Assembly (NCBI RefSeq): GCF_003627075.1
Contig: NZ_CP032630.1
Location: 2,852,001-2,916,000 of the forward strand
Reading direction: 5' to 3'
From: Protaetiibacter intestinalis
GTDB taxonomy: Bacteria > Actinomycetota > Actinomycetes > Actinomycetales > Microbacteriaceae
Length of the DNA: 64,000 nucleotides
The notes beneath the pieces were generated by a model. It ran no database searches, was not told where the DNA came from, and saw only the letters and a list, made by a program, of their open reading frames with translations. Below are positions 1 to 64,000 of this stretch, piece after piece; position 1 is the stretch's first letter; every line of letters starts with the position of its first letter. The translations under genes were made by a program, and so were the position numbers.

Positions 1-2221
1 AGTCCTTGCGCTCGACGCCGTGCTCCTCGAGGTACTGGGCCGCCGGGGTGCCTGCCTTGATGTTGCCGGCCGGGCTGATGTGGTCGGTCGTGACCGAGTC
101 GCCGAGGGTCGCCATGACGCGGGCCCCGTGGATGTCGGCGACCGGGGTGAGCTCCATCGACATGCCCTCGAAGTACGGCGCCTTGCGCACGTAGGTCGAG
201 TCGGCATCCCACTCGAAGATGGGCCCCTCCGGGGTGGGCAGGCTCGTCCAGCGCTCGTCGCCGTCGAAGACCGTCGCGTACTGCTTGATGAACTGCTCGC
301 GCGAGATCGACGAGTCGATGATCTGCTGCACCTCGGCCGGGTCGGGCCAGATGTCCTTCAGGAAGACGTCGTCGCCGTTCTGATCCTTGCCGAGCGCATC
401 CGTCTCGAAGTCGAAGTGCATCGAACCGGCGAGCGCGTACGCGACCACGAGCGGCGGCGAGGCGAGGTAGTTCATCTTGACGTCGGGGCTGATGCGACCC
501 TCGAAGTTGCGGTTGCCGGAGAGCACCGCGGTGACGGCGAGGTCGTTCTCGTTGATGGCCGTCGAGACCTCCTCGATGAGCGGACCCGAGTTGCCGATGC
601 AGATGGTGCAGCCGTAGCCGACCGTGTAGAAGTCGAGGCCCTCGAGCGCCTTGTCGAGTCCGGACTTCTCGTAGTAGTCGGTGACGACCTTCGAGCCCGG
701 GCCGAGCGTGGTCTTGACCCACGGCTTGCGCTTCAGGCCCTTGTCGACGGCCTTCTTGGCGAGCAGGCCGGCCGCGATCATGACCGAGGGGTTGGAGGTG
801 TTGGTGCAGGAGGTGATGGCCGCGAGGGTGACCGCACCGTTGTCGAGCAGGTAGCTCGCGCCCTCGGGGGTCGTGACCTTGACGGGCTTCGAGGCGTTCG
901 CCGGGGCGCCGCTCGAGATGTGCACCTCGCGCGTCTCGGTCTCCTCGTCGCCGGGCACGGCGCCCGGGTCGGATGCCGGGAAGGAGTGCTTCGACTCGAG
1001 GTCGACGATGTCGTGCGTGGTGGACGCCGTCGCGTAGTTCAGGATGTCCTTCTCGAACTGGTTCTTCGCCTCCGAGAGCAGGATGCGGTCCTGCGGGCGC
1101 TTGGGCCCGGCGATCGAGGGCACCACGGTGCCGAGGTCGAGCTCCATGTACTCCGAGTAGGCGGGCTCGTGGGCCGCGTCGTGCCACAGGTGCTGGAGCT
1201 TGGCGTAGGCCTCGACGAGGGCGACGGTCTGCTCGTCGCGCCCGGTGAGGCGCAGGTAGTCGAGCGTGACGTCGTCGATCGGGAAGATGGCGGCGGTCGA
1301 GCCGAACTCGGGGCTCATGTTGCCGATGGTCGCGCGGTTGGCGAGCGGCACGGAGGCGACGCCGGCACCGTAGAACTCGACGAACTTGCCGACCACGCCG
1401 TGCCGGCGCAGCATGTCGGTGATCGTGAGCACGACATCCGTCGCGGTGACGCCCGCGGGGATCTCGCCGGTGAGCTTGAAGCCGACGACGCGCGGGATGA
1501 GCATCGAGACGGGCTGGCCGAGCATCGCGGCCTCGGCCTCGATTCCGCCGACGCCCCAGCCGAGCACGCCGAGGCCGTTGACCATCGTGGTGTGCGAGTC
1601 GGTGCCGACGCAGGTGTCGGGGTAGGCCTGGAGGACGCCGCCGTTGACGCGGTCGTAGATGACCTTGGCGAGGTGCTCGATGTTGACCTGGTGGACGATG
1701 CCGGTGCCCGGGGGGACGACCTTGAAGTCCTGGAAGGCCGTCTGGCCCCAGCGCAGGAACTGGTAGCGCTCGCCGTTGCGCTCGTACTCGATCTCGACGT
1801 TGCGCTCGAGGGCGTTCTCGGTGCCGAAGAGGTCGGCGATGACGGAGTGGTCGATGACCATCTCGGCGGGCGAGAGCGGGTTGATCTTGTCGGGGTTCCC
1901 ACCGAGGGCGGTGACGGCCTCGCGCATCGTGGCGAGGTCGACGATGCAGGGCACACCGGTGAAGTCCTGCATGACGACGCGCGCGGGCGTGAACTGGATC
2001 TCGGTGTCGGGCTCGGCGTCCGGGTCCCACGAGCCGAGGGCCTCGATCTGCGCCTTCGTGACGTTGGCGCCGTCCTCGGTGCGCAGCAGGTTCTCGAGCA
2101 GCACCTTGAGGCTGAAGGGCAGCTTCTCGTAGCCGGGGACGGTGTCGATCCGGAAGATCTCGTAGTCCGTCCCGCCGACGTTCAGGGTGTCCTGGGCGGA
2201 AAAGCTGTTGATGCTCGACAC
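1..2221 (-). CDS. acnA: aconitate hydratase (C-terminus cut by window edge)
   Basis: Converts citrate to isocitrate in the TCA cycle in the cytoplasm, using a [4Fe-4S] cluster. 740 codons are visible; the family is usually about 890-940 aa, so roughly the last 150-200 residues lie outside. The motif [11 protein letters not shown] and the CTIC pair in [14 protein letters not shown] supply the three cluster cysteines, and [13 protein letters not shown] of the C-terminal swivel domain is the last landmark before the edge. The GTG start at 2221 is chosen because the protein then begins [15 protein letters not shown], typical of actinobacterial AcnA, with an AGGAG Shine-Dalgarno 8 nt upstream. It stands alone, about 140 bp from the next operon; a perfect palindrome in that gap probably regulates it. 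Confidence 0.97.
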
Positions 2222-2339
2222 TGTCGTCTCCTCTGGCGTGCGTCCGGATGCCCGTGCTCAGCCATCCTGACGGCCGACACGGGCGCAGTTCCAGCAAGGC
2301 AAGCCTAAGCCTGTCCGCCCCGGCGCACCCGAGTCGATT

Positions 2340-2357
2340 TATCTTGACATCAAGATA
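2340..2357. promoter_or_regulatory. perfect palindrome, probable MarR-type operator upstream of acnA
   Basis: TATCTTGA-CA-TCAAGATA is an 8+8 bp perfect inverted repeat with a 2-bp centre. It is AT-rich in a very GC-rich region. It lies about 120 bp upstream of the acnA start and 2 bp beyond the DUF3159 stop codon. In Streptomyces the MarR-family regulator TamR is known to bind upstream of the aconitase gene. The assignment to a TamR-like protein is inference; the palindrome itself is seen directly. Confidence 0.7.
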
Positions 2358-2359
2358 TC

Positions 2360-3118
2360 TTACGCCGTCTCGGACGGTTCCGCGCCACGCCGGATCGACC
2401 AGGCGCTGCGGATGAGCAGCCAGGTCACCCAGAGCAGGATCGCGTAGGGCGGCACACCGAGCAGGAGTTTCATGGTCGCGAGGGCCGCCGCGTCGTCGGC
2501 GAGGTAGAGCGGCAGCTCGACGGCGAGCCGGATCGCGGGCAGGATCGCCCACAGGATCGTGGCGATGACGGCGACGCGGACCTTCGCCGCATCCGCACGC
2601 CACGCGGTGTCGCCCGTGAGCAGGCCCACCATGACGCCGATGAAGGGCCGCCGCACGGCGAGGCTCACGAGCATCACGACGACGAGCACGACGTTGATGA
2701 CGAGCCCGAGCAGGAAGTTGTCCGCCGCCCGACCGCTCCACAGGGCGAGCAGCGCCGAGATGCCGATGCCGACCGCGCCCACGATCGCCGACATGACCTG
2801 CTGCCGCGCCACGAGACGGGCCACGATGAACACCACGGCGAGCACGAGCGGGGCGAGCACCGAGGGCAGCAGCTGCCGGGTGAGGGTGTAGACGACGAGG
2901 AAGATCGTCGGCGGCAGGATCGACTCCACGAGCCCGCGCACCCCGCCGATCGCCGCGAGCAGCGCGCCCGCCGTGGGGGCCTCGCCCGGCGCGACCCGGC
3001 CGAGCGCCGAGCGGCGCGCGGCGGCGGCGAAGGCATCCGAGAACGACGGGGCCTCGGCCCCGTCCGTCCGCTCCTCGGGCGACTCCCTGGGCGTCGGGTC
3101 GGCGTCCCGCGTCGGCAT
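2360..3118 (-). CDS. DUF3159 family membrane protein
   Basis: A 252-aa protein of an actinobacteria-specific family of unknown function. The first 60 residues are hydrophilic and acidic. After them come about six hydrophobic segments, for example around IFLVVYTLTR, VLAPLVLAVVFIVARL, IVGAVGIGISALLAL and VINVVLVVVMLVSLAV, so it is an integral membrane protein. The ATG overlaps the TGA of the DUF3710 gene (ATGA), so it is translationally coupled as the last gene of dut-DUF3710-DUF3159. This order is conserved in actinobacteria such as Mycobacterium. I do not recognise a catalytic motif. Confidence 0.9.
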   Translation of the reverse strand: MPTRDADPTPRESPEERTDGAEAPSFSDAFAAAARRSALGRVAPGEAPTAGALLAAIGGVRGLVESILPPTIFLVVYTLTRQLLPSVLAPLVLAVVFIVARLVARQQVMSAIVGAVGIGISALLALWSGRAADNFLLGLVINVVLVVVMLVSLAVRRPFIGVMVGLLTGDTAWRADAAKVRVAVIATILWAILPAIRLAVELPLYLADDAAALATMKLLLGVPPYAILLWVTWLLIRSAWSIRRGAEPSETA

Positions 3119-3735
3119 CAGATCGTGGCGCCGGTGCCCGGCGCCTGCACGCTCGCGGGCACGTGCAGCGCGATGAGGTCGCGCGGCGGCATCGGGGTCG
3201 AGCCGCGCACCACGACGATGCTGCGGAACAGGTCCTCGATCTTGGCCGCCGCCTCCGGGTCGACCGCGGCCTTGCCGCTGATGACGCCGCGCAGGAACCA
3301 GCGCGGGCCGTCGACGCCGACGAAGCGCGCGATCCGCACGCCCGGCGCGTTGCCCTCGGGCACGGGGAGCTCGGCGCGCAGCTCGGGGCCGAACGGGCCG
3401 TCGACGAGCTGGGTGGTGCCGCCCTGGCGGGCGATCTGCTCCACGATCTGCGCGCGGATCTCGTGCCACAGCCCGCTCGTGCGCGGCGCCGCGAACGGCT
3501 GCACCTGCAGGGTGGACTCGGCGTAGTCGAGGGCGACCGCGACGACGCGCTTGCTGCCCTCCTCGATCTCGAGCCGCAGCGCGAGCTCGGGGCGCGGCAG
3601 GATCTTCACCCCGCCGAGGTCGACGTACGGACGCACCGAGTTCGCCTCGGCGACGTCGAGCGGGCCGGCCGTCTCACGATCGGCGGGACCGGACTTGGGG
3701 TGCTCGACGGGCACGTCCTCGGGAGCGTCGGTCAT
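3118..3735 (-). CDS. DUF3710 family protein
   Basis: A 205-aa soluble protein of a conserved actinobacterial family without assigned function. The N-terminal 35 residues are polar and probably disordered; the conserved core follows (YVDLGGVKILPRPELALRLE, then DGPRWFLRGVISG and a C-terminal IALHVPA). No membrane segment or signal peptide. It sits between dut and the DUF3159 gene, with ATGA overlaps at both ends, so the three proteins are made from one transcript. A link to nucleotide metabolism is only suggested by the dut neighbour. Confidence 0.92.
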   Translation of the reverse strand: MTDAPEDVPVEHPKSGPADRETAGPLDVAEANSVRPYVDLGGVKILPRPELALRLEIEEGSKRVVAVALDYAESTLQVQPFAAPRTSGLWHEIRAQIVEQIARQGGTTQLVDGPFGPELRAELPVPEGNAPGVRIARFVGVDGPRWFLRGVISGKAAVDPEAAAKIEDLFRSIVVVRGSTPMPPRDLIALHVPASVQAPGTGATI

Positions 3736-4184
3736 GAGGTTCCTCCTCGGGTCGAGTAGCCCGTCGAGCCGAAGCCGCCCTCGCCGCGGTCGGAACCGGG
3801 CAGCCGCTCGACGGGGATGAAGCGGGCGCGGCTCACGGGCATGACGATGAGCTGCGCGATCCGGTCGCCCGCACCGATCGTGTAGCTCTCGCGCGCGTCC
3901 GTGTTGAGCAGGGTCACGCGGATCTCGCCGCGGTACCCGGCGTCGACGGTGCCGGGGCTGTTCACGATCGTGATGCCGTGCTTCGCGGCGAGGCCGCTGC
4001 GGGGCACGACGAACGCGACGTAGCCGTCGGGGAGCGCGATCGCGGCACCCGTGCCGACCGTCGCGCGCTCGCCGGGGGCGAGCACGACGTCGTCGGTGGA
4101 GACGAGGTCGGCGCCGGCATCCCCCGGGTGCGCGTAGGCGGGCGGGATGTCGCCGCGGAACAGCACCTCGACGGTCTCGGTCAC
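3732..4184 (-). CDS. dut: dUTP diphosphatase
   Basis: Trimeric dUTPase: hydrolyses dUTP to dUMP and pyrophosphate, keeping uracil out of DNA and feeding dTMP synthesis. All five motifs are visible, including PRSGLAAKHG, GTVDAGYRGE and the C-terminal glycine-rich RGEGGFGSTG that closes over the active site. 150 aa is the normal length. The GTG start at 4184 is preferred over an upstream ATG at 4202 because a TATCGT box (4191-4196) ends exactly 6 nt before it, the leaderless pattern seen all over this window. First gene of the dut-DUF3710-DUF3159 operon, divergent from DUF3093. Confidence 0.97.
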   Translation of the reverse strand: MTETVEVLFRGDIPPAYAHPGDAGADLVSTDDVVLAPGERATVGTGAAIALPDGYVAFVVPRSGLAAKHGITIVNSPGTVDAGYRGEIRVTLLNTDARESYTIGAGDRIAQLIVMPVSRARFIPVERLPGSDRGEGGFGSTGYSTRGGTS

Positions 4185-4190
4185 CCCACG

Positions 4191-4196
4191 ACGATA
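4191..4196 (-). promoter_or_regulatory. -10 box of dut, leaderless type
   Basis: TATCGT on the minus strand, 6 nt before the dut GTG. There is no good Shine-Dalgarno, so transcription probably starts at or next to the start codon. Confidence 0.6.
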
Positions 4197-4217
4197 GTCC
4201 ATGGTCGAATGGTGTCG

Positions 4218-4661
4218 ATGACCTCGACGAACCCCGTCTTCCGCGAGCGGCTGTGGCCCTCGCCGTGGATCTTCCTCGCGACCGCGCTCGTGATCCCGGC
4301 GAGCCTGCTCGTCTTCCTGCCCATCTCCCCCGTGGCGGGCGCGCTCGTCGCGGCGGGGCTCTACGGGGCGATCGTCGTCGTGCTGCTCGTCACGACGCCG
4401 ACCGTCGAGGTGTCGGACGGCGAGCTGCGCGCGGGGCGCGCACGCCTGCCGCTCTCGGTCGTCGCGGCGGTGCGGGCCGCGCACGGTGCGGATGCCGTCG
4501 CCGAGCGCGGCGTGGGGCTGCACGCCGACGCCTGGCTGCTCATCCGGGGGTGGATCCCCGACGTCGTGCGGGTCGAACTCGACGACCCGCAGGACCCGAC
4601 GCCCTACTGGCTCATCTCGTCGAGGCGTGCCGACGCGCTCGCGGAGGCGCTCAGCGCCTGA
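4218..4661 (+). CDS. DUF3093 family membrane protein
   Basis: A 147-aa actinobacterial protein of unknown function. It has two adjacent hydrophobic segments in residues 12-60 (IFLATALVIPASLLVFLPI and a segment ending GAIVVVLLVTTPT), then a PH-like soluble part (VEVSDGELRAGRARLPLSVV). Starts at 4209 (ATG), 4212 (GTG) or 4218 (ATG) are possible; 4218 gives MTSTNPVFRERLWPS, and a TCGAAT box ends 7 nt upstream. It is divergent from dut with about 30 bp between starts, and convergent with DUF4193 with no bases between stop codons. Confidence 0.87.
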   Translation: MTSTNPVFRERLWPSPWIFLATALVIPASLLVFLPISPVAGALVAAGLYGAIVVVLLVTTPTVEVSDGELRAGRARLPLSVVAAVRAAHGADAVAERGVGLHADAWLLIRGWIPDVVRVELDDPQDPTPYWLISSRRADALAEALSA

Positions 4662-4668
4662 TCAGGCG
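4655..4668. terminator. 14-bp palindrome holding the stop codons of DUF3093 and DUF4193
   Basis: CGCCTGATCAGGCG is a perfect palindrome. Its centre TGATCA is the TGA of the plus-strand gene followed directly by the TGA of the minus-strand gene. It has no loop and no T-tract, so it is not a classical terminator hairpin; any role in ending transcription is inference. Confidence 0.45.
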
Positions 4669-4952
4669 GCGCACTCGATGCAGATCGGCCCGAGGTCGGT
4701 CTTGTGGTCGAACTGCGACTGGTGCTTGACGAGGAAGCAGTTGACGCAGGTGAACTCGTCCTCCTGCGGGGGGAGCACGACGACGTCGAGGTCGAGGTCC
4801 GAGAGGTCGGACCCTCCGAGCTCGAATCCCGGGTTGTCGGCGTCATCGACGTCGACCACACCCGACAGCTTGTCGGGCACACGCTCCTGGAGGGCCTGGA
4901 TCGACTCGGTGTCGTCGTCGGTCTTCCGCGGGGCGTCGTAGTCGGTAGCCAT
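4662..4952 (-). CDS. DUF4193 family zinc-ribbon-like protein
   Basis: A 96-aa acidic actinobacterial protein of unknown function. The N-terminus MATDYDAPRKTDDD and the acidic middle lead to a C-terminal CxxC...CxxC pair (CVNC and CIEC), which should bind zinc. The start at 4952 is chosen over an ATG at 4958 because MATDYDAPR is the family N-terminus and GGATGGGA lies just upstream. It is divergent from sepH across a 207-bp gap (4953-5159), in which I see nothing beyond probable promoters. In Mycobacterium this family is also near dut and sigA. Confidence 0.9.
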   Translation of the reverse strand: MATDYDAPRKTDDDTESIQALQERVPDKLSGVVDVDDADNPGFELGGSDLSDLDLDVVVLPPQEDEFTCVNCFLVKHQSQFDHKTDLGPICIECAA

Positions 4953-5159
4953 TCCCATCCATCTCTAGTTCGGCGCGTGCTGGTGAAGCGGCGTCAGTCT
5001 GCATCATCGGATGCGGAAGCGCAAACCCTCCCAGGCGGCTCCCAGAAACCCTCGGAACCGCTGCCGGTGCAACTCGCGGCACGCCCGCGATATTCCCGGG
5101 GATCGGGGGGCCGACGTGTCAGCATTGCGCTGAATCGTGACGGCTGGAGGTCGTTCAGC

Positions 5160-6188
5160 ATGCAAGAGCTCAAGGTCATCGGAGTCGAGAACGGCTCGCT
5201 CCTGGTCGCCTCGGAGGACGGGGCCGAATACCGGGTCGCCGTCGACGAGACGCTTCAGTCCCGTCTGCGCGCCTCGACGCCCGACTCCGGCCCGACGCGC
5301 CGCCTCGCGCCGCGCGAGATCCAGGCCCAGATCCGCGCCGGCATGACCGCGGAGGACGTGGCCCGGGTGACGGGCGCCTCGCTCGAGTACATCCGCCGCT
5401 TCGAGGGCCCCGTGCTCGCCGAACGCGAGTACGTCGTCGAGTCGGCCCTCAACGTGCCCGTGCACATGGCGGTCGAGACCGACCCGCTCGCGTCCGGCGC
5501 GACGTTCGGCTCCGTCATCCGCGAACGCCTCTCGGACGCGGGCGCCACGGGCGAGCGCTGGTCGAGCTGGAAGGAGCAGGGCGGCGGCTGGATCGTGAAG
5601 CTCACCTTCTCCGCGGCCGACATCGACCGGGACGCCCGCTGGGGCTTCGACCCCAAGAAGCAGTCGCTCACCCCCATCAACCAGGAGGCCGTGACGCTCT
5701 CCCAGCAGGGCGAGCTGCCGCAGAGCCTCATCCCGCGCCTGCGCGCCGTGCCGCTCGACGAGCGCGACGACGCCCGCTTCGACTCGGGCGCCTTCGCGGT
5801 CGACGACGAGGGCGACAGCACGATCATCACCTCGGTCGAGTTCACCCAGATCGAGTTCGGCGCCCGCCCCGCCCCCGCCGAGGAGCCCGTGGGCACCCAC
5901 CACACCGCCGACCTGCTGGAGGCGCTGCGCCGTCGGCGCGGGGAGCGCGAACCGCTCGACCTCGACGAGGCCGAGCAGGGCCTCGCGAGCCACCCGAGCA
6001 CGGGGGTCGTGAAGCTCGTCGACGTGCCGCTCGACACCTTCGACGTGCCGCCCGTGCCCATGACGCAGCCGACAGCCAAGGCCTCCGGCTCCTCGGGCGC
6101 CACCGGCCCGCTCGGCAAGCGCCGCGGTCGCGCCTCGATGCCCAGCTGGGACGAGATCGTCTTCGGCGCCCGCACCGACGAGGACTAG
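5160..6188 (+). CDS. sepH: septation protein SepH
   Basis: 342-aa actinobacterial division factor (DUF3071). SepH is known to bind FtsZ and stimulate its assembly. The conserved N-terminal domain starts MQELKVIGVENGSLLVASEDG and contains a helix-turn-helix-like part (REIQAQIRAGMTAEDVARVTG, about residues 55-80). A linker follows, then a basic C-terminal tail with KRRGRASMPSWDEIVFG, a conserved ending. The ATG at 5160 has GGAGG about 10 nt upstream. Its stop codon shares CTAG with the convergent phosphodiesterase gene. Confidence 0.95.
   Translation: MQELKVIGVENGSLLVASEDGAEYRVAVDETLQSRLRASTPDSGPTRRLAPREIQAQIRAGMTAEDVARVTGASLEYIRRFEGPVLAEREYVVESALNVPVHMAVETDPLASGATFGSVIRERLSDAGATGERWSSWKEQGGGWIVKLTFSAADIDRDARWGFDPKKQSLTPINQEAVTLSQQGELPQSLIPRLRAVPLDERDDARFDSGAFAVDDEGDSTIITSVEFTQIEFGARPAPAEEPVGTHHTADLLEALRRRRGEREPLDLDEAEQGLASHPSTGVVKLVDVPLDTFDVPPVPMTQPTAKASGSSGATGPLGKRRGRASMPSWDEIVFGARTDED
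6185..6188. other. shared CTAG stop of sepH and the convergent phosphodiesterase gene
   Basis: The plus-strand TAG (6186-6188) and minus-strand TAG (6187-6185) overlap in one palindromic CTAG. The same arrangement occurs at 14807 and 24025. Confidence 0.95.
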
Positions 6189-7300
6189 CCGGCGGCGTAC
6201 GCCCCGAACCGCAGGAGCGGCACCGCCGTCTCGGCGGGCGTGAGCGAGCCGTGCTGCCCGACCATGCGACGGCCCGTGTCGTCCGGGTCGGCGTAGTAGG
6301 CGTGGTCGCCGCGCGCCGCGACGAGCACCTGCCCGATGCGCGGCTCCACCTCCGGGTCGACCGCGCCGAACCAGCCGGCCGCCAGCGCCTCCGCCCGGGT
6401 GCCCACCCAGGCGCGCCTGCCCTCGTGTGCGCGCCAGCGCGCCGCGAGTTCCTCGGGATCGGCACCCGGCTCGAGGTGCAGCTGCAGGCAGCGCGGCTCC
6501 CCCGCGACGTGCCTCACGCCCTCGAGCAGCGCGGGCGGCACGAGCCGCTGCGCGTGCGGGGGCACGTCGACCATGCCGTGGTCGGCCGTCACGACGAGCC
6601 CGTCGCGCGACCCGAGCAGCCGGATCGCACCCGCGAGCTCGGCATCGAGCGCCTCGAGCGCCGCGACCCACTCCCCCGAGGCGACGCCGTGCGCGTGCCC
6701 CGCGACGTCGAGGTCGGCGACGTAGTAGTAGACGAGGGCCCGACCGGGCGCCGCGAGCACCTCCCGCAGCCGCTCGCGACGCGAGGCGGCATCCGTGGCG
6801 GCGAGGAACTCCGCCCCGCGCAGCATGGCGAGCGTGAGCGGCGAGTGGCGGTAGCGCGCGTGGGTGATCGCGGGCGTGCGGATGCCGTCCGCCGCGGCGC
6901 GCTCGAAGACGGTCGGCATCCGCTGCCAGCGGGCGGGGTCGAGCCCCTCCCACCCCGAGAGCTGGTTGATCACGCGGTCGGTCGCGGGATCCAGCACCCG
7001 GTAGCCGACGAGTCCGTGACGGCCGGCCGGTTCGCCCGTGGTCAGGCTCGTGAGGGCCGCGACCGTCGTCGTCGGGAAACCGGAGCCGATCGCCGCGTCG
7101 GCGGGCAACCGTGCCGCGAGGGTGCGCGCGTGCCCCGCGTGCTCGGCGAGCTGAGCGTGCCCGAGGCCGTCGACCACCACGACGACGGCCTTCTCGACCG
7201 GCGGGAGCCCGATCCGGGACCGCCGCCCGGCGAGCGTCTCGAGGCAATTCGGCATGACATCGGCAAGGCTCACCCTGTGGGTTTTCGCCGCCGGTAGCAT
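6185..7300 (-). CDS. alkaline-phosphatase-superfamily nucleotide pyrophosphatase/phosphodiesterase
   Basis: 371-aa enzyme of the type I phosphodiesterase/nucleotide pyrophosphatase fold. The metal ligands and nucleophile are visible: VVVVDGLGHAQL (Asp), GFPTTTVAAL (Thr nucleophile), an Asp/His pair near VADLDVAGHAHG, TADHGMVDVP and QHGSLTPAE. There is no signal peptide, so it is probably cytoplasmic. Substrate cannot be told from sequence. The ATG at 7300 is supported by a TAAGAT box ending 7 nt upstream. It is divergent from parC with only 12 bp between start codons. Confidence 0.9.
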   Translation of the reverse strand: MLPAAKTHRVSLADVMPNCLETLAGRRSRIGLPPVEKAVVVVVDGLGHAQLAEHAGHARTLAARLPADAAIGSGFPTTTVAALTSLTTGEPAGRHGLVGYRVLDPATDRVINQLSGWEGLDPARWQRMPTVFERAAADGIRTPAITHARYRHSPLTLAMLRGAEFLAATDAASRRERLREVLAAPGRALVYYYVADLDVAGHAHGVASGEWVAALEALDAELAGAIRLLGSRDGLVVTADHGMVDVPPHAQRLVPPALLEGVRHVAGEPRCLQLHLEPGADPEELAARWRAHEGRRAWVGTRAEALAAGWFGAVDPEVEPRIGQVLVAARGDHAYYADPDDTGRRMVGQHGSLTPAETAVPLLRFGAYAAG

Positions 7301-7313
7301 GGCGTCGATCTTA
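7295..7313. promoter_or_regulatory. interlocked divergent promoters of the phosphodiesterase gene and parC
   Basis: Minus-strand TAAGAT (7308-7313) ends 7 nt before the phosphodiesterase ATG and overlaps the A of the parC ATG. Plus-strand TAGCAT (7295-7300) ends 12 nt before the parC ATG and covers the ATG of the phosphodiesterase. Each start codon therefore sits in the other gene's -10 region, and polymerase binding should be mutually exclusive. Confidence 0.55.
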
Positions 7314-9778
7314 TGACTCCGCCCGAAAACCCCTCATCCAGTCCTGTCGGCACCGGCGAGCGCATCGAGGATGTCGACGTCTCGACCGAGATGCAGGGCT
7401 CCTTCCTCGAGTACGCCTACTCCGTCATCTACGCGCGCGCCCTCCCCGACGCGCGCGACGGACTCAAGCCCGTGCAGCGCCGCATCCTCTTCCAGATGAA
7501 CGAGATGGGGCTGCGCCCGGACCGCGGCCACGTGAAGTCGGCGCGCGTCGTGGGCGACGTCATGGGGCGCCTGCACCCGCACGGCGACACCGCCATCTAC
7601 GACGCCCTCGTGCGTCTCGCGCAGGACTTCACGATGCGCGTGCCGCTCGTCGACGGGCACGGCAACTTCGGCTCGCTCGACGACGGCCCCGCCGCCCCCC
7701 GCTACACGGAGGCGCGGATGCAGGCCGCCGCGCTCGCGCTCGTCGAGTCGCTCGGCGAGGACGTCGTCGACTTCGTCCCGAACTACGACAACCAGCTCAC
7801 CCAGCCCGAGGTGCTGCCGGCCGCCTTCCCCAACCTGCTCGTCAACGGTGCGAGCGGCATCGCCGTCGGCATGGCCACCAACATGGCCCCGCACAACCTC
7901 ATCGAGGTGGCGGGGGCCGCGCGGCACCTGCTCGAGAACCCCGAGGCGACCCTCGAGGAGCTCATGGCCTACGTGCCGGGCCCCGACCTGCCCACGGGCG
8001 GCACGATCGTCGGCCTCGACGGCATCCGCGACGCCTACGCGAACGGGCGCGGCAGCTTCAAGACGCGCGCCAAGGTCTCGATCGAGCAGCTCTCGGCCCG
8101 CCGCACCGGCCTCGTCGTGACCGAGCTGCCGTACCTCGTCGGGCCCGAGAAGGTCATCGAGAAGATCAAGGACGGGGTGAACGCCAAGAAGATCACGGGC
8201 ATCGCCGACGTCACCGACCTCACCGACCGCAAGAACGGGCTGCGGCTCGTCATCGGCATCAAGACCGGGTTCTCCCCGGAGGCGGTGCTCGAGCAGCTCT
8301 ACCGGCTCACCCCGCTCGAGGACGGCTTCTCGATCAACAACGTCGCCCTCGTCGAGGGGCGTCCGCAGACCCTCGGTCTGCGCGAGCTGCTGCGCGTCTA
8401 CCTCGACCACCGCATCCAGGTCGTCACCCGGCGCTCGCGCTACCGCCTCGCCCGGCGCCAGGAGCGCCTGCACCTCGTCGAGGGCCTGCTCATCGCGATC
8501 CTCGACATCGACGAGGTCATCCAGGTCATCCGCGGCAGCGACGACACGGCGCAGGCGCGCACCCGGCTCATGGAGGTCTTCGACCTCTCGCAGCTGCAGG
8601 CCGACTACATCCTCGAGCTGCAGCTGCGCCGCCTCACCCGTTTCAGCCGCATCGAGCTCGAGACCGAACGCGACAGGCTGCGCGCCGAGATCGCCGAGCT
8701 GGAGGCGCTGCTCGCCGACCCGGCACGCATCCGCGCGACCGTCGGCGAGGAGCTCGACGAGGTGGCCGAGCGTTTCGGCACGCCGCGCCGCACCCTGCTG
8801 ACCGAGGCCGGCGCGAACGTCGCGGCCACGGCATCCGCCCGCAAGGCGGCCGCCGGCGTGTCGCTCGAGATCGCCGACTCCCCCACCCTCGTCGTGCTCT
8901 CGACGACCGGCCGCGCGGTGCGCATCGACCTGCCCGAGGGCGTCGACGGACCGGCGCCCGCGACCCGGCGCGCGAAGCACGACGCGATCCTCTCCACGGT
9001 GCGCGGCACGACCCGCGGCGAGCTCGGCGCCGTCACCTCGCGCGGGCGGCTCATCCGCTTCACCCCCGTCGACCTGCCCTCGGTGCCCGCGAACTCGGTG
9101 CAGCTCGCGGCGGGCGCCCGCATCGGCGACTACCTCGGCATCGCCGACAAGAAGGAGCGCGTGCTCGGCCTCGTCTCGCTCGCCTCCGAGGAGCCCATCG
9201 CGCTCGGCACGCGCCAGGGCGTCGTCAAGCGCGTCGCGGCGGGCGGCTACCCGAACCGCCCCGACTTCGAGGTCATCGCGCTCAAGCCCGGCGACGAGGT
9301 GGTCGGGGTCGCGCAGGGCACGGATGCCGACGAGCTCGTGTTCGTGGCGTCGGACTCCCAGCTGCTGCACTTCGCAGCCGCGCAGGTGCGGCCGCAGGGC
9401 GTCGCGGCGGGCGGCATGGCGGGCATCAACCTCTCGGCGAAGGCCGCCGTGCTGTTCTTCGGTGCCGTCGACCCGGCGGATGCCGTGGTCGTCACGATCT
9501 CGACCCCCGCCGAGACCCTCGCGGGTGCGGATGCCGGGCGCGGCAAGGTCTCGCACTTCGCCGAGTTCCCGGGCAAGGGCCGTGCGACCGGCGGCGTGCG
9601 CGCGCACGCGTTCCTCAAGGGCGAGGCATCGCTCGCCCTCGCCTGGGTCGGCCCGGCTCCCGCCCTCGCTGTCTCGTCCGACGGCGCCGCCCGAACCCTC
9701 CCGGAGGCAGGCGCCAAGCGCGACGCCTCCGGCACCCCGCTCGACGCGGTCGTCGCCTCCGTCGGCCGCGCCCTCTGA
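7313..9778 (+). CDS. parC: DNA topoisomerase IV subunit A
   Basis: 821-aa type IIA topoisomerase A subunit that cuts and rejoins DNA during decatenation. The N-terminus [20 protein letters not shown] leads to the winged-helix breakage domain; the catalytic tyrosine is Tyr131 in AAPRYTEAR. The quinolone-pocket helix reads [13 protein letters not shown]. From about residue 500 a beta-pinwheel C-terminal domain follows. I call it ParC rather than GyrA because of the actinobacterial ParC-type sequence and the parE gene facing it. ParC and ParE are convergent here, not an operon, so their balance is set by two promoters. Confidence 0.95.
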
Positions 9779-9782
9779 CCCC

Positions 9783-9860
9783 CTGTCAAACGCTGTAGCG
9801 CCTCACCTCGCGCGGCGGTGATCGGCGGCGCCCGAAGACAAGCGCTACAGCGTTTGACAG
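9783..9860. terminator. long inverted repeat between convergent parC and parE
   Basis: CTGTCAAACGCTGTAGCGC (9783-9801) is exactly reverse-complemented at 9842-9860. The arms are 19 bp, the loop 40 nt. It fills nearly the whole gap between the parC stop (9776-9778) and the parE stop (9862-9864). There is no T-tract. Most likely it is a bidirectional terminator or 3'-end-protecting hairpin, but a small mobile repeat is not excluded. Confidence 0.75.
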
Positions 9861-9861
9861 A

Positions 9862-11934
<2,073 letters not shown>

Positions 11935-11940
11935 CGCTCG

Positions 11941-11946
11941 AGCCTA
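11941..11946 (-). promoter_or_regulatory. -10 box of parE, leaderless type
   Basis: TAGGCT on the minus strand, 6 nt before the GTG start of parE. Confidence 0.6.
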
Positions 11947-11995
11947 ACCGCGGCCCCCGTCGCCCCCCGGCAGGCGCACCCGGGTGCCGCGGGGC

Positions 11996-12682
11996 TCAGC
12001 CCGCGAACTTCTGCACCCAGTAGCGCGTGCCGTCCGCGGCATCCGCGGAGCACGCCCCCATCTGCGTGTAGGTGCCGTTGAGGATGTTGGCGCGGTGGCC
12101 GCTCGAGTTCATCCAGCCGTCGACGACCGAGGAGGCGCTCCGGTAGCCGGCCGCGATGTTCTCGGCCCACGCGCGGGCGCCTGGCGGGCGGACGTTGTTG
12201 TGGACGAGGCCGACGCCTCCGGCCATCTGGGCGGCCCAGTCGCACGCCATCTGCACGAGCGTGGAGCTCGACGACAGCGGCCCGACGCCGTTCTCGGCGC
12301 GGCGGGCGTTCGTGAGGCTCAGCACGTCGGAGGAGCCGACGGCGGACGACCCGCCGCCGCCCGAGCCCCCGGATCCGCCCGAGCGCGTGCGCGTGGATCG
12401 CACCGGCGCCGGCGGGATGTAGTAGCTCGCCGCGACCGCGGGACCGCTCGGGGCGGCCTTGGGGGCGAGCGGCTCGGCCGCGGGCAGCGGGGTCGCGGGG
12501 GCGGGGTCGACGGGGTCGACGACGGGCTCCCGATCCGCGCGCGTGGTGTGCGAGGCGTCGGCCATCGCGGCCGCTCCGCCGACCGCCCCGACGGCGAGCA
12601 GCAGCACCACGACGGCCGCCGCGAGCACGCCGAGACGCCCGGCAGGCCACCAGGCGACCACGGATCCCCCCGAATCCCCCAT
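11996..12682 (-). CDS. membrane-anchored or secreted CAP (SCP/PR1)-domain protein
   Basis: 228-aa protein with an N-terminal hydrophobic segment (about residues 14-38, RLGVLAAAVVVLLLAVGAVG) that is either a signal peptide or an anchor. A Pro/Ala-rich and then Gly/Ser-rich linker follows. The CAP domain covers about residues 120-228: LTNARRAENGVGPL, an His in VGLVHNN, WAENIAAGY, GWMNSSGHRANIL and a final RYWVQKFAG. CAP proteins act outside the cell; many are of unknown function. The start at 12682 is chosen because TATCGT ends 6 nt upstream and the upstream frame is not protein-like. Confidence 0.88.
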   Translation of the reverse strand: MGDSGGSVVAWWPAGRLGVLAAAVVVLLLAVGAVGGAAAMADASHTTRADREPVVDPVDPAPATPLPAAEPLAPKAAPSGPAVAASYYIPPAPVRSTRTRSGGSGGSGGGGSSAVGSSDVLSLTNARRAENGVGPLSSSSTLVQMACDWAAQMAGGVGLVHNNVRPPGARAWAENIAAGYRSASSVVDGWMNSSGHRANILNGTYTQMGACSADAADGTRYWVQKFAG

Positions 12683-12688
12683 GCCAGC

Positions 12689-12694
12689 ACGATA
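12689..12694 (-). promoter_or_regulatory. -10 box of the CAP-domain gene, leaderless type
   Basis: TATCGT on the minus strand, 6 nt before the ATG at 12682. The 151-bp gap 12683-12833 holds this and presumably the promoter of the plus-strand operon. Confidence 0.55.
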
Positions 12695-12833
12695 GGCCCC
12701 TCGCGTGCGGGGCGCCAGGCCCCCCATCCGGGTACGCCAGGGGCGAAATGCCCTCCGTCCAGCCGGAATCTTCAGGCTCGCCGTGCTTTCATGGAGCAAC
12801 GCACCACACCGAACCCGAGGGAAGGAGCAGGAC

Positions 12834-13061
12834 ATGTCCCAGATCGCGAGCGAAGGCACGGTCGAGCTGGAGCGTCCCGCGCTCACCGCCTTCGACCGGT
12901 GCGACATGTGCGGCGCCCAGGCCTACGTGCGGGTGACCCTCAGCACCGGCGAGCTGCTCTTCTGCGCCCACCACGGTGCCGAGTACAAGCCGAAGCTCAT
13001 CGAGACCGCGCTCGAGTGGCACGACGAGTCCGACCGGCTCCGGGAGCCGGTCGCTGGCTGA
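12834..13061 (+). CDS. DUF7455-like small zinc-ribbon protein
   Basis: 75-aa actinobacterial protein with CDMCGAQAYV and FCAHHGAEY, a Cys2/Cys-His-His set that should bind zinc. Function unknown. GGAAGGAG lies about 6 nt before the ATG, one of the better Shine-Dalgarno sequences in the window. Similar small proteins are commonly found near sigA in actinobacteria. Its 3' end overlaps the start region of the first alanine-racemase-like gene, so it is the head of a three-gene operon. Confidence 0.85.
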   Translation: MSQIASEGTVELERPALTAFDRCDMCGAQAYVRVTLSTGELLFCAHHGAEYKPKLIETALEWHDESDRLREPVAG

Positions 13062-13755
13062 GACCCACCCGGTCGCGGCCCCCGGGCTGCACCGCCGCGC
13101 ACTCGTCGACCTCGACGCGCTGGCCGCCAACCTCGCCGGGGTCGATGACGCGTTGCTGGATGCGCGCGCCGACGCCTACGGGCATTCGCTCGCGCTCGTC
13201 GGCCCGGTCGCCCGCGAGCTCGGCTTCACGGGCGTCGTGGTGAGCGACGACGCGGATGCCGCCCGAGCCCGTGCTCTCGGCTTCCGCGACATCGTGGCCG
13301 GCCGCTCCCCCGTGGCCGAGTCGCTGACCGGACCCGAGGTGTACGGTCTCGCGCCAGGGGCCCGCCCGGTGCTGACCCTCGAGGGCGAGATCGTCGCCGT
13401 CAAGCGCGTCGGTGCCGGCGCCGGCGTCTCCTACGGCTACACCCACCGCACCGAGCGGCCGACGACGCTCGCGCTCGTCGGGCTCGGCTACGCCGACGGC
13501 GTGCCGCGACTCGCCTCCAACCGTGCCGAGGTGCTCGTCGCGGAGGGTCGGCGCCCGCTCGTGGGGCGGATCGCGATGGACCAGTTCGTGGCCTCGTGCG
13601 GCGACGACACGCCCGTGCTCGGCGCGCACGCCGTGCTGTTCGGCGACCCGGCCCACGGGGCGCCGAGCGCCCTCGAGTGGGCCGCCTGGACCGAACGCGA
13701 CCCGCTCGCGCTGACCGCGGGGCTCGGCCACCGCATCCGCCGGGAGGCGCGATGA
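13054..13755 (+). CDS. alanine-racemase-like protein keeping the C-terminal domain, PLP lysine absent
   Basis: About 233 aa, versus about 370 for Alr. The N-terminal part matches only the first strand and helix of the Alr barrel (ALVDLDALAANL). Where Alr has VVKADAYGHG this protein has DARADAYGHS, so the PLP-binding lysine is Arg38. The rest of the barrel is almost entirely missing. The C-terminal domain is well kept: GVSYGYTHRTERP, GLGYADGVPR with catalytic Tyr146, and VGRIAMDQF. There is no ATG or GTG at a sensible place; CTG at 13054 with GGGAG 7 nt upstream is my choice, and ATG 12976 would add a Ser/Arg-rich, non-protein-like stretch. It overlaps the next gene by ATGA and could only act with a partner that supplies the lysine. 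Confidence 0.8.
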   Translation: MAETHPVAAPGLHRRALVDLDALAANLAGVDDALLDARADAYGHSLALVGPVARELGFTGVVVSDDADAARARALGFRDIVAGRSPVAESLTGPEVYGLAPGARPVLTLEGEIVAVKRVGAGAGVSYGYTHRTERPTTLALVGLGYADGVPRLASNRAEVLVAEGRRPLVGRIAMDQFVASCGDDTPVLGAHAVLFGDPAHGAPSALEWAAWTERDPLALTAGLGHRIRREAR

Positions 13756-14810
13756 CGGCACGGCTCACGATCCACCTCGACGCGATCCGCCACAACGTGG
13801 CGACGCTCGCCGCGATCGCGGCTCCCTCGCGCACCCTGTTCGCCGTCAAGGCGGGCGCCTACGGTCTGGGGATGGTGCCGGTCGCCCGCGCGGGACTCGC
13901 CGCGGGTGCCGAGTGGCTCGGCACGCTCGAGGTGCCGGCCGCCCTCGAGCTGCGGGAGGCGGGCATCCGTGCGCCCCTGTTCGCCTGGCTGCACGGCGAG
14001 CACACCGACTTCCGCGCGGCGATCGAGGCCGAGGTCGACCTCGGCGTCTCCTCCCAGGCCGAGTTGCGGCGGGTCGCCGCGGCGCGCGCCGCGCTGCCCG
14101 CCCGCGTGCACCTCAAGGTCGACACGGGGCTGCACCGCAACGGAGCGAACCCCGCCGACTGGCCGGGGCTCGTGGCCGAGGCGCTCGAGCTGGTCGATGC
14201 GGGGGCGCTGCGGATCGTGGGGCTGTGGTCGCACCTGGCCGACGCGTCGCCCGAGGCGGACGCGGCGGCGCTCGCCGAGTTCCACGCGGCCGTCGCGGTC
14301 GCCGGGGCGCTCGGCGTGCCGCTCGAGGGGCCCGACCGCCCGCTGCTGCACCTCGCGGCGAGCTCCGCCGGCATCCGCGAGCCCGAGGCACGGCTCGACC
14401 TCGTGCGCTTCGGCATCGCCGCCTACGGCGTCTCCCCCTTCGACGACGTCGACGGCCCGGGCCTCGGCATGCGCGGCACCCTGAGCCTGCACGCGGCCGT
14501 CATCGAGGCGCGCGACGGCATCGCGGTGCTCGACGTGGGCTCGGCGGACGGCGTCCCGCCGTCGGTGCTCGGCCCGAGCGGCCTCGGCGCCGAGGTGCTG
14601 CTCGGCGGATCGCGCGCCCGCGTCCTCGCCGTCGGCATCGACACGCTCACGGTCGAGGCGGACGCGGCGCCCGGCGACGCGGCGATCGTCTACGGCCCGG
14701 GCGAGCTCGGCGAGCCGACCGTCGAGGACTGGGCCGCCTGGTCCGCCTCGATCGGCGACGAGATCCTGGCCCGCGCCTCGACGCGCCTGCCGCGCGAGTA
14801 CCTGGACTAG
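13752..14810 (+). CDS. alanine-racemase-like protein keeping the PLP barrel, catalytic Tyr absent
   Basis: 352-aa fold type III PLP protein. The barrel is intact: Lys33 and Tyr37 in FAVKAGAYGLG, Lys122/Arg129 in LKVDTGLHRNG, His161 in LWSHLADA, Arg219 in LDLVRFGIAAYG; the usual Asn-Ser pair reads Ser-Ser (204-205). The C-terminal domain is degenerate: GYADG reads GSADG (Ser264 for Tyr), and both SYG and MDQ motifs are gone. GGGAGG precedes the ATG, which overlaps the previous stop, so the two proteins are made together. A heterodimer would rebuild one complete active site. Alternatives are a non-racemase PLP enzyme or a regulator. Confidence 0.85.
   Translation: MTARLTIHLDAIRHNVATLAAIAAPSRTLFAVKAGAYGLGMVPVARAGLAAGAEWLGTLEVPAALELREAGIRAPLFAWLHGEHTDFRAAIEAEVDLGVSSQAELRRVAAARAALPARVHLKVDTGLHRNGANPADWPGLVAEALELVDAGALRIVGLWSHLADASPEADAAALAEFHAAVAVAGALGVPLEGPDRPLLHLAASSAGIREPEARLDLVRFGIAAYGVSPFDDVDGPGLGMRGTLSLHAAVIEARDGIAVLDVGSADGVPPSVLGPSGLGAEVLLGGSRARVLAVGIDTLTVEADAAPGDAAIVYGPGELGEPTVEDWAAWSASIGDEILARASTRLPREYLD
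14807..14810. other. shared CTAG stop of the second racemase-like gene and the CofE-like gene
   Basis: The two convergent TAG stop codons overlap completely in one palindromic CTAG. Confidence 0.95.
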
Positions 14811-15523
14811 CCGAGGCGGCGGATGATGCCGAGCGGCGTGGCCTCGTGGCCCTGCCCGCTCGGGTTGTCCTTGAGCACCCGCACCGCGAGCTTCTCCTGC
14901 TCGGGGTTCACGGTGGAGCCGAGGATGTTGCCGCCCAGGTCGTTGATGTCCACGAGCAGCACCTCGACGTCCTTGCCCTTGCCGGCCAGGAACTCCTTGA
15001 TGCGCGCGCACACCGCGTACGGTTCGGCGGCCGTCAGCACGACCATCTCGTCGAACGGCGGGATCGTCGGGTAGCCGGGGCCGTCGATGCCGCGCGCCTT
15101 CTTGCCCGCGACGCGGTAGAAGTCGCCCGTGCGACCGAACAGCTTCGAGACCACCGACACGGCGGCGGCCACCAGGATGCGGACGGTGCCGACCTCGCGG
15201 ATCGCCATCTCCATCGTCTCGGGGATGCCGAGCCCGACCCCCCACGGGGTCTTGATGACGTGCTTCGAGAGCCGCACCGCGAGGGGGCGCGCCTTCACCT
15301 CGGCGACCGGGTAGGCACGGCCCTGGGTGGCGGCGACCATCTTCTCGGTCATGAAGAACCAGTCGCCGTCCTGCAGCCGCTCGAGGCCGTACTGCTCGAC
15401 GACGGGTTCGAGCGCCTCACCCGGCAGCACCACGTGGGTCTTGATCGGGTAGCGCTCGTAGACGACGCCGTCGACCTCGTACTCGCGCGGGCGGTTGCGC
15501 TCCTCGTAGGGGCGGTGCTCCAT
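14807..15523 (-). CDS. CofE-like (coenzyme F420-0:L-glutamate ligase family) protein
   Basis: 238-aa protein related to the ligase domain that adds glutamate to F420-0. Recognisable parts are the N-terminal YPIKTHVVLPGEALEPVV, a central SVVSKLFGRTGDFYRVAG and VLLVDINDLGGNILG. True CofE substrates are F420-0, GTP and glutamate, but this short stand-alone branch is often found in organisms without F420 genes, so the substrate is uncertain. The ATG is 5 bp after the sigA stop codon and its GGAG lies over that stop, so it is probably co-transcribed with sigA. Confidence 0.75.
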   Translation of the reverse strand: MEHRPYEERNRPREYEVDGVVYERYPIKTHVVLPGEALEPVVEQYGLERLQDGDWFFMTEKMVAATQGRAYPVAEVKARPLAVRLSKHVIKTPWGVGLGIPETMEMAIREVGTVRILVAAAVSVVSKLFGRTGDFYRVAGKKARGIDGPGYPTIPPFDEMVVLTAAEPYAVCARIKEFLAGKGKDVEVLLVDINDLGGNILGSTVNPEQEKLAVRVLKDNPSGQGHEATPLGIIRRLG

Positions 15524-15528
15524 CCGGC

Positions 15529-16998
<1,470 letters not shown>

Positions 16999-17129
16999 GC
17001 TGACCCCTTTCGCGGGTGGGAGGTGCGTCTGGGCAGTACGTAGACCCGTGTCAAGTCCCCCGTGGGCTCACACGCCACCTGACGGTGGGCGGGCACACGA
17101 TCCGGGGATTCGACCGGGTCTTCGGTTGT

Positions 17130-18470
17130 CTATTGTCGCACACCCGGAGGGCGCCTCCGGCCGCGCGCACTGAGGAGTACAACCCACAGGGGGGCGATCT
17201 GTATTCCCTCCTCCTCGTACAGCCGCCGGCGGGTGTGGCGGCGTTTCGCGAGCAGACCGACGGTTCCGATCACGGCGATGAGGTAGCTCGCGAAGAAGGC
17301 GATGCGGAAGCCGTCGAGCCCGTAGAGCTCGGAGGGCGCGCCGCCCGCCACCCGCACCTCGTCGACGACGTCGAGCACGACTCCCACGAGCAGCATCGCC
17401 ACGAAGCCGCCGACGAATCCGCCCGAGTTCGCGACCCCGGTGGCCGAGCCGTGCGCGTGGTGCGGGTTCGAGCTGCGGGCGACGTCGAGGCCGATGAGCG
17501 AGGCCGGTCCGCAGACCCCCACGGCGAGGAACAGGGCGGCCACGAGCCACAGCGGCGGCACGGGCTGCCACAGCAGCGTCGCCGTCCAGACCGCGATCGC
17601 GCCCCACGCGATGACGAGCACGAGGTCGCTGCGCCGCCGGGGGAACCGCGCCACGAGCAGGCCCACGATGGGCCCCGAGACGAGGGTGCCGACGACCATC
17701 ATCGAGAACACCCCGGATGCCGTGGCCGGGTCGTAGCCGAGCCCCGCCGTGAGGAAGGGGTAGCCCCACATGATGCCGAGCATGGTCGGCACGGTGCCGC
17801 CGAGCAGGTGCGCCCAGAATCCGAGCTGCGTGCCGGGGCGTGCGAGGCTCGCCCGCAGTCCCGTCTCGAGCGGGTCGATCGTGCGCAGCTCGCCGGTCGT
17901 GAGGTTCGGGGCGCCGCGGCGCACGAGCGCGGCCGCGAGCACGGCGGCGCCGACCGAGGCGGCGCCCGCCGCGAGGAACGCGGGCGTCCAGCCCTGCACG
18001 TGCAGCAGCAGGGCGAAGGGGAAGATCGAGACGATCTGCCCGAGCTGCCCGGCCATCCCGACCCATTGCGACAGCTGCGGCAGGATGCGCCCCTCGAACC
18101 AGCCGGGCAGCAGGCGGATGACGCTCACGAAGGTCGCGGCGTCGCCCATCCCCACCAGCACCCGCGCGAGCAGCGCGAGCCAGATCCCGCCCGAGATCGA
18201 CAGCAGCGCCTGTCCGGCCGCCATCGCGACGGCGCCGCAGACGATGAGCAGGGGCGCGCCCACGCGATCCGCGAGCACCCCCACCGGGATCTGCAGCACC
18301 GCGTAGACGACGATCTGCACGACCGCGACGACCGAGATGGTGGCGGCGTTGACCGCGAAGCGGTCGGTGGCCTCGACGCCCGCGACGCCGAACGTCGTGC
18401 GCTGCATGACGGCGATGAGGTACGCGAACGTCGCGCCGCCGAAGACGAGCCACGACCGTGCGGAGTTCAC
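17130..18470 (-). CDS. major facilitator superfamily transporter
   Basis: 446-aa membrane protein with about 12 hydrophobic segments and an MFS loop motif (GVLADRVGAPLLI near residue 65; the second-half copy is weaker). The half-molecules are joined by a cytoplasmic loop near residues 190-220. Substrate cannot be deduced. The GTG at 18470 is set by TAGCCT ending 6 nt upstream. It follows the PAC2 gene in the same direction with 17 bp between, but this box suggests its own promoter. The last 30 residues are Arg/Pro-rich. Confidence 0.88.
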   Translation of the reverse strand: MNSARSWLVFGGATFAYLIAVMQRTTFGVAGVEATDRFAVNAATISVVAVVQIVVYAVLQIPVGVLADRVGAPLLIVCGAVAMAAGQALLSISGGIWLALLARVLVGMGDAATFVSVIRLLPGWFEGRILPQLSQWVGMAGQLGQIVSIFPFALLLHVQGWTPAFLAAGAASVGAAVLAAALVRRGAPNLTTGELRTIDPLETGLRASLARPGTQLGFWAHLLGGTVPTMLGIMWGYPFLTAGLGYDPATASGVFSMMVVGTLVSGPIVGLLVARFPRRRSDLVLVIAWGAIAVWTATLLWQPVPPLWLVAALFLAVGVCGPASLIGLDVARSSNPHHAHGSATGVANSGGFVGGFVAMLLVGVVLDVVDEVRVAGGAPSELYGLDGFRIAFFASYLIAVIGTVGLLAKRRHTRRRLYEEEGIQIAPLWVVLLSARGRRRPPGVRQ

Positions 18471-18476
18471 CCGGTC

Positions 18477-18482
18477 AGGCTA
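18477..18482 (-). promoter_or_regulatory. -10 box of the MFS gene, leaderless type
   Basis: TAGCCT on the minus strand, 6 nt before the GTG at 18470, in the 17-bp gap after the PAC2 gene. Confidence 0.55.
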
Positions 18483-18487
18483 CGCGG

Positions 18488-19402
18488 CTACGCGCGCGGA
18501 TCGTCGCGACGCGAGGCGAGGAAGCGCTCGAGCTCGGCCGCGATGGTGTCGGCGCTCGGCAGCTCGCCGTCCTCGTCGACGAGCGGCGACGGCAGCGGGT
18601 TCTCCTCCATGTAGCTGTCGTGGCGCTCCTCGAGGGTCGCCACGAGCCGCTCGAGCTCGGCGTTGCCCGCCACCTGGTCCTCGACCTTCTGGATGAACTC
18701 GCGCCCCTGCTCGCGCAGTTCGTCGGTCGGGAAGATGAGGCCCGTCGCCGCGCTGATGCTCTCGAGTGCGGTGACCGCCGCGAGCGGGAACTCGGTGTCG
18801 GCGAGGTAGTGCGGCACGAGCAGCACGAAGCCGGCGGTCGCGTGCCCCGTCTCCTGCAGGCGGTACTCGACGAGGTGCAGGGCGTTGCCGGGCACCTGCG
18901 TGCGCGGGCGCCAGACGGAGTAGGTGTCGGTGAGCTCGGTGCGGTTGCCGCTCACCGTGACGCCGAGGGGGCGGGTGTGCGGCGTCGGCATCGGGATGGC
19001 GTGGATCCAGGTCGTGTCGACCACCTGGAAGCGCTCGACGAGGTCGAGGATCGCCTGCGTGAACGCCTCCCACCGGAAGTCGGGCTCGTAGCCGGTCAGC
19101 AGCAGGAACGGCCGGTGCAGCTCGTCGTGGGCGAGCGAGAGCGCGAGGCGGGCGGGCTGGTAGTCGGAGAGGTGGTCCTCGTCGAAGAACAGCACGGGGC
19201 GGCGTGCCCGGTAGTCGAGCAGCAGGTCGTTGTCGAAGACGACGAGCTCGCGGTCGACGGCCGAGTCGCGCAGCAGTTCGGTGACCTGCGCGACGGCGGA
19301 TCCGGCATCCGTGAAGCCCGTGAGCCCGGCGACGAGGTGCAGCCCGGCCGGGACGTCCGAGACGTCGCCTACCAGCGTGTACAGCTCGCCCGGATCCTGC
19401 AT
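18488..19402 (-). CDS. PAC2 family protein
   Basis: 304-aa cytoplasmic protein of the PAC2 (proteasome assembly chaperone-like) family common in actinobacteria, of unknown function there. Conserved parts are VAGLTGFTDAGSAVAQVTELL near residue 25, DYRARRPVLFFDEDHL, LLTGYEPDFRWEAF and PHTRPLGVTVSGN. The C-terminus is a predicted helical acidic tail. The ATG at 19402 (MQDPGELYTL) is chosen because TACACT ends 7 nt upstream. Divergent from pepA. No proteasome genes are in this window. Confidence 0.88.
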   Translation of the reverse strand: MQDPGELYTLVGDVSDVPAGLHLVAGLTGFTDAGSAVAQVTELLRDSAVDRELVVFDNDLLLDYRARRPVLFFDEDHLSDYQPARLALSLAHDELHRPFLLLTGYEPDFRWEAFTQAILDLVERFQVVDTTWIHAIPMPTPHTRPLGVTVSGNRTELTDTYSVWRPRTQVPGNALHLVEYRLQETGHATAGFVLLVPHYLADTEFPLAAVTALESISAATGLIFPTDELREQGREFIQKVEDQVAGNAELERLVATLEERHDSYMEENPLPSPLVDEDGELPSADTIAAELERFLASRRDDPRA

Positions 19403-19409
19403 GCCTTCG

Positions 19410-19415
19410 AGTGTA
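19410..19415 (-). promoter_or_regulatory. -10 box of the PAC2 gene, leaderless type
   Basis: TACACT on the minus strand, 7 nt before the ATG at 19402. Confidence 0.6.
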
Positions 19416-19493
19416 GGAGCAGCCCTCCCGACCGCGCCGGGACGCGCGGGGCCGGTCGTGGCGCTCACAGCGAACAGGCGGGGTCGGCACGAC

Positions 19494-19499
19494 TAGCCT
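19494..19499 (+). promoter_or_regulatory. -10 box of the leucyl aminopeptidase gene, leaderless type
   Basis: TAGCCT, 6 nt before the ATG at 19506; no Shine-Dalgarno. Confidence 0.6.
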
Positions 19500-19505
19500 G
19501 GCGGC

Positions 19506-21002
19506 ATGACCGTCGCCGAGCTCGGACTGAGCACCGCCCCCGCCACCTCGACCGACGCGGACCTGCTCGTCCTCGGCGTCGTGAAGACGCCCGACGGCCC
19601 CGAGCTCGCCGCGCCCGCCGACTCCTTCCCCGAGCTGCGGGCGATGCTCGTCTCGCTCGGGGTGACGGGGGGCGCCGACGAGTTCCGGCGCGCACCCGCC
19701 GTCGACGGCAGCACGGCGCCGATCGCGCTCGTGGGGCTCGGCGCGACCGCGACCCGGGAGTCGCTGCGCGCGGCCGCCGGATGCGCGGGCCGCCAGGCGG
19801 CGGGGAACGCCTCCCTCGCCCTTGGCCTCCCCGTCGCCGACGCCCACGAGGCCGAGCTCGTGCTCGAGGCCGCGGCGAGCGGCGCCTATGCCTTCCTCGA
19901 CTACAAGACGGGCGGCGACCTCGACCGGCGGCGCCCGCCGCGCCGGATCGTGCTGCACGTGCCCGCCGAACTCGACGCCACGGGCATCGTCGAGCGCGCG
20001 GCCGCGACCGCGACCGCCCTGCACACCGTGCGCGACCTGGTCAACACCCCGGCCGCCGACCTGTACCCCGAGACCTTCGCGCAGCGCGCGGGCGAGCTCG
20101 CCGAGGGGCTCCCGGTCTCGGTCGAGGTGCTCCGCGAGGCCGAGCTCGCCGAGGGCGGCTACGGCGGCATCCTCTCCGTCGGCGCGGGGTCGGCGCGTCC
20201 GCCGCGGCTCGTCGTGCTGCGCTACGAGCCGGCGGGAGCCGCGGCGCATCTCGCCCTCGTCGGCAAGGGCATCACCTTCGACTCGGGCGGACTGTCGCTC
20301 AAGCCGCCGTCGTCGATGCCCACCATGAAGTACGACATGACGGGTGCCGCGACCGCCCTCGCGGTGCTGCTCGCCACGGCCCGACTCGGCCTCCCGGTGC
20401 GCGTCACGGCGTGGCTGTGCCTCGCCGAGAACATGCCCTCGGGTTCGGCCCTGCGCCCCGGCGACGTGCTGCGCACCTGGAGCGGCACGACCGTCGAGGT
20501 CACCAACACGGATGCCGAGGGCCGCCTCGTGCTCGCCGACGGGCTCGCCGCCGCCGCGGCCGAGCGACCCGACCTCCTCGTCGACCTCGCGACGCTCACG
20601 GGCGCCGCCCGCATCGCGATGGGCGAGCGCACGACCGCCGTCATGGGCGACGACGAGGCCGTGGGCGCCGTGATCGCCGCGGCCGCCCGATCCGACGAGC
20701 CCATGTGGGCGATGCCCCTGCCGCCCGAGCTGCGATCCGTGCTCGACAGCGACATCGCCGACCTCGCCAACGCCAAGCTCGGACATACCGCGGGCGGCAT
20801 GCTCGTGGCCGGCCACTTCCTGCGCGGCTTCGCGGGGACGGCCGGCGGCGACGGTCCGGGCGCCGCCCGCGGGTGGGCGCACCTGGATCTCGCGGGGCCC
20901 GCATACAACTCGGGGAGCCCCTACGGCGGCATCGGGCGCGGGCCCACGGCGGTCGCCGTGCGCACCATGCTGGCTCTGACGGCGGATCTCGCGGGCGCGT
21001 AG
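19506..21002 (+). CDS. pepA: leucyl aminopeptidase (M17 family)
   Basis: 498-aa cytosolic aminopeptidase that releases N-terminal residues from peptides and needs two metal ions. The C-terminal catalytic domain shows LVGKGITFDSGGLSLKP, MKYDMTGAA (metal Asp), the signature NTDAEGRLVLADGL and LVDLATLTGAARIAMG. The N-terminal domain is the usual macro-like fold. In Mycobacterium tuberculosis the same gene precedes sucB, lipB and lipA, as here. No secretion signal. Confidence 0.95.
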   Translation: MTVAELGLSTAPATSTDADLLVLGVVKTPDGPELAAPADSFPELRAMLVSLGVTGGADEFRRAPAVDGSTAPIALVGLGATATRESLRAAAGCAGRQAAGNASLALGLPVADAHEAELVLEAAASGAYAFLDYKTGGDLDRRRPPRRIVLHVPAELDATGIVERAAATATALHTVRDLVNTPAADLYPETFAQRAGELAEGLPVSVEVLREAELAEGGYGGILSVGAGSARPPRLVVLRYEPAGAAAHLALVGKGITFDSGGLSLKPPSSMPTMKYDMTGAATALAVLLATARLGLPVRVTAWLCLAENMPSGSALRPGDVLRTWSGTTVEVTNTDAEGRLVLADGLAAAAAERPDLLVDLATLTGAARIAMGERTTAVMGDDEAVGAVIAAAARSDEPMWAMPLPPELRSVLDSDIADLANAKLGHTAGGMLVAGHFLRGFAGTAGGDGPGAARGWAHLDLAGPAYNSGSPYGGIGRGPTAVAVRTMLALTADLAGA

Positions 21003-21014
21003 TAGGGTCGATGC

Positions 21015-21032
21015 GGCAAGGAAAGCCTTGCC
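21015..21032 (+). terminator. 7-bp stem-loop between pepA and lpd
   Basis: GGCAAGG-AAAG-CCTTGCC, a 7-bp stem with 4-nt loop in the 98-bp gap. A TAGGGT box (21003-21008) just upstream could be the lpd promoter, which would place the hairpin near the start of the lpd leader. It could be a weak terminator for pepA or an element in the lpd leader; no T-tract follows. Confidence 0.4.
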
Positions 21033-21100
21033 CTTCCCCTCCTCGCGACACCACCGATCTCGCGGGGTTCCGACACGTGAAGCGCAAGGGAGTTTCTCCG

Positions 21101-22471
21101 GTGTCCGAACAGAACTTCGACCTCGTCGTCCTGGGAGCGGGAAGCGGTGGCTACGCCGCGGCCCTGCGCTACGCCCAGCTCGGCAAGTCCGTGGCCCTCA
21201 TCGAGAAGGACAAGGTCGGCGGCACCTGCCTGCACGTCGGCTGCATCCCGACGAAGGCCCTCCTGCACTCCGCGGAGGTGGCGGACGTCACCCGCGAGGC
21301 GGCGAAGTACGGCGTCGGCGCCCAGCTCGGCGGCATCGACATCGCGGCGGTCACGGCCTACCGCGAGGGGATCGTGGCCGGCAAGTACAAGGGCCTCCAG
21401 GCGCACCTCAAGGGTCGCGGCATCACGACGATCGAGGGCACCGGCCGCCTCACCTCCCCGACCACCGTGCAGGTCGGCGACCAGATCATCACGGGCACCA
21501 ACGTCATCCTCGCCACCGGCTCCTACTCGCGCTCGCTCCCCGGGCTCGAGATCGGCGGCCGCGTCATCACCTCCGAGCAGGCCCTCTCGCTCGACTTCGT
21601 GCCGAAGAAGGTCGCGGTGCTCGGCGGCGGCGTCATCGGCGTCGAGTTCTCGAGCGTCTGGAAGAGCTGGGGCGCCGAGGTCACGATCATCGAGGCGCTC
21701 CCCCACCTCGTGCCGAACGAGGACGAGTCGATCTCGAAGCACTTCGAGCGCGCCTTCCGCCGTCGCGGCATCGACTTCAAGCTCGGCGTGCGCTTCGCGG
21801 GCGTCACGCAGAACGAGTCGGGCGTCGTCGTCTCGCTCGAGAACGGCGAGACCGTCGAGGCCGAGCTGCTGCTCGTGGCCGTCGGCCGCGGCCCGCTCAC
21901 CGCCAACCTCGGCTACGAGGAGGTCGGCGTGCAGCTCGACCGCGGCTTCGTCGTCGTCGATGAGAACCTGCAGACCACCGTCCCCGGCGTCTACGCCGTC
22001 GGCGACATCGTCCCCGGCCTCCAGCTCGCGCACCGCGGCTTCCAGCAGGGCATCTTCGTCGCCGAGGTGCTCGCGGGCCTCGACCCCATCCACGTCGAGG
22101 ACGTCAATATCCCCAAGGTCACCTACTCCGACCCCGAGGTCGCCTCCGTCGGCCTCACCCAGGCCAAGGCCGAGGAGAAGTACGGTGCCGAGAACGTCAC
22201 GGCGTTCGAGTACAACCTCGCGGGCAACGGCAAGAGCCACATCATCGGCACCTCGGGCATCATCAAGGCGATCCGGGTGAACGACGGCCCCGTCGTCGGC
22301 GTGCACATGATCGGCGCCCGCGTCGGCGAGCTCATCGGCGAGGCGCAGCTCGTCGTCGACTGGGAGGCGTACCCCGAGGACATCGCCCCCTACATCCACG
22401 CCCACCCGACTCAGAACGAGGCCCTCGGCGAGACCTTCCTGGCTCTCGCCGGGAAGCCCCTCCACGTCTGA
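21101..22471 (+). CDS. lpdA: dihydrolipoyl dehydrogenase (E3)
   Basis: 456-aa FAD enzyme that reoxidises lipoamide for the pyruvate and 2-oxoglutarate dehydrogenase complexes. The FAD site is VVLGAGSGGYAAALRY; the redox disulfide is Cys43-Cys48 in GGTCLHVGCIPTK; the NAD site is VAVLGGGVIGVEFSSVW; the C-terminal base is in HAHPTQNEALGE. The GTG at 21101 is chosen because AAGGGAG lies 8 nt before it; upstream codons in this frame are not conserved-looking. sucB follows after 48 bp. Confidence 0.97.
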   Translation: MSEQNFDLVVLGAGSGGYAAALRYAQLGKSVALIEKDKVGGTCLHVGCIPTKALLHSAEVADVTREAAKYGVGAQLGGIDIAAVTAYREGIVAGKYKGLQAHLKGRGITTIEGTGRLTSPTTVQVGDQIITGTNVILATGSYSRSLPGLEIGGRVITSEQALSLDFVPKKVAVLGGGVIGVEFSSVWKSWGAEVTIIEALPHLVPNEDESISKHFERAFRRRGIDFKLGVRFAGVTQNESGVVVSLENGETVEAELLLVAVGRGPLTANLGYEEVGVQLDRGFVVVDENLQTTVPGVYAVGDIVPGLQLAHRGFQQGIFVAEVLAGLDPIHVEDVNIPKVTYSDPEVASVGLTQAKAEEKYGAENVTAFEYNLAGNGKSHIIGTSGIIKAIRVNDGPVVGVHMIGARVGELIGEAQLVVDWEAYPEDIAPYIHAHPTQNEALGETFLALAGKPLHV

Positions 22472-22519
22472 GCGCCACGGCTAAGCTAGAACGACACGCC
22501 TGAACAAGGAGCATCACCG

Positions 22520-24028
22520 ATGAGCGAATCCGTCAGCCTCCCGGCACTCGGCGAGAGTGTCACGGAAGGTACGGTGACCCGCTGGCTGAAGAAGGTCGGC
22601 GACCGTGTGGAGGTCGACGAGCCTCTGCTCGAGGTGTCCACCGACAAGGTCGACACCGAGATCCCCTCTCCCGTCGCCGGGATCGTCGAGGAGATCCTCG
22701 TGGCGGAGGACGAGACCGTCGAGGTCGGTGCGCCGCTCGTGCGCATCGGCGACGGCTCGGGTTCGGGTGAGGCGGCTCCGGCCGCCGAGGCCCCCGCCGC
22801 CGAGGCCCCCGCCGCCGAGGCCCCCGCGCCCGAGGCGCCGGTGGCCGAGGCGCCCGCAGCTGCGGCACCGATCGCCGAGGCCCCCGTGGCCGAGGCGCCG
22901 GTCGCTCCGGAAGCCCCCGCGGCACCCGTCGCAGAAGCCCCCGTGGTCGAGGAGCCCGCTGCCGCGCCCGCCGTCACGGAGCCGGTCGCCGAGGCGCCCG
23001 TCGCCGAAGCCCCGGTCGCGGAGGCCCCCGCCGCCGAGGTCCCTGCGGCCGCCGAGCCTGCGCCCGAGGCGCCCGTCGCCGAGGCTCCCGCCGCGAGCCC
23101 CGCGACCACCTCGCACGCCGGCTACGTGACCCCCATCGTCCGCAAGCTCGCGACCGAGAAGGGCGTCGCCCTCGACGACGTGACCGGTACCGGGGTCGGA
23201 GGCCGCATCCGCAAGCAGGATGTGCTCGCCGCCGTCGCCGCACCGGCCGCCGAGGCGCCCTCGGCTCCGGCCGCTCCCACCGCGGCCCCCGCGGCGGCGC
23301 CCGAGGTCTCGCCGCTGCGCGGCACGGTCGTGCCGATGTCGCGACTGCGCAAGGTCGTCGCCGAGCGCGCGGTCATCTCGATGAACTCGACCGCCCAGCT
23401 CACGACCGTGGTCGAGGTCGACGTCACGCGCGTCGCACAGCTGCGCGACGCGGTGAAGGCCGAGTTCCTCGCGAAGACGGGCAACAAGCTCTCGTTCATG
23501 CCGTTCTTCGCCCTGGCCGCGGCCGAGGCGCTCAAGGCGTTCCCGATCATCAACGCGAGCGTCGACGGCGAGAGCATCGTCTACCCCGACACCGAGAACA
23601 TCTCGATCGCGGTCGACACCGAGCGCGGGCTCCTGACCCCGGTCATCCGCGACGCGGGCGAGCTCGACATCGCGGGCCTCGCAGCGCAGATCGCCGACCT
23701 CGCGGAGCGCACGCGCGACAACAAGCTCAAGCCCGACGAGCTCGCCGGCGGCACCTTCACGCTCACCAACACCGGTTCGCGCGGCGCGCTGTTCGACACC
23801 CCCGTGGTGTTCCTGCCGCAGTCCGCGATCCTCGGCACGGGTGTCGTCGTGAAGAAGCCGGTCGTCGTGAGCGAGGGCGGCACCGACGCCATCGCGATCC
23901 ACTCGACGGTCTACCTCGCGCTGTCGTACGACCACCGCATCATCGACGGTGCCGACGCCGCCCGGTTCCTCGGCGCCGTCAAGGCCCGTCTCGAGGCGGG
24001 CGACTTCCGCGGGAGCCTCGGCATCTAG
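22520..24028 (+). CDS. sucB: 2-oxo acid dehydrogenase E2 (dihydrolipoyl acyltransferase, 2-oxoglutarate type)
   Basis: 502-aa core of the dehydrogenase complex. One lipoyl domain (residues 1-80) carries Lys43 in [10 protein letters not shown] for lipoate attachment. A long Ala/Pro/Glu linker (about 85-200, EAPAAEAPA repeats) follows. The E3/E1-binding domain ([15 protein letters not shown]...GRIRKQDVL) comes next, then the CoA-dependent transferase with catalytic [17 protein letters not shown]. In actinobacteria one E2 often serves both PDH and OGDH. AAGGAG lies 8 nt before the ATG; TAAGCT at 22482-22487 may be its own -10. Confidence 0.93.
24025..24028. other. shared CTAG stop of sucB and the kinase-like gene
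   Basis: Convergent TAG stop codons overlap completely in one palindromic CTAG. Confidence 0.95.
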
Positions 24029-25401
24029 TCCGCAGAAGGTCCCGCCGCGATCCAGTCGCGGATACGCCATCCGGCCTCGCCCCGCATCAGCAGGAGCGAG
24101 GCCGGAGCCGTCTCGGGGCCGATCTCCACGAGCACGCTGTCCCCGAGGCGCTCGACGATCCGCGCCCCCCGGGGATCGGCGGCGGGGGCCGTCGACTCAC
24201 CGCCGTCGCGGAGGGCCTGCACGGCCGCGCGATCGGCGGCGAGGGCGGCCGATCCCGGCTGATCCACCTGCTCGAGGCACAGCAGCGACAGCTCTCGGAA
24301 ACACGCCTCCCGCAGCCCCAGCAGCGCCGTGAGCGCCTCGAGCGGGTCGTCGGACACCGTGGGTCCGTCGGGCGCTCCCGCGGGCTCCACGGGCGCCTGC
24401 GTGCCGGTCGCGGCCTCGACTGCGCTCCCCTCGGCGGGCTCGGCGGGACCGGGGACGAGCGCGAGGAGCACCGCGCCCGCCGCGACGGCCGCTCCGCCGC
24501 CGAGCACGAGTCGGCGCCGCAACGCCGGCATCCCGTCGAGCAGGGTGCGGATGCGGGCGGTCACCTCCTCGACGCGTCCGCGCAGCTCACCGGCGCCGGC
24601 GAGCTCGAGCCATCGCCCCGCACCGGCGGGACCCCCCACCTCGTCGGCGACCCCGTGCACCGGCGCGGGTGACGCGTCCGCGAGGGGACCGCGCTCGGGT
24701 TCCGGATCGACCGGGCGGACCGCGGTGCCGGCGGCGAGCTCGCCGAGGCCGTGCCGCAGCGCGGGCAGCAGCGCATCGGGGGCCGTGCCCGCGATCCGCG
24801 TCGCGAGCTCGAGCGCCGCGGCGGCTCGCGCGCCGGACACCCGACCCAGCAACTCGAGCGCGAGACCCCGGAGCGCCTCGCGGTCGTCGCCGACCTCCGG
24901 CACGCCGGCGCGCACGACCTCGGGCGCCTCCGCGGCGAACAGACCGGGGGCGGGGAGCTCGGTCACCACCGGACCGGACGCGGCGAGCACGACGCCGCCG
25001 AGCCCGCCGACACCGAGCGCGACGCCGACGTCGTGCAGGCGCGCGACCGTGTCGGCGACGCCGGTCAGCAGCGTCACCGCCTCCCCCGCCTCCCACCGTT
25101 CGCGGCGCGCGAGCACCTCGCCGAGCCGCGGCCCCGGCAGGTGCCGCAGCAGCACGGCCGGCGTCGGTGCGTCGTCGACGACGTCGAGCACCTCCACGAC
25201 GCCCGGTCCCCGACCGCGGTCGAGGGCGACGAGCTCCCGTCGCCGTCGCACCGCGCCGGCCTCGTCGAGCGCGCGGAGCAGGGCGGCCGGCGCCTGACCG
25301 TCCTCCCCGTCCAGCTGCACGAGCAGCGTCTCGACGTGCTCGTCGCGTGCGAGCGCGCGCACGACCCGCACGCCGGTCGCGGGAGGGACGAAGGATGCCA
25401 C
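24025..25401 (-). CDS. kinase-like single-pass membrane protein, catalytic motifs not found
   Basis: About 458 aa. Residues 1-200 faintly resemble a Ser/Thr kinase domain: a helical start, [20 protein letters not shown] like the hinge, [16 protein letters not shown] where HRD would be, and [15 protein letters not shown] like the C-lobe. I see no VAIK lysine, HRD or DFG, so it would be a pseudokinase. One membrane segment ([19 protein letters not shown], about 305-325) separates this from a C-terminal part outside the cell that ends in a compact fold ([14 protein letters not shown]). The GTG at 25401 has GAGGA upstream; a GTG at 25452 would add an Arg-rich stretch. Sits between sucB and lipB. 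Confidence 0.6.
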
Positions 25402-25496
25402 CCGCCGATCCTCGCCCGCGGTGCGGTCGCCGGACCGGGCCCGCGCCCTCACCTGGGGATGACGTCACACGTCCGGCGCTGTGCAGGAGCGGCGGA

Positions 25497-25502
25497 TAGG
25501 GT
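25497..25502 (+). promoter_or_regulatory. -10 box of lipB, leaderless type
   Basis: TAGGGT, 6 nt before the GTG start at 25509; no Shine-Dalgarno. Confidence 0.6.
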
Positions 25503-25508
25503 GGTCAC

Positions 25509-26168
25509 GTGGTCGACTACGTCGTCACGGGGCTAAGCGCCAACTCCGTGTCGTATTCGACGGCCTTCGAACGGCAGCGTGCCCTGCACGCCGCCGTCGC
25601 GAGCGGCCGGGCGCCAGATTCCGTGCTCCTGCTGGAGCACACCTCCGTCTACACCGCGGGCAAGCGGACCGAGCCGCACGAACGCCCGGTCGACGACCGG
25701 ATCCCGGTGATCGACGTCGACCGCGGCGGCAAGATCACCTGGCACGGCCCCGGGCAGCTCGTCGGCTACCCGATCGTGCGGCTCGCCGACCCGATCGACG
25801 TCGTCGCCTACGTGCGACGGCTCGAGGGGATGCTCATCGGCGTGCTCGCCGACCACGGGATCGTCGGAACCCGCGTCGAGGGCCGCAGCGGCGTGTGGAT
25901 CGAGCGCCCCGGAGCACCCGCCGACAAGATCGCCGCGATCGGCATCCGCGTCTCGGAGGGCGTCACGATGCACGGCTTCGCGCTCAACTGCAGCAACGAC
26001 CTCGAGCCCTACCGCGCCATCATCGCGTGCGGCATCCGCGATGCGGGCGTCACCACCATGAGCCGCGAACTCGGCCGCACGGTCACCCCCGCCGACGTCG
26101 TCGACTCCGTCACGCGTCGCTTCGAGGAGGCGCTCGCGGGGAGCCTCCGCTCAGGGGTCCCGGCGTGA
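25509..26168 (+). CDS. lipB: lipoyl(octanoyl) transferase
   Basis: 219-aa enzyme that moves octanoate from acyl carrier protein to the lipoyl domains of E2 and GcvH, the first step of lipoate synthesis. Motifs: [26 protein letters not shown], the catalytic lysine in [22 protein letters not shown] and the catalytic Cys in [12 protein letters not shown]. It overlaps lipA by GTGA, so the two are translated in tandem. The sucB product nearby is a substrate. Confidence 0.97.
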
Positions 26169-27154
26169 CCGCGCCCCCCGAGGGCCGCAAGCTCCTGCGG
26201 CTCGAGGTGCGCAACGCCCAGACGCCCATCGAGCGCAAGCCCGAATGGATCAAGACGCGCGCGAAGATGGGCCCCGAGTACACGGCGCTGCACTCGCTCG
26301 TGAAGTCCGAGGAACTGCACACGGTGTGCCAGGAGGCGGGCTGCCCCAACATCTACGAGTGCTGGGAGGACCGCGAGGCCACCTTCCTCATCGGCGGCAG
26401 CCAGTGCACCCGCCGCTGCGACTTCTGCCAGATCGACACCGGCAAGCCCGCCGAATACGACACCGACGAGCCCCGCCGCGTCGCCGAATCCGTCCAGCGG
26501 ATGGGGCTGCGCTACGCGACCGTGACGGGCGTCGCACGCGACGACCTGCCCGACGAGGGCGCCTGGCTGCACGCCGAGACGGTGCGCGCGATCCACGCCG
26601 CCAACCCGGGGACGGGCGTCGAGATCCTGGCGACCGACTTCTCGGGCAACCCCGAGCTCCTCGGCGAGGTGTTCGCGAGCCGGCCCGAGGTGTTCGCCCA
26701 CAACGTCGAGACGGTGCCGCGCATCTTCAAGCGCATCCGCCCGGCGTTCCGCTACGAGCGCTCGCTCGGCGTGCTGACGCAGGCGCGCGACGCCGGCCTC
26801 ATCACGAAGTCGAACCTCATCCTGGGGATGGGCGAGGAGCGTCACGAGATCAGCCAGGCGCTGCGCGAACTGCACGACGCCGGGTGCGACATCATCACCG
26901 TCACGCAGTACCTGCGCCCCTCCCCGCGGCACCTGCCGGTCGCGCGCTGGGTGCGGCCCGAGGAGTTCGTCGAGCTCAAGCAGGAGGCCGAGGAGCTCGG
27001 CTTCCTCGGCGTGCTCGCGGGGCCGCTCGTGCGCTCGAGCTACCGAGCGGGCCGCCTGTGGGCGCGGTCGATGCTCGCCAAGGGCCGCGACATCCCGGAG
27101 CACCTGCGGCATCTCGCCGACAGCGAACGGGGCTTCGCGCAGGCCGTGTCCTGA
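26165..27154 (+). CDS. lipA: lipoyl synthase
   Basis: 329-aa radical-SAM enzyme inserting two sulfurs into octanoyl groups. The auxiliary cluster cysteines are in [15 protein letters not shown], the radical-SAM cysteines in CTRRCDFC, and the C-terminal SSYRAG supplies the serine ligand of the auxiliary cluster. It needs Fe-S assembly, which links it to erpA at 37.1 kb. The GTG start at 26165 overlaps the lipB stop codon and gives an N-terminus normal for the family. Confidence 0.97.
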
Positions 27155-27161
27155 GTACCCG

Positions 27162-27167
27162 TAGGCT
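27162..27167 (+). promoter_or_regulatory. -10 box of the DUF4191 gene, leaderless type
   Basis: TAGGCT, 7 nt before the ATG at 27175. Confidence 0.6.
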
Positions 27168-27174
27168 GGAAACC

Positions 27175-27876
27175 ATGGCACGCAGCAAGTCCGAGAAGGA
27201 ACCCGGTCGCATCAAGCAGATGTGGCAGGTGTTCCAGATGACCCGCCGCTCCGACCCGGGCATCGTCTGGTACCTGATCCTCTCGTTCCTGGTGCCCGTC
27301 GCCGTGAGCATCGTGCTCTCGGTGTGGCTCACCCCCGGCAACGTCATCAGCATCATCCTGTTCGTCGTGACCGGCGTGCTCGCGGGCGTGCTGCTCGTGC
27401 TCGTGGTGCTCGGCCGCCGTGCCGAACGCGCCGCCTACACGCAGATCTCCGGGCAGCCGGGCGCCGTCGGGGCCGTGCTGAAGAACGGCCTGCGTCGCAG
27501 CTGGATCGGCAACGAGGAGCCCATCGGCTTCAGCCCGAAGACGAAGGATGCCGTCTACCGTGCCGTCGGGCGCCCGGGCGTCGTGCTGATCGGCGAGGGA
27601 CCGCGCTCGCGCACCCAGCCGATGCTCGACAAGGAGCGCGCCAACATCGTCCGCCTGCTGCCGAACGTGCCCGTGCACCTGCTCTACGTGGGGCCGGACG
27701 TCGAGGCGCTCCCGCTCCACAAGATCCCGGCGGCTCTGCGCAAGTTCCCGCGCAAGCTCACCAAGGCCGAGGTCATGCAGGTCGACAAGCGGCTGACCTC
27801 GGTCGGCAAGGTGAAGGGCTTCCGGATCCCGGCGGGCATCGACCCGCAGCGCCTGCGGGCACCGCGTCCGCGGTAG
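27175..27876 (+). CDS. DUF4191 family membrane protein
   Basis: 233-aa actinobacterial protein of unknown function, always close to lipA in this phylum (Mycobacterium tuberculosis Rv2219 is an equivalent, from memory). A basic N-terminus of 30 residues is followed by two membrane segments (IVWYLILSFLVPVAVSIVLSV and IILFVVTGVLAGVLLVLVVL, about 30-77). The soluble C-terminal domain has GAVGAVLKNGLRRSW and VLIGEGPRSR. The downstream trpD gene converges with a 4-bp gap. Confidence 0.92.
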   Translation: MARSKSEKEPGRIKQMWQVFQMTRRSDPGIVWYLILSFLVPVAVSIVLSVWLTPGNVISIILFVVTGVLAGVLLVLVVLGRRAERAAYTQISGQPGAVGAVLKNGLRRSWIGNEEPIGFSPKTKDAVYRAVGRPGVVLIGEGPRSRTQPMLDKERANIVRLLPNVPVHLLYVGPDVEALPLHKIPAALRKFPRKLTKAEVMQVDKRLTSVGKVKGFRIPAGIDPQRLRAPRPR

Positions 27877-27884
27877 CGCGCTAC
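27873..27884. other. 12-bp palindrome holding the stop codons of DUF4191 and trpD
   Basis: GTAGCGCGCTAC is a perfect palindrome; TAG and the reverse-strand TAG are separated by CGCG. Confidence 0.6.
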
Positions 27885-28933
27885 GCGCGGGTCGCCGCGA
27901 CCCAGGCGTCGAGCTTCGCGGCGGCGGCGCCCGAGTCGATGGCCGACGCGGCGATCGCGATCTTGTCGCGGAAGCGGTCGCGGATGTCCTCCTCGCCGCG
28001 GGTGTGGTCCTGCGCGAGCTCCCACGACACGAGGCCGGCGGCCGCGTTGAGCAGCACGATGTCGCGCACCGGGCCGGTCTCCCCCGCGAGCACCCGCCGC
28101 ACGATCTCGGCGTTGTGGGCGGCGTCGCCGCCGCGGAGGTCGTCGATGGTCGCCCGCGGCAGGCCGAGGTCGGCCGGGTCCAGGTCGTGCTCGGTGACGG
28201 AGCCGCGCGACACCTCCCAGACGTGGCTGTGCCCCGTCGTCGAGAGCTCGTCGAGCCCGTCGTCGCCGCGGAAGACGAGCGCCGTCGCGCCGCGGGTCTG
28301 GAACACGCCCACGACGAGCGGCACCTTGTCGAGGTTCGCGACGCCGACCGCCGACGCCTCGGGACGCGCCGGGTTGCACAGCGGGCCGAGGAAGTTGAAC
28401 ACCGTGGGGATGCCGAGCTGGGCGCGCGTGGGGCCGGCGTTCTTGAAACCGGGGTGGAAGAGCGAGGCGTAGACGAAGGTGATGCCCACCTCGTCGAGCA
28501 CGCCCGCGACCCGCTCCGGCTCGAGCGCGAGATCGACCCCGAGGGCCGCCAGCACATCGGAGGAGCCGGATGCCGAACTCGCCGCGCGGTTGCCGTGCTT
28601 GACGACCTTCGCGCCCGCCGTGGCCGCGACGACCGACGACATCGTCGACACGTTGACCGTGCCGAAGCGGTCGCCGCCCGTGCCCACGATGTCGAGCGCC
28701 AGCGGGTCGACGTCGAGCGGACGCGCGTTCGCGAGGATCGCGTCGCGGAAGCCGACGATCTCGTCGACCGTCTCGCCCTTCGCGCGCAGGGCGATGAGGA
28801 AGGCGCCCAGCTGCGACTCGGTCGCCTCGCCCGTCATGACCTGTTTCATCGCCCACTCGGCCTCCGAGATGGACAGATCACCCCCCGCCAGCAGCTCGGT
28901 GAGCACGGCAGGCCAGGTGAGTTCTGTGGGCAT
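27881..28933 (-). CDS. trpD: anthranilate phosphoribosyltransferase
   Basis: 350-aa enzyme joining anthranilate and PRPP in tryptophan synthesis. PRPP- and Mg-binding motifs: [62 protein letters not shown] and GLDELSTTG. It is apart from other trp genes but next to ctaE-qcrCAB, the same arrangement as in Mycobacterium. The ATG at 28933 (MPTELTW) is preferred over GTG 28939 because TACGAT ends 7 nt before it. Confidence 0.96.
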
Positions 28934-28940
28934 GCGCACG

Positions 28941-28946
28941 ATCGTA
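28941..28946 (-). promoter_or_regulatory. -10 box of trpD, leaderless type
   Basis: TACGAT on the minus strand, 7 nt before the ATG at 28933. Confidence 0.6.
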
Positions 28947-29025
28947 CCGACTCGGATCGACGCCGCATCCGGCCCCCGCGACGCGACAGGCCCGAACCGG
29001 TGAATTCGCCCTGAGCGATATCGGC

Positions 29026-29031
29026 CATAAT
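29026..29031 (+). promoter_or_regulatory. -10 box of the ctaE-qcrCAB operon, leaderless type
   Basis: CATAAT, 6 nt before the GTG start of ctaE at 29038. It is the promoter of the main respiratory operon and is divergent from trpD across a 104-bp gap. Confidence 0.55.
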
Positions 29032-29037
29032 GGACAG

Positions 29038-29673
29038 GTGACCACTACCTCCGCCGTCAGCGCACCGAGCACCGCGGTCATCAACCGGCCGAACACCGTC
29101 TCCGTGGGCACGATCGTGTGGCTCGGCTCGGAAGTGATGTTCTTCGCCGGTCTGTTCGCGGTCTACTTCACCCTCCGTTCCACGTCCCCGGGGCTGTGGG
29201 AGGAGCAGACGGCGAAGCTCAACGTCACCTACTCGCTCGTCAACACGATCATCCTCGTCGCGTCGTCCTTCACCGCCCAGTTCGGCGTGTTCGCGGCCGA
29301 GCGGATGCAGCCGCGCCGCACCGGCGGGGTGTTCCAGGTCACCAAGTGGGGCCTCGTCGAGTGGTTCTTCCTGAGCTACCTGCTCGGCGCGATCTTCGTC
29401 GTCGGCCAGATCTTCGAGTACGGCGTGCTCGTGAGCGAGCACATCGGCTTCCAGTCCGACTCGTACGGCTCGGTCTTCTACTTCGCCACCGGATTCCACG
29501 GCCTGCACGTGACCGGCGGTCTCATCGCCTTCCTCCTGGTGATCGGCCGCGTGTTCGCGGTCAAGACCTTCACCCACAAGGAGGCGACCACGGCGATCGT
29601 GGTCTCCTACTACTGGCACTTCGTGGACGTGGTCTGGATCGGCCTGTTCCTCGTCATCTACGTCCTCAAATAG
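29038..29673 (+). CDS. ctaE: cytochrome c oxidase subunit III
   Basis: 211-aa membrane subunit of the aa3 oxidase. Five hydrophobic segments, the actinobacterial short form (bovine-type has seven). Conserved parts: [33 protein letters not shown] and [14 protein letters not shown]. It is the first gene of ctaE-qcrC-qcrA-qcrB; the other oxidase subunits are in a separate operon at 34-37 kb. Together they form a bc1-aa3 supercomplex in actinobacteria. Confidence 0.96.
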
Positions 29674-29699
29674 CCCGCAGAACGGACCAGCTCTTCACC

Positions 29700-30503
29700 A
29701 TGACCTCCGCTTCCACATCCCGCGGCCGCCGCTCCGGCAGGCGTTCGCCGCTCGCCTCTGCGGCGCTCCTGCTCATCGGCCTGCTCGCCACGGGCGGCGC
29801 CTATGCGGCACTCACCTCCTCGAGCAGCGCGGGTGCCGCGACCGAGACCCAGGTGACCAAGCTCGCCGAGGACGGCCAGAAGCTCTTCGCCGCCAACTGT
29901 GCGAGCTGCCACGGCCTGCAGGCCCAGGGCACCGAGGACGGCCCCACCCTCATCGGCGTGGGCGCCGCCGCCGTCGACTTCCAGGTGGGCACCGGCCGCA
30001 TGCCGCTCGCCGCCTCCGGCCCGCAGGCCGAGGAGAAGGAGCCGCAGTTCACCGAGGCCCAGATCGAGGCGCTCGCCACCTGGGTGGCGTCGCTCGGCCC
30101 CGGCCCCTCGATCCCCGACGAGCGCTACCTGACCGGCGACGACCTGCCGACGGGTGCCGAGCTGTTCCGCATCAACTGCGCCATGTGCCACAACGTGGCC
30201 GGCGCCGGCGGTGCGCTCACCCAGGGCAAGTTCGCCCCCTCGCTCATGGGTGTCGAGCCCAAGCACATCTACGAGGCGATGATCACCGGCCCGCAGAACA
30301 TGCCGGTCTTCAACGACGCGAACATCACCCCCGAGGACAAGGGCAACATCATCGCCTACCTCGAGCACGTCGAGACGAGCGGGTCGCCCGGCGGTCTCGA
30401 CCTCGGCAACCTGGGCCCGGTGTCGGAGGGTCTCTTCGTCTGGATCTTCGCCCTCGGTTCGATCGTCGCGATCACCGTGTGGCTGACGGCGAAGTCGAAC
30501 TAG
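29700..30503 (+). CDS. qcrC: cytochrome bc1 complex di-haem cytochrome c subunit
   Basis: 267-aa electron-transfer subunit that replaces a soluble cytochrome c and hands electrons to the oxidase. An N-terminal hydrophobic segment (about 18-37) is the signal/anchor. There are two haem c sites, CASCH and CAMCH, and a C-terminal membrane anchor (VWIFALGSIVAITVWLT). Start at ATG 29700; only a weak GGA-type ribosome site precedes it, 26 bp after the ctaE stop. Confidence 0.96.
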   Translation: MTSASTSRGRRSGRRSPLASAALLLIGLLATGGAYAALTSSSSAGAATETQVTKLAEDGQKLFAANCASCHGLQAQGTEDGPTLIGVGAAAVDFQVGTGRMPLAASGPQAEEKEPQFTEAQIEALATWVASLGPGPSIPDERYLTGDDLPTGAELFRINCAMCHNVAGAGGALTQGKFAPSLMGVEPKHIYEAMITGPQNMPVFNDANITPEDKGNIIAYLEHVETSGSPGGLDLGNLGPVSEGLFVWIFALGSIVAITVWLTAKSN

Positions 30504-30536
30504 CACGTGAGTACGGAAACACAGGAGGGGAAGTCG

Positions 30537-31598
30537 ATGGCCGAGACGAACGGCGCCGAACCCGGCACCGCAGTCGAGACGCACACGCCGTCGCCCGTAT
30601 CGGCCGGTGTGGCCGTGATCTCGGACGACGCCGTCGAGAACCCCGGGTTCCCGCCGTACCGTCCCCGCGTCTCCGACCTCGACCCGGAGAAGGCGAAGCA
30701 GAACGAGCGCCGCGTCTTCTGGCTGTTCCTGGCCTCCATGATCGGCAGCGTCTTCGCGGTCGTCGCCTACATCGTCTTCCCGATCCACGAGGGCGACCTC
30801 GAGTCGGTGCGACTCAACAACCTGTTCCTCGGTCTCGGTTTCGCGCTCGGCCTGCTCGGCATCGGCTTCGGCACGGTGCACTGGTCGAAGTCGCTCATGG
30901 ACGGCCACGACCTCGTCGAGCAGCGCCACGAGACCCGCGGCAAGCCCGAGACGATCGCCCGCGCCGCCGAGATCTTCACCCTCGGCAACAAGGAGTCCGG
31001 CTTCACGCGCCGCAAGCTCATCCGCAACGGCCTCATCGCCGCCCTCGCGCTCGCGCCGCTGTCGGCGATCGTCATCTTCCGCGACTTCGCGCCGGCCGAC
31101 GACCCGGCGACGCTGCTCAAGCACACCATGTGGAAGAAGGGCACGCGCCTCGCGCGCGACCCCAACGGCCTCCCGATCAAGGCCTCGGATGTCACGCTCG
31201 GCTCGGTCTTCCACGTGATCCCGGAGGACCTGCACGAGTCCGACCACCCGCTCGAGGAGAAGGCCAAGGCGGCCGTGCTGCTCATGCGGCTGCGCCCCGA
31301 AGACCTCAACCCCTCGCCGGAGCGCGAGGACTGGGCCTTCCGCGGCATCGTCGCCTACTCGAAGATCTGCACCCACGTGGGTTGCCCGGTCGCGCTGTAC
31401 GAGCAGCAGACCCACCACCTGCTGTGCCCCTGCCACCAGTCGCAGTTCGACATCACGCGCGAGGCCGCCGTCATCTTCGGCCCGGCCAAGCGCCCGCTGC
31501 CGCAACTGCCCATCACCGTCGACGACGAGGGTTACCTGATCGCCCAGAGCGACTTCCACGAACCCGTCGGTCCGAGCTTCTGGGAGCGTTCGCTGTGA
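30537..31598 (+). CDS. qcrA: cytochrome bc1 complex Rieske iron-sulfur subunit
   Basis: 353-aa [2Fe-2S] protein. Three N-terminal membrane segments (about residues 65-200) are the actinobacterial form. The cluster ligands are CTHVGC and CPCHQS near residues 285-310. A basic twin-arginine-like RRKLIRNG precedes the third membrane segment. The ATG at 30537 is chosen over a GTG at 30507 because AGGAGGGG (30523-30530) lies 6 nt before it. It overlaps qcrB by GTGA. Confidence 0.96.
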   Translation: MAETNGAEPGTAVETHTPSPVSAGVAVISDDAVENPGFPPYRPRVSDLDPEKAKQNERRVFWLFLASMIGSVFAVVAYIVFPIHEGDLESVRLNNLFLGLGFALGLLGIGFGTVHWSKSLMDGHDLVEQRHETRGKPETIARAAEIFTLGNKESGFTRRKLIRNGLIAALALAPLSAIVIFRDFAPADDPATLLKHTMWKKGTRLARDPNGLPIKASDVTLGSVFHVIPEDLHESDHPLEEKAKAAVLLMRLRPEDLNPSPEREDWAFRGIVAYSKICTHVGCPVALYEQQTHHLLCPCHQSQFDITREAAVIFGPAKRPLPQLPITVDDEGYLIAQSDFHEPVGPSFWERSL

Positions 31599-33226
31599 CC
31601 ACCTCCGCAACCGCCACGGCACCCGTCGAGGAGAAGACCCCTCCCGGTCCCGGGATGCGCTTCGTCAACGGCGCGGCGAACTACATCGAGGACCGCACGA
31701 GCCTGTCCGGGCTCGTCAAGGAGCTCGGCCGCAAGATCTTCCCCGATCACTGGTCGTTCATGCTCGGCGAGGTCGCGCTCTACAGCTTCGTCGTCATCCT
31801 GCTCTCGGGCACCTTCCTGACGTTCTTCTTCCAGGCTTCGATGGCCCCGGTGATCTACGAGGGCAGCTACCCGACGCTCAAGGGCGTCGAGATGTCGGCC
31901 GCCATGGCCTCGACGCTCGACATCAGCTTCGAGGTGCGCGGCGGCCTGCTCATGCGCCAGGTGCACCACTGGGCGGCGCTGCTGTTCGTCGCCTCGATCG
32001 GCCTGCACATGCTGCGCGTGTTCTTCACGGGCGCGTTCCGCAAGCCGCGTGAGATCAACTGGGTGGTCGGCTTCCTGCTGTTCGTCCTCGCGATGGCCGA
32101 GGGCTTCACGGGCTACTCGCTCCCCGACGACCTGCTCTCCGGAAACGGCCTCCGCATCATCGACGGCATGGTCAAGGGCATCCCGATCGTCGGCACCTGG
32201 ATCTCGTACCTGCTGTTCGGCGGCGAGTTCCCGGGCGAGGCGATCGTCGGCCGCCTCTACATGCTGCACATCATGCTGCTGCCCGCGCTCGTCATCGCGG
32301 CGATCGGCGTGCACATGATCCTGCTGATCGTCAACAAGCACACCCAGTTCGCGGGCCCCGGCCGCACCGAGGGCAACGTGGTCGGCAACCCGATCATGCC
32401 GGTGTTCGCGGCGAAGGCCGGCGGCTTCTTCTTCATCGTGTTCGGCGTCATCATGCTGATCGCCTCCACGGTGACGATCAACCCGATCTGGAACTACGGA
32501 CCGTACGACCCCTCCCCCGTCTCGGCCGGCACCCAGCCCGACTGGTACATCGGCTTCGCCGACGGCATGCTGCGGCTCATCCCGCCGCACCTGGAGTCGG
32601 TGTTCTTCGGCTTCACCTTCACCTGGTACATCCTCATCCCGATCGCGGTACTGGGGATCTTCCTGGTGGCCGTGGCGATCTACCCCTTCATCGAGGCGTG
32701 GATCACGGGCGACAAGCGCGAGCACCACATCGCCGACCGTCCCCGCAACGCCCCGACCCGCACCGCCATCGGCGCGGCGGGTGTCACCTTCTACGCGGTC
32801 ATGTGGGCCGCGGCGAGCTCCGACCTCATCGCCACCCACTTCCGGCTGTCGATCGAGGGCGTCACGCACGCGCTGCAGGCGCTGCTCATCTTCGGCCCGA
32901 TCGTGGCGTTCATCGTCGCGCGGCGCATCTGCCTCGGGCTGCAGAAGAAGGACCGCGAGATCGCGCTCCACGGCTTCGAGTCCGGCCGCATCGTGCGCCT
33001 GCCGGGTGGCGAGTACATCGAGGTCCACGAGCAGCTCTCGGACTTCGAGCGCTGGCGCCTCGTGAGCTACGACGACTACGCACCGCTCGTGGTGCGCCCC
33101 AACAAGCAGGGCAAGATCACGGTCTCGACGAAGCTGCGCGGCGTGCTGTCCCGCTGGTTCTTCGAGGACCGCATCGCCCCGGTCACGAAGGGCGAGCTGG
33201 AGTCCTCGCACCACCACGGTCACTGA
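31595..33226 (+). CDS. qcrB: cytochrome bc1 complex cytochrome b subunit
   Basis: 543-aa membrane subunit with two b haems and the quinol sites. Haem-ligand histidines lie in RQVHHWAALLFVASIGLHMLR and in YMLHIMLLPALVIAAIGVHM; PDWYIGF and the GYSLPDDLLSG loop are part of the Qo region. About nine membrane segments are followed by a 120-residue soluble C-terminal extension typical of actinobacteria, ending SSHHHGH. GTG start at 31595 overlaps the qcrA stop codon. It is the target of drugs such as telacebec in Mycobacterium. Confidence 0.96.
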   Translation: MTTSATATAPVEEKTPPGPGMRFVNGAANYIEDRTSLSGLVKELGRKIFPDHWSFMLGEVALYSFVVILLSGTFLTFFFQASMAPVIYEGSYPTLKGVEMSAAMASTLDISFEVRGGLLMRQVHHWAALLFVASIGLHMLRVFFTGAFRKPREINWVVGFLLFVLAMAEGFTGYSLPDDLLSGNGLRIIDGMVKGIPIVGTWISYLLFGGEFPGEAIVGRLYMLHIMLLPALVIAAIGVHMILLIVNKHTQFAGPGRTEGNVVGNPIMPVFAAKAGGFFFIVFGVIMLIASTVTINPIWNYGPYDPSPVSAGTQPDWYIGFADGMLRLIPPHLESVFFGFTFTWYILIPIAVLGIFLVAVAIYPFIEAWITGDKREHHIADRPRNAPTRTAIGAAGVTFYAVMWAAASSDLIATHFRLSIEGVTHALQALLIFGPIVAFIVARRICLGLQKKDREIALHGFESGRIVRLPGGEYIEVHEQLSDFERWRLVSYDDYAPLVVRPNKQGKITVSTKLRGVLSRWFFEDRIAPVTKGELESSHHHGH

Positions 33227-33267
33227 GCGCGGCCGGGGACCTGCTTGGGGTTCCTCGCGTCGTCCGC

Positions 33268-33273
33268 CATACT
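33268..33273 (+). promoter_or_regulatory. -10 box of the 70-aa membrane protein gene, leaderless type
   Basis: CATACT, 6 nt before the ATG at 33280. It implies separate transcription from qcrB. Confidence 0.5.
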
Positions 33274-33279
33274 GGCGGT

Positions 33280-33492
33280 ATGCCACTCGGGTTCTACATC
33301 GGTCTCGGAATGACGGTCGTGCTGCTCGGCGTGTGGCTCACGTTCCTCATCGTGCAGCACCGGGTGACGCGGAACTCGACCGAGCAGCCGCTCGCGGAGT
33401 CCGACCGCGAGGCCGTGCTGAACTCCGTCGCGCTGCACGAGACGGCGACGGCCGGCCAGATGGCCGCCATGTCCAGCGCACGGCGTCAGTAG
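33280..33492 (+). CDS. small single-pass membrane protein, unknown
   Basis: 70 aa. One membrane segment at residues 4-26 (GFYIGLGMTVVLLGVWLTFLI), then a polar tail with a predicted helix (SDREAVLNSVALHETATAG). I do not recognise a family. It lies between the two respiratory operons and could be an accessory small subunit, but only the position suggests this. The -10 box and start are clear and codon use matches its neighbours. Confidence 0.65.
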   Translation: MPLGFYIGLGMTVVLLGVWLTFLIVQHRVTRNSTEQPLAESDREAVLNSVALHETATAGQMAAMSSARRQ

Positions 33493-33525
33493 TCGCCGCC
33501 AGACGCGCTGTACGGCCCGCTGCGG

Positions 33526-33948
33526 CTAGAAGAAGCGCCGCATGTACTCGGCGGACTCGTGGAAGCCGAGACGGTCGTAGAAGCCGCCCGCGCGTCGGCT
33601 GGCGACCGTCAGCTGGGTGACGCCGCGGTCGCGGCACGCCTGCTCGACGGCCTGCACGAGCTGCGTGCCGTAGTCGTGCCCGCGCGCGTCGGCCGCCACC
33701 ACGATCTCCTGCAGCTGGGCCGAGGGGCCGTTCGTCGACAGCAACGGCACGATCGTGGTGAGCGCGTAGCCGCGCAGCGCCTCGCCGTCGTCGACCACGA
33801 GCAGCAGCACGGTCGGCTGCTCCCCCGCGAGGTACCCGGCGAGGGTGCGGTCGAAGGCCGCCCGCTCGGGCGCGAAGGCGTGCCCGAGCTGCTGCACCAG
33901 GCCGAAGAGCGCGTCCTCGTCGCCGGCGCGAGCCTCACGGACGGTCAT
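33526..33948 (-). CDS. GNAT family N-acetyltransferase
   Basis: 140-aa acetyl-CoA-dependent transferase. The start MTVREARAGDEDAL is typical; the acetyl-CoA loop is in EIVVAADARGHDYGTQLVQA (motif A), and VASRRAGGFYDRLGFHES is motif B. Substrate unknown. Its ATG overlaps the stop of ctaF (ATGA), making it the fourth gene of ctaC-ctaD-ctaF, an unexpected neighbour for cytochrome oxidase. Confidence 0.9.
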   Translation of the reverse strand: MTVREARAGDEDALFGLVQQLGHAFAPERAAFDRTLAGYLAGEQPTVLLLVVDDGEALRGYALTTIVPLLSTNGPSAQLQEIVVAADARGHDYGTQLVQAVEQACRDRGVTQLTVASRRAGGFYDRLGFHESAEYMRRFF

Positions 33949-34376
33949 CAGCGGGCGAAGTTGCCGCGGTAGTACTCGTAGTTCCAGCCGACGATCGAGA
34001 TGAGCGCGATCGGGCCGCCGAGGAACGACACCCACGGCCCGACAGCGAGCCCCGTGAACACGATCGCGAGGCCGGCGCCGAGGGCGAACGGCCACCAGCT
34101 CCACGGGCTGAAGTGCCCGATCTCCGGGTCGTCGTCGTCGATGTCGGCGTTCTGCAGGTCCTGCGGCAGCTCCGCGCCCTGGGCGCTGTGCACGCGCCCG
34201 AGGTAGAAGGCGAGGAAGAAGGCCAGCACGCCCGACAGGGTCATCGCGACCGTGCCGACCCACTCGATCCGACCCCAGTCCCAGCCGTGGTCGATCACCA
34301 CCCACAGGGTGTAGCCGGCGGCGGACAGCCAGAAGAAGACTCCGAGGAGCCACATCAGATTGGCGTTGGTGCGCAT
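33948..34376 (-). CDS. ctaF: cytochrome c oxidase subunit IV, actinobacterial type
   Basis: 142-aa membrane protein with four hydrophobic segments in two pairs (about 5-30, 38-60, 95-115 and 118-132), separated by an acidic loop (NADIDDDDPEIGHFSPWSWW). SPWSWWPFALG and NYEYYRGNFA are family hallmarks. It stabilises the aa3 oxidase in the supercomplex. 4 bp after the ctaD stop codon. Confidence 0.94.
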   Translation of the reverse strand: MRTNANLMWLLGVFFWLSAAGYTLWVVIDHGWDWGRIEWVGTVAMTLSGVLAFFLAFYLGRVHSAQGAELPQDLQNADIDDDDPEIGHFSPWSWWPFALGAGLAIVFTGLAVGPWVSFLGGPIALISIVGWNYEYYRGNFAR

Positions 34377-34380
34377 GGCG

Positions 34381-36105
34381 CTACTTCACCTCTCCCTCGG
34401 CGACGTCGAGCACGGGCGTCTCGGGCGCGTCCTTCGCGGGACCGACGCCCACCTGCACGGGCTGCTCCGGGTGGTGCAGATCGAACGCCGGCGACTCGGA
34501 GCGGATGCGCGGGATCGAGGTGAAGTTGTGGCGCGGCGGCGGGCACGAGGTGGCCCACTCGAGCGAGCGCGAGTTGCCCCACGGGTCGTCGACCGTCACC
34601 TTGGGCGCCTTGCGGGCCGTGATCCACACGTTCAGGAAGAACGGCAGCATCGACACGGCCAGGATCGCGGAGCCGATCGTGGAGAGCTGGTTCTCCCACG
34701 TGAAGCCCTCGCCCGCGAGGTAGCCCGCGTAGCGGCGGGGCATGCCCTCGACGCCGAGCCAGTGCTGGATGAGGAACGTCGTGTGGAAGCCGATGAACAG
34801 CAGCCAGAAGTGGATCTTGCCGAGCCGTTCGTCGAGCATCTTGCCGGTCCACTTGGGCCACCAGAAGTAGAAGCCCGAGAACATCGCGAAGACGACGGTG
34901 CCGAACACGACGTAGTGGAAGTGGGCGACGACGAAGTACGAGTCCGAGACGTGGAAGTCCAGCGGCGGCGAGGCGAGGATGACGCCCGTGAGGCCACCGA
35001 AGGTGAAGGTCACGAGGAAGCCGATCGCCCAGATCATCGGGGTCTCGAACGTCACCGAGCCACGCCACATCGTGCCGACCCAGTTGAAGATCTTCACGCC
35101 CGTGGGCACCGCGATGAGCATCGTCATGAGCGCGAACCACGGCAGCAGCACCGAGCCGGTCACGTACATGTGGTGCGCCCACACCGTCACCGACAGGGCG
35201 GCGATCGAGATCGTCGCGTAGATGAGGGTCTTGTAGCCGAAGATCGGCTTCCGGCTGAACACCGGGAACACCTCGGAGACGATGCCGAAGAACGGCAGGG
35301 CGATGATGTAGACCTCGGGGTGGCCGAAGAACCAGAACAGGTGCTGCCAGAGGATCGTGCCGCCGTTGGCCGGGTCGAGCAGGTGGGCGCCGAACACGCG
35401 GTCCGCACCGAGTGCGAACAGGCCGCCCGCGAGCACCGGGAAGGCGAGCAGCACGAGGATCGAGGTCACCAGGATGTTCCAGGTGAAGATCGGCATGCGC
35501 CACATCGTCATGCCCGGCGCGCGCATCGTGATGATCGTCGTGATGAAGTTCACGGCGCCGAGGATCGTGCCGAAGCCGGAGAGCGCGAGGCCGAAGACCC
35601 ACAGGTTGCCGCCGAGGCCCGGCGAGAAGGTCGTGCTCGTGAGCGGCGCGTAGGCGGTCCAGCCGAAGCCCGCGGCGCCCTGCGGGGTGAAGAACCCGGC
35701 GACCGCGATGAGCGATCCGAAGTTGAACAGCCAGTACGCGAAGGCGTTGAGCTTCGGGAACGCGACGTCGGGCGCGCCGATCTGCAGCGGCATGATCGCG
35801 TTCGCGAAGCCCGCGAACAGCGGGGTCGCGAACATCAGCAGCATGATCGTGCCGTGCATCGTGAACAGCTGGTTGTAGGCCTCGTTCGTCGGCACCACGT
35901 CGACGCCCGGCGTGAACAGCTCCACGCGGATGACGAGGGCGAGCACACCGCCGATGCAGAAGTAGATGAACGAGGTGATCAGGTACAGGTGCCCGATGAT
36001 CTTGTGGTCGGTCGTGGTGATCCACTTGACCAGGACGTTGCCCTTGCGGGTGGGCGTCGTGTTGGGCCGGATCGTCTGCGGCCGAGCCGGAGCTGCGGTG
36101 GTCAT
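34381..36105 (-). CDS. ctaD: cytochrome c oxidase subunit I
   Basis: 574-aa catalytic subunit of the aa3-type oxidase with 12 membrane segments. [17 protein letters not shown] holds a CuB histidine and the cross-linked His-Tyr pair, HHMYVTG the other CuB histidines, and HFHYVVFG the haem a3/haem a histidines. Residues 1-30 are a polar tail; the C-terminal 40 residues are a soluble extension. Second gene of ctaC-ctaD-ctaF-GNAT, 8 bp after ctaC. Confidence 0.97.
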
Positions 36106-36113
36106 CGGATGCC

Positions 36114-36992
36114 TCAGTCCTCGTCCTCGCTGGTGCCCTCGTTGCCGGGCAGGTTCTGGTTCACGTTGTTCTCGACCCCGTTGCGGCCCTCGGGCAGCTT
36201 CGCGAGGGCGGCGTCGTACTCGGCGCGCGAGACCACGTGCACCTCGAAGAGCATGTCGGCGTGGAACTCACCGCACAGCTCGGCGCACTTGCCGCGGTAG
36301 ACGCCCTCCTTGAGGGGCACGAAGTACATGTAGTTCGTGTGGGAGGGGATCATGTCCTTCTTGTAGAGGAAGTCGATGATCCAGAACGAGTGGGCGACGT
36401 CACGCGACTCGAGCGTGATCTCCACCTTCTCGCCCACCGGCAGGTACAGGACCGGCAGCGAGCCCTCCTCGAGGTTGCCCTCCTTGTCGGGCTGCGCCTG
36501 CACACCCTCCGAGTAGCGCTTCTCGTCGAGGTAGTTGAAGTCCCACGACCAGCGCTTGCCGATCGCCTCGATGCGCACATCCGGGTCGCCCGGGTCGGCC
36601 TCGATGGCCGCCTGGTCGCGCGCCGTGAAGGCGAAGAAGCCGATGATGAGGATGAGCGGCACGACCGTGTAGAAGATCTCGATCGGCATGTTGTAGCGCA
36701 GCTGCACCGGGAGCCCGGTCTGGCCCTTGCGGCGACGGTAGACGACCGCGGCCCACAGGATGAGGCCCCACGTGACGACGCCGACACCGAGCAGCACGAT
36801 CCACGAGGTGACCCAGAGACCGATGACACGGTCGACGTGGTTGGTGGTGCCGGACTCGGTGGGAAGGAAGCCGTTCAGCTGCTCCTGCGTGCAGCCGGCG
36901 AGGATGACGGCGACCGCGAGGCCGATCGGGACGACCGCCCAACGGGCGAGTCGTGAACGGCGGGCCGGACCCTGTGGGCGGTTGGATCGCAC
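36114..36992 (-). CDS. ctaC: cytochrome c oxidase subunit II (CuA lipoprotein)
   Basis: 292-aa subunit that takes electrons from QcrC. Residues 12-34 form a lipoprotein signal peptide ending in LAGC. Two membrane segments follow (near 50-75 and 100-120), then the extracellular CuA domain with DVAHSFWI and [12 protein letters not shown], which hold the copper ligands. The acidic tail is polar. GTG at 36992 is chosen because AGAGG lies 7 nt upstream and the signal peptide then starts with a basic n-region. The operon promoter is at 37030-37035. Confidence 0.96.
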
Positions 36993-37029
36993 CTGTGACC
37001 TCTCGGACGAAAGCTGTGGTTCGTCTTCG

Positions 37030-37035
37030 AGTCTA
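37030..37035 (-). promoter_or_regulatory. -10 box of ctaC operon
   Basis: TAGACT on the minus strand within TATAGACT; about 37 nt before the GTG, so this promoter has a short leader with Shine-Dalgarno. Confidence 0.5.
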
Positions 37036-37046
37036 TAACCACGAAA

Positions 37047-37070
37047 GGCGCCCTCCTCGCGGAGGACGCC
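37047..37070 (-). terminator. terminator hairpin of erpA
   Basis: On the minus strand, GGCG and CCTCC pair with GGAGG and CGCC (one mismatch), 4-nt loop, followed by TTT. It is 15 bp after the erpA stop and before the ctaC promoter, so it should separate the two units. Confidence 0.7.
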
Positions 37071-37085
37071 TCGTGTTCGAACCAC

Positions 37086-37433
37086 TCAGTGGAAGGAGTC
37101 GCCGCAGGCGCAGCTTCCCTGGGCGTTCGGGTTGTCGATCGTGAAGCCCTGCTTCTGGATGGTGTCCTCGAAGTCGATCGCGGCACCGTCGAGATACGGC
37201 ACGCTCATCTTGTCGACGACCACCTCGACGCCGTCGAAGTCGCGCGTCGCGTCGCCGTCGAGCAGGCGCTCGTCGAAGTAGAGCTGGTAGATGAGGCCGG
37301 AGCATCCGCCCGGCTGTACCGCGACCCGCAGTCGCAGGTCGTCGCGGCCCTCCTGCTCGAGGAGCGAGCGCACCTTCTGCGCGGCCGTGTCGGTGAGGCT
37401 GACCCCGTGGGTGGTCTCGAGCGTGTCCGTCAT
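37086..37433 (-). CDS. erpA: A-type iron-sulfur cluster carrier protein
   Basis: 115-aa HesB/IscA family protein that passes Fe-S clusters to apo-enzymes. The three cysteines are in QPGGCSGLIY and the C-terminal GSCACGDSFH. Likely clients in this window are aconitase, LipA and QcrA. ATG at 37433 is set by TACAAT ending 7 nt before it. Monocistronic, with a clear hairpin after it. The ErpA name rather than SufA/IscA follows the actinobacterial position (Rv2204c-like) and is less sure. Confidence 0.93.
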   Translation of the reverse strand: MTDTLETTHGVSLTDTAAQKVRSLLEQEGRDDLRLRVAVQPGGCSGLIYQLYFDERLLDGDATRDFDGVEVVVDKMSVPYLDGAAIDFEDTIQKQGFTIDNPNAQGSCACGDSFH

Positions 37434-37440
37434 GTGCACG

Positions 37441-37446
37441 ATTGTA
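37441..37446 (-). promoter_or_regulatory. -10 box of erpA, leaderless type
   Basis: TACAAT on the minus strand, 7 nt before the ATG at 37433. Confidence 0.65.
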
Positions 37447-37471
37447 AGCGCCGAAGCTCCGTGGATGCTGG

Positions 37472-38887
37472 TCAGCGCGCCCCGAGTCGGGCCAGCAGCA
37501 GCGCCTCGGCCAGGATCGCCTTCTGCAGGCTCGGGATATGCAGGGACTCGTTGGGGCTGTGCGCCCGGGAGTCCGGGTCCTCGACACCCGTCACGAGGAT
37601 CTGCGCGTTCGGGAATCGCTCCGCGAGCTCGGCGATGAACGGGATCGAGCCGCCCACCCCCATCTCGACCGCCGGGTTGCCGAAGGCCTCCCCGAGCACC
37701 GCCTTGGCATCCGCGACCGCCCAGCCGCTCGTGTCGACGAGGAAGGGCTGCCCGAGGTCGAGCCCGTCGACCTCGAGCACCGCGCCGTACGCCGCGTTCG
37801 CCCGCAGGTGGCCGATGATCGCCTCGTAGGCGTCCTCCGCGCGCTGACCGGGCGCGACGCGCGCGCTCACCCGCACCCGCACGCTCGGCACGAGCGTGTT
37901 CGAGGCGTCGCGCACGCTCGGGGCGTCGATGCCCGTGATCGTGATCGCGGGCTGGTTCCACATGCGCGACACGATCTCACCGCGGCCGATCGCCTGGACC
38001 TCCGGCAGCAGACCCGTCTCGCGCCGCAGCTGGGCCTCGTCGTACTCGGGCGTCTCCGCCTCGCGCGAGGTGAGCCCCGCGACGGCGACCGAGCCGTCCG
38101 GGTTCCACAGGGTGTCGAGGGTGCGGATCGCCGCGAGCATGGCATCCGGCACCGGACCGCCGAACATGCCCGAGTGCGAGGCGTGCTCGAGCGTCGTGAA
38201 GCGCAGGTTGAACGCCACCGCGCCGCGCAGCCCCACCGTGATCGCCGGGATGTCGATCGTCCAGTTGCCGGAGTCGGCGACCACGATGACGTCCGCGTCG
38301 AACGTCTCCCGGTAGGTCTCGAGGAACGTCGAGATCGAGCGCGAGCCGAACTCCTCCTCGCCCTCGATGTACAGCACGAGGCCGATCTCGGGGTCGCCCA
38401 GCACCTCGAGGTGCGCGCGGATCGCGGCGAGGTGCGCCACGATCCCCGCCTTGTCGTCCGCGGCGCCGCGCCCGTACAGGCGGTCGCCGCGCACCGTCGG
38501 CTCGAAGGGCTTCGACTCCCACGCGGCGTCGTCGCCGGGAGGCTGCACGTCGTGGTGCGCGTAGAGCAGGATGGTGGGCTTGCCGTTGCGGGCCGCGCGG
38601 CTCGCGACGACGGCCGGCTGGCCGAGCGCATCCGAGCCCTCGGCGGACACCGGGAGCTGCACGACCTCGACCGACTCGAACACCCCGAGCTCGCGGGCGA
38701 GCTCGGCCACGCGCTCGGCGCTCGCGTGCACGTGGGCGAAGTCGAAGCCGTCCCAGGCGACCGACGGGATGCGCACGAGACCCGAGAGTTCGGCGAGCGC
38801 GGTCGGGAGTCCCGCCGCCACCGCCTCCCGGAACTCGTCCACCCGGGGGGTGGAGGCGGACACGGACGACGGGTCGGACTCAGCCAT
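37472..38887 (-). CDS. M20/M25/M40 family dipeptidase
   Basis: 471-aa di-zinc peptidase of the ArgE/DapE/carnosinase family, probably a dipeptidase. Zinc and catalytic residues: LLYAHHDVQPPGD, LYGRGAADDKAG, YIEGEEEFGS, VADSGNW and the C-terminal His in AHSPNESLHIPS. The inserted dimerisation domain carries RFTTLEHASHSGMFGG. Cytoplasmic. ATG at 38887 is set by TAAGAT ending 7 nt upstream. Divergent from DUF3043. Confidence 0.92.
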   Translation of the reverse strand: MAESDPSSVSASTPRVDEFREAVAAGLPTALAELSGLVRIPSVAWDGFDFAHVHASAERVAELARELGVFESVEVVQLPVSAEGSDALGQPAVVASRAARNGKPTILLYAHHDVQPPGDDAAWESKPFEPTVRGDRLYGRGAADDKAGIVAHLAAIRAHLEVLGDPEIGLVLYIEGEEEFGSRSISTFLETYRETFDADVIVVADSGNWTIDIPAITVGLRGAVAFNLRFTTLEHASHSGMFGGPVPDAMLAAIRTLDTLWNPDGSVAVAGLTSREAETPEYDEAQLRRETGLLPEVQAIGRGEIVSRMWNQPAITITGIDAPSVRDASNTLVPSVRVRVSARVAPGQRAEDAYEAIIGHLRANAAYGAVLEVDGLDLGQPFLVDTSGWAVADAKAVLGEAFGNPAVEMGVGGSIPFIAELAERFPNAQILVTGVEDPDSRAHSPNESLHIPSLQKAILAEALLLARLGAR

Positions 38888-38894
38888 GTGGGCT

Positions 38895-38900
38895 ATCTTA
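38895..38900 (-). promoter_or_regulatory. -10 box of the M20 peptidase gene, leaderless type
   Basis: TAAGAT on the minus strand, 7 nt before the ATG. TATCTT on the plus strand (38894-38899) overlaps it and may serve the divergent DUF3043 gene. Confidence 0.55.
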
Positions 38901-38924
38901 AGCTGACCGACCAGCGAGGATCCC

Positions 38925-39503
38925 GTGCCGAAGAACACCCCCACCGACCCGACCGCCGACGCCCCGGAGAACCCGGAGAGCGCGCCGTCCGCCGGCAAGG
39001 GGCACGCCACCCCCACCCGCAAGGAGCAGGAGGCGGCCCGCAAGCGCCCGCTCGTGCCCGAGGACCGCAAGGCGGCGTCCCGCGAGTCGAAGGCGAAGCT
39101 CGCCGAACAGCGCGAACGGGCCCGGGTCGGCATGGCCAACGGCGAGGAGAAGTTCCTCCCCATCCGCGACAAGGGACCGCAGAAGAAGTACGTGCGCGAC
39201 TACGTCGACGCGCGCTGGAGCGCGGGCGAGCTGCTGCTGCCGCTCATGTTCCTCGTGATCCTCACCTACTTCGTGCCCTACGTCGAGGTGGCCTACTACG
39301 CGCTCATCGCGGTGTGGGTGTTCATCATCCTCGTGGCGGTCGACTGCCTCGTCATGTGCGCCCAGCTGCAGAAGAAGCTGACCGCCAAGTTCGGCGAGGG
39401 CAAGGTGGAGAAGTTCCGCTGGTACGCGACGATGCGCGCCGTCCAGCTGCGCGCCCTGCGCCTCCCGAAGCCCCAGGTCAAGCGCGGCAAGTTCCCCGCG
39501 TAG
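38925..39503 (+). CDS. DUF3043 family membrane protein
   Basis: 192-aa actinobacterial protein of unknown function. Long charged N-terminus (residues 1-100; GKGHATPTRKEQEAARKRPL is typical of the family). Two membrane segments around 104-145 (LLPLMFLVILTYFVPYV, ALIAVWVFIILVAVDCLV). The C-terminal 45 residues are basic. GTG start with GAGGA 5 nt upstream. It lies near erpA in Mycobacterium also. Convergent with pyrD. Confidence 0.9.
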   Translation: MPKNTPTDPTADAPENPESAPSAGKGHATPTRKEQEAARKRPLVPEDRKAASRESKAKLAEQRERARVGMANGEEKFLPIRDKGPQKKYVRDYVDARWSAGELLLPLMFLVILTYFVPYVEVAYYALIAVWVFIILVAVDCLVMCAQLQKKLTAKFGEGKVEKFRWYATMRAVQLRALRLPKPQVKRGKFPA

Positions 39504-39509
39504 GCCTAC
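39500..39509. other. 10-bp palindrome holding the stop codons of DUF3043 and pyrD
   Basis: GTAGGCCTAC is perfect; TAG and the reverse-strand TAG are separated by GC. Confidence 0.6.
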
Positions 39510-40519
39510 AGCCCGCGGTTGACGGCGCGGGCCCAGAAGGGGCCCTCGTAGAGGAACGCCGTGTAGCCCTGCACGAGGGTTGCCCCCGCGTCGAGGCGCT
39601 CCCGCACCTCGGCGGCCGTCGTCACGCCGCCCACCGAGATGAGGCACAGCTCGGGGCCGACGGTCTCGCGCAGCAGGCGCAGCATCGCGAGCGAGCGGGC
39701 GGCGAGCGGGGCGCCCGAGAGGCCGCCCTCCCCCGCCGCGGCGACGACCGCGGCATCCGTCGTGAGCCCCTCGCGCGACAGGGTCGTGTTGGTCGCGACG
39801 ATGCCGGCGAGCCGGATGCGCTGCACGAGCTCCGCGATCCGCAGCGCCTGGTCGTCGGTGAGGTCCGGGGCGATCTTCACGAGCACCGGCACCTCCCCGG
39901 CGGCGTCGCGCACGGCGGTGAGCAGCGGCTCGAGCTTGTCGAGCTCCTGCAGACCGCGCAGCCCGGGCGTGTTCGGGGAGGAGACGTTGACGACGAGGTA
40001 GTCGGCGTGCGGCGCGAGCAGCCGCGTGCTCACGAGGTAGTCCTCGATCGCCTCCTCGACCGGCACGACCTTCGTCTTGCCGATGTTGACGCCGATCACG
40101 GGACGGATGCGCGCCCGCCGCGCGCGGGCGATGCGCGGCGCCGCCGCCACCGCACCCGCGTTGTTGAAGCCCATGCGGTTGACGACCGCGCGATCCGGGA
40201 TCAGCCGGAACAGGCGCGGCTTCGGGTTGCCCGGCTGCGGCCTCGCGGTGATCGTCCCCACCTCGACGTGCCCGAAGCCGAGCGCGCCGAGCCCCGCGAT
40301 CCCGAGCGCCTCCTTGTCGAAACCGGCGGCCAGGCCGAACGGCGAGGGGAAGAGGAGCCCGAGCGTACGCACCTCGTGCGCGGCCGCGGGGCGGGTGAGG
40401 GCGCGCGTGAGCGGGCGCAGCAGCGGCCAGCCGAGGATGCGGATGACGACGAACGCGAGATGGTGGGCGGTCTCGGGGTCGAAACGCGACAGGACGAGCC
40501 GGAACAGGAGACGGTACAT
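39506..40519 (-). CDS. pyrD: dihydroorotate dehydrogenase (quinone), class 2
   Basis: 337-aa FMN enzyme of pyrimidine synthesis that passes electrons to membrane quinone. The N-terminal helices (YRLLFRLVLSRFDPETAHHLAF) mark class 2 and membrane contact. FMN and substrate motifs: GLAAGFDKEALGIAGL, NRMGFNNAG, the catalytic serine in VNVSSPNTPGLRGLQ and SVGGVTTAAE. TAGCCT at 40529-40534 lies 9 nt before the ATG. Third gene after hisD and nrdR on this strand, with short gaps. Confidence 0.96.
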   Translation of the reverse strand: MYRLLFRLVLSRFDPETAHHLAFVVIRILGWPLLRPLTRALTRPAAAHEVRTLGLLFPSPFGLAAGFDKEALGIAGLGALGFGHVEVGTITARPQPGNPKPRLFRLIPDRAVVNRMGFNNAGAVAAAPRIARARRARIRPVIGVNIGKTKVVPVEEAIEDYLVSTRLLAPHADYLVVNVSSPNTPGLRGLQELDKLEPLLTAVRDAAGEVPVLVKIAPDLTDDQALRIAELVQRIRLAGIVATNTTLSREGLTTDAAVVAAAGEGGLSGAPLAARSLAMLRLLRETVGPELCLISVGGVTTAAEVRERLDAGATLVQGYTAFLYEGPFWARAVNRGL

Positions 40520-40539
40520 GCCGCCCCCAGGCTAGCGCC

Positions 40540-41028
40540 TCAGGAGTCGTCGCCCGTCGCGACGGCGGGCTCGTGCGCGGCCGCGTGCTCCACCCGGAGC
40601 AGGGTGATCGCCGACTCGAAGTCCTCGAGCGAGTCGAAGCCCTGGTAGACGCTCGCGAACCGCAGGTAGGCGACCTCGTCGAGCTCGCGCAGCGGCGGCA
40701 GGATGGCGAGGCCGATGTCGTTCGCGTCGATCTGGGCCACGCCCGTCGCGCGGATCGTCTCCTCCACGCGCTGGGCGAGCAGCGCGAGATCCGCGTCGCT
40801 CACCGGGCGGCCCTGGCACGCCTTCCGCACGCCCGAGACGATCTTCTCGCGGCTGAACGGCTCCACGATGCCGGAGCGCTTGATGACGTTGAGGCTCGCC
40901 GTCTCGGTCGTCGAGAAGCGCCGGCCGCACTCGGGGCACTGGCGGCGTCGGCGGATCGACAACCCGTCATCGCTCGTCCGCGAGTCGATGACCCGGCTGT
41001 CGGGGTGACGGCAGAAGGGGCAGAACAT
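40540..41028 (-). CDS. nrdR: transcriptional repressor NrdR
   Basis: 162-aa regulator of ribonucleotide reductase genes. N-terminal zinc ribbon (MFCPFC and CPECG) binds NrdR boxes; the ATP-cone domain ([15 protein letters not shown], about 47-135) senses ATP/dATP. The C-terminal 25 residues are variable. No nrd genes or NrdR boxes were noticed in the window. Confidence 0.96.
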
Positions 41029-41035
41029 CCCCCTC

Positions 41036-41041
41036 AGAGTA
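41036..41041 (-). promoter_or_regulatory. -10 box of nrdR, leaderless spacing
   Basis: TACTCT on the minus strand, 7 nt before the ATG. The spacer GAGGGGG also resembles a Shine-Dalgarno, so this case is less clear. Confidence 0.45.
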
Positions 41042-41058
41042 GCCGCTCGGCCCGCGCC

Positions 41059-42363
41059 TCACTCGAAACGCGCGACCACCGCGTCGCCGTGCGCGGGCAG
41101 CTCCTCGGCGTCCGAGAAGGCGCGGATGCGGTCAGCCACCTCGCGCAGCGCCTCGCGCTCGTACCGCACCACCTGCTGCGGACGCAGGAACGTCGCCGCC
41201 CCGAGCCCCGAGGAGAACCGCGCCTGCCCGCCCGTCGGCAGCACGTGGTTGGAGCCCGCGAGGTAGTCGCCGAGGCTCACGGGCGAGAACGGGCCGACGA
41301 AGATCGCGCCGGCGTCCGTGATGTCGGCGAGCACGGCATCCGGGTCGGCCGTCTGCAGCTCGAGGTGCTCGGGGCCGTAGAGGTTGCTGAACTCGGCGGC
41401 GGCGGCCAGGTCGTCCACCAGCACGAGCGCCGACTGGGGCGCGTCGAGCGCCGCGCCGGCACGGTCGCGGTGGGTGGTCGCCGCGAGCTGACGTTCGAGC
41501 TCCGCCACGACCGCCTCCGCGAGCTGCGGGGCGTCGGTCACCAGGATGGCGGCCGCGAGCTCGTCGTGCTCGGCCTGGCTCAGCAGGTCGGCCGCCACGA
41601 GCGCCGGGTCGGCGGTGCCGTCGGCGATCACCAGGATCTCGGTCGGCCCGGCCTCCGCGTCGATGCCGACCACGCCGCGCACGAGACGCTTCGCGGCGGC
41701 CACGAAGACGTTGCCCGGACCGGTGACCATGTCGACCGCCTCGAGCCCCGCATCCGGCACCCCGTAGGCGAACGCGCCGATCGCACCCGCGCCGCCCATC
41801 GCGAACACGTCGTCGACGCCCAGCAGGCCCGCCGCGGCGAGGATCGTCGGGTGCACCGAGCCGCCGAACTGCGCCTGCGGCGGCGAGGCCAGCACGACCG
41901 ATGCGACCCCCGCGACCTGCGCGGGCACGACGTTCATGACGACGCTCGAGGGGTAGACGGCCTTCCCGCCCGGAACGTAGAAACCGGCCCGGCGCACCGG
42001 CTGCCAGCGCTGCTCGACCCGGGCGCCCGGGCCCAGCTCCGTCACCGCGGGCGCCGGCACCTGCGCGGCCGAGGCACGGCGCACCCGCACGATCGCCTCC
42101 TCGAGGGCCGCCCGCACCGCGGGGTCGAGCGCCTCGACGGCCGCCGCGATCTCGTCGGCCCCCACCCGCAGCCGCGCGGGCCGCACCCGGTCGAAGCGCT
42201 CCGACTGGTCCAGCAGCGCCGCCGAGCCGCGCTCGCGCACCTCCTCGATGAGGGCGTGCGCCGCCTCCGAGGCGACCGCCACGTCGACGCGGGCGCGCGG
42301 GATGAGGGCGCCGAGCTCGGCGCGCGTCGGACGGGTGCCCCGGAGGTCGAGAGTCTGGATCAT
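41059..42363 (-). CDS. hisD: histidinol dehydrogenase
   Basis: 434-aa zinc enzyme for the last two steps of histidine synthesis. Motifs: RAGFYVPGGKAVYPSSVVMN, DMVTGPGNVFVAAAKR, GPTEILVIADG, zinc/substrate ligands in LLSQAEHDE and AGSNHVLPTGG. Other his genes are not in the window. CATTGT on the minus strand (42370-42375) ends 6 nt before the ATG; this overlaps the promoter region of the divergent flavin reductase, with only 26 bp between starts. Confidence 0.96.
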   Translation of the reverse strand: MIQTLDLRGTRPTRAELGALIPRARVDVAVASEAAHALIEEVRERGSAALLDQSERFDRVRPARLRVGADEIAAAVEALDPAVRAALEEAIVRVRRASAAQVPAPAVTELGPGARVEQRWQPVRRAGFYVPGGKAVYPSSVVMNVVPAQVAGVASVVLASPPQAQFGGSVHPTILAAAGLLGVDDVFAMGGAGAIGAFAYGVPDAGLEAVDMVTGPGNVFVAAAKRLVRGVVGIDAEAGPTEILVIADGTADPALVAADLLSQAEHDELAAAILVTDAPQLAEAVVAELERQLAATTHRDRAGAALDAPQSALVLVDDLAAAAEFSNLYGPEHLELQTADPDAVLADITDAGAIFVGPFSPVSLGDYLAGSNHVLPTGGQARFSSGLGAATFLRPQQVVRYEREALREVADRIRAFSDAEELPAHGDAVVARFE

Positions 42364-42369
42364 CGCGAG

Positions 42370-42375
42370 ACAATG
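42370..42375 (-). promoter_or_regulatory. possible -10 box of hisD, leaderless spacing
   Basis: CATTGT on the minus strand, 6 nt before the hisD ATG; a better TAGCAT sits 3 nt further upstream with 9-nt spacing. Confidence 0.4.
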
Positions 42376-42389
42376 CTAGAGGGCGCGGA

Positions 42390-42944
42390 ATGGCCGCTCC
42401 CCCCGAGCAGTTGGACCCGGTGATGGAAGACAGCAGCAGCACCCCGCACGAGCCGCGCATCGTCGACGACCTCTCCGCCTTCAAGCTCGCGTTCCGGCGC
42501 CTCGCCGCCGGCGTCTCCGTCGTCACCGCGCGCGACCCCGACGGCCGCCCGGTCGGCTTCACCGCCACCTCGCTCGCCTCCCTCGCCGCCGTGCCGCCGC
42601 TCGCCACCTTCAACATGGCGCGCGTGTCGAGCGCGTGGCGCGCCATCGAGCAGACCGACCACGTCATCATCCACATCCTCGGCGCCCGCAACGCCGGCGT
42701 CGCCGCCCACATGGCGGCGGACCACGACCGCCGCTTCGACGGCGACCACTGGTCCCCCGGCCCCCTGGGCCTCCCCCTCCTCGACGACGTGCCCGCCTGG
42801 ATGCTCGGCCGCATCGTCGGCCGCTACCCCGTGCACGACAACGCCGTCATCGTCGCCCAGATCGAGGACGGCGGCCTCGGCGCCCCCGACGAGGCCCTCC
42901 TCTACCACGAGCGCACCTTCCTCCGCCCCGGCGACCCCGCCTGA
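42390..42944 (+). CDS. flavin reductase family protein
   Basis: 184-aa FMN-binding split-barrel protein that reduces flavin with NAD(P)H, usually for a partner monooxygenase. Conserved: RLAAGVSVVTARDPDGRPVGFTATSLASL, then PPLATFNMARVSSAW and FVLGARN-like ILGARNAGVAAHMA. No monooxygenase is near, so the partner is unknown. ATG at 42390 has AGAGGG upstream; ATG 42423 is an alternative. It converges on dnaE with a long inverted repeat between. Confidence 0.88.
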   Translation: MAAPPEQLDPVMEDSSSTPHEPRIVDDLSAFKLAFRRLAAGVSVVTARDPDGRPVGFTATSLASLAAVPPLATFNMARVSSAWRAIEQTDHVIIHILGARNAGVAAHMAADHDRRFDGDHWSPGPLGLPLLDDVPAWMLGRIVGRYPVHDNAVIVAQIEDGGLGAPDEALLYHERTFLRPGDPA

Positions 42945-42954
42945 CGTCGAGCGA

Positions 42955-43065
42955 AGGGGCCCGGATCTCGTCTCCGAGTCGCTGGCACCGGGTCTGGCGG
43001 GAGCGCGTCGGCGCGCAGCGACGACACGCGAGGGAATGCGACTCGGAGACGAGATCCGGGCCCCT
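42955..43065. terminator. long inverted repeat between flavin reductase and dnaE genes
   Basis: Positions 42955-42982 are exactly reverse-complemented at 43038-43065, a 28-bp perfect arm pair (core GCCCGGATCTCGTCTCCGAG) with a 55-nt loop. It lies between convergent genes ending at 42944 and 43092. There is no T-tract. Probable bidirectional terminator or 3'-end hairpin; the sequence is unrelated to the parC/parE repeat. Confidence 0.75.
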
Positions 43066-43091
43066 GAGCGGGGGAACGTGACTGAGAGGCG

Positions 43092-46000
43092 TCAGACGAC
43101 GCAGTTCGGGCCGAGCAAGCTCTTGAGCTCGCCGTAGAGGTCGGCGGTGACGGCGACCGGGTAGGGGATCTCGAAGAGGCGGGCGGAGTCGCCGCGCACG
43201 AGGCGCAGGCGCACCTCGGAGTCGCCGTGGTGGCGGATGAGCACGTCGGAGAGGGCGGAGACGACGTCGGTCGTGGCGCGGTTCTCGGCGACCTGGATGA
43301 CGAGGGGGCCGGAGCCGAGGCTCGCGCCCGTGTCGGGGACGAACATGCTCGCCGCGTGCAGGGAGACGCCGTCGTCGCGCTGGCTGACGCGGGCCCGGAT
43401 CACCACCACCTGGTCGGCCTGCAGTCCCGGCGAGAACTCCTGGTAGGTCTTGCCGAGGAACATGACGGAGACCTCGCCGCCGAAGTCCTCGACGGTGACG
43501 ACGCCGTAGGGGTTGCCGGAGTTGCGGGCGGTGCGGTGCTGCACGCTCGTGAGCAGACCCGCGACGGTGACGGTCTCGCCGTCCTGGATGGTCTCGGAGG
43601 CGTGCAGTTCGGCGATGCCGATGCTGGCGTGCTTGGCGAGCAGCACCTGCAGGCCGTCGAGGGGGTGCTCGGAGACGTAGAGGCCGAGCATCTCGCGCTC
43701 GAAGGCGAGCTTGTCCTTCTTCGACCACTCGGGGCGTTCGGGCACGTGGTCGACGGCGGCGGGTTCGTCCCACAGCGAGTCGAAGTCGAACCCGACCTGG
43801 CCGTTGGCCTCGTTGCGCTTGACGGAGACGGCGGATTCGACGGACTCCTCGTGGATCTCGATGAGGGCCCGGCGGGTGGCGCCGAGCGAGTCGAAGGCCC
43901 CCGCCTTGATGAGGGATTCGATGGTGCGCTTGTTGAGGGCGGTGAGCGGCACCTTGCGCAGGAAGTCGTGGAAGGAGGTGAACGCCCCCTTCTCCTCGCG
44001 GGCGGCGCGGATCTGGTCGACGACGCCGAAGCCGACGTTGCGCACCGCGCCGAGGCCGAAGCGGATGTCCTCGCCGACGGCGGCGAAGTAGCCGATGGAC
44101 TCGTTGACGTCGGGCGGCAGCACGTGGATGCCCATGCGCCGGCACTCGTTGAGGTAGATGGCGAGCTTGTCGCGGGCGTCGCCGACGCTCGTGAGCAGGG
44201 CCGCCATGTACTCGGCCGGGTAGTGCGACTTGAGGTAGGCGGTCCAGTAGCTGAGCACGCCGTAGGCCGCCGAGTGCGCCTTGTTGAAGGCGTAGTCGGA
44301 GAACGGCAGCAGGATGTCCCACAGCGCCTTCACGGCGGTGTCGGAGAAGCCGCGCTCCTTCATGCCGCCCGAGAAGCCCTCGTACTGCTTGTCGAGTTCG
44401 GACTTCTTCTTCTTGCCCATCGCGCGGCGCAGGATGTCGGCCTGGCCGAGCGAGAAGCCCGCCACCCGCTGGGCGATGGCCATCACCTGCTCCTGGTAGA
44501 CGATGAGGCCGTAGGTGGTCTCGAGGATGTCGCGCAGCGGCTCCTCGAGCTCGGGGTGGATGGGGACGATCTTCTGCTGCCCGTTCTTGCGCAGCGCGTA
44601 GTCGGTGTGCGCGTCGGCGCCCATCGGGCCGGGGCGGTACAGCGCGAGGACGGCCGAGATGTCTTCGAAGTTGTCGGGCTTCATGAGCCGCAGCAGGCCG
44701 CGCATGGGGCCGCCGTCGAGCTGGAACACGCCGAGCGTGTCGCCGCGGGCGAGCAGTTCGTAGGCGGCGGGGTCGTCGAGCTCGAGGTCTTCGAGCACGG
44801 GCCGGAAGCCGCGGTTGGCCTCGATGTTGTCGAGGGCGTCGTCGATGATGGTGAGGTTGCGCAGCCCCAGGAAGTCCATCTTGATGAGGCCGAGCGCCTC
44901 GGCGGCCGGATAGTCGAACTGCGTGACGATCTGGCCGTCCTGCTCCCGCTTCATGATCGGGATGATGTCGATGAGCGGTTCGCTCGACATGATGACGCCG
45001 GCGGCGTGCACGCCCCACTGGCGCTTGAGCCCTTCGAGGCCGCGCGCCGTCTCGAAGACGGTGCGCGCCTCCGCGTCGGTGTCGAGCAGGGTGCGGAAGT
45101 CGCCCGCCTCCTTGTAGCGCGGGTGGGCGGGGTCGACGATGCCGCCGAGCGGGATGTCCTTGCCCATGATGGCGGGCGGCATCGCCTTGGTGAGCTTCTC
45201 GCCCATCGAGAAGGGGAAGCCGAGCACGCGGCCGGAGTCCTTGAGCGCCTGCTTGGCCTTGATGGTGCCGTAGGTCACGATCTGGGCGACGCGTTCCTCG
45301 CCGTACTTCTCGGTGACGTACTTGATGACCTCGCCGCGGCGACGTTCGTCGAAGTCCACGTCGAAGTCGGGCATCGAGACGCGGTCGGGGTTGAGGAACC
45401 GCTCGAAGATGAGGCCGTGCTGCAGCGGGTCGAGGTCGGTGATCTTCATCGCGTACGCGGCCATCGAGCCGGCACCCGAGCCGCGGCCCGGTCCCACGCG
45501 GATGCCGTGGTCCTTGGACCAGTTGATGAAGTCGGCGACGACGAGGAAGTAGCCGGGGAAGCCCATCTGGGTGATGACGCCCGTCTCGTATTCGGCCTGC
45601 TGCCGCACCTCCTCCGGGATGCCGTTCGGGTAGCGCTCGTGGAGGCCCTTCTCGACCTCCTTCACGAACCAGCTCTCCTCGGTCTCGCCCGCGGGCACCG
45701 GGTAGCGCGGCATGTAGTTGGCGCTCGTGTTGAACTCCACCTCGCAGCGCTCGGCGATCAGCAGCGTGTTGTCGCACGCGTCGGGGTGGTCGCGGAACAG
45801 CTGGCGCATCTGCGCCGGGGTCTTGAGGTAGAACTCCTGCGCGTCGAACTTGAAGCGGTTCGGGTCGGCCATGGTGGAGCCCGACTGCACGCACAGCAGG
45901 ATCTCGTGCGCCGAGGAGTCGTGCGCGTGCGTGTAGTGCAGGTCGTTGGTGGCGACGAGCGGCAGGTCGAGGTCTTTCGAGAGCCGGATGAGGTCGGCCA

Positions 46001-46604
46001 TGACGCGACGCTCGATGCCGAGCCCGTGGTCCATGAGCTCGACGAAGAAGTTCTCCTTGCCGAAGATGTCGCGGAACTCGGCCGCGGCCTCCCGGGCGGC
46101 CTCGTACTGGCCGAGCCGGAGGCGGGTCTGCACCTCGCCGGAGGGGCAGCCGGTGGTGGCGATGATGCCCTTCGCGTACCGCTGCAGCAGTTCGCGGTCC
46201 ATGCGCGGCTTGAAGTAGTAGCCCTCGATGGAGGCGAGGCTGGAGAGCCGGAACAGGTTGTGCATTCCCGCGGTGTTCTCTGCCCACATCGTCATGTGGG
46301 TGTAGGCGCCGGAGCCGGAGACGTCGTCCTCTCCCCCGTTGCCCCAGCGCACGCGCGTCTTGTCGGTGCGGTGGGTGCCGGGCGTGAGGTACGCCTCGGT
46401 GCCGATGATGGGCTTGACGCCCGCGGCGGTCGCCTGCGACCAGAAGTCGAAGGCGCCGAAGTTGTTGCCGTGGTCGGTGACGGCGATCGCCGGCATGCCC
46501 TGCTCGGCGACGGCCTTCATGAGGTCGCCGACGCGGGCGGCCCCGTCGAGCATGCTGTATTCGCTGTGCACGTGCAGGTGCACGAAGGAATCGCTGCTCG
46601 TCAC
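43092..46604 (-). CDS. dnaE: DNA polymerase III alpha subunit
   Basis: 1170-aa main replicative polymerase. N-terminal PHP domain begins FVHLHVHSEYSMLDGAARVG and AVTDHGN; the catalytic aspartates are in PDFDVDFDERRRGEVI; the palm, thumb and finger segments follow (NKAHSAAYGVLSYWTAYLK); a tandem HhH region and an OB domain (VTVAGLLTSVQHRTAR) are near the C-terminus, ending LLGPNCVV. This is the DnaE1 type. GTG at 46604 with GGAG upstream. It runs in the same direction as rluD, 30 bp behind. Confidence 0.97.
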   Translation of the reverse strand: MTSSDSFVHLHVHSEYSMLDGAARVGDLMKAVAEQGMPAIAVTDHGNNFGAFDFWSQATAAGVKPIIGTEAYLTPGTHRTDKTRVRWGNGGEDDVSGSGAYTHMTMWAENTAGMHNLFRLSSLASIEGYYFKPRMDRELLQRYAKGIIATTGCPSGEVQTRLRLGQYEAAREAAAEFRDIFGKENFFVELMDHGLGIERRVMADLIRLSKDLDLPLVATNDLHYTHAHDSSAHEILLCVQSGSTMADPNRFKFDAQEFYLKTPAQMRQLFRDHPDACDNTLLIAERCEVEFNTSANYMPRYPVPAGETEESWFVKEVEKGLHERYPNGIPEEVRQQAEYETGVITQMGFPGYFLVVADFINWSKDHGIRVGPGRGSGAGSMAAYAMKITDLDPLQHGLIFERFLNPDRVSMPDFDVDFDERRRGEVIKYVTEKYGEERVAQIVTYGTIKAKQALKDSGRVLGFPFSMGEKLTKAMPPAIMGKDIPLGGIVDPAHPRYKEAGDFRTLLDTDAEARTVFETARGLEGLKRQWGVHAAGVIMSSEPLIDIIPIMKREQDGQIVTQFDYPAAEALGLIKMDFLGLRNLTIIDDALDNIEANRGFRPVLEDLELDDPAAYELLARGDTLGVFQLDGGPMRGLLRLMKPDNFEDISAVLALYRPGPMGADAHTDYALRKNGQQKIVPIHPELEEPLRDILETTYGLIVYQEQVMAIAQRVAGFSLGQADILRRAMGKKKKSELDKQYEGFSGGMKERGFSDTAVKALWDILLPFSDYAFNKAHSAAYGVLSYWTAYLKSHYPAEYMAALLTSVGDARDKLAIYLNECRRMGIHVLPPDVNESIGYFAAVGEDIRFGLGAVRNVGFGVVDQIRAAREEKGAFTSFHDFLRKVPLTALNKRTIESLIKAGAFDSLGATRRALIEIHEESVESAVSVKRNEANGQVGFDFDSLWDEPAAVDHVPERPEWSKKDKLAFEREMLGLYVSEHPLDGLQVLLAKHASIGIAELHASETIQDGETVTVAGLLTSVQHRTARNSGNPYGVVTVEDFGGEVSVMFLGKTYQEFSPGLQADQVVVIRARVSQRDDGVSLHAASMFVPDTGASLGSGPLVIQVAENRATTDVVSALSDVLIRHHGDSEVRLRLVRGDSARLFEIPYPVAVTADLYGELKSLLGPNCVV

Positions 46605-46634
46605 ACGGTCTCCGTCGGGGCTCGGTACTCCAGA

Positions 46635-47552
46635 CTAATCGTCGCGGAGGACGTCGAGGGCGCGCTGCAGGTCGTCGGGGTAGCGTGTCTCGAACTCGAC
46701 GTACTCCCCGGTCGCCGGATGCCGGAATCCGAGCTTGACGGCGTGCAGCCACTGCCGGGTGAGGCCGAGCCGGGCGGCGAGCGTGGGGTCGGCGCCGTAC
46801 AGGATGTCGCCCACGCAGGGGTGTCGCTGCGCCGACATGTGCACGCGGATCTGGTGGGTGCGGCCGGTCTCGAGGTGGATCTCGAGCAGGGTGGCGGCGC
46901 GCATCGCCTCGAGCGTGTCGTAGTGGGTGACGGCGTGCTTGCCGTCGGCGGTGACCGCGAACTTCCAGCTGGAGCCCGGATGCCGCCCGACGGGCGCGTC
47001 GATCGTGCCCGAGAACGGATCGGGGTGGCCCTGCACGACGGCGTGGTAGATCTTGTCGACGTCGCGGTCGTGGAAGGCGCGCTTGAGCTCGGTGTAGGCC
47101 CGCTCGCTCTTGGCGACGACCATGAGGCCGCTCGTGCCGACGTCGAGGCGGTGCACGATGCCCTGCCGCTCGGCCGAACCGGAGGTCGAGATCCGGTAGC
47201 CGGCGCCCGCGAGGGCGCCGAGCACCGTGGGACCGTCCCAGCCGCTCGCGGGATGCGCGGCGACCCCGACCGGTTTGTCGATCACGACGATGTCGTCGTC
47301 GTCGTGCACGACGGCGAAGCCCGGGACGAGCTGCGGCACGACCGTGGGCTCGAGCTTCGGCGCCCACTCGACCTCGAGCCAGCCGGGGCGAATGCGGTCG
47401 GACTTCGCGAGCACCGTCCCGTCGAGCGTCGCCCCGCCCGCCTCCACGACCTCCGCCGCGAAGGTGCGCGAGAATCCCAGCAGGCGCGCGACGGCGGCAT
47501 CCGCCCGGTCCCCGACGAGGCCGTCGGGCACGGGCATTCCGCGTCGCTCCAT
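46635..47552 (-). CDS. rluD: RluA/RluD family pseudouridine synthase
   Basis: 305-aa enzyme making pseudouridine in 23S rRNA. An N-terminal S4 RNA-binding domain ([21 protein letters not shown]...GGATLDG) precedes the catalytic domain with the active Asp in [18 protein letters not shown] and [14 protein letters not shown]. The ATG at 47552 lies 1 nt after the lspA stop, so the pair is co-translated; lspA-rluD is a common actinobacterial pair. Exact uridine target is assumed from the family. Confidence 0.94.
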
Positions 47553-47553
47553 G

Positions 47554-48096
47554 TCAGTCCCCGGAGCGCACGCCGTCGAGTCCCACCCCGCGCACCGTGA
47601 GGAGCACGAACAGCCCCATCCCGGTGACGATGGCGATGTCGGCGACATTGAAGATCGCCGGGAAGCCCCACAGCTGCAGGAAGTCGATGACGTGGCCGGT
47701 GCCGAAACCGGGCTCGCGGAACAGGCGGTCGGTGACGTTGCCGAGGGCGCCGCCGAGCAGCAGCCCGAACATCCACGCCCACGCGACCGACTTGATGCGC
47801 CGCGCGAAGACGATGATGAGGATCACGACGACGACCGCGACGATCGAGAGCACCCAGGTGAAGCCGCTGCCGAGCGAGAAGGCCGCCCCGGAGTTCTTGA
47901 CGAAGTGCAGTTGCAGCACCTCGCCGAGCACGGGCACCACCTGACCGAGCTCGAGGTTGGTCACCACGAGGTACTTGGCGAACTGGTCGAGGGCGAGGAT
48001 GCCGAGCGCGACGACGCCGAGCAGCACGAGGGCGCGCACGCTGACGCGTGCACGCCCTGTGTCGTCCGACGTGCCCTGCGGCTCAGTTGCCGCCAA
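47554..48096 (-). CDS. lspA: lipoprotein signal peptidase
   Basis: 180-aa membrane aspartic peptidase that cuts lipoprotein signal peptides such as that of CtaC. Four membrane segments. Catalytic Asp residues are in GNVTDRLF and [18 protein letters not shown] is also a family motif. The start is unusual: TTG at 48096, overlapping the divIVA 3' end by 14 bp; GTG at codon 20 (VRALVLLG) is an alternative. Confidence 0.94.
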
Positions 48097-49171
48097 GGCC
48101 GGGGTACTCGTTGAGACGCTGCGAGTAGGCGGGGTAGTCGGGCTGCTCGGAGCTCTGCTCGGGCTGCGGTGCGTCGCTGCCGAGCTGCGGCGCGGGGAAG
48201 CCCGCGTAGGCCGGCGGCGTGGAGGCCGAGGCCGGCTGCGGCGCCGGGGCCTGGCTCAGGTCGCCGCCGAACGGCGCCTGGTACTCCGGGGTCGGGAACT
48301 CGGCGGCCTGGTACTCCGGGGCCTGGTACTCCGGCACCTGATATTCGGGCGCCTGGTACTCCGGGGCCGGGAACTCGGCGACCGGCGCGGGCTCGACCGT
48401 GCCGAAGTCGGGCGCGGGCGCCGCCTCGACCGGGGCGCCGTAGGCCGGCGCGGGGGCCGGCTGCTCGCCGTAGACCGGGGTCGCGGAGGTGATGGCCTGC
48501 TGGGCGGGCGCCTCGGCGGCCGCGATCGGCGCCGCCGACTCGAGCTCGCGCAGCTGGCCCTCGATGTAGCCCTTGAGCTTCTCGCGGTACTCGGCCTCGA
48601 AGACGCGCAGCTCCTCGACGCGGTGCTCGAGGCCCGCCTTCTCCTGCTCGAGGGTCTCGATCGCGGTGCGCTGCTGCGTCTCGGCGTCCGAGACGAGGCG
48701 CGCGGCGGTCGCGTGGCCCTCGGCGATGAGCTGGTCGCGCTTCTCCATGCCCTCGCGCACGTGCTCCTCGTGGAGGCGGCGGGCGAGCTGGAGCAGGTTG
48801 TTGGTGTTGCTCTGGTCCATCGACCCGTCCTGGCCCGCGGGGAACTCGGGGGCGGCCTGCGGCGCGGGCACCGGTGCGGGAGGTGCCGAGACGGGGGCCG
48901 GGGCGACGACGGGTGCGGGGGCGGCGGCGACGGGAGCCGGCGCGGCCGGGGCCGGCGCGACGGGCGCCTGGCTCGCGGAGCGCTGCAGCTCGCTGATGCG
49001 GCCGTCGGCGGCGACGAGCCGCTGGCGCAGCTCCTCGTTCTCCTGATTCAGGCGGCGCAGCTCGACGACCACCTCGTCGAGGAAGTCGTCCACCTCGTCC
49101 TGGTCGTATCCCTCACGGAACTTCGTGGGGTTGAACCGCTTGTTGACGACATCTTCCGGCGTCAGAGCCAT
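48083..49171 (-). CDS. divIVA: cell-pole/division scaffold protein DivIVA (Wag31)
   Basis: 362-aa coiled-coil protein that marks negatively curved membrane and directs polar growth. The N-terminal lipid-binding domain is MALTPEDVVNKRFNPTKFREGYDQDEVDDFLDEV (conserved stretches seen). Coiled coils run to about residue 60 and 120-215, separated by an Ala/Pro linker. The C-terminal third is Pro/Glu/Tyr-rich with PEYQAP repeats. ATG at 49171 has GAGGTG 6 nt upstream. It follows sepF but across a 161-bp gap with its own promoter-like sequences. Confidence 0.95.
   Translation of the reverse strand: MALTPEDVVNKRFNPTKFREGYDQDEVDDFLDEVVVELRRLNQENEELRQRLVAADGRISELQRSASQAPVAPAPAAPAPVAAAPAPVVAPAPVSAPPAPVPAPQAAPEFPAGQDGSMDQSNTNNLLQLARRLHEEHVREGMEKRDQLIAEGHATAARLVSDAETQQRTAIETLEQEKAGLEHRVEELRVFEAEYREKLKGYIEGQLRELESAAPIAAAEAPAQQAITSATPVYGEQPAPAPAYGAPVEAAPAPDFGTVEPAPVAEFPAPEYQAPEYQVPEYQAPEYQAAEFPTPEYQAPFGGDLSQAPAPQPASASTPPAYAGFPAPQLGSDAPQPEQSSEQPDYPAYSQRLNEYPGLGGN
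48275..48372 (-). repeat. in-frame tandem PEYQAP-type repeats of divIVA
   Basis: Five or six copies of an 18-bp unit encoding variants of PEYQAP, PEYQVP, PEYQAA and PTPEYQAP. The DNA copies are nearly identical (CTGGTACTCCGGGG core), so copy number may differ between strains. Confidence 0.8.
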
Positions 49172-49332
49172 GACCGCACCTCGCTTGCTTTCCATCCGGT
49201 TGTCACTCGAATCCCACAACCGTAGCAAGGTTCAGCCAGGAGTCGAAGGTGACTGGGTCTCCAGATTACAGCCGCGCGGCGTCCCGCCCTCTGCCCCCCG
49301 TTCGGTTGCCAGTGGGGCGGGTGTGACGGGTG
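49172..49332. other. 161-bp gap between sepF and divIVA, no gene
   Basis: Most actinobacteria have yggT here. I find no open frame of useful length. On the minus strand there is TAATCT and TACGGT, either of which could be part of a divIVA promoter. Confidence 0.6.
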
Positions 49333-49800
49333 TTACTTGTCGAAGAACCCGGCGTCGACGTCGGACTCCGCCTCGGCCTGGTCGCCGCTCACCGCGACGT
49401 GCTCGGGCGAGAGCAGGAAGACCTTGCTGGTGACGCGCTCGATCTTGCCGTAGAGACCCATCGAGAGGCCGCTCGCGAAGTCGATGAGACGGCGCGCCTC
49501 GGGCTCGCTCATCTGCGAGAGGTTGATGATGACCGGCACGCCCTCGCGGAAGCTCTCGGCGATCGTCTGCGCGTCGCGGTAGTGGCGCGGGTGCACGGTG
49601 AGGATCTCGTTCATGCCGGCGGGCGCGGGACGCGGCGCGGCGGCGCGGCGCAGGGGCGTCACGGGGGCCGGGCGCGAGGTCGCGGGCTGCGCGGCGGGCG
49701 CGGATGCGGATACCGGGGCGGCCGACTGCTCGGCGGCCTCGTCGTAGTCCTCGTCGGCCAGGCCGAGGTAGACCATCGTCTTGCGCAGCGGGTTCGCCAT
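49333..49800 (-). CDS. sepF: cell division protein SepF
   Basis: 155-aa FtsZ membrane anchor. The N-terminal amphipathic helix ([18 protein letters not shown]) inserts into membrane; an Ala/Pro-rich linker (residues 25-62) follows; the folded domain has the conserved [27 protein letters not shown] region and [13 protein letters not shown], which bind the FtsZ tail. GGAGG precedes the ATG. 32 bp after yggS in the ftsZ-yggS-sepF run. Confidence 0.96.
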
Positions 49801-49832
49801 GTCGTCCTCCGGATCGTGCGTTCACCCCGAGA

Positions 49833-50516
49833 TTAACCGGGGATCGGTCGCTTTCCCGTGATTGCCGTGCCGATCCGCAGGTGTGTCGCGCCCTCGAGGA
49901 TGGCCTCCGCGTAGTCGCCCGACATGCCCGCCGAGATGCGGTCCGCACCGGGCGAGAGGGCGCGGATGCGCTCCGAGACCTCGCGGAGCCGGGCGAAGGC
50001 CGGACGGGCCTCCTGCCCGAGCGGCGCGACGGCCATCACGCCCGCGAGCCGCAGCCCCGGAGTGGCGAGCACGCGCTCGGCGAGTCGCTCCGCGTCGGCG
50101 GGGTCGGCGCCGCCGCGGCCGGGTTCGCCCGAGAGGTCGATCTCGAGGAAACCGTCGAGCGGCGGGGCGTCGGGCGCGGCGAGGGCGTCGACGAGCGAGT
50201 CGCGGTCGAGCGAGTGCACGGCGGCCGCGTAGCCGCGCACGGCGCGGGCCTTGTTGCTCTGCAGCTGGCCGACGAAGTGCCAGCGCAGTCCCAGCTCGGA
50301 TGTCTCGGCGGCCTTCGCCTGCGCCTCCTGGTGCCGGTTCTCGCCGACGTCGCGCACGCCGAGGGCGGCGAGCTCGCGCACGAGGGATGCCGGGTGGAAC
50401 TTCGTGACGACGATGCGCGTGAGCTCGCCGGGGTCGCGGCCGGCCGCGCGCGCGGCATCCGCGATGCCGGCGTCGACGGCCGCGAGCCGTTCGGCGAGGG
50501 GCGGCTCGGAGTCCAC
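49833..50516 (-). CDS. yggS: YggS family PLP homeostasis protein
   Basis: 227-aa PLP-binding TIM-barrel protein (fold type III) without enzymatic activity known; it keeps PLP and amino-acid pools balanced. The lysine is in IVVTKFHPAS; VGENRHQEAQAK, WHFVGQLQSNKAR and SAGMSGDYAEAI are hallmarks. It starts with GTG overlapping the ftsZ stop by 1 nt, so pgeF, which often stands between them, is missing. A free PLP donor may be relevant to the odd racemase pair at 13-15 kb. Confidence 0.95.
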   Translation of the reverse strand: MDSEPPLAERLAAVDAGIADAARAAGRDPGELTRIVVTKFHPASLVRELAALGVRDVGENRHQEAQAKAAETSELGLRWHFVGQLQSNKARAVRGYAAAVHSLDRDSLVDALAAPDAPPLDGFLEIDLSGEPGRGGADPADAERLAERVLATPGLRLAGVMAVAPLGQEARPAFARLREVSERIRALSPGADRISAGMSGDYAEAILEGATHLRIGTAITGKRPIPG

Positions 50517-51664
50517 TACTTCAGGAAGTCGGGGATGTCCAGGTCGGCGTCGTCGTCGAAGTCCTCGAGCGAGGCCACCACGGGCACCTCGGGCTCGCGG
50601 GACCAGCCCTCGGCGTCCGGCACCTCGGGCGTCGCGCCCGCCGCTCCGACCGCGACCGGTACGGGGGCCTCGACGTAGCTGCTGCGCTTCTCGGGCTGCG
50701 CGGGACGCACGATCGGCTCGCCGCCGTCGAATCCGGCCGCGATGACCGTGACGCGCACCTCGTCGCCGAGGGTGTCGTCGATGACGGCGCCGAAGATGAT
50801 GTTCGCCTCGGGGTGCACGGCCTCCTGCACGAGGCGGGCCGCGTCGTTGATCTCGAAGATGCCGAGGTTCGACCCGCCCTGGATCGACAGCAGCACGCCG
50901 TGCGCGCCGTCGATCGAGGCCTCGAGGAGCGGCGAGGCCACGGCGAGCTCGGCCGCCTTGATGGCGCGGTCGGCCCCCCGGCTCGCGCCGATGCCCATGA
51001 GCGCGGAGCCAGCGCCCTGCATGACCGACTTGACGTCGGCGAAGTCGAGGTTGATGAGGCCGGGGGTCGTGATGAGGTCGGTGATGCCCTGCACACCGGC
51101 GAGGAGCACCTGGTCGGCGGTCGAGAAGGCCTCGAGCATCGAGATGCCGCGGTCGCTGATCTCGAGGAGGCGGTCGTTCGGCACGACGATGAGCGTGTCG
51201 ACCTCGTTCTTGAGCGCCGCGACGCCCACCTCGGCCTGCGCCTGGCGGCGCTTGCCCTCGAAGCCGAAGGGCTTGGTGACGACGCCGATCGTGAGGGCGC
51301 CGATGGACTTCGCGATGCGCGCGACGACGGGCGCGCCGCCCGTGCCGGTGCCGCCGCCCTCGCCCGCGGTCACGAAGACCATGTCGGCGCCGGTCAGGGC
51401 CTCCTCGATCTCCTCCGCGTGGTCTTCGGCGGCGCGTCGGCCGACCTCGGGATCGGCGCCCGCGCCGAGTCCGCGGGTGAGCTCACGGCCCACGTCGAGC
51501 TTGACGTCGGCGTCGCTCATGAGCAGCGCCTGGGCGTCGGTGTTGATGGCGATGAACTCGACGCCGCGCAGGCCGAGCTCGATCATCCGGTTCACCGCGT
51601 TCACGCCACCGCCGCCGATACCGACGACCTTGATGACGGCGAGGTAGTTCTGGTTCGAAGTCAC
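50516..51664 (-). CDS. ftsZ: cell division GTPase FtsZ
   Basis: 382-aa tubulin homologue forming the Z ring. GTP motif [15 protein letters not shown]7 loop [20 protein letters not shown] (synergy region) and the conserved C-terminal peptide DLDIPDFLK that binds SepF and others. GTG at 51664 is preferred over a more upstream start since AGGAGG (51671-51676) is 6 nt before it. The 136-bp leader contains two hairpins. Confidence 0.98.
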
Positions 51665-51670
51665 GTCCGG

Positions 51671-51706
51671 CCTCCTGGAGAAAACCCTCAACCTCTACTT
51701 GAGGTT
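51671..51706 (-). promoter_or_regulatory. ftsZ leader: competing hairpins next to the Shine-Dalgarno
   Basis: AACCTC/GAGGTT (51690-51695 with 51701-51706, 5-nt loop) and CCTCAA/TTGAGG (51686-51691 with 51699-51704, 7-nt loop) overlap, so only one forms at a time. AGGAGG of ftsZ is at 51676-51671. The CCTCAAGT...TTGAGG pattern also resembles an operator half-site pair. Confidence 0.5.
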
Positions 51707-51767
51707 TGGAGTCTTTCTCAGTACTGTTGATTGCCCTCACGGTAAGCGCCCGCGACGCGCGCACCCC

Positions 51768-51788
51768 CGCGACACCCCGCGTGTCGCG
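51768..51788. terminator. 8-bp hairpin between ftsQ and ftsZ
   Basis: CGCGACAC-CCCGC-GTGTCGCG, 8-bp perfect stem with 5-nt loop, 12 bp after the ftsQ stop. No T-tract. May weaken read-through from ftsQ so that ftsZ depends on its own promoter. Confidence 0.5.
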
Positions 51789-51800
51789 AAACCGGAGAGC

Positions 51801-52769
51801 TCAGTCGGCGCGGAAGACCGCGGTGCCGGGAGCCGACACGTCGTAGAGGCCCGGACCGCTGCCGGCGTGGATCGCGAGCAGGGCGGCGAGCACGCGCGCC
51901 TTGTGGTCCGAACGGTCGGCGCTCCCCCACTCGACACGCTGATCCGAGCCAGCGAGCGTCAGCGTGACGTTGTCGCGCGTCGTGGCCGACACCGTGTCGA
52001 GCTGCGCGTGGAGCGACTCGGGCAGCGCCAGGAGCACCTCCGCGACCGAGCGGAACGCGGCCGAGTCGACGTCGTCCCCCTCGACGCGGATCACCGGCAT
52101 CCCCGGGGTGCGCTCGGTCGTCGTCGCGATCACGACACCGGCCGGGTCCACGAGGTCGAACTCGGCGCCCCGCACGATCGTGCCGACCGGCGTGCGCTCG
52201 GTGATGTGCACGAGCAGGGTGCCGGGCGGGATGAGCTCGGTCGTGTAGCTGCGGATGAGGGTGAACTGCCCGAGCTCGTCGCGGATGCGGGACTCGTCGA
52301 GCAGGGCGAGCGGCACCCCGAGCTGGCCGTCGATCGCGTCGGTCAGCTGCGCGGGGTCGAGGCGGCTCGTGCCGTCGACCTGCACCTCGCGGAGGGCGAG
52401 CAGCGGGGAGTACACGGCGCCGACGCTCAGCGCGACGAGCATGACGACGATGCCGACGCCCGTGGCCCACGCGATCCGGCGACGCCGCACGCGACGGGTG
52501 AACCGCTTGAGCTCCTGCTTCTCGTAGCGCTTGCGCGCGCGCTCGGCCGCGCGGAGCTCCGCGGCGGCGACCCGATCCGCCGAGGGCCGCGGGGGCCGTG
52601 CGGCCTTCTCCCGGCGCGCCTTCACCGGCTTCTCGCGCGCCTGCTCCTCCCGGATGGGCCGCGGTGCGGCGGGCTTCGCCGCGGGCTTCTCGCGCACGGC
52701 GGTGCGGGCGGCCTTGTCGCGCGCGGGCGCGACCGGCTCGGGGGCGTCGAAGCCCTCGGGCCGCTTCAC
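51801..52769 (-). CDS. ftsQ: cell division protein FtsQ
   Basis: 322-aa bitopic protein of the divisome. A long basic cytoplasmic part (residues 1-98) precedes one membrane segment (ATGVGIVVMLVALSVGAVYS, about 102-122). The POTRA domain (LREVQVDGTSRLDPAQL) and beta domain (SYTTELIPPGTLLVHITERTPVG) are outside. GTG at 52769, 13 bp after murC. It recruits FtsL and the FtsW/FtsI synthase. Confidence 0.95.
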   Translation of the reverse strand: MKRPEGFDAPEPVAPARDKAARTAVREKPAAKPAAPRPIREEQAREKPVKARREKAARPPRPSADRVAAAELRAAERARKRYEKQELKRFTRRVRRRRIAWATGVGIVVMLVALSVGAVYSPLLALREVQVDGTSRLDPAQLTDAIDGQLGVPLALLDESRIRDELGQFTLIRSYTTELIPPGTLLVHITERTPVGTIVRGAEFDLVDPAGVVIATTTERTPGMPVIRVEGDDVDSAAFRSVAEVLLALPESLHAQLDTVSATTRDNVTLTLAGSDQRVEWGSADRSDHKARVLAALLAIHAGSGPGLYDVSAPGTAVFRAD

Positions 52770-52782
52770 GGTCGCCGCCCGG

Positions 52783-54180
52783 TCACGGCCGCGGCTCCTC
52801 GAGCGCCTCGAGCACCTGCGGGATGATCCGGTAGACGTCGCCGCAGCTGAGCGTCATCACGAGGTCGCCCTCGCGCGCGAGCTCGGCGACCCGGTCGGCC
52901 GCGGCCTGCCAGTCCGGCAGGTAGTCGACGTGCCCGGGGTCGCCGAAGCGCTCGGCGACGAGCGCGCCCGTCACGCCCGGCTCCGGGTCCTCGCGGGCGC
53001 CGTAGACGTCGAGCACGACCGTGTGGTCGGCGAGCCGCTCGTACACCTCGGCGAACTCCCCCGCCATCATGCGGGTGCGGCTGTAGAGGTGCGGCTGGTG
53101 GATGGCGATGACGCGGCCGGTGCCGACGACCGACCGCGCGGTCGCGAGGGCGGCCGCGACCTCGGTCGGGTGGTGGGCGTAGTCGTCGAACACCCGCACC
53201 CCGCGCACCTCGCCGTGCAGCTCGAAGCGGCGGCCGGTGCCGGCGAAGGTCTCGAGGCCGCGCACGATCGCCTCGGGGGCGAAGCCGAGCGTCGCGAGCA
53301 CGGCGAAGGCGCCCGCGGCGTTGACCGCGTTGTGGGCGCCCGGGATCGCGAGCCGTACCGGCAGCGAGCGGTCGTCGTAGTCGATCGTGAACGAGACGGG
53401 CCCCTCGGCGACGACGTCGCGCACCCGCACCTCGGCATCCGCCGCGTAGCCGAACGAGACGACGCGCGTGCCCTCGAGCCGCGCGGCGACGGCGAGTGCA
53501 CCGGGGTCGTCGCTCGACACCGCGACGAACTCGCTCGCCCCCTGCGCGAAGCGCACGAAGGCGTCCTCGAAGGCCTCCTGCGTGCCGTAGTGGTCGAGGT
53601 GGTCGGCGTCGACGTTGGTGATGAGCGCGACGGCCGTGTCGTAGAGCAGGAACGAGCCGTCCGACTCGTCCGCCTCGACGACGAACAGCTCGCCGCCGCC
53701 GGACGCCGAGCTGCGCCCGTAGCCGGCGATGACGCCGCCGTTGACGAAGCCCGGATCGGCGCCGAGCTCGCGCAGCGCCGTCACGATCATGCCCGTCGAG
53801 GTGGTCTTGCCGTGGGCTCCCGCGACCGAGATGGTGCGGTGCCCGCGGATCAGCCAGTTCAGCGCGAGCGCACGGTGCAGCACGGGGATGCCGTCGGCCA
53901 GCGCCCGCCGGTACTCGGGGTTGTCCTGCCAGAGGGCACCCGTCACGACGACCGTGTCGGCATCGCCGACGTTCGCCGCGTCGTGGCCGATCGCGATCCG
54001 CGCCCCCATCGCCCGCAGCTCGTCGACGGCGGCCGAGTGGCGCACGTCGGAGCCCGTCACCCGGTGGCCCGCCTCGAGCAGCATCCGGGCGATGCCGCTC
54101 ATCCCGGACCCGCCGATGCCCACGAAGTGCACGGCGCCCAGGTCCTCCGGGAGCTCCTGGTCGAGATCGGGCTTGATCAT
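52783..54180 (-). CDS. murC: UDP-N-acetylmuramate--L-alanine ligase
   Basis: 465-aa Mur ligase adding the first residue to UDP-MurNAc. Motifs: [21 protein letters not shown] at the N-terminus, ATP loop [24 protein letters not shown], and [12 protein letters not shown]. In some Microbacteriaceae with B-type peptidoglycan the first residue is Gly or Ser, and MurC would be the enzyme choosing it; its specificity cannot be read here. ATG at 54180, 10 bp after murG. Confidence 0.97.
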
Positions 54181-54190
54181 CCTGCCAACG

Positions 54191-55294
54191 CTACCTCTCG
54201 GTCGCGGACGCCGCCGACGCGTCGGCGACCACCGCCTCCCGGACGAGCTCGACGAGCCGGTCGGCACCGTCCCGCGCGCCCGTCGTGGCGATCCGGGCGG
54301 CCATGTCGGCGACGAGCGCGGGATCCTCGAGGAGGTCGACGAACGGGCCGCGCACCCACTCCTCGTCGAAGTCGGCGTCGGCGACCAGCAGCGCACCGCC
54401 CGCCGCGACGGCGTCCTGCGCGTTGAGCCGCTGCTCGCCGTTGCCGACCGCGTAGGGCACGAAGACCGCGGGGATGCCGAGGGCCGCGAGCTCGCTCACG
54501 GTCGCGGAGCCGGCGCGCGAGAGCGCGAGGTCGGCGGCCGCGAGGGCGAGGTCCATCCGGTCGCAGTACTCGAGCAGCCGGTAGCCGGGAAGCCCCGGGT
54601 CGTCGACGGGCGCGCGGCTGCCCGTGATGTGCAGCACCTGCCAGCCGGCGGCGAGGATCGCGTCGATGCCGCTCGAGACGCCCTCGTTGAGGCGGCGGGC
54701 GCCGGTCGAGCCGCCCGTCACGAGCAGCGTCGGGCGACCCTCGGCGAGTCCGAGCGTCGCGAGAGCCTCGGGGCGCGCGGCGAAGCGGTCGAGCCGCTCG
54801 ATCTCGCGACGCAGCGGCAGGCCGACGACGCGTCCGTGCCGGATGCGGGTCGACGGGAAGACCGTGCCGACGAAGCGCGTCAGCCGGGCGCCGTAGCGGT
54901 TCGCTATGCCCGGCCGGGCGTTGGCCTCATGGATGACGAGCGGCACGCCCTCCCGGTGCGCCGCGGCGTAGGCGGGTGCGGCGGCGTAGCCCCCGAAGCC
55001 GACGACGGCGTCGATGCCCCGGTCGCGCAGGATCTCGCGGGTCGCGGCGACGCTCGCCCGCCAGCGGCCCGGGAATCGCAGCGCGTCGGCGTCGAGCCTG
55101 CGCGGGAACGGCAGCCGCGGCACCGTGACGAGCTCGTAGCCGCGCTGCGGCACGAGACGCGCCTCGAGCCCCTCGGCCGTGCCGAGCACGAGCACCTCCG
55201 CGTCGGGCTCGAGCTCCCGGAGCCGGTCGGCCGTCGCGAGCAGCGGGTTGACGTGGCCGGCGGTCCCGCCCCCGGCCATCAGGTAGACGGTCAC
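54191..55294 (-). CDS. murG: UDP-GlcNAc:lipid I N-acetylglucosaminyltransferase
   Basis: 367-aa peripheral membrane enzyme making lipid II. Glycine loops [15 protein letters not shown] and [11 protein letters not shown], lipid-side [12 protein letters not shown], sugar-nucleotide motifs [11 protein letters not shown] and [26 protein letters not shown] at 55294 overlaps the ftsW stop codon (GTGA), coupling the two. Confidence 0.97.
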
Positions 55295-56508
55295 CGGGCG
55301 AGCTCCGTCGCGCGCGGATCGGTGCGGGCGAACGACAGCACGATGCCGATCGCGACGAGCGTCGTCACGAGCGAGGAGCCTCCCGCCGAGACGAGCGGCA
55401 GCGGCACGCCGAGCACGGGCAGCAGCCCGAGGACGACGGCGATGTTGACGAAGGCCTGACCGATGATCCACACCATCGCGACGCCCGTGGCGAGCTTCAC
55501 GAAGGGGTCGGTCTGACGGCGCATGATGCGCACGAAGCACACCGCGAGCACCGCGAAGAGCAGCACGACGAGCACCGCGCCCACGAGGCCCAGCTCCTCG
55601 CCGATGATCGCGAAGATGAAGTCGGTCTCCGCCTCGGGCAGCCAGTTCCACTTCGAGGCCGAGTTGCCGAGGCCGACGCCGAAGAAGCCGCCGTTCGCGA
55701 GCGCCTGCCAGCCGTGCAGGGTCTGGTAGCACTCGTCGCCCGCGAGGCTCGGGTCGCTGCAGCCGCCGAGCCACGCCGAGAACCGGCCGCTGCGCGAGTC
55801 GCTCAGCTGCACGAGGATGAGCGCCGCGATCGTGATGAGGCCGACGAGCGCCGCGATGATCCGCATCCGCACGCCGCCGAAGAAGAGGGCCCCGAGCACC
55901 ATCGCGAACAGGATGATCGCGGTGCCGAGGTCGTTGCCGACGAGCACGAGGAAGATCGCGCCGCCCGCGAAGGGCAGGATCGGCATGGCGACGTGCTTCC
56001 AGTCCCCCATGAGACGGGCCTTCGTGCTCACGATGAGGGCGAGCCAGACGATGAGCGCGAGCTTGACCGCCTCGGAGGGCTGGAAGCTGAAGCTGCCGAG
56101 GTAGAGCCAGTTGCGGTTGTAGCTGCCGAAGCCGAGGTTGGTGGCGACGACGAGGAACTGCAGCACGATGGCGGCGATCATCGCCTGCCACGCCCAGCGC
56201 TTCCAGAAGCCCACGGGCGCGCGGGACACGATGAGCATGAGCGGCACGCCGACGCCCGCGAGCATCGCCTGCCGCGCCGCGCGCGCGAAGAAATCCCCGT
56301 CGGAGGCCCTCGACTCGATCGACGACGACGACAGCACCATCACGAGGCCGAACACGACGAGGAAGAGCGTCGTGCCGAGCAGCAGGGAGTACTCGGGGGT
56401 CTCGGCCGCGAAGATGCGGCGCAGGCGCACGAACGCCGTGACGCCGCGGGGCGCGGCAGCCGGTTTAGGCGCCGCCGGCTCCGGTCGGGAGGGTCGGGTC
56501 GTCGTCAC
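55291..56508 (-). CDS. ftsW: septal peptidoglycan glycosyltransferase FtsW
   Basis: 405-aa SEDS family polymerase that joins lipid II at the septum together with FtsI. About ten membrane segments. Key motifs: FSFQPSEAVKLALI, GNDLGTAIILF, the large extracytoplasmic loop with two Cys (GGCSDPSLAGDECYQ) and GVPLPLVSAGGSSL. GTG at 56508 gives a 44-bp overlap with murD; the first 40 residues are polar, so an internal start is possible. Confidence 0.95.
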   Translation of the reverse strand: MTTTRPSRPEPAAPKPAAAPRGVTAFVRLRRIFAAETPEYSLLLGTTLFLVVFGLVMVLSSSSIESRASDGDFFARAARQAMLAGVGVPLMLIVSRAPVGFWKRWAWQAMIAAIVLQFLVVATNLGFGSYNRNWLYLGSFSFQPSEAVKLALIVWLALIVSTKARLMGDWKHVAMPILPFAGGAIFLVLVGNDLGTAIILFAMVLGALFFGGVRMRIIAALVGLITIAALILVQLSDSRSGRFSAWLGGCSDPSLAGDECYQTLHGWQALANGGFFGVGLGNSASKWNWLPEAETDFIFAIIGEELGLVGAVLVVLLFAVLAVCFVRIMRRQTDPFVKLATGVAMVWIIGQAFVNIAVVLGLLPVLGVPLPLVSAGGSSLVTTLVAIGIVLSFARTDPRATELAR

Positions 56509-58018
56509 CGTCTCCCCCTTCCAGGTGCCGCCGCACCGCCTCGGCGAACCGCCGTCCGCGATCCGCGTAGTCCGTGAACTGATCCATCGAGGCCGCCGCG
56601 GGAGCGAGGAGCACCACGTCGCCCGGCTGAGCCACGGATGCTGCCGCGCGCACCGCCGCGGACATCACGTCCACAGTCTCCGATCCGTCGACCTCGAGCA
56701 CCGGGACGCCGGGCGCGTGTCGCTCGAACGCGGCGAGCAGCTCGGCGCGTTCCGCACCGATCACGACGGCCGCGCGCAGGCGCCCGGCGTGCCGTTCGAC
56801 GAGCGGTGCCGGGTCGACGCCCTTGAGCAGGCCCCCGGCGATCCAGACGACGCTCTCCGCGGCGCGCAGCGACGCGTCGGCGGCGTGGGCGTTGGTGGCC
56901 TTCGAGTCGTCGACCCAGCTCACCCCCGACGCGACCGCGACGAGCTCGGTGCGGTGGGCGTCCATCCGGAAGCTGCGGATCGCCTCCCGCACGTGCCGGG
57001 GCTCGACGCCGGCCGCGCGCGCGAGGGCGGATGCCGCGAGCACGTTGGCGACCGAGTGCGGCGCGGCGAGGCCCGAGTCGCGCAGCTCCTCGACGGTCGA
57101 GAGCTCGAGGGCATGCGTGTGGCGCTCCTCGAGGAAGGCGCGGTCGACGAGGATGCCCTCGATGACGCCGAGCTCGCTGCGGCCCGGGACCCCGAGGCCG
57201 AAGCCGATCGCGCGGCAGCCCTCCTGCACCTCGGCGTCCTCGACGAGGTGCATGGTCGCCTCGTCGGCGCGGTTGTACACGCAGGCGACGCGGGTGTTCT
57301 CGTAGACCCGCCCCTTCGCGGCGATGTAGGCCTCGCGCGAGCCGTGCCAGTCGAGGTGGTCGTCGGCGATGTTGAGGCACACGCTCGCGAGCGGGGCGAG
57401 CTCGCCGCCGGCGTTCCGGTGGCTCCAGTGCAGCTGGTAGCTCGAGAGCTCGACGACGAGCACGTCGAAGCCGCCGGGGTCGCGGATCGCGTCGAGCACG
57501 GGGATGCCGATGTTGCCCGCCGGAGCCGCCCGCAGGCCGCCCGCGACGAGCATGTGCGCCGTGAGCTGGGTGGTCGTCGTCTTGCCGTTGGTGCCCGTGA
57601 CGAGGACCCACTCGGCGGGGGTGCCGTCGGCGCGCACGACCTTGTCGCGCAGTCGCCACGCGAGCTCGATGTCGCCCCACACCGGGATGCCGGTCTGTTC
57701 GGCCCAGGCGAGCAGCGGGTGGTCGGGGTGGTAGCCCGGCGACACGACGACGAGCTCGGGCGCGAAGGCGAGCAGCTCCTCGGGGGCCCCCTCGGCATCC
57801 GGATGCGCGAGGAACCGCGCCCCGATGACGTCGAGCAGCCCGCGGTGCTCCTCGCTGCCGCGCGCCGCGACGACGAGCACCGATGCACCGAGCTCGACGA
57901 GGGTGTCGGCGACCGCGAACCCGGTCACCCCGAGTCCGAGCACCGCGACCCGCAGCCCCGACCAGTCGGCGTGCCAGCTGGTCAGATGCTCGAGCCGCGC
58001 GTTCAGCGGCTGATCCAT
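56465..58018 (-). CDS. murD: UDP-N-acetylmuramoyl-L-alanine--D-glutamate ligase
   Basis: 517-aa Mur ligase adding D-Glu. Motifs: [20 protein letters not shown] loop [34 protein letters not shown] and [13 protein letters not shown]. Longer than average, with a polar acidic tail ([17 protein letters not shown]). It starts inside the mraY 3' end (16-bp overlap) and overlaps ftsW. Confidence 0.96.
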
Positions 58019-59115
58019 TCGAGGTAGAACACGCCGACCGCGGCCGCGACGAACAGCGCGCCGATGATCCAGAACCGCACCACGACGGTGATCTCCGCCC
58101 AGCCCTTGAGCTCGAAGTGGTGATGCAGCGGGCTCATCAGGAACACCCGCCTGCCCTGGCCGTAACGCCACTTGGTGATCTTGAACCAGGTGCGCTGCAC
58201 GATGACCGAGCCCGTGGTGATGAGGAAGAGCCCGCCGATGAGCACGAGCAGCAGCTCGGTGCGGGTGAGGATGGCGAGCGCCGCGAGCGAGCCGCCGAGC
58301 GCGAGCGAGCCGGTGTCGCCCATGAACAGCTGCGCGGGCGAGGTGTTCCACCACAGGAACCCGACGAGGCTGCCCGCGATGGCGGCGGAGACGACCGCGA
58401 GGTCGATGGGATCGCGCACCTCGTAGCACTTGTAGTAGACGTCGGGGTCGATGTTGACGTTGAAGCACGACTGGTTGAACTGCCAGAAGGCGATGAAGAT
58501 GTACGCCGACACCGAGAAGATCGCGGCCCCCGAGGCGAGGCCGTCGAGGCCGTCGGCCACGTTCACGCCGTTGGATGCCGACACCGTGATGATGTTGACC
58601 CAGACGAGGAACAGGATGACGCCGATCACGGGTCCGAAGGCGAAGAGGTCGAGCCAGCCGATGTCGCGCACGCCCGAGATGAAGGTCGACGCCGGGGTGA
58701 GGCCGTTCTCGTCGGGGAAGCCGAGCGCGAGCAGGGCGAAGACCGTGGCGATGATGGCCTGCCCGGCGATCTTCGACCAGCCGCCGAGGCCGAGGCTGCG
58801 CTGCTTGCGGGTCTTCAGGAAGTCGTCGACGAAGCCGACGAGACCGAGGCCCACCATCATCCCGAGCACGAGCGTCGCGACCATCGTGAGCGGGGTCTCG
58901 GTCACGAGGTGCCCCACGAGGTAGCCGAGCACGGACCCCGTGATGAAGACGATGCCGCCCATCGTGGGCGTGCCGCGCTTGGTGTGGTGCGACTGCGGGC
59001 CGTCGTCGCGGATGAACTGGCCCCAGCCGAGCCGCTTGAACAGGCGGATCCAGAGCGGTGTCGTGAAGAGCGTGAAGACGAGCGAGAAGGCGCCCGCGAT
59101 GAGCAGTGTGATCAC
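58003..59115 (-). CDS. mraY: phospho-N-acetylmuramoyl-pentapeptide-transferase
   Basis: 370-aa membrane enzyme producing lipid I. Ten hydrophobic segments. Catalytic/Mg motifs: [44 protein letters not shown] and [12 protein letters not shown]. The N-terminal [19 protein letters not shown] is typical. GTG start overlaps the murF stop codon. Confidence 0.97.
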
Positions 59116-60527
59116 GAGTCGGCCCCCGTCGCCGCGAGCCGGTCGCCGAGGAAGCGCAGGCCCGCCGAGTTCGACGACTTCACGAGCACGATGTCGCCTG
59201 ACCGCAGTTCGTCACGGAGCACATCGTAGGCGGCGTCGGCATCCGCCACGAGCACCGACTCCCCGTCCCACGAACCCTCGAGCCCGGCGGCGGCGTGGAT
59301 GTGGCGGGCCGCGTCGCCGACGACGACGAGCTTGCGGATGTCGAGCCGCACCACGAGGCGGCCGATCCGGTCGTGCTCCTCCTGGGCGTACTCGCCGAGC
59401 TCGGCCATCTCGCCGAGCACCGCGACCGTGCGGCGGCCCTCGGGGCGCGCGATCTGCGCGAGCGTCTTGAGCGCGGCGGCGACCGAGTCGGGGCTCGCGT
59501 TGTAGGCGTCGTTGACGACCGTGACGCCGTCCGGCCGCTCGAAGAGCTCCATGCGCCAGCGTTCGGCGCGCGGCACGGCCTCGATCGCCGCGATCGCGCG
59601 ATCGAGGTCGATGCCGAGCTCGCGCACCACCGCGATCGCCGCGAGGGCGTTCATGACGTGGTGCTCGCCGAGGATGCGCAGCCCGACCGGCCGGCGCACC
59701 CCGTCGACGACGAGGGTGAAGCGGGTGCCGGCTGCGGTCGCCTCGACGTCCTCGGCGCGCACCTCGGCCCCGGGAGCTTGTCCGAAGGTCACGACGCGCG
59801 CGGCCGTGCGCCCCGCCATGCGGGCCACGCGGTCGTCGTCGGCGTTGAGCACCGCGACGGCCGTCTCGGGCAGCTCGACGACCATCTCGGCCTTCGCCTC
59901 CTCGGTGGCGTCGATGCCGCCGAAGCCGCCCGCGTGCGCGAGGCCGACCTTGAGCACGACCCCGATGTCGGGGCGGGCGATCGAGACGAGCCGGGCGATC
60001 TTGCCCGCCCCGCTCGCCCCCATCTCGACGACGAGGAAGCGCGTGTCGTGGTCGATGCGCAGCATCGAGATGGGCGCGCCCACCTGGTTGTTGAAGGAGT
60101 CGCGCGGGGCGACCGTCGGGCCCTCCTCGGCGAGGATCGCGCGCAGCAGGTTCTTCGTCGTGGTCTTGCCGTTCGAGCCGGTGACGCCCACCACCCGGAG
60201 GCGACCGCCCGCGCGCACGCGCGCCACGACCTCCCGGGCGAGCTCGCCGAGCGCCTCGAGGCCGTCGGCCACCACGAGCTGCGGCACCTCGAGCCCGAGG
60301 TCCTCCCGGCACACGACGAACGCCGCGCCCGCCTCGACCGCGGCCGGGGCGAACAGGTGGCCGTCGGTCACCTCGCCGGGCAAGGCGAAGAAGATCGAGC
60401 CCGCGGAGACGAGCCGCGAATCCGTCTCCACACCGCCGTCCACGACCGTCCGCGCGTCCGTGTCCGCGGGGAGCAGGAGCTCGCCCCCGAGCAGTTCGGC
60501 CAGCTCGTCGAGCCGGAACGGGATCAT
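59112..60527 (-). CDS. murF: UDP-MurNAc-tripeptide--D-alanyl-D-alanine ligase
   Basis: 471-aa Mur ligase adding D-Ala-D-Ala to the tripeptide. Motifs: [21 protein letters not shown] loop [39 protein letters not shown]. The ATG overlaps the stop of a 13-codon mini-ORF and has GGAGG 7 nt upstream inside it. Its substrate needs MurE, whose gene is not in the cluster. Confidence 0.96.
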
Positions 60528-60565
60528 GCGGCGTCCTCCGGGATCGAGGGGTGCCGTGAGCTCAC
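60524..60565 (-). pseudogene. 13-codon mini-ORF at the murE position, possible murE remnant
   Basis: GTG start with AGGAGG (60575-60580) 9 nt upstream, encoding [13 protein letters not shown], stop TGA overlapping the murF ATG as ATGA. It fills the 75-bp ftsI-murF gap, where murE (about 1500 bp) normally is. It looks like an in-frame deletion that kept the ribosome-binding site and the coupling to murF. A leader peptide for murF is another reading. Too short for homology proof. Confidence 0.45.
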
Positions 60566-60602
60566 GCTGCTCGGCCTCCTGTGGGTCTGTCGGCGGGCGC
60601 TC

Positions 60603-62369
60603 TCACCAGGTGAGCGGGATGCTCGGGGCGGGCTCCGTCGACGGGGGGACCCGGAACGTCTTGATGACCTGCTCCGCAAGGGCGTGGAACGTGGGTGCTG
60701 CCGCTCGGGACGACTTAATCGTAGTCGGGAACGCGAAGGTCACATCGATCGCGTACTGGGGGTCGTCGGCGGGCAGCAGTCCCGCGACCGAGACGATGCG
60801 GTCGGAGGTGTAGCGGCCGCCGGCCGCGACCTCGGCGGTGCCGGACTTCGCGGCGATGCGGTAGCCCGGCACGGAGAGCGTCGGCCCGAGGTGGTAGTTC
60901 GTGACGACGTTCTCGAGGATGTTGACCGTCGTGTCGGCCGCGTACTGCGAGACGACGCGCTCGCCCTCGGGGGTCGGCGCCGCGGTGTAGCTGCCGTCGG
61001 GGTGCTCGCAGCCGTCGACGAGGGTCAGCGGGATGCGCACGCCGTGGTTGCCGATCGTCTGGTACATGCTCATGACCTGCGCGCTCGTCGCCGTCATGCC
61101 CTGGCCGAACTGCTGGGTCACCGCGGTGACCGGGTCGGTCGAGTCGACGCCGTGCACCGTGCCGGCCTCCTCGCCGAGGAAGTCGGCGCCGGTCGGCGAT
61201 CCGAAGCCGAAGGCCTTCAGGTAGTCGATGCGGTCGGCGAGCGGCTGGCGCTCGGTGAGCATGCCGATGCCGATGTTGGAGGAGTTCACGAGGATGCCGG
61301 CGACGGTGTAGTTGACCGCGTCGTGCGCCCAGGAGTCGTGGATGACGTCCTTGCCGATGTAGTAGGCGGAGGGCACCGTGAGCTGCGTGTCGGCCGTGAT
61401 GACGCCCGCGTCGAGCATGCCCGCGACGGTCGCCGTCTTGATGAGCGAGCCGGGCTCGTACGGCGCCGTGAAGATGCGCGAACCGGAGTCGTCGGCCGAG
61501 GCGGAGTTGAGGTCGTTCGGGTCGATCGAGGGCCAGTCGGCGGCGGCGACGATGCGGCCCGTCTTCACCTCGACGACCATGGCGGTTCCCCAGCGGGCGC
61601 CGATCGCGGTGCCCTGCTCGGCGAGCGCCTGCTGGGCGAACCACTGCAGGTCGGCGTCGATCGTGAGGTGCACGGTGCCGCCGTCGACGGCCGGGGTCTC
61701 CACGACCTCCGAGCCCGGCATCCGCACGCCGTCGGCGCTGTAGGCGTACTCCGTCGTGCCGTTCGTGGACGCGAGGCACTCGTTCCACTTGAGCTCGGTG
61801 CCCGAGAGCGCACCGTCGGTGCCCATGAGGCCCACGAGGTTGCCGGCGATGGCGCCGTTCGGGTAGCTGCGGGCCGGCTGCGGCTCGCTGTACACCCACG
61901 GGATGCGCAGGGCCGTGACGGCACGGAACACGTCGAGCTTGACCGACTTCACGAGGTACACGAAGTCGGAGTCGGGGTCGGAGGTGAGCGCCGTCGTGAG
62001 CTGCTGGATGTCGGCGCCCGTGAGCTGGGCGATCTCGTTCACGGCGTCGGAGAAGCTCACGTCGACGCGCTTGTTCTCGCCGTCGACCTTCTCGACGCGC
62101 TGGAAGCCGGCGAGGTCGACGAGCTTCGGGGACGCCGTGATGTTGAAGCGGTCGACGCTCGTCGCGAGCACGGTGCCGTTGGCGTCGACGATGCTGCCGC
62201 GGGTGCCCCAGATCGTCGCGCTCGTGTAGTTGCTGCCCGCGATCGTGCTGAGCGTCTCGGCGCGCACGACCTGGATGTCGACGAGCCGCACCCCGAAGAC
62301 CACGATCACGACGAAGACGGCGACGAGCGCCAGGGTGAGCCGGCGGCGGCTTCCTCGTGCGGTGATCAC
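60603..62369 (-). CDS. ftsI: septal penicillin-binding protein (transpeptidase)
   Basis: 588-aa class B PBP. N-terminal membrane segment (about 12-32, LALVAVFVVIVVFGVRLVDI) and the pedestal domain (GTRGSIVDANGTVLA). Transpeptidase motifs: EPGSLIKT (SxxK), the SxN-like NSSNIG and KSGTAE (KTG-type with Ser). No PASTA domain. 13 bp after ftsL. It pairs with FtsW. Penicillin-type antibiotics would target the serine. Confidence 0.95.
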   Translation of the reverse strand: MITARGSRRRLTLALVAVFVVIVVFGVRLVDIQVVRAETLSTIAGSNYTSATIWGTRGSIVDANGTVLATSVDRFNITASPKLVDLAGFQRVEKVDGENKRVDVSFSDAVNEIAQLTGADIQQLTTALTSDPDSDFVYLVKSVKLDVFRAVTALRIPWVYSEPQPARSYPNGAIAGNLVGLMGTDGALSGTELKWNECLASTNGTTEYAYSADGVRMPGSEVVETPAVDGGTVHLTIDADLQWFAQQALAEQGTAIGARWGTAMVVEVKTGRIVAAADWPSIDPNDLNSASADDSGSRIFTAPYEPGSLIKTATVAGMLDAGVITADTQLTVPSAYYIGKDVIHDSWAHDAVNYTVAGILVNSSNIGIGMLTERQPLADRIDYLKAFGFGSPTGADFLGEEAGTVHGVDSTDPVTAVTQQFGQGMTATSAQVMSMYQTIGNHGVRIPLTLVDGCEHPDGSYTAAPTPEGERVVSQYAADTTVNILENVVTNYHLGPTLSVPGYRIAAKSGTAEVAAGGRYTSDRIVSVAGLLPADDPQYAIDVTFAFPTTIKSSRAAAPTFHALAEQVIKTFRVPPSTEPAPSIPLTW

Positions 62370-62382
62370 TGTGCTCCTGCCG

Positions 62383-62991
62383 TCAGCGGGTCGTGGGCGA
62401 CGGTAGCGTGCCCGGGGTCGACGTCACGGGAGCGACACCCGAGACCGCGCCCGCCGCCGCATCCGGGGTCGTCACGAGGGCGGCGCCGTCGTCGCCCTGC
62501 TGGGCGGCCGCGATCGTCGCGGGGTCGAGCAGGGTCGAGCCGTCGGCGAGGAGCGAGTTGCCGATGAGGTTGCCGCCCGAGCCCACGATCTGGCCCTTCG
62601 GCGCGGCCGAGACGCCGAGCGCCTGGCCGGTTGCGACGTCGAGGAAGACGGGGTTGCCGCTCGTGACCATGCCGAGCGCGGTGGCGTTCTGGATGAGGCT
62701 CTGGGTGGAGCTCAGCTGCTCGAGGTCCTCCTGGGCGGCGTGCTGCTCGCGGAGCAGGTTGCGCTTCTCGGTCTGCAGCGCCGAGATCTGGTACGCGCCG
62801 TCGGCGAGCACGATGCTCATGAGCAGCTGGGCCAGCAGGATCGCACCGATGCCGCCCACCGCGACGAGCGCCGCGTAGATGCGCGGCCGCGCACGGCGCT
62901 GGGCCCGGGTGGGGGCGATGTCGAGGTGCCGGCGCGGCGCCTCCCGGGGGGCGGATGCCGGCTGCAGCACGGCCTCGGCGACGGCGCTCAT
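62383..62991 (-). CDS. ftsL: FtsL-like septum protein with long C-terminal tail
   Basis: 202 aa; FtsL proteins are usually 100-130. Basic N-terminus ([14 protein letters not shown]), a membrane segment at about 39-61 ([24 protein letters not shown]), then a short coiled coil ([25 protein letters not shown]). The remaining 100 residues are low-complexity Ala/Gly/Thr. The call rests on position between rsmH and ftsI and on topology; sequence conservation is always low. ATG overlaps the rsmH stop. Confidence 0.8.
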
Positions 62992-63938
62992 GCGGCCTCC
63001 CTGATCCTCTCCGCGGCACGCAGCCGCACGGGCGTCGCCCGCGGGTTGCGGGCGCGCTCCTCGTCGTCGGCGAGCTCCGCCCCGCGCACCAGCAGGCGCA
63101 GCTCGGGGGCGTGCTCGGGCAGTTCCACCGGCAGCCCGCGCGGGGCGGTCGAGGTCGACCTGGTCTGCAGTTCGCGCTTCACGATGCGGTCCTCGAGGGA
63201 CTGGTAGGCGAGCACGACGATGCGGCCGCCTACCTCGAGGGCGTCGAGCGCGGCCGGGATCGCCCGCTCGAGCACGGCGAGCTCCTGGTTGACCTCGATG
63301 CGCAGCGCCTGGAAGACGCGCTTGGACTGGTGACCGGCGCGGCGGGCGGCCGCGGGGGTCGCGGCGTCGATGATCGCCACGAGCCGTGCCGAGGTCTCGA
63401 TGGGGGCGCTCCGGCGCTCCTCCACGATGCGGCGCGCGTAGCGCGGGGCGAGCTTCTCGTCGCCGTACTCCCAGAAGATGCGGCGCAGCTCGGCCTCGTC
63501 GTACTCGGCGAGCACGCGTGCGGCGGTCAGCTCGGCCGTGTCGTCCATCCGCATGTCGAGCGGCGCGTCCTGCGCGTAGGAGAAGCCGCGCTCGGCCTGG
63601 TCCAGCTGCATCGAGGAGACGCCGAGGTCGAACAGGATGCCGGCGACGCGCGCGATGCCGAGCCCCTCGAGCGCCTCGTCGAGCCGGTCGTACACGGTGT
63701 GCACGAGGTGCACGCGGTCGCCGAACCGGGCGAGGCGCTCCCCCGCGAGGGCGAGGGCGTGACGGTCGCGGTCGAGACCGACGAGCTGGATGCGCTCGAA
63801 GCGCTCGAGCAGCGCCTCGGAGTGACCGCCGAGCCCGAGCGTCGCGTCGACGACGACGGCGCCCGGCGCCTCGAGCGCGGGCGCGAGCAGCTCGATGCAG
63901 CGCTCGAGCAGGACGGGGACGTGGAGCTGATCTGCCAT
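62988..63938 (-). CDS. rsmH: 16S rRNA (cytosine1402-N4)-methyltransferase
   Basis: 316-aa SAM-dependent enzyme methylating 16S rRNA near the P site, the usual first or second gene of the division cluster. Motifs: [67 protein letters not shown] at 63938. mraZ would be expected upstream. Confidence 0.96.
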
Positions 63939-64000
63939 GGCGGTGGGGCCGGTCCCCCGGATCCGATCCCCATCCGCTGCGACCTGGCACCGGGGAAGGT
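63939..64000 (-). other. 62 bp upstream of rsmH to the right edge
   Basis: No stop codon of an upstream mraZ is visible on the minus strand in any frame, so whether mraZ lies here or further away cannot be said. No promoter is clear. Confidence 0.3.

Follow-up and report, generated by a model that had tools for sequence, protein, structure and literature searches.

Does the window, a 64,000-nucleotide stretch of the Protaetiibacter intestinalis genome, encode one enzyme on two genes? Two overlapping genes, here called A and B, are filed in databases as 'alanine racemase' and 'alanine racemase C-terminal domain-containing protein', and each lacks residues that alanine racemase (Alr) needs. As described in passages of two papers, Lys39 of Alr carries PLP, Arg219 holds its pyridine nitrogen, Tyr265' is the second base and the Met312' NH binds the substrate carboxylate, and the known enzyme is a homodimer with two sites (PMC3245724, PMC4089486). 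Under this rule of shared residues, A+A and B+B would lack a complete site and A+B would have exactly one. The features concerned are listed below by window position, and the counts refer to the 72 split pairs described further on.

12834..13061, + strand: DUF7455 gene, a conserved neighbour that gives context and is not part of the enzyme (neighbourhood comparison).
13054..13755, + strand: protein A, putative donor of the C-domain, with a truncated barrel and an intact Ala_racemase_C (Pfam, translation; start codon uncertain).
13165..13167, + strand: Arg38 of A (DARADAYGHS), at the position of the PLP lysine, Lys39 (alignment).
13429..13437, + strand: SYG motif of A (Tyr127); the SYG tyrosine is present in 72/72 A.
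13489..13491, + strand: Tyr146 of A, equivalent of catalytic Tyr265, predicted to serve the partner's site (alignment).
13576..13584, + strand: MDQ of A (Met175; Met312/Asp313 equivalents); Met in 72/72 A.
13742..13747, + strand: GGGAGG, a ribosome-binding-like site for gene B, located within gene A and 4 nt before the ATG.
13752..13755, + strand: ATGA stop/start overlap of A and B (sequence).
13752..14810, + strand: protein B, putative donor of the PLP barrel, with a complete Ala_racemase_N and a degenerate Ala_racemase_C (Pfam, translation).
13848..13850, + strand: Lys33 of B, the PLP lysine (Lys39); Lys in 72/72 B.
14136..14138, + strand: Arg129 of B, equivalent of Arg136; 72/72 B.
14232..14234, + strand: His161 of B, equivalent of His166; 72/72 B.
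14406..14408, + strand: Arg219 of B, partner of the PLP pyridine nitrogen; 72/72 B.
14541..14543, + strand: Ser264 of B (DVGSADG), at the catalytic Tyr265 position of Alr; Ser in 10/72 B.

Both frames, with the residues quoted for them in an earlier sequence-only reading, are present in the DNA, as are the overlap and the GGGAGG before B. That reading began A at 13054. The frame, 233 codons counted from there, stood; the codon at 13054 is CTG, not ATG, GTG or TTG, so the exact start is uncertain. GGGAG lies upstream of this codon; alternative starts are CTG at 13156, where the 199-aa database protein P0003 begins, or GTG at 12976. Pfam analysis found an Ala_racemase_C domain in A (107.4 bits, cut-off 25) and only a subthreshold Ala_racemase_N match (18.4 bits, cut-off 24.1), the barrel being shortened to about a third (77 vs 216 aligned barrel residues); this bears out the description of A as a chain with Arg at the PLP-lysine position, most of the barrel gone and the C-domain intact. 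Protein B (352 codons) exceeded both cut-offs, with 170.6 bits for Ala_racemase_N (cut-off 24.1) and 44.4 bits for Ala_racemase_C (cut-off 25); its barrel also has Tyr37, and it contains neither SYG nor MDQ. Against NCBIfam TIGR00492 each chain alone fell under the curated cut-off of 168 bits (A, 85.4; B, 144.2), and some B-type relatives do exceed it. Judged from the sequence, neither appears to be an ordinary Alr chain that carries both halves of the site, because A lacks the barrel residues and B lacks the SYG tyrosine and Met312.

To see how widely this arrangement occurs, we searched 398 Microbacteriaceae genomes with A and with B and then fetched the loci. There were 109 distinct adjacent pairs, comprising 72 split pairs, in which A has no lysine (25 genus labels), and 37 in which both genes are complete (full alr tandem). 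Left out of these numbers were loci with frame breaks (L018/L063), contig ends (L032, L076, L156) or fusions (L093, L157), loci that do not form a pair of this kind (L101, L106), L041 and duplicate loci of one genome. In all 72 split pairs B keeps Lys39, Tyr43, Arg136, His166, Ser204 and Arg219, so that the PLP lysine, Tyr43, Arg136, His166 and Arg219 stand together in one barrel every time. The Lys39 column of A never holds Lys (59 Arg, 5 Ala, 2 Ser, 2 Asp, 4 gap). Of the closing residues, A has the SYG tyrosine and Met312 in 72/72 and Tyr265 in 61/72, with Phe in the other 11. The SYG tyrosine is found in 0/72 B (aligned column: gap 69, Gly 2, Ala 1), and Met312 in 0/70 of the B proteins that reach the position, two others being cut by contig ends (L091, L165). 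The Tyr265 column of B is variable (30 Tyr, 21 Phe, 10 Ser, 11 other), and Ser264 was therefore rejected as the key loss: the constant losses of B are the SYG tyrosine and Met312. The loss of SYG and MDQ claimed by the sequence-only reading held across the split pairs, and Ser264 as a defining loss did not; of the reciprocal swap that it suggested looking for in related pairs, the lysine-less A was found throughout and Ser in B in 10 of 72. The same partition in every tabulated split pair is far beyond chance. Nine more pairs of genus label g85 (L202-L210), taken from a profile search and not counted among the 72, have the same pattern by eye.

The two genes also travel together. Among loci found with A, 27/30 were A-type, and B adjoined A in 27/27 (L018 with frame breaks, L032 cut by a contig end); among loci found with B, an upstream gene was present in 29/30, and the thirtieth (L076) is broken off by the end of its contig, where part of A can still be seen. 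Neither protein was thus seen in these loci without the other; a lone A or B is what the sequence-only reading had named as fatal to its proposal. The overlap is 4 nt in 47/72 split pairs, and an overlap or a gap of at most 30 nt was found in 69/72 (starts chosen by script). Within the window's genus (label g1) the pair occurs in 5/9 genomes; in the other four, no pair turned up in the A and B searches, whose matches there were all of the order that an ordinary alr gives. One of the five (G361; L018/L063), an assembly that is 89% complete, has frame breaks in both pair genes, from sequencing error or real loss. An order-wide search of 347 genomes gave, among the matches listed, full-length A-type proteins only in Microbacteriaceae, and the two widest matches outside the family (L211, L212) were one-piece Alr when read. 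The A+B pair is a conserved system of Microbacteriaceae.

Comparison of the neighbourhoods showed the gene order gyrB-family gene, DUF7455, A, B, F420-ligase-like gene, sigA. Among 46 split loci with flanks (either orientation), the gyrB-family gene was present in 44, DUF7455 in 38 and sigA in 33, with at least one of the three in 46/46, and none of the three was found near 33 full tandem loci. We recognised no pathway gene in the neighbourhood of the split pair and drew no function from gene context. The convergent neighbour in the window (14810-15520, - strand) has a weak F420-0:gamma-glutamyl ligase match (33 bits, cut-off 25), and an F420-ligase-like neighbour was seen by tblastn in 11/103 loci searched.

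Considering sequence, conservation, co-occurrence, synteny, selection in close relatives, fusions, trees and confident single-chain models, we find it highly probable that A and B are complementary degenerate Alr paralogues of fold-type III that form an obligate heterodimer with a single active site. This is the best fit to the computational evidence and is well supported by sequence: the complementary residues in 72/72, the gene overlap, fusions, selection and recurrence all agree with the obligate heterodimer of partitioned paralogues that had first been proposed from the window. From the same evidence we infer the binding of A to B, their stoichiometry, their activity and their substrate. 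The barrel of B would carry PLP on Lys33, and the C-terminal domain of A would close the mouth of that barrel, its SYG tyrosine, Tyr146 (Tyr265') and MDQ loop (Met312') reaching into it. The symmetry-related second site of an ordinary Alr dimer would be dead in A+B, since A cannot offer it a PLP barrel and B lacks the loops to close it. The reaction would most likely be amino-acid racemisation, with alanine as the leading candidate substrate in the window's species. The housekeeping Alr could also be a binding partner of either protein. Points that count against the heterodimer are Phe265 in 11/72 A, which speaks against ordinary two-base racemisation in the species concerned, Tyr or Phe kept at position 265 in 51/72 B, the raised dN/dS of the window's genus, the lack of a pair in 4/9 genomes of that genus label, the two complete alr genes of the window's genome, the proteins over the alr cut-off and the weak aminotransferase-family matches in genomes where no one-piece Alr was found, and the tree position of complete tandem B copies.

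A and B also occur naturally fused, and one such chain was predicted as a single compact unit (pTM 0.89), which indirectly supports a model in which A and B bind each other. When the A-B fusion was submitted to a fold search, most of the matching fell on its B half (303-663), and the A half was barely covered.

A second split system was found at the housekeeping alr-tsaE locus. In all seven split-type genomes of g77 (G238, G343, G278, G077, G140, G192, G313) Ala_racemase_C matched exactly four times, twice strongly and twice weakly, which corresponds to two split pairs. In five of these genomes the second pair was read, and there the order is reversed, with the barrel gene first: its first gene keeps the Lys, has no SYG and has Ser for Met312, and its second gene has Thr at the lysine position with SYG and MDQ present. 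The first gene still exceeds the TIGR00492 alr cut-off and would pass for complete in automatic annotation. The second pair of G343 is immediately followed by tsaE and so takes the place of a complete alr of the window genome. G369, also g77, keeps a complete tandem; in our trees the g77 second gene joins the second gene of the G369 tandem (support 0.956) and the g77 first gene joins the first genes of tandems (support 0.99). By this placement the second pair looks like a split of independent origin. The system at the alr-tsaE locus looks like an alanine racemase. In Pseudoclavibacter, Gulosibacter and relatives, one chain consists of a barrel, a degenerate C-domain, a truncated barrel and an intact C-domain, and in G234 this fused chain lies before tsaE. 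The fused set comprised 35 proteins of 595-746 aa among 120 listed. Their first half has the five barrel residues in 35/35 and never Tyr265; their second half has SYG, Tyr265, the Asp and MDQ in 35/35, and Ser, Thr or Gly at the lysine position in 35/35. The predicted structure of one of them, P0243, has a pLDDT of 92.2 and a pTM of 0.93. The second half of the fused chain groups inside the A clade (12/35 fused proteins used). In the barrel tree, the split B clade also takes in the complete B copies from tandem pairs, which implies either several parallel losses or a re-completed B. These trees were built with FastTree and have modest supports, the C-domain alignment having 134 columns. An earlier alignment (A1) was rejected since, by consensus, its A rows had apparently been placed on the B half; A2 was used after a placement test.

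The genomes in which no one-piece enzyme was found bear on what the composite may do. We examined 54 genomes with PF00842 (43 + 11), and 43 of them also with TIGR00492. One-piece Alr was present in most of the 54, and no unbroken one-piece Alr was found in 11: seven g77 genomes, G234, G309, G365, whose fusion was deduced from two matches, one strong and one weak, that share a frame, and G377. A twelfth case, G353, was left out because it is only 79% complete. Something exceeded the alr cut-off in 43/43 genomes, and where such proteins were read in the genomes concerned they had neither SYG nor Met312; the finding of no one-piece Alr is therefore based on missing motifs and not on TIGR00492. 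In 12 genomes tested, which include 10 of the 11, the D-Ala-D-Ala-ligase domain was over the cut-off in 12/12, and D-amino-acid aminotransferase (TIGR01121) in 0/12, with weak matches in 11/12. Since D-alanine must come from somewhere, the split and fused enzymes are the best candidates in the 11 genomes, and a composite enzyme probably supplies it there. Taken together, we consider it likely, with rather less confidence than the heterodimer itself, that in Microbacteriaceae the essential homodimeric Alr repeatedly became an obligate heterodimer of half-dead paralogues. It would have done so as an ancient pair beside sigA, to which the window's pair belongs; again at the alr-tsaE locus of one genus, where split enzymes would be the cell's only Alr; and as a single chain with one live site in Pseudoclavibacter and Gulosibacter. 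In P. endophyticus both gene orders occur in fused form, and no one-piece Alr was found there.

The strongest alternative is a variant of this explanation, in which the one-site heterodimer acts on another amino acid or catalyses another PLP reaction. D-diamino acids occur in type-B peptidoglycan, and such a residue might be the substrate; a literature search found no support for this peptidoglycan idea. A check for further racemase genes, which the sequence-only reading had suggested, found two complete alr genes in the window genome (a single contig of 3.10 Mb), the first next to tsaE (848 kb) and the second near a D-Ala-D-Ala-ligase domain (555 kb), so that the A+B pair is extra there and not needed to explain D-alanine. 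These two genes, the failure of both chains to reach the NCBIfam alr cut-off and Phe265 in some lineages favour another substrate, while the lack of a recognised pathway gene nearby and the alanine racemase-like appearance of the second split system speak against it. We regard the variant as a serious contender that falls somewhat short of an even chance. The 555-kb Alr (G000:C1:554559-555629 and 556067-556579, L198) is more divergent, with Phe at the Tyr43 position, and may form a separate cluster with the D-Ala-D-Ala-ligase domain.

A second alternative separates the two proteins, making A a regulatory or activating pseudo-subunit of the housekeeping Alr and B a PLP homodimer with altered chemistry. 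Most of the 54 genomes do offer A a one-piece Alr as partner, 51/72 B retain Tyr or Phe at their own position 265, and 11/72 A have Phe265. However, the genes for A and B overlap and in some cases form a single fused gene, no complete Alr with which A could pair was found in g77, and B lacks the SYG tyrosine and Met312 that a B homodimer would need, so we judge separate roles to be quite unlikely.

Selection bears on the remaining alternative. For A and B alike, dN/dS was 0.08-0.20 in the three or four closest comparisons each of g56, g73, g77 and g76, and both genes are under purifying selection in these close relatives from four other genera; it was higher in the window's genus (A 0.38-0.46, B 0.29-0.33; four comparisons, dS about 0.7-0.8) and reached 0.5 in other distant comparisons. 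That A and B are merely the eroding remnants of an alr tandem, as the essential residues missing from both, the frame breaks in the 89% complete G361 and the dN/dS of about 0.3-0.46 in the window's own genus might suggest, is extremely improbable and was rejected on the low dN/dS of the four other genera, the same residues being kept and lost in 72/72 pairs at a locus conserved in 46/46 flanked cases, in agreement with the sequence-only reading that these are not decaying pseudogenes.

The heterodimer of A and B was then compared with known systems. A full-text literature search found no split or heterodimeric alanine racemase described (most subscription journals lie outside its coverage), consistent with the earlier statement that no such system was known. 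A fragmentary alanine racemase has been made in the laboratory from separately expressed domains; like A and B, it has the barrel and the C-domain on separate chains, but it is an artificial cut of one gene, whereas A and B are diverged paralogues with complementary losses. Ornithine decarboxylase (ODC) and its homologue antizyme inhibitor (PMC5518511) resemble A and B in being fold-type III relatives with a non-catalytic paralogue. Antizyme inhibitor sequesters antizyme and is not known to complete an active site, unlike the proposed A/B pair. The closest principle in the sources seen is trypanosomatid deoxyhypusine synthase, in which a dead paralogue is reported to raise an impaired enzyme about 3000-fold and both genes are essential; it is an unrelated eukaryotic enzyme, and its inactive subunit activates an impaired one with no reciprocal split into lysine barrel and tyrosine domain described there (PMC3663545). 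Canonical Alr (TIGR00492, PF01168 + PF00842) is a homodimer with two sites, whereas in A/B the residues of one site would lie on two polypeptides with the other site destroyed. The pair is a real, conserved, recurrent and apparently undescribed build of a fold-type III PLP enzyme. Alr is a classic homodimer and an antibacterial target, and because a single family shows full tandems, split pairs and fusions, the long-standing question of a ratchet from site-sharing homodimer to obligate heteromer after duplication becomes directly testable. If the heterodimer reading is true, neither half would be active alone, and the filing as alanine racemase would need correction.

Several further racemase arrangements were observed in the family. 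In genus label g35 (L110, L113-L115, L117, L118, L120, L122, L136) the tandem is full, with Phe at Tyr265 in 9/9 first genes and Lys39 kept. Some Clavibacter and Subtercola relatives of the second gene carry a TsaE domain (P0194, P0163). L201 (G057:C1:446500-453500) contains a lone Alr-like barrel frame of 316 codons at about 2721-3669 on the + strand; by eye, Ser stands at its lysine position, and the frame gave no C-domain match. L196 (G073:C9) encodes, at 2689-3856 on the + strand, a divergent one-piece racemase with MN for MD at 312/313, and its host genome (g73) has a split pair and a fused enzyme too.
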